Source: Heliocidaris erythrogramma (lineage: Eukaryota > Echinodermata > Echinoidea > Camarodonta > Echinometridae). Taken from it: 64,000 nt of DNA. Each line of letters starts with the position of its first letter. The first letter of the stretch is position 1. The notes under the pieces were generated by a model. The model saw only the letters and a list, made by a program, of their open reading frames with translations. It did not search any database and was not told the origin of the DNA. The translations under genes and the position numbers were made by a program. Location of the stretch: the NCBI GenBank assembly GCA_025617745.1, contig CM046853.1, forward strand, positions 59,047,233 through 59,111,232, read 5' to 3'. Of the stretch, positions 1 to 64,000 are shown one piece after another.

Positions 1-369
1 CTCTAGCGTCTCCAGACTTGCTCCCACTGGCTTTAAATCCGCTCTCCACTTCAGCTTGGACAGGAAGATGTTGGCAGGCACATCTAATTGGAAATTTTGT
101 GCTTGGTGACCCAGCAAAGGCAGATTTCATCCTTCATTTCACAACCACTCATCAGCAATCACTGCACTCGATCACTTGGACAGAGATTCAAGTAAAACCT
201 GAAGATGGAATATGCCAAGGAGACCACTGGTAGCTCGCAAGGAAACTCTTAGTCAATCACCTCTTTTGAATGGCTCAATACCTCACATTATAACCAGAAG
301 GGTGCATAAGAGATTGTACCCTAGACTAAGGACTGACATGTTTCTGAAGTTCTATGCCTATCCCTGTAG

Positions 370-372
<3 letters not shown>

Positions 373-420
<48 letters not shown>
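373..420. repeat. (CT)n microsatellite
   Basis: Nearly pure CT dinucleotide array of about 48 bp. It creates spurious Leu-Ser open frames in two phases. Confidence 0.97.
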
Positions 421-427
<7 letters not shown>

Positions 428-3400
428 ATTTCATCTCAATAACACAGCTTTGAATATAATATATCTGAAATTAGAAAATGAGAAAAATTGTCTCTATCAC
501 CTACTAAAATCATCCACCAAGAAAAGCCACAGGAATGGCTGTTCGTGAAGTAATACACATCGTTCATCAAACAATTTTACCAATACGATGCATATACAAA
601 AGGTATATTCCTCAAACTAGATTCCTTTTTTGAAAACAACACTTGTTACTTCAGGTGGTTAACTCTGTAATATAGGTTCTTTATCATTTTTAGTTCCATT
701 TCAGAATATGCAAACTTAAGCTTTCCAGTACTGAGCCTGCACATTAGGATTTTCATGAGAATAAGATCATATTCAACACGTCCTTTCAGTTTTTTATGCT
801 CTAAACAAAGAAATATGGTGTTCTTAATGATTACCTCCCCATGACAGAGGACCCATCTCCTTTGCTCAACTACATTCAAACTTGATGAAGATTGATGATG
901 GAAACTTCATCTTGTCAAAGCAGCCCATTCCCACCCTACACCTCCTCTGGCTAAGGAGTGGAAGAGAGACACTGAATGGTTTTTTGAGGAATAAACAAGT
1001 GCTGTTGAACGGCCCTGGAGACCCATCCAAGCTGGCGAAATGTTCTCATCTATCACTCCTTGGAGGGGGCCCTGGAACATGCAAGTATGGCTTTAAAGAA
1101 CTCATAAGAACACTTACTGGAAATTTATACATATTCATTTTGAATGAAAATGAAATAGTTTCCATGAGAAAAACAGGTTGTACCACAGTATGCCAAGCAT
1201 TCATAATGACAAAGCAAATTATATGAAAACTATAAAAGATACACAGATATATGAATTTGATTAAAGTTCAAAATATTATCACTGCTATGTTCAATATTAT
1301 GAAATGTATCTCCTTGAAAATTACACCACAGACTTGGTAGCAGGGTACATAGAAGACAGCAAAGCATGTCTTGACGAATATTCCTTACCCTAAAAATCTT
1401 CTGAAATATCCCCTCTGAAACCAAATCTCTGAAAACAGACTGCCAAATGTGAACAAATTAAGAGCCATTTTGACCTTTTCACTGTGAGCTCTGAAGCCAG
1501 GCTCGCTCAGCCCTGGTGATTTATGAGTCTTTGGCTCATGAACTTGGATAGAGAGGAAAAATAACTCGCCCGTTCTGCTACCCCTAGCAAAATAAACTTG
1601 AGTTGGGCAATCTAAACCAAGTGAGCTAGCTTGCTTGCAATGGAGGTTCATAAATTTGTTCCTCTGTTTAGTAGTTCAAGTGATATAAACCAGAAAATAA
1701 AACAACAAGAAAGAAAGACGATTGTATTTTTAAAGCGACAAATGTACCCTTCACTTTTGGGGTATACTTACTGCACATTCCATCATGTAGTGTTCCTAAT
1801 CATTTCAAATCAATCTATTTAAATTTGATGTTACAAATTCTTAAAAATATGAACAATGTGAATAAAATATACAGTATGATATAATAAGTTATGATAATTT
1901 CATTTAATCGTTCATTATAATACACTCAATCAAGAGACTTAGTATAAACTTCACTAAAACTTCTCCAATTAATTCTGTAACAGATAATAAAGTTGTTATC
2001 ACCCTTATGGTCTGCTTTTAGACCTCTTTTGGGGTATATTACACATAAAATCTCTTGAAATCAAAATATGAATATAAAAAACTGTGTTTTCCAGTATCGA
2101 TTTGTTTCAGTTGATATTCATACACTATGATAAGATACGTACATAATACAAGTTTGCAAGCTACTGTCTACTTGTCCATTCTTGGTAACACATGTATTAA
2201 CTCATCATTGATGTTTTTCCAACTGTGGCAGAAACTGGATACTTACATGTATGTGCCCCTGTTGGCTCATACACCATTAATTATTCACACACAGATCAAA
2301 GCCCTTCTCAAATCATAAAATCAATAGTGTTAGAATAACAGTGGCTCAAAGAAGACTTCCCTTTCACATGTGGTCTCTTCACCCTGTGGTAAACAAAAGA
2401 GCTTCAAGCATTTGGGAAGCTCCCACTGCGCATCATGAATGCAGCAATGGTGCGTGGAGAACTGAATGATAGACTAGACAGACTAGGCTAGAAGAGGGGG
2501 TTTTTTTTGCCTCAATTTTTTTTTAAAGAATCGCGATGGTTAACCCCTTATATTAAGGTAAAGACCATTTTCAGACATTTGAAATCTCTCATTTCATGGT
2601 AAAATTAAGATGATCTCTCGACTTTTCATCCACGTTAAAAACTACATGCTGCGGCTTTGCAACACCATACCAGGGAAGTGTTAGAGCACTTCCCTGACCA
2701 TACCATGGACCTCCTACTGTACCATGAGCATTCTCGGGTTTCCAATAGAGAGGGCTTAACCTTTGTGCTACAATCATTAGACAACTCATTTTCCATGTCA
2801 ACAATGTTCTATAGAGCATAAAATGCGACTTTGGTGGCGATAGGGTTAAAAGCCACCGCAATCCTCTGGCCATAATATTGAAGACATTAGTGTACTAGCA
2901 TGTTTGGTGTTGTATGTCTATGAAGCCAATGATACATGTAGATCCATGATCCAATGTAAAAATAAATACAATGTTCATCTCTATTTGTATTCTCTCAATT
3001 TGAGTAGTACCACCTAATTCAGTCTCACTTTAAAATATCAGGTAGCCATTTGATGGCCTACATTTTTGTTTTGTATGTCCGACAACTCTTTGGTGTGTCT
3101 CTGTATCCAATCCAAGCATACATTGTTCATTCATGTATATTTGTATTCTGTTACACTTGTCCTACCAACCATCAAAGTCTCACTTTCCTTCTCTTGTTGT
3201 TCTTGGAGGTGTAATATACAATGATTCTTCCCCTAGTCAACTGTATGATCGGATGGGGTGGGGATAAGAAACCTGATCTCTCCTCTGCAAACTACAGATT
3301 TCACACTGGTCTTGCCTTTCAGAAAACCTCCTTTACATCATCATGATGCCTCAGTCTTAGCACACAATTTGTTGCGGGTTGTCATATTACACCATCCCAT

Positions 3401-3558
3401 TTGGCAAGCGGTGTCAAGTACATAAGATGTGCAGGCCTATTTTTGACACTGACATGAAATCCAATTCAGAAAGCTTGGAGGGTGCTTGTAAATTGCCCTG
3501 GTATTTGAAGAAAAGTATCAAAATACATCTATTCTTTCTCTTTTCTTTTCTTTTTTTC

Positions 3559-3574
3559 TGGGGGGGGGGGGGGT
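3559..3574. repeat. Poly-G tract
   Basis: Run of about 14 G after a T-rich stretch. Similar G or C runs recur near 3741, 10981, 23444, 31464, 31985, 33864, 38041, 53943 and 59107. Confidence 0.9.
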
Positions 3575-4585
3575 TAATCCTTGATTTTTCTTTCTAGAAG
3601 GTCTATATTATGGTCAAGAGCTACAAATTTTTGCATCTCTCCATGACTTGATTCCCTACATAAAACCAAATTGTTATCATAAGCAAGAGAGGACTGTAAA
3701 AAGTGTAATTATCACAGCTTAAACAATGCCTATGCTTACCTCCCCCCCCCCCCTACTTTCGAATTTACTATTTTTTATCAGGGGCATATTCAATAGAGGA
3801 AGCATACAATATGTATAGCAATACTTTCTGCCTATATTGTAAAAGAGCAGAGTCTACACTATAGCCTGTCCATTTCTTGTATATAGATGTCAAAACAACA
3901 ATGCTTACATTCCAAGCATCGACAATGCAAGATCAATAAACAAACAAAATGTTGAGCAACTGTTCAGACAAGTCTCACACAAGCCTTTTCATTCCCCGGT
4001 TTGCATACAAACCACATCAATATCGAACGTCACATACACGTCAGGTGTAAGTCAGCTCTGATCCGAAGAAGAAAAATCATTCCAGACAACTTTTGCATTT
4101 ATGAAATGTTTCTCCCATATCTCCAATGTCAATAGGTCTCACGATCAGCCGCATACGAACAATCGTCAAGATGCCGACCAAAAATAACATATCATGAAAT
4201 GGTTTGATGTATGGCATTAGAAGTGGGTTAAAACAGATTTTGAGAGAAAATAATGTTTTAATAAGACGGATCAACTTTAACAAATAAATCCTAATTGCAT
4301 ACTTCCATGTTTTACTTCAGTATTGGATAATTGTGTGGTTTATATGTGTGTTGTGCAGTCTCCTGGTTGCTCCTCCATTTTTTATGTAAACACCTGTACT
4401 GAAACCACAACATCCTGCTAGATTTGTTGAGATTTATATAGTTTTTATGTTCATGTTCCAGATTCAGCATATCAATTAAAAGTTGGTGTCTCATTTCAAG
4501 TCTTATTTAAAAGACCATTTTAAATCAATGTGGAAAATCTGGAATCATTTCTAAATTTGAAATCAAATGAGCACCTGTTTCTTTA

Positions 4586-4826
4586 ACACTATGAACACGG
4601 TGACAAAGAGAGCGGACAATTTAATATGCAGCTCCTCATTGTACCCTCCACAATAGCTCTAGTAGACAAAAGGACATCCCTTCACTGCTATTATGTGACA
4701 CCTGTTCTACATATTTTTACAGGATAGCAATGAATGGATGTTCTTTTGTTAACCAGTGCAATTGTGAAGGGTACAATGAGGAGCAGCATAAATTGTCCGC
4801 TTCTTTGTTCATCATGTTCATAGTGT
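4586..4826. mobile_element. Long-inverted-repeat foldback element (MITE-like)
   Basis: Imperfect inverted repeat over the whole 241 bp. The left arm starts ACACTATGAAC and contains GCGGACAATTTA and CTCCTCATTGTACCC; the right arm carries the reverse complements, ending GTTCATAGTGT. Even the centre pairs (CAAAAGGACATCC with GGATGTTCTTTTG). No coding capacity. It could fold into a long hairpin if transcribed. Confidence 0.75.
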
Positions 4827-5825
4827 AAGTTTTATTTTTCTTTGTTCACTCTTCCCTTCAGATTCTCCCCCTTGTTTCGCAGATATTTTCTTATTTACAC
4901 AACATGTATGACTCATCAAGCTGGTAAGAACCTTCTAAGAATTTATAACTGTTATAATGCAAATCAAATAATCATTATGTGACCATTAAAATATACATAC
5001 ATGTAAATAGCTCTTTTGCCTTTCACCCACTCATTGGAAGGCAAGAGAGTCTGTATGATTCACTATCCTCACGGATTCACAAATTCTAAGATGTGGTGCT
5101 AAAATATGACCGTTTTCTCATTGCTAGAATGTGGTGTATCAATAAATCATACTCTCCAAAGAGCTTTAGATATATTGTTAAAAGCTAAGGCAGACCAAAC
5201 ATGGGACATATATCACAGAATATAGCGGTGGTTACTGTTGTAAACAAACTGACAGTTACACCCTCCATTCTATAAACACATACATGTATGAATGCAAGAA
5301 ATATAGCTGTAGCTTCATGGTGTATAAGGCATCCATGTTAACCCTTTGGATTCAATGTGATTTTTTATAAACCATGCATACATCATGTATTCCATAGACT
5401 CCAGCCTGAGTTATCTTAGACTTCATGTTCAATGGGTTAAGCCAGGCAAGTGCACAATATGGCACAGGTTTATCCAGAAATCAAATATATCAATACAACA
5501 TTCATCAGTTAGAAATTAGGCTACATTTATGTAAATAGCAATGGCTTTATCACACAGGACCTACATGTATACCATACACATAAAGAAACAAAAAGACATT
5601 TTAGAGAAAAAGGACTCTGAAAATTTGCTTTTCTCTTTGTTTTGATCTGTCACGATTGATTTAAAAGGACTCTGTCTGCGCGGTGAGACTATCCAAATAC
5701 TTGAGGTTAATGATTAACCCTTCCACAAACAGAATAGAGGAAACTAATTGTGCAGTATGGTCTATATATCTCCTTCATAAATTATTCTCATAATGGTACT
5801 GTAGTTAGATGATCCCTCTTCCTCC

Positions 5826-5845
5826 CTCTCTCTCTCTCTCTCTCT
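5826..5845. repeat. (TC)n microsatellite
   Basis: Short CT dinucleotide array embedded in a pyrimidine-rich stretch. Confidence 0.85.
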
Positions 5846-8450
5846 GTCTTTTACCTTAAAACTGGATCGATTTCTATATCCTTCTTTTGCTCAATCTATA
5901 CACCAACTAATAATAATATGTCTGTCTTGAAATCTTTACAAAGCACACATCAAATCTCAAGAGCACATATTATCCATTTGTGTAACTTAAAGCGTACACC
6001 TTTGACTTTCTTCACTACCACATCAATTACTGGTGATTGTAATCCTTCAATTGGGTAGAAATATTTCAATAACGTAGCCCTACATATATGTAGGAATTGT
6101 TCTGTAAATATGAACAATTCATAAAAGCCTAGAATTATGGTACATACAAATCAAAAGCCTGTACCCTTCTTTTCAATGACGTAGCTCATACAGGATTAAC
6201 AGCTTTATATGAAATAATATGAAAGCCAAGAATAAGCTTTAAATCCTGAATATTAAGAAATCTGGTATTATTCGGATATAGATCACCATGCCTTTCATTT
6301 TCATTTACACAGACGTCGTAACATTCCTGAGGCTGTTTCAGTACAAGAATAACAGGATTTTAGTGACACAAAGGATGCCCTCCAAGTGAGACAACTATTT
6401 TAGTTTTCAGCAGACATCACCACTGCTTATTACCCACTGAGTTGGAAATCATCTTTTTGCCTGCTTCTTCCCATTTTATTGTTGATGTGTTTATTTATGC
6501 TAGAGGTCAAAGTTCAAGTCCCAGGCGGTGCCAACGATTTTGAAGGGAGTCAATGGCGTATTCTGGATGAACCCCTCTCCGCACTGCCTCTTGCTTAGCC
6601 TATGCCTATGGAAGTGCCTGCCGCCACCATAAAAAATCCTGCTTTGTAAATCAGCAGCGCGGGCGGAAGAATTGTTGCAGCTGCCTGGCTTTCAATGAGG
6701 AATTCCATTTCCCCTTTTCTTTTCAGAAGAACATGTCATGGATGAATATCTTTTTGATAAATGGAGGTTTCTTTACCATCAAAGAACCTGTGTACATTAC
6801 CTCTGCAACCGAGCCACTGGGCCATCCATGCGTGGCACATTTATAGTCAAAATGATTTCATTTGTACATCATAAAATTCACATTTACCTCAACACTATAC
6901 TTCAATGTTATCTGATTCATGCTTCCTTATCTCAGTTTTTGATCGCTCCCTGCATCAATTGCAAGCATTTCTACTCAACCTTATCATGATCACGCTTTGA
7001 ACATTTTGTACACCAAGAGATTACTGAAGTTTGGGAGAATAATTGTTGAGGGCTTTTAAAATAAATGAGAACAAATTGCAACTTAATACAGTTCAGCCAC
7101 AGGGCATAGTCACATCGATATGAAAAAAATCATCTTCAGAAAAAATCACCACCATTTATGGAACCAAATTTGATCATCGTTATCCCACCTCCCAACCAAA
7201 AAATGGGAATGAAAAGAACTGCAATTTTATTCCACTCATAAATCTGACAAATTATCTTCAATTACAAGTAATCAAAATTGACTTAACATGATAAGAATCT
7301 CTTGTAATTCATTTTAATTTGCGTCAAAATTGTCACAATATAAGATGCTTCACACTTTTAGAGATTCAAACATGATTGATACCGGACGAGCCTACGGGGA
7401 AGGAGCGATCTAACGAAATCAGAGCTCTTCGAATGGCACAGGAAAAAGTTAGAAATGAGTAATGAAAAATTGAAATCATGTTCTATATCTTTGCAGACGA
7501 CCTGCATACAAATGACATTAGAATCCTCAGTGGGAACATGACCTACATGTAATCAGGTCATGAAAATGAAGGAAAGAAAGGGGCGCATCGTAGCCTAACT
7601 GGAGGATGGAGGAAGATAAAGAAAAATGCGTTGAGAAAGGGAGAAGGCTCTCGGTCAAATTCACACCAAATTGTGGAGAAATAGGGCCGACAACAATGAG
7701 TCAGATGTATTTGAGACCAATTAGCCTAGTTTTAGTGGGCCTTTGGAGAATCTACATTACGGTACTAGATATAAATCAGGTGTGGGCATGCACACGAGTG
7801 TATCATCATTCGCATCAGAATATTCTAACATCCCCTGACGAGGTTATTCAAGACCATTTCCTCCCTAGTCATATCCCCATCATCAGAATCAGACATTCAT
7901 CTCACTTGTAGTATTCGTATGGGATTTCACAATATTCATAATTTTTACCCTTCATGAATACATGGCAGTTGTACATTCAATATAATAACAAATTTAATTA
8001 CCATTATCAAAAAACAAACCATCAAATAAATCATCATTTATACAAAATCAGGGACTCACAAAAGAACTGTTTTCCCCATAATACAAAGTACATTTCGCCT
8101 TATTTCGGCTGAAATCCAACATGTTATAATTCTTTATGCTATTCATATTTTCATAGGATGTTTGCTGCTTTATGTATCATTTTCCTAAAACCGTCAACTG
8201 ATTTCGATACACTGTCATGTTAATACTATTCTCTCTTAATATCATCATTTGGCTTACAAGTGATTTTTCATTTAATCATAAAAGCTTCTCTGAAATAAAC
8301 AATAGGTCCATTTGAAAGCAAACTGTGGTTCCATGGCCTTCTTGTTTCTTTCAAGTTCCTGATGCAATTTAACTGGCACAAAACATGTCCAACAACTAAA
8401 CAAGATAACCTCAAAGTCTCTGTCTTTTTCTCCCACGCTGTTTTTCTTCC

Positions 8451-8474
8451 ACACACACACACACACAAACACAA
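8451..8474. repeat. (CA)n microsatellite
   Basis: About ten CA dinucleotides, slightly interrupted at the right end. Confidence 0.9.
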
Positions 8475-9550
8475 GCTCTCACATCTACATCAAAAGGAGA
8501 TGAAATGTCCTCGCTCTCACACACCACAAAGGAATTTGGGATGGGGAAGACACCCTGTCTGTTCACTGACAGATAGCATTTCTACCCATAAGAGCCAAAC
8601 TGCTGCAAGCTTTGTGTACGTGGATCCCTCTCGGTTTGACAAATGTACAGTTCCAATTTTCATTTCATGGCTGTCAAAATGCAGATAAAGAGCAAAGTTG
8701 TTCACTGGTTCTACAAGGAAAAATATGGAGTTCCATACTCCATAATCATATTCAAAGCTAGAGGCATGACAATATACAAAGGTAACACAAATCATTGATT
8801 ATGAGAAATCAGGTGTTTTAAAAAAGTGGATTAAACGTACATGTAGCTAGCTCAATAAAAAAAATACATAATACATATCTCCATATTAAATGTAATGTGA
8901 ACTTGTGAACTTTAAAGGAATACTGCAGATTTATATATCCAGAGATGCCCAGTTCGATACAGCAAGCATGTTTACAGCTATCCCTTCAGAGAGCCTACAG
9001 CTTTATGTCCTATACTAAGCACTAAATAATTCAGAATTCATGCCTTACTCAAATGCACCAGTGAACTTACTTGGATATTTGATTGCGTTAGTTTCAATAT
9101 AAGGTTGTGCAGCGTATTATTATTTACAAACGACTTGCTCTTTAAATTGAAACTGGTCCCAAAGAAAGGTCAAAACAGTTGTACATTTATATTGTGAGTA
9201 TATAGGCATGTTAATAATATTTGGGATAGGCTAGAGGACTGGATCTTGACTGAAATCGGCGAGAGATTAAAATTTTCACCTGAAAATAAAATATTTGGAT
9301 TTACAGGTTTAAATAACCTTGCACTTTATGACTGTATCCTGATTATAACGAAAAAAACGATATATAATTGTAAAATACATATTAAAGATAATTCCTGATT
9401 TCAGAATTGTCAAAGCATCAGTATCAAACTATTATTACAATGAGAAATATATATCAAACTTAAATTTTAAGCAATGCAAATTTTCAAAAAATGTTTTCGG
9501 TTTAAAAATCTTTTTACCGAATGATTGTCTTACGTAAATTGTTGTATCAT

Positions 9551-10066
9551 TAGAGTGAAAGTCCACCCTGATATGGAGTTGGTTTTTGGAGAGACGGAGG
9601 GATTGAGGGGACGATTTTAGCAGGGTTCAGGAAGGGTAGGGAAATTGTGGGTTTTGGGGGTTCTGATCGGTCGGGCATGGGTTGGCGGCTCTGTGACGTG
9701 TCTTGCGGGCTCCTTTCCCATTTGCTCCTTTCACGGCATTACATTGATTTCCATTTTCTTTCTATTTTTATGGTGAGGGAGTGGATTTGTGTTGTATAAT
9801 TGTGTTTGGGGTAAATGTGTGATGGAATGTTTTCTTTGAAGAAAATGGAAATTTGTGATTTCTTTGGTATGGGGCAGGTGGGGGAGGACATTGCGGGATG
9901 CGTCACAGAGTTGCGAATTTGTGTTTGATTGTTATCAGCTTCGGGGATTAATGGCTTTCTTATTTCTTATCGGATTTCTGCTCCGGCTTTCGTTGATCTG
10001 GTGGGTTTTTTTTTAGTCTTCCTGCTTCTTTTTAAACCGAGGTGTCGGGGTGGACTTCCTCTTTAA
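9551..10066. mobile_element. G/T-rich non-autonomous element with terminal inverted repeats
   Basis: The left end GAAAGTCCACCCTGATAT is mirrored at the right end (reverse complement reads GGAAGTCCACCCCGACAC), giving terminal inverted repeats of about 20 bp with mismatches around a 500-bp core. The core is strongly G/T-rich on the plus strand and richer in G than its AT-rich flanks, as expected for an insertion. No open frame of note and no transposase. Family not assigned. Confidence 0.65.
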
Positions 10067-10841
10067 CTTGACAGTTCATTGATTTCAATGTACATGTAGA
10101 TTTGTTTGTAACAAAATTGTTTTTCAATTACATATTTCATGCTGTATTGAGAATCAATAAAATCCCTGTGGAGGGGGAAAAATAGAATCTCAATTCTATG
10201 ACCACTGACTACACAAACCATTGAGCAACATATATGTATTGCAACTCCTCTGGCAAAAATTACTGTTTTTATCATCAGCAGATGTACATGTAATTATTCC
10301 ATATTGGAGTGAGATCAGGCCCACGTGAAATCGCTTGCTCTATGATTGAAGACTGCTGTTTGCTTACAGTGATTACATCCCATTCTTATATCCCACTGAC
10401 AGATATGTCAATCCACAGGTTACAGTAAAACATTAAAATCAATGGAATCTCCACTTCTCCAGTAATAATGATATTTATATTAACAAAAACATTTTTTTTT
10501 GGATAATCTACATGTATTAAACAATCTTTCTTCTTGTTGTTTTGATATGGTCAAAATGATGAATAAATGGTTTAGGCATACAAGCATGAGTATGACCAAG
10601 GACTGTGATAACTCCTTGGTATGACTGAACATGGAAGAAAAGTAACTTTTTATTGGACTGAACTGTCACTGAACACTTTCATCATCAAACAATCAAATAA
10701 AGATTGGCTCTGAGCAGTCTCAGGCTTGGGCAGCTCTTGACCTCAACCTAAGGTCAAGCTTATGAACCAACACCCTGGTCTTTAGCTGATCAGTCTGGTG
10801 TGAGAGACAGGATATAATCCTCCCTGATCCTTTCTGGTGAT

Positions 10842-10867
10842 AATGATGATGATGATGATGATGATGG
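10842..10867. repeat. (GAT)n microsatellite
   Basis: Nine or so trinucleotide units (TGATGATGATG). Confidence 0.93.
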
Positions 10868-10980
10868 CTTGGCATCTATTAATGGACTGAGTCTAGGTCT
10901 TGATGGAGATCAGCTGTCTATTACAAGTACATGTACAAGGGTTTGCTCTGATGGATCTCAATTTTCAGTTTCTCCAGACA

Positions 10981-11071
10981 GCCCCCCCCCCCCACCCTCT
11001 CCATCTCCCTCCCCCCTTCTCTCTCTCTCTCTCTCTACCTACCTACCTACCTACCAATCTCTCTCTGTCTC
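10981..11071. repeat. Compound simple repeat: poly-C, (CT)n, (CTAC)n
   Basis: A poly-C run passes into C/T-rich sequence, then CT dinucleotides and five or so CTAC tetranucleotides near 11036-11055. It generates low-complexity Pro/Ser/Leu reading frames that are not genes. Confidence 0.92.
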
Positions 11072-14000
11072 ATTTTACATTAAAATACTCAAACTTCCCC
11101 TTCACACATTGAAAAGATATTTTGAAAACCAATATTCAATTCAGGTAAATGTGTAAATTCTTTGTTCTTCCATGAATGTATACATTTATATTTACTTGTA
11201 AATTGTAAAAGTTTCTGTTCATACTTTATTCATGATAGTAATATTTTCATTTTTGTATAGACTGTTAATTTCACTGAAAATAAATAAATAGAAGAATACT
11301 TAAAACAAGAAAACTTTCAAGTGAGTGCAAAGTAGCCAGGAGTTAGTCTATCAACATTCTCCTTAAATATCAACCTATAAATCTACCATATATCATTCAG
11401 GGCAAAACACATATCATTAATCTGTATGATCTTGCTGACAAACTGTGCTTGGCTCATTGCACTTGATCAAAAGTTGCTTCATCCCACATTCTCCACTCCC
11501 TGAGGATGATAACTGGTCCCAAACTGCCAACAGAAAGTCATAGCCCCACTGGAACGCCCCCACTCACATGCTGTGTATGAAGAGCCATCTCTCACTCACA
11601 CACTCTTACATGGCTCATGAGCTCATCTGAGGTCAAATCACAGCACCCCCTAAAAGTAGTACCCAGTCTCAGATCCAAACTAAAGATTCCTTTTGTTTTT
11701 GGTTTTTTAACGATCACTCCATGCAAAAATAAAGTAATCACAAAGTTTGGCCCTATTTTAAAAGTTGGCTCTTTGTAATAAATGAATAGATGGGATCTTG
11801 AATGTTTATTCCAATTGGAACGTGGCATGGGACTTGAATGTAGGTACTACATGTATCCATCTAAGTGGATCTTACATGGATGGTGCACAATATAATCTGA
11901 TGTCTGGCGATAAGTCTAATTTCATACAAGCATGACCGGGTGAGATGAGTCCTAGTGATAACAACAGAAAACCACAAATATTTCTCCCTCCCTCTGATCC
12001 CTTTCTGAGAGTTCATGTTAGCTTCATGGGAAATGCAAAGTTTACAGGTACATTAAGTGATGTACATCTACATGTACTCATTCATTTACTGTTATCAAAT
12101 TACATATACAGTACATGAATGTGTATATTCTTTGTTCCTTGAATATACAATGTGGAAGCCAATTATACTTATAATTGAAAGCAAATTCATGTAGATTAAT
12201 GGCTAGAACTGAAAAAATTGCAAGACCTCATTGTTTTTGAATACTTTATTGGTCTAACTCTAAAGAGTGGGAAGTGCTGAAAGCAAAATACATGTAGATA
12301 AATAATATTTTAAGGTGGATAACATGACCATACCAAATTAAATCTATTGAATTCAATATGATCCCTCAAAAGTACTTGCAGTGCTTATTATTCAATACTA
12401 AACATAACAGCATGACTTTCTATTTCTCCCTCTTTCGGTCTCTCTTCATCTTTCGGTCTCTCTTCACCCCTCTATCTCTCCATCTCTGTCTCTCTCTTTC
12501 ACAAAACCCTGCATTATTTCAATGATTTAGCAGAAAATATAGATTACAGTATACTTGTCAATACATTTGTCAGGAAATTTTCTTTTGGAGACTGCATATA
12601 TTAACCAATATAACGTAATGGATCTACGAGACAGGGTGATCAAATTTATGACACCTTTTACTGAACCCAGCTGGGAAATGAAAATTGCATGGAACACTGT
12701 AAGACATATTACACCAGGGTTTTTGTTTCTGCTCTCCAAGGTTTGACAGTCTTCAAGGAGTCTACTATTTTTCTACATTTTATTTTTGAAAAAACATAAA
12801 AATTAAATACTTTATTTCCCACGACAAACTCACAAAAGTAATATTGGATTTTAAGGTACAATCATTTGAATACATGTAGGTGATGAAAAGCAAGTTTATA
12901 TGAGTGGCAACAGTGGTATGGAATTCTAGAAATACATGTAGCTCCTCTTATTTTGAGATACATGTATAGCTATGATTCTAAGAATATTAATATTGTACTA
13001 TGGTACAAATACATGAATAGAACTTGTACTATTCTTATCAAAAATGTACATTTTTTTTTTTTCCAATACTAAACACTTGTAAATTTTCCTGCAACATTCA
13101 GGGATGTATATCTTACATTCTCTGCCAAATTTATAAACAATTCCACTATTATCATGTAAATGTCAAATTCTTAACCAATACCTTTCAGAACATATGTGAT
13201 GAGAGAAAGGAGCAAAAAATTGCATTGTATTGAAAAGATTCACAGTACATGCACTCTGGCTCTTCCCAATTGGGAGAAAACGACTTAGCTGGCGACAGAT
13301 GGGCGATGAGATGCTCCAAGAGTGGAAAAACTGTCTCTTTCACCCTCCAGTCACAAATTATGCACTACATTGTACATCAAACAAGACTAAAAGCATCACG
13401 TAGGATTGTGCAAGAGAACAGCTATCGAGTCACGATCTACCAATGACTTTTAGCAAGGTGTCTGGCTTTTAGTCGTAAAGACGAAGTTAGTAGTAAAGGG
13501 CCCTTTTTTCCACTCAATATTTTACCCACTCCAGATATCATTAATTGACTTGAAAAGAAAAATATCAAACGCATTTAACTAAGTACTGCTAAGTGGATTA
13601 AAGTGACGACTGTGAGAATTCACACGTATTTTGCAATAAGATAATATGTATTATGTTTGAATAATATGTGTACAAGTCTCAACTCGAGGGAATTTGGTCA
13701 TTTCTTTTATAGATCGTTTTTATTACCATTATTCTCAAATTATATCTAAATTACAAATAAATAACTTTGGGCCTTTGGACTACGAAATAAATATGACCTC
13801 TAAACTATATAAACAATGAAATTTTGGCAGCATAACCTATAATACACATACTCCTATGGGTCCACACTGTATGAGCGTTATCAAACATATAATTTTTAAT
13901 TGACAATCATCTCAAAAGCAATAACCTATTCAAAATTTATACAAATCATTATCTCACTTTCCTTTTTTTTTCCTCCAAATATCACATTTGATGAGAATTT

Positions 14001-14627
14001 CACTAATTCAGAGAACAGATCGATATCCTATCTTTCATTCTATAAAACCAGATCCAAGGCTGAAGGAAAATAACAAAGGGAGAAGAGAAGATTCTTGACG
14101 ATGGGGACATGATGCGGATACAGCTGCAGGAGCGCAGAAGCATGAAAGAATTCCCACAATGCCTCTGAGCAGTGACAGTCAATCACTCATCCCACATAGC
14201 GGCCCTTACCTGCCTTGCAGCGTCAATTATGATGAGCACATGAATTTATGTTCCCATGGACTCGACACACCACCGTCATTTTCTGCAGGGTTTTCCTGCC
14301 ATCCATGTCTCAAGATGCTCGTTTTCATCATGAAAACGTGTGAATCATCATTATGAAGATGAAATTTAGCAAGATATTGATTTTATTAACCAATTTTATT
14401 TCAGCTTGGGATTGCTTGAGAAGTGAACTTTGTATGAACCATACTGCACACCCCCTTAATGTGCAACATGTCGAATGCTAATTTGATAATTTGACGTTAA
14501 ATGATCATTAATTTCTCATGTTAAATCTTCAAAGGAAGAGTAGAATATGGAATGGTTACATAAAATAGTGTGAGAACAAGAAGAGAATATGAGTAAAACT
14601 GTAAATGCCCTGGCTGTCACCTATGCC

Positions 14628-14750
14628 GCATTTCATAAAACTTGTTATCAATAACTAGTTACAATAACAGTTATAAGCTACTGAAATCCTTGAATTTGAT
14701 TGGCTGAGAGCAAATTTGTCATAGAAATTGGGCAGTTGAAACAGGGACCA
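14628..14750 (+). mobile_element. MITE copy, truncated (same family as 58291-58435)
   Basis: Starts CATTTCATAAAACTTGT and continues TTATCAATAAC, AACAGTTATAAGCTACTGAAA and GATTGGCTGAGAGCA, colinear with the reverse complement of the element at 58291-58435. The far terminal repeat is missing after GGGCAGTTG, so this copy is truncated or decayed at its right end. Confidence 0.75.
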
Positions 14751-14929
14751 GAAGCTACATTTTATTTATGGCATATGTATGCATTCCTGACATAACAAAA
14801 CGTGAGTTTGAATTGTTGCTCTGAGAAGAACTATTATACAGATAATTACTGTCACACTATGCACTTTTCCTTGGTCAATGCAATAAACTCCATACAGAAA
14901 CATGTTTTTTAAAAATGAAGATCTAATAC

Positions 14930-15206
14930 AGGCTTTTTACACTTGCAACATTTTGCTTAGTCCCATATTATCGGTGAGGCTGAACGAGGATTTAGCCCCA
15001 CCGATAGTACAGGACAAAGCTTAGTCCACTTTCTATTCACATTGAATTTTACCCAAGTGGGCTAATCCAGAACAGTACGGGATGACTAAACGCAAAAAAT
15101 GTTCGGGTTAAGCGCTCTGGCTGAGGAGATAGTATTGGACTAATACTGCAAATGAGAACAGAAAATGGTCCGGGGGTTAAGAATAGTACAGGGTTGTAAA
15201 AAGCCT
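14930..15206. mobile_element. Short terminal-inverted-repeat element
   Basis: The left end AGGCTTTTTACA is matched in reverse at the right end (TGTAAAAAGCCT), 277 bp in all, with TAATA immediately outside both ends within one base, a plausible target duplication. An internal partial inverted repeat (TATCGGTG and CACCGATA) lies at 14970-15006. No coding potential. Confidence 0.65.
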
Positions 15207-15669
15207 AATAGACTCCTTGTACAATACATGCAAGTAGAGACCAAGACATTGAATTTATGGCGATCATCATAAAGGCAGACCAAATTTGTATGATTATCCC
15301 TTTTATACAGTCATAAATTTTAACTAAAAACAGCTTCATGGTAACACAGAGAGAAAAAGAGGTTAAAGTTTGACCTCTTATCCTACCAATCCACTTCTGA
15401 GCCCCCTGATGCTGGTCCACTGACACAAGACCCTGAGCAGCAGGGTCAACATTGCAGCAACCACTCCAGTCCTACATGTACATGTACCAACATTCCTAAC
15501 CCAAAACATGAATGACAGCACTCACTGAAACCATCTCTAGCAGGTCCATGCTGAAACCAAGCATGTGAATTCAACGAAAAATTCAGACTACCTGAGTAGA
15601 TCTGAAGATCAAAAAAATAACAATGATGTGAAATAAAGGAGAATAAGGGGAATAGAAAGTGATATGAGA

Positions 15670-15690
15670 GCAAGAGAGAGAGAGAGAGAA
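15670..15690. repeat. (GA)n microsatellite
   Basis: GA dinucleotide array in a purine-rich region. Confidence 0.9.
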
Positions 15691-17209
15691 ACATAACAGA
15701 GAGAAAGTACAAGAGTGGAGGAGGCAGAGCAGTGAGCAACTTAGCTCTGGAAAGCTGAAAAAAAAGCTCTGGTTAACAAAAATAATAAAATACATAAAAT
15801 TTACTGAGATGAAACCTCACTGTAAACTATAGGCTAGCACATCCCACAAAGCTTCTGTAAACAAAAAATAAGCATGTTTTTTTTACACATTGAGGGTATG
15901 TTGTATGGTTCGTATCTTCTACTGATGGAGATATACAATACAGGCAATTTCCCTAATTGGATTGACAACAGCTATGGAAGGACAAATAGGACAATACACA
16001 CAGAGACGTTGAGGGGAAAGAATGGGTGAGAGAAATAAACACGCACTTTGCTCGCGCACAATGCAATCATGGGCACGACTCCATGGGGTTCCTCCAGTCA
16101 TCCCGGGGCGCACTTGATCAACATTCTTTGTTGATTCTTTGTGCAAATGTGATAGGAACTCTGTGTTTCAAGGACTTGCAGAGAAAACAAATTTGTGAGA
16201 TACTTGCAGAGGGAATGCAAGTTCATTGTCCACACAATCATTGTAGTGATACAAATGCAACATGTTTACACACACTTTAAACAATCTTTATTTCCCTGAA
16301 TTCCCTCTCATAAAGTATTAACCAGTAGGTAAAATCATGGAAGCCTAAAAATCAGTGTACAATACAAGCCAGATTGCATACATACGGTCAAAACTATTAT
16401 CGAGCTCATGGTTAAAAAGTAACTTTTTTAGCTAAATAAATGATTCAGTTTACACTCTACAAAAGCACTTTTTGTGTACACGTGGAGTACTAATGTACAC
16501 ACTACTTGAAGCTTTTGGATATATATATCAACATCATTCCACCTACGCTGTAACAGTTAGAAAGATAAATGCACACATAAGAGGATCTCATTCTCATAAA
16601 GGTAATTGTAACCTGCCCTTTCAACAGTAAATCTAATGAAGTGTGTCATTTTACAACAAACAGACGTACATTTAGCTTTCTTCAAGCACTTACAAAATAG
16701 CACAGTCCTTAGGCTCTTATAAAGGTGTCTAGTTTTGCCTGTTCAGAAAGGCATGGTACTGTGAAAGATCTGCTTCTAAACATGGGTACTGGTTTAGAAC
16801 AGGGGGACTCATAAACAAAGAAGGATACAGCCATTGCGTCAGTGAGATCCATGGTGAGAGGTACAGTACCAATTATTCCCCCTCGCTTGGGTACTCAAGC
16901 AAATGGGTAGCATTAAAAAGGACCACCAGCACAAACTTATTATAAATATCGAAGAGGCTATGCCCATTTCAATCATTTGAATTTAAATTTATTCAAGAAT
17001 TGTATAAAAATCCCAATTGGGCCAGTCAGAGATATACACTGTACATATCAGTAGAATTACACACAAGTTGTTCGAAATGGACATGCAATTGTAAATGTTC
17101 CAGCAGTCATAAATTTCTATTTTTGTAAGAATATTTCAAAATTTCTCTTCCAGACATGAAATGATGCAACAATTGCACATGAAACTAGAAAGGCCGTCAA
17201 AGGCGGCAG

Positions 17210-17807
17210 ACCCACGCCTTAGCGGCGCTACAGAGTAGTTGCATTCTTTCCCTAATCGATTCTTTCCTGTCACTATATTTTATATTTTTTATTTTTCTCC
17301 TTATTTTATCGCAATAAAGACTTCCAGATTTGGCATAATCTACTATTTAATACATGCATGTAAAATATTATGGTTACTTATTATTATTATGTAATTTGGC
17401 ACGATGATACTGCATGTGAATATATTTGTTTGTGTATCTTACCTTGATTATTGTGAAAAATGTTATTTTGAAAAATGAAGTCATAAAATATTCTTAAAAA
17501 CAAAAAAAACTATCCGAACTGAAGTTCCTATAACCGATCATCACCAAAATCTAATCGATTCTTTTCTGTCACTATCCGAACTGAAGTTGGGGTCAAAATT
17601 TCAAGGTCACACAGAATTTGCAGGGGTCAACCGATCATCACCAAAATCTAATCGATTCTTTCCTGTCACTATCCGAACATTCCCTGAAAATTTGGTGCAA
17701 ATCCATTCACCCATTCTCTAGTTATCTTGTACACAAACAAACAAACAAACAAACAAACAAACATATGGAGCCCTTTACATAACCCTGCTGATTTTATTGG
17801 CGTGGGT
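17210..17807. mobile_element. Repetitive element with internal tandem units and ACCCACGCC ends
   Basis: Ends carry ACCCACGCC (17210-17218) and its reverse complement GGCGTGGGT (17799-17807). The motif CTAATCGATTC followed by TTTCCTGTCACTAT appears three times (near 17252, 17552 and 17649), two of them preceded by ACCGATCATCACCAAAAT, so the body has diverged tandem units. A (CAAA)n run at 17728-17762 lies before the right end. No protein-coding frame. The family name is not known to me. Confidence 0.6.
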
Positions 17808-18026
17808 AATCAGCTAAACAATGCCACTGTGACAAAATGTCACTAACTGTACATATAAAAAGCTACTTGTACAGTACTCAGTAGAAGACAAGAGGATTTT
17901 ACTAGGCATCAATACCTCCCATTCATTATTGACAGTTTTCTAAACTGGTTGGATACAATCAGGAGATTAATGAGATTGTTTACAGGGCAATACCTTTGTT
18001 CTTCCAGCCTTACTCCATGGAGTCAA

Positions 18027-18074
18027 ACCAAGGAGGTACTACATGTAGGCAAGCTTGCCTAGTACCTCCTTGGT
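18027..18074. repeat. Perfect hairpin enclosing a second palindrome
   Basis: ACCAAGGAGGTACT (18027-18040) is exactly inverted at 18061-18074, and the loop contains the perfect palindrome AGGCAAGCTTGCCT (18047-18060). Confidence 0.85.
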
Positions 18075-18089
18075 CAAACACTGGGATAG

Positions 18090-18157
18090 CCTGGAAGTAT
18101 AAAAAGCCTGGAAGTATAAAAAGCCTGGAAGTATAAAAAGCCTGGAAGTATAAAAAG
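18090..18157. repeat. Four tandem copies of a 17-bp unit
   Basis: CCTGGAAGTATAAAAAG is repeated four times without mismatch, directly right of the hairpin at 18027-18074. The perfect identity suggests a recent expansion, so the locus is likely length-polymorphic. Confidence 0.95.
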
Positions 18158-21100
18158 CATAAATTTAATCCTTGATTCCAATTGTGGGTTCAGAAGATTA
18201 TCTCCCTTCATGGGTTGGTGTTGTTTATTGATCTGACAATGAGGGACTCTCTCATTCTTCATGGTTCTTTGTGGAAGGTGCCATATATGCACAGACGATG
18301 CAATAACTGACTTCTGGGGGCAAGACCATAGTTCATGGCAAACATGTGCAGTTTCATTTTGACTTCAAAAATACTACCAAAGCTACTTTACTCAAGCGCT
18401 CTACAGATAACATTGTACATTCAGGTACAATGGGCTAGACACCTACAACCATTCACAATATCTTGGTGGACTTTCCTACCAAACAAGATAAATAAAGTGC
18501 ATCAATGAATCATGTTGAACATTGAACACCAAAACAAGATACTTACATCACAACCAGCATACATGTACTCTAAACATCAATATTCTACCATTTACTATGG
18601 TACAGATTTCATTCAAACAGATTTGAGTTCTCTAACTCCATGTATAATTCATATTGTACAATTTTACTATTTTAGCCATTTTTTCAACATTCTCTTATCT
18701 CAACACTTTACATGTATGGTTTATCATATCTCTGAAGCATCAAACAAGCACTCAAATTTCTACCAAAAAATAAATAACTACGGTACCTTAAATATCATGG
18801 CATCAAGTAAACTTATCCACATGTTAGTACAGAAAAATAATTGTCTGCCGTCCAGTCTACATGTACCCATCCATCAGACACTTATCAACCAGGCTTTGTT
18901 CCACCACATGCATTCTAATTAATTAATGATATCAGAGAAGTTGAGACAAATGGAGGACTCCATCACTCCAGACAGCCTAAACATGGTCTCATCAATGCAT
19001 GACACCATATCTGCAGGACACATGAGTACATAAATCTCCTTGTGAAACACTAATGCCTGATTGCAGCCATCCCTATCCACCCCCTGCAGACTGTAATTTA
19101 CAAGCACATGACTGAATTTAGACATTATGAACTGTTTTGAGTTCCCAAAATTCATAACTTTAATATACAATGAAAAACACATCCTAGCAAAAGAAAGATT
19201 GAAAAATGTAAGGTTCAAGAACCAAAGCTTAGAGACAAAGTCTCTTCAATACGTTATTTGCAAATTAGCTATAAAACGATCATTGAAGGATAGAATATAA
19301 GATTATGAAAAAAATAAAACTAATAACTTTACATGTAGCTTCTACAAATATGCTAGATTATACTACAATGTACATGTAGTAGTCCAAAGCTAAATTTCAA
19401 TGAATTGTGTCATAAAATATCTTAATAATTTTTTTCACAAATGCTGAAAAAAGTCAAGGAAGTCTATTTTCTCATCCCTTCAACTTTTACCAACATTGTA
19501 CACAGGTACATCACTTTCTGTTAGAATAATTAGAACCTGACCAACACTGATGTAATTGTAATCTGTATTTAGACAGCTATTTTACTTCAGGTGCCAGTGA
19601 GATCATAAAAGCCTCTGAAATGTTTATCTTTCTGGAGTGTCTGCCTAATGTTATGGCTATATTAATCACAGTTAATGTCTGTTTACACTTTGTTTATTGG
19701 TTGACAACACTAATGTACACATGGATGTGCCTGGTTTCAGAATGTTGTGTTGAAAGACACTTTTGGTTTAAAGTAAAAATTGCACATCGAGTGCACACAC
19801 ATCTTCATCTCTGGTGATGCGGATGTAACCTTTAGAGTACTGTGATTGGTTCCCTTATCTATTGAATCTTGTGAGGAGCATCATTTTCTTGGAACTGTTT
19901 TTTTTTAAATGTTTTACTAGCATGTGCTTTGTGAAATCAAATCATCATAATCATTTAAGGATATGGAAAGCTAGTGAATGCCGCATCGTAACCATATGGT
20001 TAATTTGAAGGACCTTACTTTGCTGTAAAATGTTATAACCATGGAATTGCCCATCACATTGTACAATGTACATGCAAATTACTGTTTTACTTCTGCCTTT
20101 AACAACTTCTGAATTCTAAAATACATGTACATGTGGAGGCATTGGTAGGTGATCGTAGGACTACATTTGCGCCACATGTACTGTACATATTTTGCTGTAA
20201 GAACAAAGAGAAATGGAAAACATATTGAAAATTGAAAATTCCTTTACTTAAATGTAGCAACAACAGGAACCTTATTAGCAGTAATATTGACATAAGATCT
20301 ATGAAAATGTTAAAAACAGGCAATAGAAGGAACATTATAGCAATATGAGCACATACATGTATAATCTGTCAGAAGCAATGCCATTCGATCTATTAGAAAA
20401 TCCAGAAATACAGATAAAAAGACAATGAAATCTAGTGCACTCAGTCAATAACAGGAACACTGAACCACAACCTGTAAGTCTCACATAACTATTTTCCGGG
20501 ACATTCACGTTTTTTTTAAATATCGTTTTTCTTCTTAATCAATCTAAAATCAATTTTCACAACCACCATCATTCACTCCTTAAATGTGTCTTGCTAATGG
20601 ACATGCATTGGACAACAAAATGCATTATAAGAATGAAAAATAACAAGAACGAGCTCACAATGACGGAAATTAAAATGATGAGACATGATTAGCAGCAGGT
20701 GACAAAATACAAGCGAGGCTTTTGCCTCCGCCCGACAAGAGGTAATCATCCTCCACTCGTTCAGTTTCCCTCTGCATCCACATTTATCTCAGTTCACCCA
20801 CCGTGATGGAATGATGACTCATTGGTGTATTCTCAGACTCAAACATCGTATTTTTTACATCACATAACTAGTGTAATTCATGAGTTAATTTTGCTTTCAA
20901 TTTTCTGTTTCAAAACAACATGAGAGCACACAAAAACTATGAAATAAGAGCACGCAAAAAGTATGAAATAAGGGCCCGCGCACTTGAAGTTGGGTTCGGC
21001 ACGAGGGGCTTTTCAGTTTTCCTTCATATTTTTCATACTCCTTAACCGTTAACCCACAGAAGGCCAGGTAAAGTATTTTGAGGTTGACTTTACACATTCT

Positions 21101-22060
21101 AGGTGTACACAAATTATTTTTCAGGTGATCGGTACACTTTAACACTACAGCATGTATCATAGAATCAACAATTAAATGATTGTGATTTATTCATATAGTT
21201 TCATATTTTTCAAGTCCAAACATTGTTTGAAAGAAGAAAAAAAAATAAGCATGGAAAAAAAAAAGTTTTTTCCATGCTCTTTTTTACATCTTTATATTTT
21301 GCTGGATAATGTCTGTAATAGAATGAAGCCCTAACAACTTTAGTCAAATGTAAAAGAAATAATTAATGATAACAAAGACAATCTTCAAATCTCCATTCCT
21401 GAGCATTCTTTTCTTTAGCTCAACACCAACCACAAATGCAAAAGAACCTGATACAAAAGTAGACAATGGAACAGTAAGTACAGTGTCTCTTACAGGATCC
21501 TACATGGATCTACAACTTTGTTATGCATACTGGTGCTAATGATGACACATGTATCCAGGAAGAGGAATGGACAGTGAGTGATGCGATCACAATCAGCCAC
21601 TTCGTTGCATTTGTTACCATGGCGATCGCTAGATGGTGGCTCCAGTGTCGTTTGAATTACCCAGAAGGGTACACATACAGTGAGTACATGTACATGTACA
21701 GGAAGCCCTCATTTAAAACTGAACAAGTCCTCAAGTATAAAGATACTACCACGTGGCAATGTGATGTGCAAAAGTCAAGTGAGATGTAGAATCACAAGTA
21801 CAGACCAACTATCAAATTTTGCTGGAGTAAATCAATAAGCGTAATATTTCACCAAAATTCACATAAAAATTATATTTACTTGCAGTACATACATCAGAAT
21901 CAGTCGGTGGAACAGAAATCCTCAATCAGTAAATCATCCCACAGCCCAACAACTTGGGGAAAAATGTATAACATACATGTACATGTATATCTAACACTGA
22001 TATCACCAAATATATATCTATTGATCAAAAAATAATTTCAAACGTGGAAAATTTTCTTAC

Positions 22061-22825
22061 CTGAAACTTGAACTGTAAACTGGATTGTCTGAGGAATATC
22101 TGATCCTCGCAGAGTAGGATTGAGTCTGATCCCACCTGTGGTAGTATTCAGAATCAGATGCTGATTGTTGTTGCCACTCGTGATCTCATAACTCAAAGTG
22201 TCAGAGACATCTGGGTCTGTTGCAGGAACCTGTCCTATATCATCCTCATGAAAGTATCCTTCATAATTGTTGAAGTAAATCTCAAAGTCTCCTAGGATGG
22301 GCGCATTGTCGTTCACATCAAGAACCTGGATGTGAACCGTAGCTTCAGCGAAATATGGGACATTCGTCGCATGGACAATGATCTCGTACTGATTTCTGGC
22401 TTCATAGTCAAACATTTCCAAAGAGATGATAAGTCCAGTGTCTGGGTTGATCTCAAAGTAATCCTGATCACCCCTGACGATGGTGTACTGGACATGAGCG
22501 TTGAATCCAGAGTCAGGATCTGAGGCAAGCAGTTTCATGACCTGCTCCCCAGGATTCCGATTCTCTCTGATCGTAACGTAGTAGTCCCGTTCATCGAATG
22601 TTGGTGGATTGTCATTGATGTCAGTGATCTCTACTGTTATCTGGGCAGAGGTCTTCAGTGATGGTACACCCTGGTCATATGCGAAAGCAACCAGGTTGTA
22701 TTCAGGCTGGTACTCACGATCAAGCATGGAGGCAACTCGTATGACACCGGATGTCTCGTCAATGGTGAATCGTCCTCCACCACTGTCACCATCTTCAAAA
22801 GTGTACTTGACCTCACTGTTTGAAC
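22061..22825 (-). CDS. CELSR: CELSR/Flamingo seven-pass cadherin, exon 2 (cadherin repeats 7-9)
   Basis: Second coding exon, 765 nt, phase 1 at both ends. The acceptor (pyrimidine-rich tract then TATAG) ends at 22826 and the donor GTAAGA starts at 22060. It encodes the rest of cadherin repeat 7, then repeats 8 and 9, with linkers DINDN and DVNDN. The segment with FNNY and ATDPDVSD resembles the CELSR membrane-proximal cadherin repeat, where vertebrate proteins have a similar FNNY and AYDPDVSD run. The spliced product so far is 1218 codons and completes the nine-repeat ectodomain block typical of the family. The downstream EGF, laminin-G, GAIN/GPS and seven-helix regions must lie at lower coordinates or outside the window; I did not find them in 1-22060. 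Confidence 0.92.
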
Positions 22826-25800
22826 CTATAATGCATACACAAAAAGAAAATACAAAATTTATGTTTATTTTTGTCACATGATATGAAAGTTTAGTTAGCT
22901 TCAGAAATAAAATCCAACTGATTTTAGAACAGACAATAAGAGTCAGTAACACATATCACAAAATTTTATAAGTCAATGAGAATGACAACTAATATGCGTT
23001 TCGACATAAGCATGTTTAGAGGGGGGAAATGAAGTAGACTTCTTATCTTTACCCTCTCTAACTTCTACTTCTTTTTTCTATCACTTTTGCACTTTTTTTT
23101 CTTATTAAATTATGTGAGAAATGAGAAAGGTTTCCTTTGCAAGAACAGGACAAAATAAAGCAAAACAAATGAGAACAATTTTAAGTAATGCTCACTCCCA
23201 TTTAGAAAAAACAATTAATATGATTTCTGTTACTACATGTAGCATCGTTTCTGTAATTTGGTTTACCTGGTAAGTTTTTTGCTCTTACATATATCCCTTG
23301 AAAAGAAAAATTCCCATATTTTTTCCTACTTCTCTAGACAATGTCAGAATCCTTTGTTAAGTACTCTTTTAGTTATGATAACATATACAAATGTATGATT
23401 ATAGTTATTTGTACTCTGGTAAACTTTTCTTTCTTTTTTTGTGGTGGGGGGGGGGGCATCTGTTATTGCTTTTTTCTTACATTCTACATATCAATTCACC
23501 ATCAAACTTGTTTCAAAACACTTGCAAAGTTTAATAACAATTGACTTAAATTCAGAATAACAAACAAAGTTTTAACATGCAGAACAGGATTTACACTTTT
23601 CTTCTAAAATAATCACCATTCTTTGACTACACCATGTTTGGATCCCACCGCTGCCACCAGTTATAGCACAAATTCCGTAATTTTTTATTCAAAACTATTT
23701 TGCCAAACATTATTTTGCACATAATGAGCCATACACCTTTAAAACTTTGCACATTTACAGTGCATAACAAGATAACTACATGCATTAATAGTTGTTGCAT
23801 TAATCTGCTCAATTAAAACAATCTACCACTTAAACACAAAATCATACATGTACACTGCCATTAAATCTCTCCTACATGTACACACATTCTAATGACCCTC
23901 TATAAAAGTACACAGGTACACACACACACAAGATAAACTAATTTACAATAGACAGCATGAATCAATGGAGGTCTAGTCCTTTTATTGTCTATTGACTCAT
24001 CTCTTTTCTGGCTCAGTTACATGAGTACCATGGTGCTGTATGGCTGGCTGCTTTTAGGCTTCTAATTTGAATATCAATAGATGCACCTTTTGTGAATCAG
24101 GGTTCAGAGATCTCATACACACATATCACACACTGAAGACTTGGGCTTAACCAATCAATGGCAATTGTTATTCTTGATCCTCCCATGCATTGGTGAAGCT
24201 TCAGAATAAATCGACTTTCTATCCCCTTATTCACCTACAATAGCTTCTCTTTGGGACATGTTTTGCACATGACACATGTCTCAACTGAATAACTATGAGT
24301 CTTTGATACACTTTTCGCGGGATTAATTTTTCGTGCTCGGCTGAGTAAAGTGAATTTCGCGTGTTTTTAATTTCGCTGACGCGCTAGGCCCATGCGCAAA
24401 AGAATACATAAACAAAAATATTGTTTTTATTTTCGAGCACATTTCATGCTGCGCGAAATGCGCGAAAATTTCCACACCGCGAAATATTCCACGTTTACAG
24501 TATGTCTCATTCTTTACATAATTTTGTGTGTCAATGGGACAAATTTTCAATTTCATTTATGTTTGCATGGGAAAATAAAATAAACTAAAATGTTTATCTT
24601 ACCCCACTCTTACATGTACATGTAATTCTACATGTACAATGTACTTCCTCTTTTTAGTTTTATATCCATTTTCTCTATTTCTTTTTCAAAACTATCTCTA
24701 AGGATTGAGAATAAATTCCTTGCAATAAAAAAACAATGAAATGATTGTGCAATTACTATTTACCTGTTAATGTATAAGGGCCTACATGTACATGTGTTGT
24801 GGTAATAAAATCAAAGTGATTTGTAATTAAGTAGTGGCTGATGAGTATTGTGTACAGCTGAACATCACCTTTAATTTGTTGTTAAAATTATTTATAGAAC
24901 CATTTTTACAACATTTTCTTTTCGGATTTAAATAGTACCCTTTAAAATTCAAGATCCTAATTCATGTAATCCACAATGAGACTGACTCTCTAATAAATAA
25001 TTTTATCCTGAGTTAGTTGTAGTCTCAGTTCTGGTGCAATTAATAATGTATAAAGTGTATAAATCTTGGAGTGTTTTATGTGAAAGTCCTATCTACATGT
25101 ATGGCTACGTACAGTTCTCATTTTATGTACATAGTCGGCACATTACTTTACTGGTGCATGCATTTGACCAAAGATCTGGCCAAGTCCACTGCTGCTGGAT
25201 CTCAAGGGTCATTTTAGCGTGTCTGCTGAATAGGTTACTATGGGAACTACCTACATGTACTTATATTGGTGTCATACACTACTTGTTTAGTAACACCGTT
25301 AGTAACAAAAATTGAATTCCAATATGAACATTTTGTACTGGAATTCATTTCAAGGAATTCCATAGTGATTTTCCCCCAAAATACATAAATTATCTTTTCT
25401 GTGTTACACACGTTTTGGATGACATTCACTTAAATACTATTTCACTTTACCAGTACTTCAACTTTCCTTTAGAGCTTACATGCAATCTGTTTTTATGTCT
25501 ATTACATCCTTTTAAAACTGAAAATTGTTGCTGCATTTTCTTACAAATTTTGAGGGCACATTTCCCTTCCTAAAGGTTTTTCTCCCAAGCAGATTGGAAT
25601 GTCTTTTACCTAATAGCAATCTCAAATCACACTCAATTCACTCTCTCATTCTCCAAGTCAAGGGGGTTGAGGCATTGTAATTAAGAAAATCAACTTTTGT
25701 ATCGTCTGGCACCTACTGCCGAAAGTCCACAAAAATATAGGTTTTCTATTCTTCTTCCCCCTGTGCATGAACACTTCAGTAGTGAGTAAATAGACTGAGC

Positions 25801-27843
25801 AACCATACAGTCCAATGGGTGTGAGTCAACACTTCTGGACTCCCTTTGTCCCATGCTAAAATCACGTTTGAATGAGGAGTCCCATTTGTACATGTATGTA
25901 CACATGCATTTGAATTAACTGCCAAATTGTGCAGACTGTGAAACTTGTCAACATCGCCCTCCCTTCAAGAATTCCCCCTGGCAGTCAGGGGTTCAAAATT
26001 CTAGTAGTAAACATTACATGTACACCCTTTTTTCTCTTATTTTTTTTTATTTTGTTGTTGTTATTTGGCAACAAAAAAAAAAGACAAAGAAAAAAAAATG
26101 ATTATGTTGCTTTCTTTTTCACTCTTTTTGCTAAAAATATCCTAGCAATTTCACAAGGATAAACTGCTTTTCAGCTTTTCCATTAAGTACATGTACATCT
26201 GGTCTCTGGTGCTTCTGAAATACATGTACTCTTAACCCATCTAATTTTCATTAATTAATAGTTTTTAAAAGGTTAAAGATATATATTGCTTTTCATTTTT
26301 TTTAGAGAGACATCATTGTATGATGTATTTAGATATGAATATATAATATCTTTTTGTATACGACTCATTTCAAATTATTCCATGTTGGTAAACAGAATGT
26401 TCATATTTCTACACCCATTTTTGTTAACACCGTGACAGTTAAAAAAGATGCTTTTCAATTCTCTGAGTAAGACTCTTTTTTTTTTTCATTGATATTTCTC
26501 AGTATCAAGACTATGATCTACGTATGTAATGTTATTAGAAAGAATGTAAAGTGTATGCAGAGTTCTTTCAATCATAGGGGCAATAACCCACAACATGAAA
26601 GGAAATCTCATAATAGATGTACATAGATGTAAATTACAATTCTAAGTGTAATACAGGATCTGTATGGAGGAGTAACAATGTCCCAGTACATGACACATGT
26701 TCAATCTTTCCACCACTGTCTTCCTTAGTTTACAAATTTTGCATAAATTAATGATGCCGCCTGATTACTGATGTAACCCTATCTTTGGACTCTAATACAA
26801 AGGCAAAGAATGTGTACAGGTAATATGTTTCTGTGACACAACCAATAGTAAAGTCCTAGAGCTCCTTCCCATAATTTCAATAATTTACTAAAATTCAATG
26901 TAGTTTGATATGAATAATCTGGAACCCTTACCAGTAAATCATGTAAATATTTTTTTTTTCACCAATTCATTTACAACTTGAAAGTTCAAGGAAGACAAAC
27001 CAATCATTCTAAATTTCTAAGAAGCATGTTATATGGTACAATAAACAGATCATAAAGGAATAAAAGTAAAGTGATTTTAAATTCAAAATAATTTATGTGC
27101 ATAAAACTGAGTAAAACAGGAATGTTTGGTATTACTAGAAAGAACACCAAAATCCCTACTTCTTTGGTACACAATAATGGGTTATAAATACATGAAATTT
27201 TTAGAGAAGTCAAAGCATTTGAAAAGATAAGTATCGCCACAAGAAAATATTGAAACAAGCAACACCACTCGGCACGGCAAGAGTTAAAGATAATGTTCTG
27301 GTTGTGGCATTACATTGTGAAAGAAACTGTCTCAAAGCAATTGAGAAAGGTTGATCATGTCTGCAAAGCTCATGCACTGCACACAGAAATGGGTTTATGG
27401 GACTGCACATATATCTAGCATTACTGTTCGGCCTGAACACTTCAGCTATTTCTTGTCAAATTTCTAATATTAAGGCATTTGAAGAGTAATCCATTTCAGG
27501 GGACATTTCTATTACATGTACTGTATGATGCTCTTCCAAACTGAAATAGGAATGAGAAAGCTCACAAATAATTTTTCACCTTTCCCAGAACTCAACCTTC
27601 TTTTTAATTGAAAGCAAACTGGCAAACATACTTTGGGGGCATTCAATTAATCATGCAGGCCTACACAACATCATTCGTGATGACCTCCTTCTTATGATCA
27701 TGGCAGTACATGAAAGTCTTATCAAAATGCCCCTCCCCTCAAAGAGTTTTTTCTTGAAAATCTTCAAACTTTACAAGGTGAACAAGTATTCTAATACATA
27801 AGAAACAAAATAACCTATGTGTGTGAAAAGAACTGATACCAAC
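22826..27843 (-). other. CELSR intron between coding exons 1 and 2
   Basis: 5018-bp intron bounded by GTTGGT (27843-27838) and AG (22827-22826), splitting repeat 7 in phase 1. It is AT-rich, with no convincing coding segment on either strand. It contains a poly-G run near 23444-23456, a (CA)n tract near 23920-23930, a CGCGAAA-rich foldback remnant at 24305-24501 and several TACATGTA-type palindromes. Confidence 0.85.
24305..24501. mobile_element. CGCGAAA-rich foldback remnant
   Basis: Contains TTTCGCG and CGCGAAA blocks in opposite orientation and ends CCACGTTTACAGTA. The blocks can pair across a centre near 24405, but the arms are degenerate. It lies in the CELSR intron and is non-coding. 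Confidence 0.5.
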
Positions 27844-30733
27844 CTTGATCTGCATCAGAAGCAGAAATGGTGATAACACTGGAAGAAGCAAGGGAATTCT
27901 CTTGAATTTCTGCCGTGTAGCTAGTCTCTTCAAACACTGGGGCATTGTCATTCACATCCTGGACTGTGACTTGGACATACGCTCTTGATTGCTGCGGGAT
28001 TATTCCATGATCACTAGCAGTTACATACAAGGTATAGGACGAGATGTCTTCGCGATTCAACAGCACCTTGGTGCGAATTTGACCACTTTCTTCATTGATC
28101 TCAAACTCAGCAGATTCATCCATGCTGTAGCTGATTTCAGCATTAGCACCGGCATCATTGTCAGATGCAGACACTGTAACAATAACTTCTCCGATATCAG
28201 CACCTTCACTGACATAAACATTGTAAGGTGAGTTCTGAAACACTGGCGCAAAATCATTGACATCAGTTACATTGATGTACACAGTGCAGGTGCTTTCAAA
28301 CTGCCTGTCCGATGCTGTAACTGTCAGAGAGTAGAAGGACTTACTATTGTAACTCAGTTGAGATGTAACAGTAATTGTTCCTTCATTGTTCTGAGTAAGG
28401 ATGTTGAAAGGGATACGGCCGGTAGGGTCCAGTGAGTCTACAATCCTGTAGGAGATAGAGTTCTGTTCATCAGGGTCTGTTGCTGTTACAGTCAATACCT
28501 CAAAACCATGGTAAGCATTTTCAGCTACGGAGGCATGGTAGACTTCTTCAGGAAACATAGGAGCATTGTCATTCACATCTGTGACAGTGATGATGACCGA
28601 AGCAGTGGATGTTTTGGGAGTCTCCCCATGGTCCATAGCAATCACCTCAAACTCCCAAGTATGTCCAGACTCCCTGTCAAGACTGACACTATTGGTTATA
28701 GCACCAGACGTAGGATTAATTTCAAAAGGAAAGTCGTTAGGAGGGTTTGGGACAGAAAAAGTTATTCTTGCATTTTCTAATTCATCATCATCTCTAGCCA
28801 TCACAGACAATATGGAGTAACCCACATCAACATCTTCCCGCACCACACCAGGGTAAACATTCTGAGTAAATTGAGGGCTGTTGTCATTAACATCCACCAC
28901 TGTTACTGTGACAGTTGTTGTGTTTTCCCTAGGTGGATTACCAGAATCTTGGGCACGTATGCTCAGTCTATAACTCCTTGTGGCTTCAAAGTCTAATGAA
29001 TTTTGAAGTGAGATGAAGCCATTGAGTGAATCAATCCTGAAGCGGTTTTCAAAGTTGCCATGCGTCAGACTAAAGTGGACATCAGCATTTGAGCCTTCAT
29101 CTGCATCTGTAGCCATGACATGCAGGATTTGGCTCTCAGGGTCACCTGGGCTGACATCTTCTCGTACAGATACCTCATAACTCAACTGAGAGAAGTGTGG
29201 AGAGTTGTCATTCAAGTCAAGAACTGTGAGCAATACATCGGCAGTTGAATTCCTTCTTCCAGGATCACTACCCATGTCTTGAGCCATCACTCGGATGTTG
29301 TATCTCTCAGTCTGCTCCCTGTCCAGTCGCACCACGGTCTTGAGCTCTCCACTTGTAGGATTCATCGAGAAGACATCATTTGGGCTCTCGTTGTTGACAA
29401 TGCTGTAGGTAATTTCAGCATTAGATCCCATATCATTATCTGATGCCCGCACTCTCGCAACCAAGGTTCCAGGATTTTGACCTTCATTTGTGGTCTCTAT
29501 GTAGCTTGTTTGCTCAAAAACAGGAGTATGGTCATTGCGATCATCTACATTGACTGTGAGGTAAACTTGAGCAGATTTTGGAGGGGTCCCGTGATCTGTA
29601 GCTGTAAGACGAAATGAGTGAGACTGAATTTGCTCCCTGTCAAGTGACGTAGTGGTTGTTATTATCCCTGTGTTTTCTTCAATAGCAAACATATTTTGGC
29701 TACGAGCATCACCCAGAGCAACCAGGCTGTAAGATAGCCGTCCATCTTCACCATCATCATTGTCAGTTGCAGTGATTGTATCCACAACGTATCCTGCATC
29801 TTCATTTTCTGGTATCACACGTGTGTAAATATGCTGACTGAATTGTGGATAGGTATTCCTTGCTTGCCTTCTGAAACGCTTCAGTACCACTTCTCCATTT
29901 TCTGATGCATTTTCAGAGAAGTCAGCATTCAAATGATTGGAGTCTGATGCACGTAACTCAATCAAAATAGGTACTATTTCCTCTTCAACCTTTTCCGACA
30001 AATAAGACTGAGGCTTTGCTAAGCAAGCTGATGGAATTTGTAATGATCCACTAATATGTTCCGACTGGTGCTCAAAGACACAAACCACATCATTTTCTGT
30101 GAGTAGTTTACCAGATTTAGCATCAATGTCAAAATGATGCTCTTTACCTTCATTTACGATGTATGAAATTGGGCAACCTGAAAGAGATTTAGGAAGGAAG
30201 TTATTGAGGGTCAACAGCACATCCCCAGGGAACCAGCATGTCCCTTCTAGGTATTCCATCATGATCTGAAGAGGTCGAGTTGCGGATAAAGGTGTGTGTT
30301 CAATACGATCCGTATCAAAATTCTTTTTCTTCGCTTTCCTTGGATGGCAACCAATCCCATGGACAGAAATTGCTATAGGTATCATCACATATGAGCCCAT
30401 TCTTTCAGAGGCAGTACCTGTAGTTCTTCCACGAGTTTGCACATATACCAAGAAAGGATTTTCATAAAGTGAAACACATTCCATATCTTTCGACAAGAAT
30501 AATTCCCCAGTGTTACTGTCAATTTCAATGTTTTCTTTCGCATCTTCTCCTGTTAATGTTGGATGAAGACCATATGACCATTCATTTCCCAGAGATGCGT
30601 TAAATACTGAATATCCCTGCTCTTCATAATTGGATAGATGAACATCGAAAGCTGCAAGAGCCGCGCCGTGGAACACGGCAGCGGCGAGCCACCAGATACG
30701 AAGAAGATAAGCCATAGCGGCAGGCAGCTCCAT
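27844..30733 (-). CDS. CELSR: CELSR/Flamingo seven-pass cadherin, exon 1 (signal peptide to cadherin repeat 7)
   Basis: First coding exon of a Flamingo/Starry night/CELSR-type adhesion receptor, a family acting in planar cell polarity by homophilic cell-cell contact. The start ATG has a strong context (GAA before, G after) and opens a hydrophobic signal peptide (about residues 1-28). A cysteine-containing pre-cadherin region follows, then a furin-type site RFRR at residues 286-289. Six complete cadherin repeats follow and the seventh begins; linkers carry calcium motifs such as DRNDH, DLNDN and DVNDN and each repeat has a DRE or DFE element. The donor GTTGGT is at 27843-27838, after CAAG, phase 1. 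Joining to 22825 restores repeat 7 without a break (DADQG followed by SNSEVKYT). CELSR is favoured over FAT, Dachsous or protocadherins because the nine-repeat array ends in the CELSR-like FNNY and PATDPDVSD segment in exon 2. Which vertebrate paralogue it matches cannot be said; invertebrates usually have one. Confidence 0.93.
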
Positions 30734-31190
30734 TTCAAACTTTCCGACCGCTTTCCGGAGTTACAACCGTACAACGGAAACTTAGGGGGCTCTCCCGTGA
30801 CAATTCGTCCTTATTCTACTTGACTCACAGTAATCAAACGTCTTCAAACGTTGACGTAATCCACAGAATATATTCACAACATTTGTTATCCATTCGGCGA
30901 AAATAAAGACCAAGATTCCATCGTGATTTCTTCTTAATGTACTTTATATCCGCTACCACCGGTAACGTTTCCAACGTTTCCAAAGTCAATGATACCTCTC
31001 TAGCTCCAGGTTTTGGCGTCGCCAACAAACTATGCTCCGATCTGGAGTTTGAAGATGAGTATGGACTACGAGTGAAGTCGATCGTGCGACGGTGAACACG
31101 CGAGATGGCGCAATAGCAAATTGGAATATGCGACAGGTGCACGCCAGCTTTGCTACATTACTCAGCTGGTGCGGTGAACACATACACTAA
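30734..31190 (-). promoter_or_regulatory. Putative 5' UTR and promoter of the CELSR gene
   Basis: The stretch immediately upstream of the CELSR ATG is less AT-rich and more CpG-containing than its surroundings. Short open frames here match no family I recognise. A transcription start cannot be fixed from sequence alone; I see no clear TATA box at a sensible distance. Call rests on position and composition only. Confidence 0.4.
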
Positions 31191-31199
31191 TTTATCGTT

Positions 31200-31822
31200 C
31201 GTTTCTAGATTCATCTGGATATTGTTTTAACTTTGAATGAGTCAGTCTCATTGTCTTTTCTTTCTGTTGGAAATGAAATAAATACGAATTTGAATTTGAA
31301 TTTGAATTGTCAATATTACAGTAAACCTATTGGTATTATCTACTCTACCGCCTTTTTCAGGGATATCCTTACTGTGCCACTCAGTAAATGAACATGCGGA
31401 ACATTTACAATAACTCTCCAGAATTAATTTTAAGTTTTAACTTATGAGGCCTGAAACATTCGCCGGGGGGGGGGGGGGGGTGGGGGAGGGGGAAGAATTC
31501 CAATACATGTTCTTGTTTTTGTCGTCGAAAGAAAATATTGCTATTCTAGTCCAAAAATTTAGCTATTAATTATTTTGTTTGTTTGTTTAGTTTATCTTTG
31601 TTTATTTCATTCCAGTTGAATAAACAAGAAAAGTATCCTTTCAGATTCCAGTTTATTAATAGCGTAATATTTACATACTAGCACAAGCAGCCCGTGGACA
31701 TCCACGGGCGCTAGCTGTGTTTATGATTAATCACCGTACCGTATATTTGTCACAATAATCAAGTGGATAAAAATAAAAGTCGGGTAAAGTTATTTTTCAC
31801 CAAGAAGTATTTACAACATGTG
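31200..31822. other. Upstream flank of CELSR: A/T-rich with a TTTGAA repeat tail
   Basis: Holds GAAATAAATACGAA followed by several (TTTGAA) units at 31276-31308, which resembles the simple-repeat tail of a non-LTR retrotransposon or SINE, and a poly-G run at 31464-31480. No gene seen. Confidence 0.4.
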
Positions 31823-32187
31823 CATTAGCGGATCCAGGGGGCCACTTCCGATTGTGCTCCCCCCTCCCTTTAGAATGAATTTTTTTTTTGCCCCCCCCCC
31901 CACTCAGTGACTTTTCAAGAAGCTGACAAAAAAAATAAAAAAGTTGACAAACCTGCACCCCCCCCCCGCAGGCGCGGATCCAGAGGGGGGGGGGCGCAAG
32001 GGGCGTGCGCCCCCCCCCCCCGTTTTGTCTGACAAAGTATGCCCCCGGACCCCCTAGATGGCCATTTGGCTTCGTCAAATGGAGGGTTCCTCAGTGTGCG
32101 CCCCCCTTTCTGAAATGCGCCCCTTTCTGAAAATCCTGTATCCGCCCCTGCCCCCCTCCTTATACTAAATCCTGGATCCGCCCCTGA
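31823..32187. mobile_element. Nested poly-C/poly-G repeat elements with GGATCC-type ends
   Basis: The left edge AGCGGATCCAGGGGG and right edge CCTGGATCCGCCCCTG are inverted copies. A second, inner pair (GCGGATCCAGAG near 31975 and GTATCCGCCCCTG near 32140) suggests one element inserted in another of the same family. The interior is full of C and G runs and has no coding capacity. Related ends occur at 32683 and 38150. Confidence 0.6.
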
Positions 32188-32680
32188 ACACGTGAGTATG
32201 TGTTATTTATCCAAAGCTTGCATGAGTTCTGAAGAAAATACATTTTCATCTTGATGAAGACTAAATGATATGGATATAATAATGTTTGAGTAGAATATCC
32301 ATGCATAGGGAGCGATTTGATCTTGCCATGTTTCTGTGGTTTAATACTCAGAGAAATTAAAGTCATGAAAACATAACATGCATAATTAGCGGTACGTCCC
32401 TTGTAAATGATGCAAAATGATGAGGGGAAAAAATTATTGTTATTTTCTTTTCAGGGGGATTATGGCCCCCTTATATGGGTCTTGGGAGGACCGACCGATT
32501 GACTTTTCCCTACTACCCTCCCGTCACCCCCAGCGCGAGGGGAGACGGGAGTAATATTCTATATACCTATCCATATCATAGTGGAAATATTTTCGAAGGA
32601 AATTTTGGTTGGTTTGGTTGCGGAGAAGGGGCTCCTCCTTTACACCGTGGCAACCAATATAAGTGACGTGATATCCGCAG

Positions 32681-32922
32681 TGGCGTATCCAGGGGGTGGC
32701 GCAACAGGCGCCCCCCCCCCCTATTGGCCGTCCTTTAAAAAAAAGTTGTTCATTAAATAGGCTTCAAAATTGGTCACATATAGGATTATTTTGCATCTCA
32801 GCCCTTCTTCAGAAGCAAAAAATTTCCAAAGGGGAGGGGGCACCCCCTCCCCTTAGACCCCTCCCCCAGGACGGCGATCAATAATGCCTGGCGCCCACTA
32901 TTGGGAAATCCTGGATATAATC
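32681..32922. mobile_element. Another poly-C element of the GGATCC-end family
   Basis: Begins GTGGCGTATCCAGGGGG, contains poly-C and CCCCTCCCC runs, and ends near AATCCTGGATATAATCC. It matches the edge motifs of 31823-32187 but is more diverged. The SINE at 32927 starts directly after it. Confidence 0.5.
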
Positions 32923-32926
32923 CTAC

Positions 32927-33110
32927 TGGGCGTTGTGGCGTGCGCCTGTAATCCAGCTAACAGTGGAAGTTATAAACTGATTCAGGGGACCCAGGTTCGA
33001 GACTGAGTCACGTCTTTCGGATGGTGACGTTAAAGGTCGGTCCCAGACGTAAATAATCATATCTGATTGATACACGTCTGTAAAAAACCCAATTACACAC
33101 ACACACACAC
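32927..33110 (+). mobile_element. Pol III SINE with 7SL-like 5' end and (AC)n tail
   Basis: The 5' part contains GTGGCGTGCGCCTGTAATC followed by CAGCTA, close to the 5' (Alu) domain of metazoan SRP 7SL RNA. That stretch includes an A-box-like core and the TGTAAT motif. GGTTCGAGACT at 32994-33004 is a good B box. Downstream is CTTTCGGATGGTGACGTTAAA, which resembles a conserved core of SINEs in marine invertebrates (from memory). The element ends in an (AC)n tail at 33092-33110. A tRNA-derived head is the alternative, since A and B boxes are shared by both classes. Confidence 0.6.
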
Positions 33111-33265
33111 TACACCTCCCCTCCCCCGAATGATGTTTACAGATCGGTTTAGTCTGTCATAAGGGAATGAATAATATATTTGAGGCGATATACAATAACA
33201 TGTTTCTAACGGTATATAATTATGAAAGCCATTTTCCCCATTCATGTCAATTTAGTTGTTAATGA

Positions 33266-33386
33266 CTTACGCGACAGCCACCCAAGTGTGCGGTTACGTA
33301 AACCCGAAACCCTACCCTAAACTGTAAACCCTAACCCCAACCCTAACCCTATATATTGTTTTCATTTCGGGAGGCTGTCGCAAAAG
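33266..33386. mobile_element. Mini-element with inverted ends enclosing telomere-like repeats
   Basis: GCGACAGCCACCC at the left is inverted at the right (GGGAGGCTGTCGC). Between them lie CCCTAA-type units (33308-33350): several imperfect copies including AACCCTAACCCC and AACCCTAACCCT. These equal the metazoan telomere repeat, but their enclosure by inverted ends suggests transport by an element rather than a chromosome fusion scar. Confidence 0.6.
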
Positions 33387-33474
33387 GAAGTCTACCCATG
33401 ATATAAGTAAAAAGTAGATATAAATTAAATTGAAATAAAGAGTCCTAAAATACGAAGTGGCAGAAATCCCCTCC

Positions 33475-33498
33475 TTTTTTTTTTTTTTTTTTTTTTTT
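33475..33498. repeat. Poly-T tract
   Basis: About 24 T. On the minus strand this is an A-tract and may mark the tail of a retroposed sequence. Confidence 0.85.
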
Positions 33499-33606
33499 AC
33501 ATTTAACAGTTACATGTTCCTCCCCTTCACCCTGTCTCATCGAACATCAACCCCCACATAAAAGAAATTATAGCACAGAAAGAATTAAGTTCAACTAAGA
33601 AACAGT

Positions 33607-33730
33607 CCCCCCCCCCAAAAAAAAAAAAAACAAACAAACAAAAAACAACAACAACAAAACAACAACAACAACAACAAACAAACAAAAACAAACAAAAACA
33701 AACAAAAACAAAACAAAAACAAAAAAAAAA
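33607..33730. repeat. A/C compound microsatellite: poly-C, poly-A, (CAA)n, (CAAA)n, (CAAAAA)n
   Basis: About 120 bp built from A-runs separated by single C residues. The minus-strand open frame here (poly-Phe/Cys/Val) is an artefact of this repeat. Confidence 0.93.
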
Positions 33731-33839
33731 CTGTTCAAAGTTCAATTTAGAAAGTAATGCCATGCTTACACAAATCGGACTCCCTGGAGCCGAATTTTCA
33801 CAAATAAGAGGCAGAAAATTTTGCGGGGACCTGAATCGA

Positions 33840-36105
33840 TCCAAATCGATCGTGACGACCGCCCCCCCGGGGGGGGGGGGGGGGTTGTCTCATTCAGACT
33901 TGTGCATTATCAACGTAAATCACTTGCTGAATTAAAATGCAGATTGAAGTAGGGTCAGATTTTGATACCCTATTTTTATACCATTAACGGCGCTTTTATA
34001 TTTTGCTTGGTATTTTACATCATCATCATGAGACTTCTTTTTAGCCAAAAAGAAACCGTAAAAAGAAATTTAACCTAAATTGGAACACATTACCGAACTA
34101 TCCCCCTTCCGCGGATCTTCTTCTTATCAGATTTTCTAATATAGTGTCAAATTAGGGTCTGTGCTTGCAGACTATACCCTACCGGCCTCAATGAGACATG
34201 CGTGAAACACAGTACCTGTACATGTGCGAACGGATAACACGTGTGTTGTTGCATGCACCGTATACTGTACATTGAAGCCATCCATGCATGCGGATATGGC
34301 CTTTGAGCTACGCGTCATGCTGTTCTTTGCAATACACCAATTATTGAGGTTTCTCCCCTTCACAATATGTGTATAAGGGTATGGGTTGGGCATGAAGCTA
34401 CAAACCCGCTTCATGAATTGGCAGAATTATTACTCCCTCCGGAAATTCAATGTTTAAAAATTAATTTATGAAATATGGACGGCACGTCAGCCCTTAAGAA
34501 GTGCCTCCCACCACTCTAAGAACCATTCCCCGCCCGTGGGTATCAGAAGGTGGGGACCGAAAGGGCCAGGGAGACGCCTATTCGAACACAAAAAAAAGGC
34601 CCCACATATGAATTTGTCATGTTCACTTAATAACGCGAACCGGTTGTGATCCCCGATCTTTCGACAGAAATTTGGCGAAAACACGTCCTTTTCGGCACAT
34701 TTTAAATCATATCTCGAGAACCGCGCAAGATTTTTCATGGGGGCAAACGGTTAATAAAACTTTGATTAATTCTACATCTCATGATATCAGTTATTTTTTA
34801 ATTGAATGAAAATAAACCGCCGTCTATTTTCGACTGAAAATGCATGGTTTCATGCTTTATGAAGTGAGGAGAAGCACTTTTTTGCACTCATTGCTCTCGT
34901 ATTCCTCCTATAGCTTCTGACTTACGTGTCAAAATGTATGGGGGCAAAGACTAGCAAATAGCCAAGATGTTACTCTTTCTTGTGATATCAGGTTCGTCCT
35001 GATTGGTCGAAAAAAACCGCCGTCTATTTTGCATAATTAAAAAGAAACATAGCAAAAAAGATGTCATGTATATAAAGCACGTACAGTATGTAATGCTGCG
35101 TATATAGGCTCGATTTGGACTGTGCCATTCTAAAACGGGGTGCATCAATCCAATGCGAATTGAGCAGTCGTTACAGCTGTGGAGTGATATGTTGCATACC
35201 GTGGATGAAATGGATGAATCATGTCGAATGAGAAAGTGTAAAATTCTTCCTTCCCGCGTACGCACTGTTGTGTACTCGGAGTGAGATTCGTAAATAGCAG
35301 CTCTTCTGTCCCTCCCTTCTCCGTTGCCCCCCATTGCTATAATAGAACAGCCGCGAACAAAACACCGATTTATACAGAGCAATGACCTGGACCACCCAGC
35401 TGATCGAGCGCGTGGTACTCGAGTCGCGTATACATGTGCGCACAGCTGACTAAAGCAGAATTAAACCTTCAAATTATGTGAACAAATCAGGGGCCCGGGG
35501 GTGAGAAATTCATATGATTCCTTACCGTATAATATATAGATAGTTCATGATGAGTTGAGAGCAATCAGGCAAGAGGTGGCTAAAACTTCCATACCAAAGA
35601 CCGACACATTCTGGTCCCATAAAGATCATTAACATCAGTGCAAAATACAATTTTATAGGAATATGTTGACTGTCCAAGTAGGTCAGGAGCCTGTCCCGAA
35701 ATGGTCACCCGATTTTTGACCCCTTAAACTTATTTAGGCCACCTAAGTCATTGACAAAAATGTGCAGCCTGAACGTAGCCACCGGGTTAGCCCCCAGAGC
35801 CCCCATGAGAGCCCCCTAATGTCGGGTCCATTTCATCCCATCCTATGCACCAGACTTTGTCAGTAGGAAGCAGTATGACTGGACATTACAAAACACAACA
35901 AAAATGACAACATGGGGTGTCAGACGGCCTTTAAAAATTGAGATAAATATTTCCTCTTGAAGCCCAGGGACCAAATTTTGTCAGAAGGAAGAGCTATGGA
36001 TGTACATTCCGAAAAATATCATATATACATTTGCGCATAACACTACAATACGTATGTTGTAGGATCCCTCAAATTGGCAATCCGTCAGATTGACTGTTTG
36101 GTTAT
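33840..36105. other. Gene-free stretch
   Basis: No supported gene. It contains a C7/G16 junction at 33861-33885 and two related blocks sharing AACCGCCGTCTATTTT at 34815-34830 and 35016-35031. Near 35850-35885 and 35960-36000 there are two imperfect copies of a TTTGTCAG..GGAAG motif. Confidence 0.5.
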
Positions 36106-36494
36106 ACGGCCGGTGTAGCGGCGGATACGGGGATCGACAGATACCGTTCTAAAAACGGCCTAGAACACTATCTGCCGGCCGGCGGATCGTGTTCCAACCC
36201 CGGCAGATACCGTACCTATTTCTCTTCGGCAGATATCGTTCTTGCTATCGTTTCTCTGTACGTCCGTGCACACTAGCCGCAAATTATGAAGTGTGGTGCT
36301 ACTATGAACAAGGACTCTGTTACTAAGTTCGAAATAGAGGTATAGCTTTAATTGAGAGCTATTTTCTATTTTCTCTCACTATCTCCCCTTTCTCCTTTTT
36401 TCTCCTCCTCCTTTTTGGAGACCCATCACCCCTAACCGGTTACCACTCACACAGATATATATATAAAATGGCCACTGAGTAAGCGCGAAGGGGC

Positions 36495-36690
36495 GCCAAA
36501 AGGGTAGAAAAATTGAGAAAAAGAAGAGGGAAAGAAGAGTGAGAAAAGAGAAAGATAAAGGGAAAAGGGAACTAAAAGAGAGGAGAAAGGAGAAGGGAAA
36601 AAGGAAAAGAAAAAGAGAAGGAGAAAACAGAGGAGGGGGTATAATTAGAAAAGACAAAAGAAAGGAAAGAAAAATTAGTGAGAGGGGCGC
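36495..36690 (+). repeat. Homopurine tract
   Basis: Roughly 190 bp almost free of pyrimidines on the plus strand (GAAAA, GGGAAAA, GAGAGG blocks). The overlapping Lys/Glu/Arg and Ser/Phe/Leu frames on the two strands are by-products. Confidence 0.85.
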
Positions 36691-36958
36691 CAAATTTACC
36701 TTAAACTTATGGGCGCCATATTGATCTTAAAATTAGGTGACTGAGAGGTATCATATTTATCTTAAAATTAGGGGGCGCCAAATGGATCGGCCCCGATTTA
36801 GATCTTAAATTTATGGGGGCACCAAATGCATCTTACACTTAGGGAGGGGCGCCAAATCGATCTTTGGGGGCACCAAACTGACCTGAAACTAAGGGGGCGC
36901 CCACTGATCTTAAATTTAGGGGCGACAAATCGAGATGTAACTTACGGAGGGGCGAAAG
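36683..36958. repeat. Degenerate tandem array with GGGGGCGCCAAAT units
   Basis: Eight or so diverged units of about 30-40 bp, each containing a variant of GGGGCGCCAAAT then GATCTTAAA or a close variant and a TTAGGG-like end. Unit lengths are irregular. Confidence 0.7.
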
Positions 36959-37782
36959 TAAGGGTGTACCATTGGCAAAAATAACGGAATTAATTTAAAA
37001 GATATTGTATGTTCAAAGGAACATTGCCTTAATTAACCCCTCCTAAAAATATTAAAAATGACAGGGTTCAATTAATTCTGGGTATTTTTATGGATTTTCA
37101 ATAATGCACCTTTTGATTTAATCTGAATTTTAAATAATTCTTAATTTATTATTTTCATTAAAGTTGCTGATATTTGACAGATGTACATACCTCAGGAATG
37201 GGGGGTGGGGGCTTAGGGACGCAATTCCAAATTAGGTATCCCTTTCCTTCGAAATTACCCTTTTTATTTATTTATTTTTATATCCTTATAAAAGGCAAAA
37301 TCGGGTTAGCTTTATCAACCTTTTTATAACTCTAATTTTGATGTTATTGGGACGAATCCCACCAAGTTTGCTTACAGCCCAGTTGCATTTCATGGAGAAA
37401 AAAATATTGCCCCCGGGGCACTTTGAGGAACTTCCTCTACATGCTACTTAATTAATTTTAACAATCTGAAATTTGACATTATTTATGATCCATATGATAC
37501 ATACGCACTTTCCGCTCGAATTGCCTGTTGAGTGAGATGATAATGTCATGATGTACTCAGGAGTATTACATGGGGTTTATAAAAAAACACGTTTGCAAAT
37601 CAATATAGACATTAAAAAAAAAAATCTGCTCGTGCTTCATTCTCGCATTAATCGTTACATACGCATCTTCTTCATGATTACAAAAACTGCTAAGAATATT
37701 CAATTTTTTTGTCTAAATACATGAAATATCAACACATTTCAGCTTGCGCTTCGCGCTCGCATTATTTACTTAGGCCTTACAT

Positions 37783-38175
37783 GGGCGTCGCCAGGGGGTG
37801 CGGAGGGTGCGAATGCACCCCCCTCCAGACCACCCAAAAAATTGTTTGTCAGGGAATTATAATAATAATAATAATATGAACATTTATATAGCGCCGGTAT
37901 CCGCCAGGCTCTGACGCTCATGGCGCTTTACAATTTAACAATAATTAACAAATATATACATGGAGGGAAACTGGACCCCCATAACCTCCCCACTGAGCGA
38001 ATTTTGAAGGTCTGGCAAAAATTTTTTTTGGTCGCCACCGCCCCCCCCCCCCCCCCCCCCCCCTTGAGCGACTTTACGAGAAGCTGGCGAGACCAAAAAA
38101 ATACGGGTCTACTTTTTGACAAACCTTCATTTGTGTGCCCCCTCTTATACTCAATCCTGGATCCGCCCCTGTAGA
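37783..38175 (-). mobile_element. LINE-type 3' tail and poly-C element
   Basis: ATA trinucleotides (37859-37877) then TATATAGCGCC..GGCGCTTTACA read, on the minus strand, as TGTAAAGCGCC..GGCGCTATATAAAT with an (ATT)n tail. That is the same 3' end seen at 46010-46074 on the plus strand. To the right, a C-run of about 22 (38041-38062) and the edge CCTGGATCCGCCCCTG at 38156-38171 belong to the poly-C family. Confidence 0.6.
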
Positions 38176-38465
38176 CCCTAAGTGGAGTTGGTAAGTTTTG
38201 TCTTTTTTTTTCCAAAAGGCACTCCCCCCACCCCCCCCCCCTTGAAAAAAGCTGGTGACGGCACTGCCTTATGAGAATTATTATCTTGTTTGTAAGAATA
38301 AAGCTAGGAGGTACTTAAAACTTCAGTGTTTAGGACTACAAAATTTAGCTTTTAATAATGGCCGATTGTGGAAAGGTAGATGAAAATATTTTTTTCATCG
38401 TGCGATTTCATGTACTGGGCATCGTAGAGGGGCCAAAGACAAAGCCGTACAGAGGCTGTACGGAG

Positions 38466-38633
38466 ATCGTACAGAGATCGTGCGATTTCCGTACAGAGGC
38501 TGTGCGATGATCGTACAGAGATTGTACGGAGGTCGTAGGGAGATCGTGCGATTTCTGCGCGGTTACAGTAACATATTCACGGAAATCGTACAGAGATCGT
38601 GCGATTTCCGTACAGAGGCTGTGCGATGATCGT
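38466..38633. repeat. Exact 49-bp duplication in a GTACAGAG/GATCGT-rich array
   Basis: The block beginning ATCGTACAGAGATCGTGCGA is identical at 38466-38514 and 38585-38633 (offset 119 bp). The surroundings consist of shuffled short units (GTACAGAG, GATCGT, GCGATT). Confidence 0.9.
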
Positions 38634-38834
38634 GCGTAAATGGGGCATTACAAATTGACTTGGGGTGCGGGTTCGAGCCCCGGTCACGATATCTGCCGTT
38701 AGGAACGATACCCGCCGGCGGATACGGTATCCGCCGGAAGAACCGTATGTGCCGCTACACACCGGCGCAGCGCAAGCATGCATAGTGCAGTACTGTGCAC
38801 TAGGCAGGTTTAATTAAGTGCAGCGCGCGCGCGC

Positions 38835-40019
38835 ATGCAGCGGCTGCAAGAAATAGTCGAAGACGAAGGGGAAATGTCGGAGCCCGCAGAAAAGGTCAAA
38901 TATGTTCCGAAAAAGAACGAATGGAGAGAGACAGGACTCCGATATGTCTTCGCAGGGATATCATGTATGTGTGCCGCAGCCGGTAAGACATCAAACGCAT
39001 TTGATAGCTTTTATTTTCTAACTTATTAGCACATCAAAAGTTGTTTCTTTCGCAAGTTTCGGTACCGGCATGACCGGTAGATCTCCCCACTTCATCGGTT
39101 CTTGTCTGGTGAACTTGTCAGTGTCTGATGGGCTGGGTCCCCGTCAAATCCGCGGGGGCTTAGCGCTAAAGTCCCAGCACTCAGCAGTATAAACATGATA
39201 AATCTTCTATTGAGACTTTTATTGTTGGTTCTAATGCTCCTTTTTTGTATAGACATATGTGCAAACTAGTAGTAGTACAATGCAAATCAATTTCCCAAAT
39301 AACGATGGGAGAAATTCAGATAAGATAAGTGCAAGTTTTGGTTTTGTGAATGTGATTTTGTCTCACTTTTGAGCCCAAATTGAGGGAACTTTTTACTGTC
39401 TTGGGGTGTTGCAATAGGGAGTTCGGTGAGTTTTGGACTTTTGTACTGTACCCCCACAAATTTGGTATCATTGGAAAGAGCATGCAAAGAGAAAAACAAT
39501 GGTAGTAAAATCAGCTTGATATGTTGAATATTGAGGAAGTTACAGTCAATTTTAGTGTCCGGAATCCCCATTTCATGTCTGTCGCCTTTCATTCTGACAT
39601 AGGAAAAATTACCAAAGAATTAAAGTTCTATATTATAATGAAAAAAAAATAACTTGAATGCATTACAATTTAAAACATTCTAAACTATTAATATTATGAG
39701 ACAACAACAAACAAGTCATAATAATAATAATAATTAATGAAATGTTATTGCAGAGGTTCAAATGGGTAAAAATGGGAAAACATATAAATAAGAATAAAAA
39801 AGGGTTAAGACATGAAATATATACTTGCTGTTTTTGTTAATGTATATTATATATATATATATATATATATACATCAATATAAATATATAAATAAATATAT
39901 ATATATATAAAATCATAGATGTGTATATAATATATAGATTATATATTTATTTATACATATATATAAATATATAACATATATACAAACATATATAATAAAT
40001 ATATATACCTATATTTATG

Positions 40020-40050
<31 letters not shown>

Positions 40051-40241
40051 CCATGGTGTACCTGCTCAATCCGACCTTAGGTTTCGTGCCTCTCTCAAGA
40101 CACTCCTCAGGGATTATCCCTGAGGAGTGTCTTGAGAGAGGCACGAAACCTAAGGTCGGATTGAGCAGGTACACCATGGATTAATATGCTCTGCTGTAAG
40201 GCATAGAGCACTCTTTGGAAGTACTCAATATTTCAACTTTC

Positions 40242-40279
<38 letters not shown>

Positions 40280-43200
40280 TTATAATTTATATATGTTATT
40301 ATTTTCTAAAGGTATTATTTCCTAAATACAAGACAATTAAACTACAAATCTTATGCCACTTGGCTATAGTCAGTATAGAAAGTAACGACTAAAACGAGAT
40401 ACATGTACAATATTACTAAGCAAAATCTACGAGATTCCTCATTTTCCTGATGTGTCCTTTTTTTTTCTAGTGTAGTGCGCTTCTATGCGCTAGCATGAAT
40501 CCATTATCATTGCATACCGTTAGATTCAGAAAACTTCAAAGTTTCTAAAAATATGGGTTTCCATAGGGTTTCTCCCCCTCCTTCATTCCTCATTTTTAGG
40601 TTTTCTGGCACAAAAGTACGCAAAATATAGCCCCAAATTGAAACTTAATATTCTCTGGTCTTGAAAAACAGGAAAAATGCTCCAAAACCCGGCAATCTTG
40701 GTACCAAATGAAAGCTTACGATCTCCAGTTGCATATGATCACTATTACAACGTGCCTTACGCAAATTTGATGAACCGGAAGTAGTATCAAAATGCAGAGG
40801 TCAGTCAGAATTATTTTCAAAATGGCGGCCACCAGTGAAAACGAGATCGCGTAGTGTTCCGAAGTCGGAGGATTTCAATACTCTCTATTTCCACTTTTCC
40901 GGAGATTCCAGTCAAATATTTGGTATCAAAAGAACAAGCAACTATCTGGCTACACGCAGATGTCTTCAAAAAGTTAAAATAGCATTGGAAAAGTTTTTTA
41001 TCAGCGATTTTCCAACATAGAGTTTCGCGTGTTAACAGATACATATTCAGAAAGCGCCGTTTCATCGAACTCGCTAGTTGCAAGAAAGTTGCAATCAACT
41101 GCAAATTGTAAAGCAAATTAGAACAACCATTCTGAATGGTTCAGGAATCAGGGTCTGCCCATTCAAGAAGATGCGCTTGCCACAATGATTTTGATTGGTC
41201 GGTACCGATCAGTTGCAACTTGCAATCAATCGCAACTTTCTTGCAACACCCCATTAGTCTTTTATTAGTTTTACACAAAGTAAAAGGATGGGTGATTTTA
41301 TTTCCGGACACTTAACAAAAATTAGCATTAAGTAACACTAAAACCAGTGAATATTTGCAATTCACATGATCATGGAATGATTTTCAACCTATCCTGTGAA
41401 AGATTTGTGACAATTTGTATGAAAAGTTGTTCGATTTACTGTTTAAAAATGACCTGTCTGGATTAACAACCTGTCAGGAATTTCAATGTCTGGGTAAACG
41501 TGTAAAGTTACAAGCTTATCTGAAGATAAGTACCATACTCCATAATAGTTTTCACAGGTGAATAGGCTAGCTTTTGTGTGTATCAGCAAGCCTTTTTCCA
41601 GTCTAGATCATTCATACATGAGAGGAAAATAATAAAAAAATAATAGCCTAGGCGTAGCTTGTCCTCTAGACGCACTGTACTGTGAGCAGACTCAGCATGG
41701 TGTACAGGATCGTGAATGACCTCGTCGCTATATCACAAGGCAAATTCTTTACCCTGAGCACTACAATTACAAGGAAAAACCACACCACGTTCTAAAGCCC
41801 TTTGAAGATTATGGAAGAAGGAGAAAATTTCACTTTCAACTCGTGAATCCCCAAATTTGTGGCACATTTGAAGAGTCCCTAAAGCAGGAAATGTAGCAAA
41901 TTCAAGAAAATTAAATCTTACTTATAGCAATTTTGTCTGTTTTTGACTCCTGCAACAGTGAATGTACGCAAGGGGTGAAGGTCCTATGACTGAGTCATCT
42001 AAGTGACTTTTACGTTAACTCCAGGGAGCTCCACCACCACCGCCTAATGTCGGTGGAGCGCCAGGTACAAATAACCAGTCTTCCTCGCCCATTAGTTTGG
42101 TCTGTCGCATTGCTTAGCTTTGACAGGTAAGATGGAAATTTGTACTTGAGTCTACAATTTAGGAGAAATACTGTAACTATCTGACCGGCATTTTGATTTC
42201 ACGATTTGACGATTATTTTGATGGAAAAAAAAATGGAATTTCCGAGCCGAGCTGATTTCCCCCGTACTGTATCGTTGATTCAAATGATTCAAATTCCATT
42301 TTTTTTCATCGAAATAATCGTCAAATTGTGAAATCAAAATGCTTGTCAGATAGTTACAGTATTTCTCCTGAAATGTAAGTACAAATTGTCATCTTACCTG
42401 CCGAAATTAATCCTGATTATTCGTAGTCTATAGATCTAGATAACTTCGCATATGTGTGAGTGGTGATTGTGAAGCAAAACAGATCATGAAGATCCGACTC
42501 TGTCTGCATTTCACTCTTAAACGAGATGCATTTTTAGTTTAGTTTACTAGATTATATAGACTATAGACCTATCTAACAATTGGATGATTTGGAATTCATT
42601 TTAGTTTTTTTCTCTTTCAACAAGCAACCAACCCCATTGATGTGACCAAAATACGTATGCAGCTTGAAGGGGAGCTGAATTCTGTGAATGCTAGGTCAGC
42701 ATATCAGCATCGCTACTACAAGGGAATAATCAGAGGAGCATTCACTATAGCGAAGGATGAAGGAATCAGAGGGTTGTATAAAGGGTGAGATCATCCCTCT
42801 CCTGTTATTTGATATGTTTTGCATCTTTGATGTTCAGTTTTCACCACATATTCTGTTTCTCATTCCAATGGATCAATGAATGATCAGCATTGAAATGATG
42901 ATTATTAGTACCGTTGGCCAATGTGGTGTTTCTGCTTCTTTCTGAAATTCATGAAATGGAGCACACGATGAGATTAAAAAAAAAAAAAAGAAATGATGAG
43001 ATCAATGATACATTGAATGTGTTAGCCCTGTGTACAGTGCACACTTTTCCTGCAACCTACATTTAGTCTTATCACTTAGAACCATTCAATAGCTCACATG
43101 CCTAAAGCAAAAATAATAAATCATATGTTCATCAAGTTCAATTTAGTGTCCACTTTTGTAAAGGATGAGACATTTATCAAAACATAAAGATACGAGTTAA

Positions 43201-46200
43201 AACAAAGAACATTTTTTAGTAGTACAATATAAAGACTATCATTGTGATGAGGAATGTGGAGGAGTAGCACATTTCAGTGACCTAATGAGGCTATGTTAAT
43301 TGTGTTAATGGAAGTTGGTTATCTTTAATGAGTGAGCTCTGAGGTCACAGTTATTGATACTATCTCTTCTTTTCTTTCTCTCCCAGACTCACTCCTGCTC
43401 TGGTAAGGGAAGCCAGTTACAGCTCCATCAGGATAGGTGCCTATGAACCCATCAAGCGTCTCTTTGGTGCTACAGATCCAGCCCATACACCACTCTACAA
43501 GAAGATTGCGTCTGGGGCTACATCAGGTAATATCTTGACAGGTGTACATATAAATGATCCCCTCTATTACTGTGCTACCAAGTTGAAAAAATACACCATT
43601 AATCATTAATCTAATTTCATTTTTAATAATATATTCATTTTTTGTTGTTGTGTACCTTGACGCAAACAGTTCTTTTCAGTCTTACCGTTTCGTAGTGTAA
43701 GTGAGTAAGTGAGATTTCTGAGAATTCCCCCCCCCCCAGAACACAGATTATCTACAAGATTGAAATCTACAGAAAATTTCATACGTGTATAGAAATCCAA
43801 TAACAGTATATTTGTATGCATGTAACTTTCAGTAACTTGTTCTAATGATTATTGGTGCATTTTGATTATGACAGGTGCAGTAGGTAGTTGGATAGCGACC
43901 CCCACAGACCTGATTCGTGTAAGACTCCAAGCAGAGGCCAGACTAGAGCCTGGACAGCAGCCACGGTACAGGGGTTTCCTGCATGCTGTCACTGATATAG
44001 CCAAGGCTGAGGGTCTGAGAGGGCTCTACAGGGGTACCGTCCCCACTGTACAGAGGGCCATGATTCTTACTGCTGCTCAGGTATATAGTAGGATCTTTCA
44101 TTGTGAAATTTTGGGGGATATCTTTGTGCGTGAGTCATAGTAAAATTACAGGTTTTAGAAGACTGTCATATCTCTTCTAAATGGTGTATTGTTTGTTTCG
44201 ATAGCAAAGATATGTGTTTTGATTGAATTTGAGCAAAGTGGATGGTCAAATGATACTTCGTGATTTTTGTATTACTGTGAGTGCATATTAATTACTGTCG
44301 AAAAGTTTTAACCTATCCATGTGTTGTGAGCGTTGTAGTGCCTTTTTTTTTTTCAAGATGTTCATATTGGGGAGACAAAGTTTGACACAGCGATGATGGC
44401 AGTATTGTTCAGAAAATTTATGCCTCACTGGTTGTGTGACTTATTTTGACGATTTAAAATTTTGTTTTTCCTGCAAATTTCACCTCTTCATGTAGGGGTT
44501 CATAGGGTTAGAACATGGTTTATTTTGGGTGTTGCGATTTTCAAAAGTAACTTTACGCTCCTTTATATGTAGCAGAGATAAATTTGAAAATGATCCAATC
44601 CTGTGTTCTGTCACCACTGCTAACCAGTTTCATTACTCTCTACAAACCCAGGTTCCGGCTTACGACCACACCAAGCACACCATGCTGAACCTTGGCTGGA
44701 TGGAAGAGGGCATGAAGTTACACACTTTCTCATCCATGGTGGCAGGCTTCGTTGCAGCACTTGCAACATCGCCGGTGGATGTCATCAAAACAAGGGTGAT
44801 GAACCAGAAAATCAAAGGTAAGCTTAAAGTAGAAGGATTTAATAATGATTATGGTTTGTATGTTTCAAAGCTAATCTTCCATGTACTGTATTTATTTTGT
44901 TTGAAGTCTATAGTCTATTCTTGTCATTACCTGACATTATCAGGGATCTTCCATATGAATTGAAATGAATTGATTTATTGTCCTGCATAACTGAAAAGCT
45001 GTAAAAGTAATTTATATGCTTCACATTTGTATAACAGCATATGAAAACATTCACAGATAAATAGATTAGAGATAAGGGGAAATCAAAATTTTCCTTGTGA
45101 GTGCTTCTTTTAAACAAACTACAGTCAACCTCACCTAAGTCTACGTCGCATGTTTCGAATAGTCGCTCAAGTCGATTTTTCCTCATAGACTTACGTGTGT
45201 TAATCCTTTGTACAAGTCAATTTTTGTAGGTCGAATACTCACCTATATCGATCAAATTCCAAGAACAATACCATGAAAAAGCATTAAATTTACACCATGC
45301 AAGTCGAACTAGACGGCAATGTGAAATCAGTCATTGTCGAAACTGCCACACAACGATTTTGTTTACAAAAATTCCCGACTTGCTGGCGCGATCTCCACAT
45401 CCTCTCTCACGCTCTCATGTGAAGAACAAAATGTCATGTGTTAAGTCATGTTTGCACGGCCACCGGCCAGACGGACGCCGTACCTGCACTGCATGCAGTT
45501 TTATTGCCTTCACGGCCATGTGCATATAAATGGATGTAAGGGAGGATTTAATACATTGGAATGAATTAATGTTACAGATATTAACAGACTACAACGAATT
45601 CAGAATCGTGCTCAAATGCAGGGAAATATGATCATGTGTCTCCCTTGTTAAGACAACTTCACTGGTTGCCTGTTTCCAGGAGAATAATGTATAAAGTTGC
45701 ACTGTTCGTTTGTCAGTCCATTCATAATCTAGCCCCCGCACTACATTTCAAGTTTGTTTTGCCCCATCCACAAATCACGTTATTCATTGCGTTCAAGGTC
45801 AGACCCTCTTCTTCAAATCCCCCACTTTAATTCGAAGAAAGGTCAACAAAATATAACTTTTTCTGGTCCTACCCTTCAACATTTGTTCCTGCCCTTCAGT
45901 TGAATCAGCTGAAAAAGAAATCTTAAGACTTATTTGTTCTCTCTATGATTGGATTTGGTTGTGTGCACTTGCAGAGCAAAATAATTACGTTGTTTCATTT
46001 TTTGTTATTGTAAAGCGCCTTGAGCATGTTATGGTAAGGCGCTATATAAATACCAATATGTATGTATGTATGTAATCGCTGGACGTGTCTGGTTTTATTC
46101 TTTATTGTCCAACTTGTAAAAGGAGTATTAAGTAATATATTGGGTACAAGAAAGGTACAGTACATGTATGTTCTTATTTTCTCGATGTCAGCATAATATT

Positions 46201-46957
46201 AATCATGGTACATTTTGTGATGAGAACTCCCAATCGATCAAACCGCTGGGCTGCTGGCCACAGTCCGCACTGCGGCGTCCCTGTGTTATGTATACAATGT
46301 ACACACGTAAGTCGGATTTTCTTCCGCACAAGTCGAATATCGCCTAAGTCGACGCATTTCACTCAGTCCTGTCATGTTCAACTTAGGCGAGGTTGACTGT
46401 AATTTGTTTTGAGATTATTTACATTACAACTCATTGACAGAAATGTTGTGGACATGTGGCTGTTTTCATTCAGGATGATTTTTTTATGATTTTAGACAGC
46501 ATTTGCAAGTCACCCAATTCCCTTACATTGCTTCACCTTCCCAGGTATCCAAAACAAAAATACAACATATTTTGTCACTTGTCACTTTTGTAATTTATCC
46601 AACCCTGCGGGGTTATGACAAAATACAAATTAGTAGGACCTCAGTATGATTTATACCACATTGCTGCCCCCATGCAGCAAGACACTGGCTCTATAATACT
46701 CTCTAGTCATTTTGTGTTTCAAACATACATGCCTCCTCCTAAGTCCTAAGTTTTGCTTTGTTTTCACAGATCTTCCAAAAGAAAAGCGTGCATACAAGGG
46801 CTCTCTTGATTGTTTCCTCAAGACGGTCCAGTCGGAGGGTATGTATGGTCTTTACAAAGGTTTCATTCCTAACTGGTTGAGGATAGGACCACATACCATT
46901 GTCAGTTTCATCTTGTTTGAACAGCTCAGAAGATTAGCTGGTATAGACCCTATTTAA
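38835..46957 (+). CDS. Mitochondrial carrier (SLC25, UCP-like), copy A
   Basis: Inner-membrane mitochondrial carrier of the uncoupling-protein/di-tricarboxylate branch (ucpB-, UCP4- or SLC25A14/30-like). Exons: 38835-38982, 42625-42784, 43387-43526, 43875-44080, 44652-44817, 46770-46957; all junctions are GT/AG and the frame stays open for 336 codons (335 residues). It has three carrier repeats, each with the P-x-[DE]-x-x-[KR]-x-[KR] signature: PIDVTKIR (53-60), PTDLIRVR (159-166) and PVDVIKTR (259-266). Each is followed by an EG..LY[KR]G motif. The first ATG has a poor context; a second at 38874 (MSEPAEK, 322 residues) has a better one, so the start is uncertain. The substrate cannot be deduced; proton leak or dicarboxylate exchange are family possibilities. 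AATAAA at 47251 is a candidate poly(A) signal. Copy B follows in the same direction. Confidence 0.93.
39846..40050. repeat. (TA)n-rich block left of the palindrome
   Basis: About 200 bp of TATA-rich sequence with short interruptions. A second (TA)n tract lies at 40243-40272. Both tracts are likely unstable. Confidence 0.92.
40051..40179. repeat. Perfect 129-bp palindrome (64-bp arms, 1-bp spacer)
   Basis: The left arm 40051-40114 (starting CCATGGTGTACC) is exactly inverted at 40116-40179, with a single T between. It sits between TA-rich tracts in intron 1 of carrier copy A. Perfect arms imply a very recent origin, active correction, or an assembly artefact. A transcript would form a 64-bp double-stranded stem. 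Confidence 0.95.
41074..41252. mobile_element. Foldback element with TTGCAAGAAAGTTGC arms
   Basis: The left arm AGTTGCAAGAAAGTTGCAAT and right arm TCGCAACTTTCTTGCAAC are inverted copies about 180 bp apart, followed inside by further GCAATCAA/TTGATTGC pairing. Resembles a MITE. Located in intron 1 of carrier copy A. Confidence 0.65.
42124..42400. mobile_element. 277-bp long-inverted-repeat element
   Basis: The arms run from CAGGTAAGAT (42124) to ATCTTACCTG (42400), about 115 bp each with a minority of mismatches. Matching blocks include ATACTGTAACTATCTGAC, ATTTTGATTTCAC and GACGATTATTT. A loop of about 60 bp separates them. It lies about 220 bp before exon 2 of carrier copy A. No target duplication recognised. 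Confidence 0.8.
45120..46401. mobile_element. TA-flanked DNA transposon remnant (pogo/Tigger-like ends) in carrier A intron 5
   Basis: TA then CAGTCAACCTCACCTAAGT at the left is inverted at the right (ACTTAGGCGAGGTTGACTG then TA). About 1.28 kb in all. AAGTCGA-type motifs recur inside both ends. TA target duplication and the CAGT..CCTC..TAAGTC terminus recall pogo/Tigger-type elements, a tentative match. No transposase frame remains; a LINE fragment occupies the middle (45560-46074). Confidence 0.6.
45560..46074 (+). pseudogene. 3' fragment of a non-LTR retrotransposon
   Basis: A degraded C-terminal reading frame is recognisable by PLLRQLHWLPVSRRI and a following SIHNLAP segment, matching the tail of the ORF2 protein in CR1/jockey-type elements. 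The nearby element at 59530 has the equivalent SLHWLPVEERMV. It ends with TGTAAAGCGCCTTGAGC..GGCGCTATATAAAT and an (ATGT)n tail at 46058-46074. Strongly 5'-truncated, with stops. Confidence 0.75.
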
Positions 46958-47689
46958 TGCAGGCTTTCATCGTAGGTAAGTGGAAAAATATATTGATATG
47001 ATAGTTGTTAGATTTGTATTGTACACTGTCTTTTCAAATAATTGCCCTTAAAATGTAGCACTGCAAGAAATTTTGTAAAACAGAGTTCTTAATGTGATGG
47101 CGACATTTTTGATGTAGTTGCGCATATCTAATTTGTTTATACTTCAGTTTTCTCAGGTCCAGACTTCAGCGGGTTAAAGTAGAATTGGAGATGTTGATTA
47201 AATGTCTTGCTGCAATGGAAAAGTTATTGCAAAGTTCTATTGTGGCATTGAATAAAAGTGGTGGACAAGAGTTTAATTTATGTAATTATTTGAGATCTTA
47301 AAGTATGTTTTCAGTTGTCTTTTTGCTTTCTGTTATATTATATATTTTAAAAGCTTCGTCAAAGTCTTTCATTTTTTGTTTAATTGAAAGATTCAATTTG
47401 TAATGCTACTACACACACACACACGTACTTGTATTCTACAAGTGACAAAATAGTTATTTGTGAAATATCTGAAAGAAATATAAAAGGCCTGAAATGTGTC
47501 ATCAAATGTACCTCACAAGTGCTACTGTAGTAATATACAGCCCTTAAAAAAATTATTAGACCAACTCCATTTTGGGGTATATGAGTAGTGTTAAGTCCAT
47601 TGTCTTTGGAAGTAGGAAAATGATTATCAACAGCTAATGCATGATTAATGTACTACTACCAACTATAACAATTACCCTTATGACTTTTC

Positions 47690-48352
47690 ACCCCAGGACA
47701 GTTACCACTAGGACGACTACAGCCAGGACAAATTGTCCCAGACAAATTTCCCCAGACAATTACAACACCCCCATTTTCCCATGAGAAAGAGTTTTTGGAC
47801 CACCTAATAGACTATAAATATCTGAGAGGATGAATTTCAAGTGTTACTAGCCTTGGTCTGAGCACCATGGGCTTCTCATTATTCTACTAAGACCAGTGCG
47901 TGTGACATAAAAATGAAAGGTATTAGAAAATTAATTTTATGAAACAAAAAAACATTCTTGCAGCATGAATGAACCGCTGTGAGGGGAAAAAAAGGCAACA
48001 CCTTGTTGACAGAATGCCACAAGGCATGGCTGCTATTTATCAAATGAAGCAAATTTCCACCAAGAACTGAACAAACTGCCCCCAGAGGGGTGGACATGGC
48101 TTTACGAGAAAATGAAGCAAAGCCCCTGGCCAATTATCCTCAGACCACTTCTGGCAGGACAATTTTTCGAAAAAACCCTACCCCTGGAAAATTTCCCAGA
48201 AGCAGTTATCATCTAGGATATTTACATTCTGTTAGTTGTTCTGAAAGTTCTATCCGTTGGGGTGCCATTAGAAGTAATTGTCCTTCAGCGAAACTTGTCC
48301 GGGGTTAATTGTCCTAGGGGCAACTACCCTGGTGGTAATTGTCTGAGGGATT
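47690..48352. mobile_element. GGACAATTACC-repeat element nested in 47538-49568
   Basis: Units related to GGACAATTACC/CCTAGGACAA occur in opposite orientations at the two ends (ACCCCAGGACAGTTACCA near 47690 and TGGTGGTAATTGTCTGAGG near 48330). Non-coding. Confidence 0.5.
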
Positions 48353-48768
48353 ATTTATTACACAAGCCAGTCAGACCGCAGGTCGTATGCAAATGAGCAA
48401 ATATCGCGCATTTTATTTCCAGTGCCCGAAATGGACTCTCTCCCTGCACCCAGTCGGCTGTATCGCATGGTCATCTTTAAAGTTATGTTCTTCAATAAAT
48501 ATTAATGCTGTGCTCATTAGACTTTCTGCAAAAATAAATGAATAGTTTACCAACACAGGGATATTTTGTTTCAGTCAGAATTTTAGAAATACACCTGTAA
48601 GTTGTTTAAAATAACTGATGAAATAGTCATACAAAAGCCGTTTTTTCACAAGATTTCAAGTTGTTAAAAGACATATAAAAAGTATATGAGCCGCCATCAA
48701 GACACATATGTATGGAAGCGCTGGAATCTCATCTTTTTCATAGTTACATTCAAAACATCCATAAATTT

Positions 48769-49060
48769 ATGACAGAGTCAGGATCCAGCAATATTCAGCC
48801 GCAGATTATCCGTTGTCAAGACCATGGTCAAGACCATAGAATCTTAGCCCTGTGATTGGCAAGCGAGCCATCTGTAAGTGCGCGTTGAATGAAACAATGC
48901 GCAACCTGTTGCTTCATCCTTGCGCAAACATGCGCACAGCTGTTGCCTAGCTGTGAGAAAACATCTTGCGTGGTGGTAACCAATCGGAATGCTGGAATTG
49001 ACTTTTTTAAAGACAAAGTGTGTACATTGGTTACATATTGCTGGATCCTGACCCTGTCAT
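48769..49060. mobile_element. 292-bp MITE nested in 47538-49568
   Basis: 26-bp terminal inverted repeats: ATGACAGAGTCAGGATCCAG at the left, extending to CAATAT, is exactly inverted at 49035-49060 apart from one base. The interior is richer in GC (several TGCGCA motifs). Confidence 0.8.
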
Positions 49061-50524
49061 GAAGTGCACATTAATGTTATTTCAATCTTTGGAAAGTACA
49101 GAAAATGCCCTTTACGCTCATGTCAAATTTGCCCTGGCTCACAATAAAACTATGGTAGTTTGGGCCAGATTTATATTTCATTTCATTTCCATTTTTTGTC
49201 ATAAAAGGAACACCATTTGTTTACCAATTTCGTCTTTTATTTTTGAACATAATAAAAGCATGTCACAAATCTCTTTTATTTGATGTGTAACTCATGACAA
49301 TTGGTGACTGATAAGTAGTCTATTCAATAATGAGATGTTCCTGGCTGTTCTTGCTCATTATGTATTCATAGTCAGGCAGAACTGGAAATAAAATAGCGCA
49401 CTTTTAGGGGACCTGCGGATTGGCTGAAGCTAATTGTTTTGGGGAGTATTCATCCACTCATGAGTTAGCTAGTAGAAATCATTCTGAATATTCAATTACT
49501 GAGATAGACAACACTTGCCACATTGGCCTTTATAAGGAGCTGGTCTAATAATTTTTTTTCCAGGGCTGTATCTAAAGAGAAAGTTGAGTTCTGGTAAAGG
49601 AGAAAAATAATTTGTAAGTTTTGTCATTCTTTTTTTATGTTAGTTTAGAAAAATATCATAAAAGAAATGTCCTTATATTTGAAATATGACAAGAAATAGC
49701 TGAAAAGGTTTGACCAAACTTTCATGTCACATTTGTGTTTTGTCCCACATATACACATTTGTGTATACATGTGACTTTCAGCAAAGATACAACAGTCAAC
49801 TTCTCATCCTTTTAATGATTCCAAAATCTCACAGTATACATCAATTGTTATGTACTACGTAATCAACCTTTCCCAATTTTTTACAGACGGTTTCTTTCAC
49901 ATTGTAATCACCTGACCAGAACTGTTATTTATTATGATTAGCCTACATGTTTGACAATTCTTGTGATGCATGCTTTTTAAAACTGTATAATTCTTGACAA
50001 GGGTTGATCAGTTTTAATCTGTCTGTTGAAATACAGTAATCTATTACAAATGTCGTTAACTTTACAAAGTGATAAACAAGTCATATATTTGAATATATTT
50101 TTTTATTTAGAAAAAAAGAAGAGGTTTTTGATGATTGTATGACTAAAGACCCATTTAAACTCTAAACTCTCATGAAACTCTATTTTCTCAAACATATTAT
50201 TGTAGTTAATAAATTGGAATAATGAATTGAAAATATTGGATCATGCATGTCAAATAGATTTGAATACAGTAATATGTTTATATCTACCTTATTTAATTAA
50301 AGGGTTATCTGTTTAAATATGTTTAATTCAGGATGATATATACTCACAGAAATTTATCAATTACATTTGCAATTATTGCAATTATTGCAAGACGTCGAGA
50401 TCAGATTTACCAAGTATAGAAGTGCACATAGCATCCGAATAGGGTTGATAAACTTTTAAGATTTCTGAATTTGAACATGAATTTGATTATAGTAGTTATG
50501 ACCACTAAATTTTGTTCTGCTATT

Positions 50525-50579
50525 AGCCAGCAGGGCATTAACTCATATACTGTTGGATTGAGTTAACACCCTTCTGGCT
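50525..50579. repeat. Imperfect hairpin
   Basis: AGCCAGCAGGG..TTAACTCA pairs with TGAGTTAA..CCCTTCTGGCT around a 13-bp loop. Confidence 0.7.
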
Positions 50580-53387
50580 CTCAACAATCATCAACATTCC
50601 AAATATATTCTCTGTCAATCATATCATCACTAATCACAATCAGTGCTAATAGTATATGAGATGTTCACTTGACATTGATGAAGCAGACAATGTTTCTGTA
50701 TTACAGGGTTTCATTTCCAAATCTGATCATGCTACCTCTCATTAACCTAGTTTGAAATACCAAGTGTAGAGTCAGTGGCAGTTTGGGCTTGTGTTACAGA
50801 GAAAGTTTTTTAGTATTTTATGTGCAAGATTGTAACAGTTCCAAAATAAATATTTTTGCTATTTACCACAATCATGCTGAAGTAATATACTGATTGAACT
50901 TGGTATATTCCAATTCCTTTTGAATTCATTCTAATAGATTTAAGAATGAAACTATCAAATTTTAGTGGTATTTTAACACTAAAAGTAAAATCATGAAGAA
51001 AACAAATCGCTATTTCAAGAATTGTTTCTTTTTATATTGTTGTATTCAGTCAGAATTCATACAATTATTTTGATATTGATTATGTTTTATTATATGTATA
51101 CATGTATTTTTTTATAGAGAGATAATGATACTTAAGATATCAAAATTTTAAAACTATTTCAACAGAACAACTTCATCAATTGTATTTATGCGCAAATGTT
51201 GTTATGAAATAAAAAGGTTTGCATATAATTTAGGAAGTTACATGTACAAAGTTTAACAAAGAGGGTTTAAATGATATGCTGAATATAACACGAGGCTATT
51301 CCACAGGTGATAATATATGAAGATGTAAGAGAATCTACCTCATTTAGCAATGGAGATTTTGTACTTTTTTACAGGTGTGTGTTGAAAACTACATCCTTAA
51401 TGCTGAATATGAACAAACATCGCACAAAATTAATGTCCATGTTACATGTACAGTGTATATCATGTGTTACCTCTAGATTTAATATGTATTCAGTGTACCT
51501 TAATGACAAACTATGACTGTACTGTACAAAAGGTCAAGTGTAGTGATATTCATCATTCTCAGACTTTGTGAAATTGAAACACAGCGAAGAACAGGAAAAA
51601 GACAAGAAAAAGATATACCCATTAAAAAGTGATACCGGTAAGAGTTGAATTCGTATCAAATACTATCATTCCAGAAAGCACTTGCAAGTGACAAGTTTAA
51701 GTTGTATCAAATTGTTTTCATTTACAAGTTTACCTGGTATCAATTTGTTTTCAAGGGCTTAAAGGTAACACCACAAAACTAGGGGGTTTTTTGTCAATGG
51801 ATTAACGAGCATCTCTGGCTTCTTGAATGATATGATAATTCTGCCACTTTTTTGTCATGAAAGAAATATTCAATGTTCTCTTTAATTTTTGAATATTTTG
51901 ATTGCTTTTATTAAGAAGCCAACACACCGGCATCACATGTAGAAATTTGTGAGTTTTCTTTTATTTACGTTTTGCTGGTAAATTCTCTTTGAAGGTGCAT
52001 ATATTTCACTTCGACTACTATTTGAATACCATTCAGGGGAATTCTGTGATGAAAAAAAAAGTTAAACATTTACTTCCTATTTCGCATATATGTTTTGGTT
52101 GTATTTTTATGTATGAGAACTGTCAGCACAAATATTTTATATGTGATTGTGTGATTCCATTAGTCATAAGTGTAACAGGGTATACTGTATGTTCTAAATA
52201 TTTTTCAAGTGTTCTTGGGTGTTGTATCACATGTTATTTTTGTTGAATTGACACTAGTGGATGCTGTTAATTAACTTTATATTACAAGAAATCTCATTTT
52301 AAACATTCTGTACAAACTTCAGGAATTTTTTTTTATAAACATGTGATTCTTGGAGCCTTGATTTTAAAGGTGACATTTTAACTGTAAAAGAGCAATATGA
52401 AATATATTAAACGTTAACATGAATTAACAAAATATATTGTATGTATTTATTTGTTGTCACTGTGAAAGTTAATGTGATGGAATGCCTCAATCAAGAACCA
52501 GGAATATTATGTTACTGAATTAAATGGCTATGAAGACTAATAGATCATAAGGAATATATGACGAGTGACATGAAGAGCGACTTGGATAAAGCAGAAGAAT
52601 AATGAGGGAAAAGGAAAAATAGAAAGGAAACAACACAAAAATTAGATTTACTAATTGTGAGAGATAACGAGAGGAAAAAGACGAAAGAGGAAGAGAGAAA
52701 GATACGAGACAAGACCTACATGTATGTAGGGGGGAGTGGTGCAGGTGATATGGAAAACGGTAACTAGAGGGGAACAGAGGCGAGAAGAGACAGAACCCAT
52801 TTGTTGTATCATTGTGTGAGATTAAGGAATATGTGAAAGCAAGAGCTGCTTGCTGAGATCAGAAGGGTAATATTTTGAAATCAAACAAGTAAAATATTGA
52901 ATACACTGAATTAAATTATAATTTAAACTATGCTAGATCCTCTAACTTATTATTGGTCAAATGTGGAAATATACAATTCACATCTTGCAAATGTAAAAGT
53001 AGGACACACAAATTGTTTGCCTTGGAATTTCTTTTTACATTTTAATAGCTACTCTCTAAATATATAGCTTATGATGAATATCTTACAGATGTACCAAGAA
53101 AAACATATATTTTAATCAAATCCATTACCTTGATCAACACTAGGTATTGGTTTTTCTATAAACCCAACAGTTTCTATATTAAAGTATGAATCTATTTCAT
53201 TACTCTTTGAGTCACTACCCATTCACCGACAGCTATTGATAACTGTATTTGAGGACAAGGTCATGCCTCGGTCAGGTCAGCCCCTGAACAGTTTATTATG
53301 GAGCTCTGTTGTATGTACTGCTGCAGAGTCCAGGGTGGTGAAGCTGAGTTGTGTGATTTGGTAGCTTCATGTTCTATTGGATAGAGT

Positions 53388-53905
53388 ATGCAGGAATGGA
53401 GGGAGACTGGACTGAGATATGCAGCAGCAGGTACTTCTTGCATGTGTGCATCTTGCTGTGAGTATAGTTTTACCTTGTACACTGGATGACTGATTTACAC
53501 ATGTATTCTGAATTATGTACAATACTCCCTTGATCATATTCATAGTCATATTACACAAAGCTACATATACATGTGTGCATTGAATGTACATGCATGTATT
53601 TCAATTCTAAGCATAAAAGCAAAGCTATATACATGTAGTAACACATTTTATTGTTGAGAAGTGTAATTAATTAATTGTATATTATGCCAACTGGATGTAT
53701 CTTACCCTGGAGGTATCTTACTAATACATGTATTGTTATATATTTTCTTGTGATTATATCCTGGCACTTACATGTTTAATATACATGTAGCTGCAGTCTG
53801 TAAGTATTATAGCTAGAAAACCACATATTGCTGAATGCATAACCATGTGAAATTTGCAAGTTTCACACATTTCTTGTATTTGGTTTCAGTGTGTGCAGCT
53901 TTAAT

Positions 53906-53954
<49 letters not shown>

Positions 53955-56900
53955 GGGGGAGAAGGGGGGGGGGGACAGATAGTAACAGAAGATACTATGT
54001 ACTCAAATGAACTTGATGATTTTGCTGCATATGTATTTCAATCCAATTATTTGTATAATCCGGTATATTGAAATTTGATTTCTTCTTATATGGGATATTA
54101 TTTGCTTTGAAAAGTTACTACCGGTACTCAAAGAGGTCAAAGTTTATGTGAATTATCCCATTTAATTACCACTATAAATATGCTCTGTAATATGTACTTA
54201 TACAGGTTTATAACTTTGTTGCTATATATGTACATATAGTGCACAGTGTAGGTGTACTACGGAATAGAAAAAGGAACCGTCAGAAAAATGAGTAGCCCCC
54301 CCCCCCCCCTTTACAAACCAGAAGCTGTAAAGGGCCTGAAACTGTCAGGATCATGTTGTGAAAGAAGTGAATTACAAATTCAAATCAATAATTCAATTTA
54401 TAAGTTACTATCGTGCTAAATCAGTAGGTGCCACTTTGTAATCTGGCACATACATGTATTTGCCTTGAGGATCTCTTAAATTCACATGTATTAATTCAAA
54501 TGCAAAATTAATTTAGAGATTCATACTCTCTAAGCAACTTGTATACAAGTTATAGTTTTCACATATTGGCTTGAAATATCCCTTTAAATCCCAGGTACCA
54601 ACCCGGTTGAGGTGACCAAGGTTCGCATACAGTTAGAAGGTGAGCTGATAAGACAGTCTGCAGCTACAGCCTACAGACAGCGCTACTACAAGGGACTCCT
54701 CAGTGGCTTGGTTACGGTTGCTAGGGATGAAGGCATCAGAGGACTCTATAAAGGGTTGGTATATCTTAAATTTCTCTCCCTGTATTGCTCTATAAGTTAA
54801 TTACCGTAATATGTATAAAAAGGTTGATAAACATTTTGTTTTGATTGGGCAACTTTTTGTCTTAGAACTTTTTGCTACTGTGGTACTACTAAGTACTTTT
54901 CTTTTGATATATTTTACACTCGTCAGGAAGTCAAAAAGTGTTATTCCCCAAAATTAAAGGCTCATGATTAAACTTTTTCTACAACATAGTTCAAGGTATT
55001 TAAAGGTTGTTTTTTTTTGTATGAATGTCTCTGTCAAATAAAGTGTCCACACATGAAGATATTGATAGCTTGCATGAAAGGAAATATGTCATGATTTTCA
55101 TTGATATTTAAAGAAGCTTTCACCATAGAATCAGATTAAAGATTTTTAAAATTCACTTTGATAGATGACCCTACATAAAATTTAACAGAAATCAGAAAAA
55201 AACTGCTTGAGTACATGGCAACATCTGTAAAAGACTGAGAACCAATCATGAACAATTTTAGAATATATCCATTTCCATTTCAGACTCACACCTTCATTGA
55301 TTCGAGAGGCCATTTACAGCACACTACGTTTGGGTGCATACGAACCTATCAAGAATTTGTATGGGGCTAAAGATCCAACTAGAACTCCCCTCAGTAAAAA
55401 GCTTGCAGCTGGTGCTACGTCAGGTAAATTATTTAGAAATTTTAGATTTGGCTTCATTCCAGCAAAGAGACTGGCAAATTATCATACATAGATATGACAA
55501 TGAAGCAGAGTTGAAGCAGATGCAGTGGGATGGCTGAAAAGACATGTATATACATGTAGTTGGCTTATTTCTTGTTATCTAGAGCCATAAGTTTGAAAGT
55601 GAATAGATGAACCGAGGCAGGGAGCCTGCAGATGATGTATCCTGCAGGCTTAATAGGTATTTCCACTCATAGAAAAACACAGAATAGTATATTAACTTGC
55701 ATGCTTTCTTTATAGTTATGATGCACTTCAAATGAAAAACAGGGTGCAATCTGTTGGGTTTTTTCAGAGATACGTCTTTGCATCTCATGAGTATTTAATA
55801 TTCTAAGGATGGATTCTTTCTCTGCTTCAAGTGCCCTTAACAGCTGATATGTTGGCACTTTGAGTTTTTCGGAGATGCATTATTGCATCTGATGAAAAAT
55901 ATTTGATAATCTTAAGATAGGTAATTTCTTGCTCTGCTTCAGGTGCCCTTGGAAGCTGGTTTGCCAACCCTATGGACATTGTAAGGATTCGACTCCAGGG
56001 GGATGGGAAACCACTGCCTGGACAGCAGCCACGGTACAGGGGTTTCCTGCATGCTTTCACTGATATAGCCAAGGCTGAGGGTCTGAGAGGGCTCTACAGG
56101 GGTACTGTTCCCACTGTACAGAGGGCCATGATTCTTACTGCTGCTCAGGTACGGGCATATTGAATTAGATGGACTGGATATTATCATGGGAATTGCGAAA
56201 TAGTTCTGAGATTTTTCCTGCTACCTTTAATAATCGCCCATGTAATTAATCATGCTGAGTTCCAACTTCTGAAATGTTGTACAGGTCTTACAATATGAGT
56301 AAATCTGTGTGTGCTTTAGATAATAAGCCTTATACTACATGGTATGTGTGACAGCTGAAAAGTGTGCTTAAGTCCAAATTACATGTTCTAAAAACCTGAC
56401 AGTAATAAGGTTTTTAATTCCTGGAACCTGTGAAGAAAATAGCATTACTGTACATAAAGGAACACAAGTTGGAAAAGTGTTTTTGACTTGATTCTTTCCC
56501 ACAAGAATGATGCAGACCTATTTCATTTCTTTTATTCATCATGAGGAAACCAAATAGATAAATATGGTCATTTCTGGAACAAAAAATATGTCAAAATGCT
56601 TTTCTGATTTTTTTGTTTTTATTCACCATCTTGTATTTCACCTCATAAAAAGTTATTAATCTATCCCAATCAAGCCATGCGAGTTTGACTCTTCTTTTCT
56701 TAATATCTTCTAGGTGCCTACCTATGATCACACAAAGCACACTATACTAAATAGAGGGTGGATGACAGAGGGGGCAAAGCTGCACTTTGTTTCATCAATG
56801 GGGGCCGGTTTTACCACAGCATTTGCTACTTCGCCAGTAGATGTGATTAAAACAAGAATTATGAACCAGAAAATAAAAGGTGAGAAATCAACAAAGAGCC

Positions 56901-57459
56901 AGTATCACATATTCTTATGATTATAAATATAATTATTTTATGGATCGAGAGAAAAAATTATTTCCAAAGGAACCAAGTTCCTTAGATTGGGGTTGCAGGT
57001 ATAAAACCATTGCATCAACAACTATAACAGGGACATCCTCTTTAACAGGGAGCTATATGAAAGTCATAAATATAAATACAATGTATGTGGTCCTTTCCTC
57101 CTTTTTCAGACTTCCAGCATCTGTCAAAATGATTTTGTAGACAGTCTACACATAAGAGTATATGTGGAATTACTGAAATTGTTTGAAGTGTAGTGAAACA
57201 TTGAAAAGAACAAAGAATGCTCTGTTTAACTTTAATTTACATGATATTTTCTCTATTATCTTTCCATGCAGGCATTCCTAGGGACCAGATAATGTATCGA
57301 GGGTCCCTAGACTGTCTTCTCAAGACGCTACGTAGTGAGGGTTTGTATGGTCTCTATAAGGGCTTCTTCTCAAACTGGCTTAGACTTGGACCTCATACGT
57401 GTATATCACTCTTAATCTTTGAGCAGCTCCGACGTCTTGCAGGAATACAGCCACTCTGA
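53388..57459 (+). CDS. Mitochondrial carrier (SLC25, UCP-like), copy B
   Basis: Tandem paralogue of copy A. Exons: 53388-53457, 54595-54754, 55284-55423, 55943-56148, 56714-56879, 57272-57459, giving 309 residues and a TGA stop. Exons 2-6 have the same lengths as in copy A (160, 140, 206, 166, 188) and all intron phases agree. Start: ATG at 53388 with an in-frame TAG six bases upstream, so copy B lacks the roughly 26-residue N-terminal extension of copy A unless an upstream exon exists. Signatures are PVEVTKVR (27-34, Glu in place of Asp), PMDIVRIR (133-140) and PVDVIKTR (233-240); EG..LY[KR]G motifs are present. It should sit in the inner mitochondrial membrane; substrate unknown. The acidic residue of each signature is kept, so it looks functional. 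AATAAA at 59140 is one possible poly(A) signal. Confidence 0.93.
53907..53974. repeat. (GA)n followed by poly-G, in intron 1 of carrier B
   Basis: About 35 bp of GA dinucleotides then two long G runs separated by GAGAA. Homopurine throughout. Confidence 0.93.
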
Positions 57460-59529
57460 AGAATTCCTGGGGTGTTCACTCTGGAAAGAAGGTGTAAGGT
57501 TTGAGCTAGGATTTCAAGCCCCTATTTTGCAGAAAACTGGGATATTTTTTTACACAATCCTTATATTTAGTACTAATGTAAACTGTAAAGCACCCTTTAT
57601 TTCAAGGAGGATTTTTTTTAACTTGAGAATATGTATCTAGGATTCATGGTCAGGAGCCCAGCCATATTTCATAAAAGTCAATATTAGAGCCATGGAGTTA
57701 ACACTGTTTCTAGGCCAAACATATCCAAGGGTCTGCCAGTCATTAAAAAAAGTAACTTTACAATTCATATATCAAAACTAGATTTTAAAAAATCTAAAAA
57801 ATGTCAATCTAGTAGATTATTTCTTACAGAGATTACCAAAGATAAGTTTTGGTAAAAGAATACACTTTTTAAGATAAGTTAATTTTGATTTTTTAACATG
57901 ACCAGACATATACTTTTGTACTTATATTTTGAATATATGGCTAAAAGGTGATGTTGTTTACAACAAATCTAAAAGTATTTTGTGTTCTGATAATAGGGCA
58001 TTGAACTATGAAATGCATAATTGCCATTGATTTATATAGGTATTCCAATTTAATCTGAAATAAGCTGTCAGAGTTGTCATCTTTCTGAGACATAACCTTT
58101 CTGTTATCACAGGTGCAAAATGATATTGCCTTTGTACATGTACTTCAGTTTCTATCTGGGGTTACTAAGGTGATCAACCATAAACTCAATATTAAAATAT
58201 TGTGGTATTTTAGTTTAGGAATCGCAAAATGCAGGGGATATTTTTTTAATTCATTTTTTTTTATAGAATTAAGTTTATGTCATGTGTTCTGGGCCCCATT
58301 TCATAAAACTTGTCAGTAACAACTGCCACATTTCTATGACAAATGTGCTCTCAGCCAATCAGATGCAAGTATTTCAGTAGCTTATAACAGTTATTGCAAC
58401 TTGTTATTGATAACAAGTTTTATGAAACAGGGCCCTGGTGTGATATTTGGAAGTCAATTTATAAGTCTGTACTTGTCTGACCCAATATTGCTAATTGATG
58501 CAACAACCTGTGTGTAGTAGTTTATTTCCCTTTTAATCAAAATCATATGACTGAGTGCAATGATTGAAATTGGATACATGTATTAGGTCTTCAGGTTGCT
58601 ATCAAACTTATAGCTCTATGATGCACATGTCTGTCAGGATCATGTGTGTTGTTAATCATGTTATTACTGTTATAATGCAAATGCTTCCCATAGAGGTACT
58701 GATGTGTATGTTTAATGTAATCAATTGGATGGTAGTTTGTGTACACTCAGGACTTCTTCATGTAAATATAAACTTCATTTTATTAAAAAAAAAATTAACC
58801 TATTCTTTCTATTTTCATATGAGTGTTTTGTACCAAAGTTTTATATGCAGATTTTTATCCATTTATTTCATTAAAGTTTAAGAGAAAGTTAAATCTGCAT
58901 TGTGTTTGCATACTTTATGCTATGTCATTGGTGCAATTATCACAAATGTGGTTCATTAAGAGGAATTTGTATTTTGAGGGCTGGGGTTGCAGATTTTTGG
59001 TCATGCATCCATACGCTGGTATCCACTTTTTGTTTTATTACAATATACATGTAAAAGATTGTCCAAACATGGCTTATACCTTTATTGTCCATGAAACATA
59101 TAAGGTCCCCCCCCCCCCAAGATAACAGTATCAGGCAACAATAAAGACCAACATACAAATCAAAATGGCTCTAAAATGAAATTGCCTTCTTTTTTTAGAC
59201 AGTCATTTAGAAAAATATTTTAAATAATATGTGAATACAAATCAAATTTTGAACACTGATTACATCATCATTGAATTATAGAGAAGAGAAGTAGGTCATA
59301 TAAATTCTCAGGTATCTTTGATTGACAGCTTGTTTATTACACAGGAAATACTTAAGTGCAATTTACACAAGCAGGTGTAAGTTTGGTGATATGTACAATC
59401 CAGGAATGAAGAAATCTACATGAAATCAACAGGGAGTAATTTTATGGCCATAATTTGTAAACAAGGAGGAATGTGTAATCAACTACATGTATAAATCAGT
59501 AAACTTGTAGAAATATTGGGTCAGTCCTT
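57460..59529 (+). other. 3' flank of carrier copy B
   Basis: Likely includes the 3' UTR. AT-rich with no gene. Contains the MITE at 58291-58435, a poly-C run at 59107-59118 and AATAAA at 59140-59145. Confidence 0.5.
58291..58435 (-). mobile_element. Complete MITE with GGGCCC..TTTCATAAAACTTGT ends
   Basis: The left end GGGCCCCATTTCATAAAACT and right end (reverse complement GGGCCCTGTTTCATAAAACT) extend to CTTGT, a terminal inverted repeat of about 23 bp around a 145-bp element. A second, truncated copy in the other orientation is at 14628-14750, so this is a dispersed family. Confidence 0.82.
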
Positions 59530-60735
59530 TTTGGTCTTTTAATAATATTAATGACCTTGCTGTCTTCCTCTATGTTAAAGGTCAAGCCCTGGAATGGTTT
59601 AAATCATACCTGCCAATCCTATCATGTCATTCTCAAGCTGTCTTGATAAACGGTTGCCTTTCAGATTTTTTACCTCTTACATGTGGAGTTCCGCAAGGCT
59701 CTGTGGGCAGGCCCACCATGTTTTCATTGTATTTAACCGGTTTGAAGAATATGTTTCATCACCACTCTCTTTCTTATCATGTTTATGCTGATGATAGTCA
59801 AATATATACTTCTTTCAAACCCAATCAGAGCAATGAAGCCAGTGCTATCTATACTCGTGAGACATGTGTACAAGATGTTCGTAATTGGTTGAACTCACAT
59901 TCACTAAAATTAAATCTTGCTAAATGTGAATTTGTAATGTACGGTTCTAAGACTCAGTTAGAGAAGATTTCCATCACTTCACTTACTCTTGCTGGACATG
60001 AAATTACCTTATGCAATATATGCCGTAACCTTGGTTCTCAACTCAAATATGACTATGTCTACACTAATTCAATATGTCTCAAAATCAGTTCGTTATCAGT
60101 TATGCAATTTAGGTTTTATTCGTAAATATCTTAACCGTAGTGCCACTGAGAAAATTACTCATCCTTTAATCTCATCTCGCTTGGATTTTGGTAATGGCCT
60201 CTTGTTTCGTTTACCTCACAACCTACTCGCAAAATTACAAAAATTACAGAACGCCGCTGCTCATGTTGTGAACCTCTCCAACAAGCACAGTCACATTACA
60301 CCAGTTCTCAAATCACTTCACTGGTTGCCTGTAGAGGAACGTATGGTTTTCAAGATTCCTTTGTTTCACTGTATACATGGCTTTGCTCCGCAGCTCAGCA
60401 TTGGTTTGATCAAGCATTACATTCCCTCTAGACTGCTACGTTCTCAAAACTCTGGCTTACTTGTTATTCCTAGGCGGGGGGAGCGAACCTTCGTTCGTGC
60501 TGGGCCGTCAATATGGAATACTCTCCCTCAAGGGATTAGAAATAGCAGTTCTGTTGGAGTGTTCAAAAATAATCTTAAAAAGTATCTGTTTAATTTGGCC
60601 TATAATTGATTATCATTACCTTTCATGTCCGTACCTCTCCTATTGCACTTTTGCTTATTTTTCATGTATTTCATCTTTTGCACAAGTTGCGCTTTGAGCA
60701 AATCTTATATATTATTATATTAATATTATCCGTCT
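59530..60735 (+). pseudogene. 5'-truncated, frameshifted non-LTR retrotransposon (CR1/jockey-type reverse transcriptase)
   Basis: The first frame (from about 59577) reads the palm of a reverse transcriptase: ALEWFKSYL, CGVPQGSV, then YADDSQIY with the catalytic Asp pair, and LNLAKCEF. It stops at 60125. The second frame takes over near 60045 and continues with LGFIRKYL, ISSRLDFGNGLL, SLHWLPVEERMV and AGPSIWNTLP to 60609. Both belong to one ancestral protein, so a frameshift near 60045 breaks it. Endonuclease and N-terminal parts are missing. The end (GCGCTTTGAGC near 60689, then TAT-rich) is a worn version of the 3' tail at 46010-46074. Confidence 0.85.
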
Positions 60736-60739
60736 TATT

Positions 60740-63233
60740 TAACTCCCTTTTTTTCTCTTCCCTCATTCCCCTCACAAATATTCATCCTTTCTGGAACTTC
60801 ACAATACACACACACAAAATTAATTTACGCTCTGTTGCTCTTGTGCACCATTTCTTTCACTTCCCCCGACATTTTATCAAACAAAATCTATAAAAACCTA
60901 TGTACCTGAGCACCTTCTCCTATTTAATATCTCTTTTATATCTCATCTTTTCTCCTCGCTCTACTATTCTTCTCTAACCTAACAGTCCTTTTCAGGATTT
61001 ACTCACATGGTGAACCACAAACCTCATCAAAACATAAGATATTAATACACAACTAAAAAAAATGACAAAAGAGACTTATTTGTTTTTGTCATATCAATAT
61101 TATTGCAGTGATCATGAGTTTTACTATCAATACATTCATATTCCATAATAAACTTTTCATTTAATAATACATTGGTAAACATTCTTGGATAAAGATACTA
61201 TCACATAACAGATATATGAGCATCAGCTATTATTTACCATTCTTTTTTGATTGCTCACGTGAAAAGATATATAGAAAAGTCCAGCTTTATGGCAAATTTA
61301 TGGTTTAAATTGTTATAAAAAGCACAAAAATGCTTGAATGTTAAATTCAAAAGTTGAATACATATCAAGATATCAAACAAAAGGCAAACTGCGAGTGACA
61401 CTAATAGCACACTGTGATGCATTATTCATAATGCAAAATAATTTCATTTAGTTCTATTAATCTACAATTACTGCTTTCAAAGCAGAGGATAAACTTCACA
61501 TAAGCATATGGTACACTGAATGCAGAGAAATAAGAAATGTTTTTTACTCAATAGGCATTAGTGAAAATTATACAATACTGTGTTTTGAATTTTTAAAACA
61601 GAATGGAAACAAGAGTAGGCTGAATACAAAATCAACATACATGCAGAATATATCACCTCTTGGGGGACCAGTTGTTGCTTTTAGTAAAACCCAAAATATA
61701 GGCTGCATGTGTTGTCGCTAACGGTTTAAAAATAACAATTCAAAACATAAGATAAAGATAATTTCCTACAGAGTGAATATATTCTCTAACAAAAAAATAA
61801 AGATTGTGTATAGACCTACTGATAAACATATAATGACTGGGAATGGCTAAAATCATACAGAAATGTGCATGCAAAAAGGAAAATACATGTTTCATGGATA
61901 ACAAATACATGGACTATAATATTCTAAATCCAAAAGTGAAAGACAATGTAAGTGTTTAAAGATAATTGCAAGCCAGAATATATGTATGAAATTAGTCATT
62001 ACATGGTTATAAAAAAAAATTACACAAATAAAAAAATGTGCATTTTGAATGCACAAATACTACAAAAAGCTTGCAATAAACCAGTATGCAGCTTCAATCA
62101 AAGAATCATTTAGAGCGTACTCTCTCATCTGTACAAAACTACAAGTTTTTATTGCTTCCACTTAAAATTAACATTATTCCATCTAATAGACTTCATACAA
62201 CTTGGTATTGTTTACAGTTAATCAATTATTTCACAAAATGAACATCAATTTTAAACTCAGTACTAAATATCATCTCTCATCCATTTCTTGATGCAATCTC
62301 TGATTTACAAACTACATGAAAACATATGGTTGAAATCAGAAACATTCAAGTGAGTCTTCTAAAAAGAGCATTGTCAAAGAGTTTGGGAAAGCACATACAT
62401 CTATCTACATACTGGCTGGCGTTTATCTATCAACTATTTACATCTATATACAAGATGGACAATTTGTATACAAAATAGAATATGAGGATATATGCGTTTT
62501 CTCACTATACATTAATCATGTGTCTCTATATACAGAAATGTACATTTTGTTTTTCAATGCTACGACTGCTAATCAACTATGTCACTATAAAAGAAAACTG
62601 ATTAATTTCAAAATAAAATTATAAAACTTGTGTTATATATAATATAATACTTGATGAATTCATCATCAGTTGAACTAAAAATTATGTTTCTATTCCAAAA
62701 TGGAATATCGACATGGAAAACAGAATTGCAGATGGAAAACATGTGGAAAACTAGACAAAAGTGGGCAATTTACCTTGTTTACTTCTGACTCCTTATTTTA
62801 AACAAGGTGACAAGAACAACTAACAGACTTTTCGTTCATACTTCTATACTTTATATATACAAACTCCATGTCATCAACTGAATCTTGAATGCATCTATGC
62901 ATTATTCTCATAAACAAGATGTCTTTGTACAGCTTCTCTCTTTGAAACCAATCCTGGACACCATTCAAGGAAATATGGGTAGAAAAAGAAGTGCAATCTT
63001 TGAAAATTACATTTCAAAAACACTGTAAGCTTCAGGCCCTAATCATATCTTTATAATCACCACCATTTTGAATCTGTTCAACAATTCTTACTCTTACTAT
63101 ATCATCTTTTTTGAGAAAAAAAAAATGTGTAGCATGAGACAGAAAGGAAACGGACTATAATCTAATAAATAATTCCAGAATGGCTACTTGATATACATTT
63201 GCATTTTGAGATGCATTCCAGAGATGACTTTCT
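60740..63233. other. 3' flank and probable 3' UTR of the actin-family gene
   Basis: AT-rich, with no coding segment recognised on either strand. It directly follows the minus-strand stop codon at 63234-63236, so part of it is probably a long 3' UTR; no single poly(A) signal stands out because TTTATT motifs are frequent. Confidence 0.45.
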
Positions 63234-63380
63234 CTATGAGGTTGTCCACTTTGTGAGACTTGTAGGTCCAAGTTGCCTCCATTCTTCCTTGGTAATACAC
63301 ATGTTATCAAATGCTGAGAGGGGCGCTAGGACGTTGGCTCCATTGTAGGCTGCATGGTAACGCTCTGGTGCAGCATGGAC
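63234..63380 (-). CDS. Actin-family protein, last coding exon
   Basis: 147 nt; the acceptor CTACACAG ends at 63381 and TAG is at 63236-63234. Encodes 48 residues beginning VHAAPERYHAAYNGANVLAP and containing FDNMCITKEEW. This matches the conventional actin C-terminal segment (PPERKYSVWIGGSILASL..MWISKQEY) in order and spacing, but IGGSILASL is replaced by NGANVLAPL, and the tail ends TKWTTS instead of the actin KCF. Hence an actin-related or divergent actin-like protein rather than a conventional actin; the subfamily is unresolved. Confidence 0.85.
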   Translation of the reverse strand, partial: VHAAPERYHAAYNGANVLAPLSAFDNMCITKEEWRQLGPTSLTKWTTS

Positions 63381-63728
63381 CTGTGTAGGAGATCAAAGTA
63401 ATCCATATGTTAAAACAATGCAGAAGTTAGTTGTTTTATCATAAGGAGACAAGTCATGAACATGGTAATACAAATATTCATGCATTCCTTAGTTGGCGTC
63501 ACAGCAGTGATTAAACATCAAGCTAACAACATAAATTCTGCATGAATTTGTAAATTATATTTGTTTTTCATTGTCTAAGTGAATTTTTTGCTTCTTAGAA
63601 GTGAGGTATGTGACTTATATAGATATGTACATGTAGATGCCCTGCCCCTAAAAAAAAATGGGGGCTTTGTCCAAATTTTAGCGATATGAATGGCCTGCAG
63701 CACAGAAAGGGTTAAGTGGTAATTATAC
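63381..63728 (-). other. Intron of the actin-family gene
   Basis: 348-bp phase-0 intron, GT..AG, without recognisable features. Confidence 0.8.
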
Positions 63729-63828
63729 CTTGACCAGTGTACTCTTTGGTAGCATCTTGGTGAGTTCTGTTCTCAATCTCTCTGCAATGCCTGGTAGTAA
63801 TGTCGTTCCTCCACACAGATAGATGCTC
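63729..63828 (-). CDS. Actin-family protein, penultimate coding exon
   Basis: 100 nt between an AG acceptor (63830-63829) and a GTATAA donor (63728-63723), entering in phase 1 and leaving in phase 0. Encodes SIYLCGGTTLLPGIAERLRT and then ELTKMLPKSTLVK, equivalent to the actin SGGTTMFPGIADR..EI segment near the nucleotide-binding cleft, with GGTT kept. It joins in frame to 63380. Upstream exons lie beyond the right edge or in 63840-64000, where I cannot place one. Confidence 0.85.
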
Positions 63829-64000
63829 CTGATACAAAGGAGAGAACAAAATATATCACACATCAGTTACATGTTAGATGACTTTAATCCTAACTGTGCC
63901 TTTCAGTTTATAAGCAAACATGAAAACATGTATTTTTAGTTAAACTAGTTTTCATTCTATTGGTATACTAGAATACAAGGAATCTTCCATGGAGCAACTT

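Follow-up and report, generated by a model that had tools for sequence, protein, structure and literature searches.

Two old tandem paralogues, predicted to encode mitochondrial carriers and here called genes A and B, have very probably undergone interlocus (ectopic) gene conversion in exon 4, where some 133 bases were replaced without loss of register or reading frame. The window, that is, the whole stretch of 64,000 bases that was analysed, has 36.6% G+C and zero N, and the case for conversion is built on this one sequence. Between 43948-44083 in gene A and 56016-56151 in gene B, 133 of 136 positions are identical, GTA included, and the recount agrees with the preliminary description, which had put the match at 136 bp with three differences. 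These fall at 43988 (G in A, T in B), 44038 and 44041 (C in A, T in B at both); the first causes a Val/Phe replacement and the remaining two are synonymous. In the 44 whole codons of the tract (43949-44080), 43 amino acids are identical, compared with 177 of the 265 aligned codons outside it. By codon alignment, nucleotide identity is 0.98 in the tract and 0.57 in the upstream part of the same exon, with values of 0.65, 0.69, 0.69, 0.71 and 0.62 in exons 1, 2, 3, 5 and 6, respectively; the neighbouring exons had earlier been judged roughly two thirds identical, which fits the range of 0.57-0.71 measured outside the tract. The coding DNA outside the tract has 66% identity (34% divergence), and no exact run there between the aligned coding sequences is longer than 15 bases. 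A near-identical tract between paralogues, flanked by such strongly diverged sequence and alone in its low synonymous divergence, is the pattern by which conversion is recognised.

Both genes were modelled from the sequence alone and are co-directional, with six coding exons each (Table 1). Exons 2-6 are equal in length between A and B (160, 140, 206, 166 and 188 bases), every intron of the two models is GT...AG and both frames are open, the first exon of gene A having been placed by tblastn with exon 1 of gene B. The predicted proteins have the three Mito_carr repeats and approximately 300 residues (322 in A, 309 in B) of SLC25 carriers, and the Pfam matches cover three stretches in each (E 3.9e-70 for A and 4.1e-67 for B). 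When the gene B protein was used as the query, the nearest solved structures were UCP2 (2lck, E 1e-57) and then UCP1 (8g8w, E 3.2e-48); the three Mito_carr stretches per protein, together with UCP2 as the best solved match of B, are what the pair would share with the UCP branch of SLC25. With the same query, tblastn found no third carrier copy within the 64-kb window. Uncoupling proteins proper are defined by purine-nucleotide-regulated proton transport, and A and B presumably resemble the 'ucpB' or UCP4-type carriers. The donor of intron 2 is an unusual GTTGGT in gene B (54755-54760), its counterpart in gene A being GTGAGA.

Table 1. Coordinates of the two carrier genes, the near-identical tract and its surroundings.
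Feature	Position	Strand	Partner in B	Remarks
Gene A, predicted mitochondrial carrier, 322 aa	38874-46957	+		intact frame, GT/AG introns, Pfam
Gene A exons	38874-38982, 42625-42784, 43387-43526, 43875-44080, 44652-44817, 46770-46957	+		
Gene B, predicted tandem paralogue of gene A, 309 aa	53388-57459	+		intact frame, GT/AG introns, Pfam
Gene B exons	53388-53457, 54595-54754, 55284-55423, 55943-56148, 56714-56879, 57272-57459	+		
Tract, copy A (the 3'-terminal 133 bases of exon 4)	43948-44080	+		
Tract, copy B (near-identical)	56016-56148	+		
Exon 4 of copy A, diverged 5' part	43875-43947	+	55943-56015	identity 0.57, pS 0.81
Intron 4 of A	44081-44651	+	56149-56713	unalignable to B from the first bases

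Other features were also recorded in the window. Intron 1 of gene A holds a near-perfect palindrome at 40043-40187 (a 145-base opposite-strand self-match of 96.6%, with adjoining AT repeats) and a fold-back inverted repeat at 42124-42400 (79.6% opposite-strand self-match), which ends 225 bases before exon 2. A 108-base repeat is present in opposite orientations at 14631-14738 and 58320-58427, with 91.7% identity, one copy being approximately 0.9 kb downstream of the gene B stop. Downstream of gene B, on the plus strand, there is a reverse-transcriptase fragment at 59643-60609 (RVT_1, E 3.8e-15 on 59643-60125), which we take to be of the non-LTR type and which is probably decayed, as it runs on into an overlapping frame (59989-60609) that has no Pfam match. 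On the minus strand, two large cadherin-repeat frames (22038-22952 and 27815-30733; Pfam Cadherin, with CELSR2-like and FAT4-like cadherin domains) are perhaps exons of one gene.

The synonymous sites speak for conversion. In the 44 whole codons of the tract, pS is 0.058 (2 of 34.3 sites; 95% interval 0.007-0.195) and pN is 0.010, while outside the tract pS rises to 0.737 (137.9 of 187.2 sites). By segment, pS is 0.80, 0.59 and 0.66 in exons 1, 2 and 3, 0.81 in the upstream part of exon 4, and 0.80 and 0.82 in exons 5 and 6; four of these six segments are beyond the Jukes-Cantor limit, the Ks values of exons 2 and 3 being 1.18 and 1.55. Thus, when synonymous divergence is followed along the genes in sliding windows, as had been suggested beforehand, it is low in the tract only, and the uniformly low divergence over all exons that would have spoken against conversion is not what we observe. 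At positions where the two copies share a degenerate amino acid, the codons agree in 40 of 42 cases within the tract and in 77 of 169 elsewhere (Fisher p 5e-10, for a tract that had been picked beforehand in the preliminary description), and only about 15.7 of the 42 would be expected were synonymous sites saturated. The earlier observation that near-identity extends to synonymous sites is therefore borne out, and the preference for recent conversion over selection on the protein alone is supported.

Selection for the protein, or for the nucleotide sequence itself (e.g., through splicing signals, RNA structure or an overlapping gene) could in principle maintain such similarity in the absence of conversion, and the high amino-acid identity of the tract is what would be expected in that case. 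Nevertheless, we consider it extremely improbable, as the synonymous choices are alike too, far beyond the number expected under saturation. Moreover, the predicted folding of the two copies on both strands is no better than that of shuffled sequences (z 0.52, 0.36, -0.13 and -1.07), and no Rfam family matches at gathering scores. Conservation towards UCP2 is not exceptional in the tract either: over its 43 residues both copies have an identity of 0.42 to this protein, and over 240 residues elsewhere A has 0.35 and B has 0.38, with single segments there reaching up to 0.48.

As the tract had been chosen in advance, a scan of the whole alignment is a fairer test than the Fisher comparison. In a fragment scan with mismatch penalties of 4 and 8, the observed best score was reached by none of 10,000 codon shuffles with either penalty, and in a scan restricted to synonymous differences (penalties 2 and 4), by none of 50,000, again with either penalty. 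The fragment with the highest score runs from 43948, exactly the first base of the tract, to 44653, the second base of exon 5. More lenient penalties had been used first, and the stricter ones were chosen after seeing their result, which was much weaker: 362 of 20,000 shuffles reached the observed score in the fragment scan with a mismatch penalty of 2, and 980 of 50,000 in the synonymous scan with a penalty of 1. We judged these lenient penalties unsuitable because scores drift upward at the level of identity between A and B. The longest exact run, of 49 bases, was reached in 2 of 20,000 shuffles. The near-identity of the tract is not due to chance.

On the left side of the tract, near-identity begins within exon 4, after 72 aligned bases (24 codons) at 57% identity, and the sharp edge that had been noticed inside this exon is confirmed by the step in identity from 0.57 to 0.98. 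On the right, the tract ends at the exon-4 splice donor. Counted from the donor on, intron 4 of A and B has 7 matching bases in 30, 12 in 60 and 25 in 100, which is the level of unrelated sequence, and when introns 3 and 4 of gene A were compared by BLAST with their counterparts in gene B, only matches of 10-26 bases with E 0.26 or worse were obtained. The claim that the match continues into the donor GTA thus holds in that these three bases are common to both copies; they are only the splice-donor signal, however, beyond which the intron cannot be aligned. With a synonymous difference of only some 6% in the tract, one would still expect to recognise the start of the intron had it been converted, which indicates that the tract stopped before the intron. 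For the same reason, the data do not fit an older conversion that spanned the intron, with the intron drifting afterwards. Since exon 4 has 206 bases in both copies, the replacement was in register. The tract had also been described as the second matrix helix and the loop that follows it. The helix is indeed included, but in the carrier topology that we assume here the loop precedes the helix, and the tract presumably comprises this loop, the second matrix helix, an [aromatic][K/R]G turn and the start of membrane helix 4.

The coincidence of the right edge with a splice donor would also be produced by a sub-case of conversion in which the patch was templated by the mRNA or cDNA of the neighbouring gene, as such a template likewise stops at the exon edge. 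This seems a very slight possibility, given that both models keep intron 4 and have a diverged exon 5, and that the limit of DNA homology predicts the same edge with no extra step. An assembly artefact, in which reads of one copy filled or polished exon 4 of the other, is also improbable. Although a single sequence was compared, and short reads can in general be confused by a near-identity as long as 133 bases, the window contains no N, a fully collapsed consensus would show none of the three differing sites, and the joined segment keeps both register and frame and stops at a splice donor.

The sequence itself shows the tract, its edges, the fall in synonymous divergence and two open gene models; the conversion, its recent date and the route of repair are what we infer. 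A break within the acceptor's exon 4, or next to it, may have been repaired by strand invasion and synthesis off the homologous exon of the neighbouring gene. The right end of the tract would lie where homology between the exons stops and unrelated intron begins, any copying that overran into the intron having been trimmed, and its left end within exon 4; later point mutations would then have produced the three present differences. Conversion is non-reciprocal, the acceptor being overwritten and the donor staying as it was, but a donor test by codon usage favoured neither direction: the log-likelihood ratio was 0.24 nats over 40 shared codons, and calibration stretches of A and B averaged -1.52 and 1.27 (standard deviation about 2.5), each having the wrong sign. 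At the Val/Phe site (43988) the aligned residue of UCP2 is Tyr, which hints that the Val of A may be derived; this concerns the later mutation and not the direction of copying. Carriers being in general a multigene family, one or both copies might instead have been overwritten from a third such gene in another part of the genome. Only a small probability can be given to this sub-case of conversion, as tblastn detected no such copy in the window and linked tandem copies are likelier partners.

Conversion between A and B has to be reconciled with a divergence of about one third and with the lack of a long identical seed. Homeologous repair or microhomology-driven template switching, rather than the classical conversion of near-identical copies, is a tentative explanation that we regard as possible but doubtful. 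Either the local likeness was higher than the average when conversion took place (perhaps because of earlier conversions there) or the repair tolerated an unusual divergence. In any case, these two old tandem paralogues offer a clean example of conversion bounded by an exon, and may serve as a test case for the divergence that ectopic repair can tolerate. It also calls for caution, as exon 4 alone would mislead trees or dates, and where A and B are alike, near the second matrix helix and at the beginning of helix 4, the likeness reflects history and is not evidence of a special function.

Searches for relatives by two-protein alignment confirmed none of 26 stretches with the peptide pattern in viral contigs and none of 599 in prokaryote genomes. 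Among the literature matches listed, no title deals with conversion in uncoupling-protein or SLC25 tandem genes, and comparison is made here with other systems. For instance, a review of Caenorhabditis paralogues quotes a survey of 7,829 duplicate pairs with 35-99% identity, in which tracts averaged 117 bp (range 12-2,958); the tract of A and B resembles those of nematode paralogues in its length and its location in an exon (PMC3966223). According to the same review, conversion is usually reported in exons, although nematode tracts often include introns, unlike the present one; proximity, it is suggested, may help moderately diverged neighbours to convert (PMC3966223). The fog-2/ftr-1 pair cited there is 82% alike overall, compared with the 66% of the A and B coding sequence outside the tract (PMC3966223). 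Experimental tracts, which derive from the same process, are longer, with averages of about 200-300 bp and, in one yeast study, about 500 bp (PMC3924818). Diverged surroundings are the mildly surprising feature of the tract. The divergence of A and B outside it, 34% at the DNA level, exceeds a threshold for conversion that is cited as being 'as high as 20 percent', and this counts against conversion (PMC3728101). The paper that cites this threshold also describes the GOT1Sd and GOT1Sr genes of the copepod Tigriopus, in which conversion between paralogues is largely restricted to exons and adjoins an unalignable intron, as in A and B; in that pair divergence is described as being restricted to introns, whereas A and B have diverged in all exons but part of one (PMC3728101). 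Given that tracts of about 120 bases and exon-confined conversion have both been published, the conversion between A and B appears to be an ordinary case of a well-known kind.
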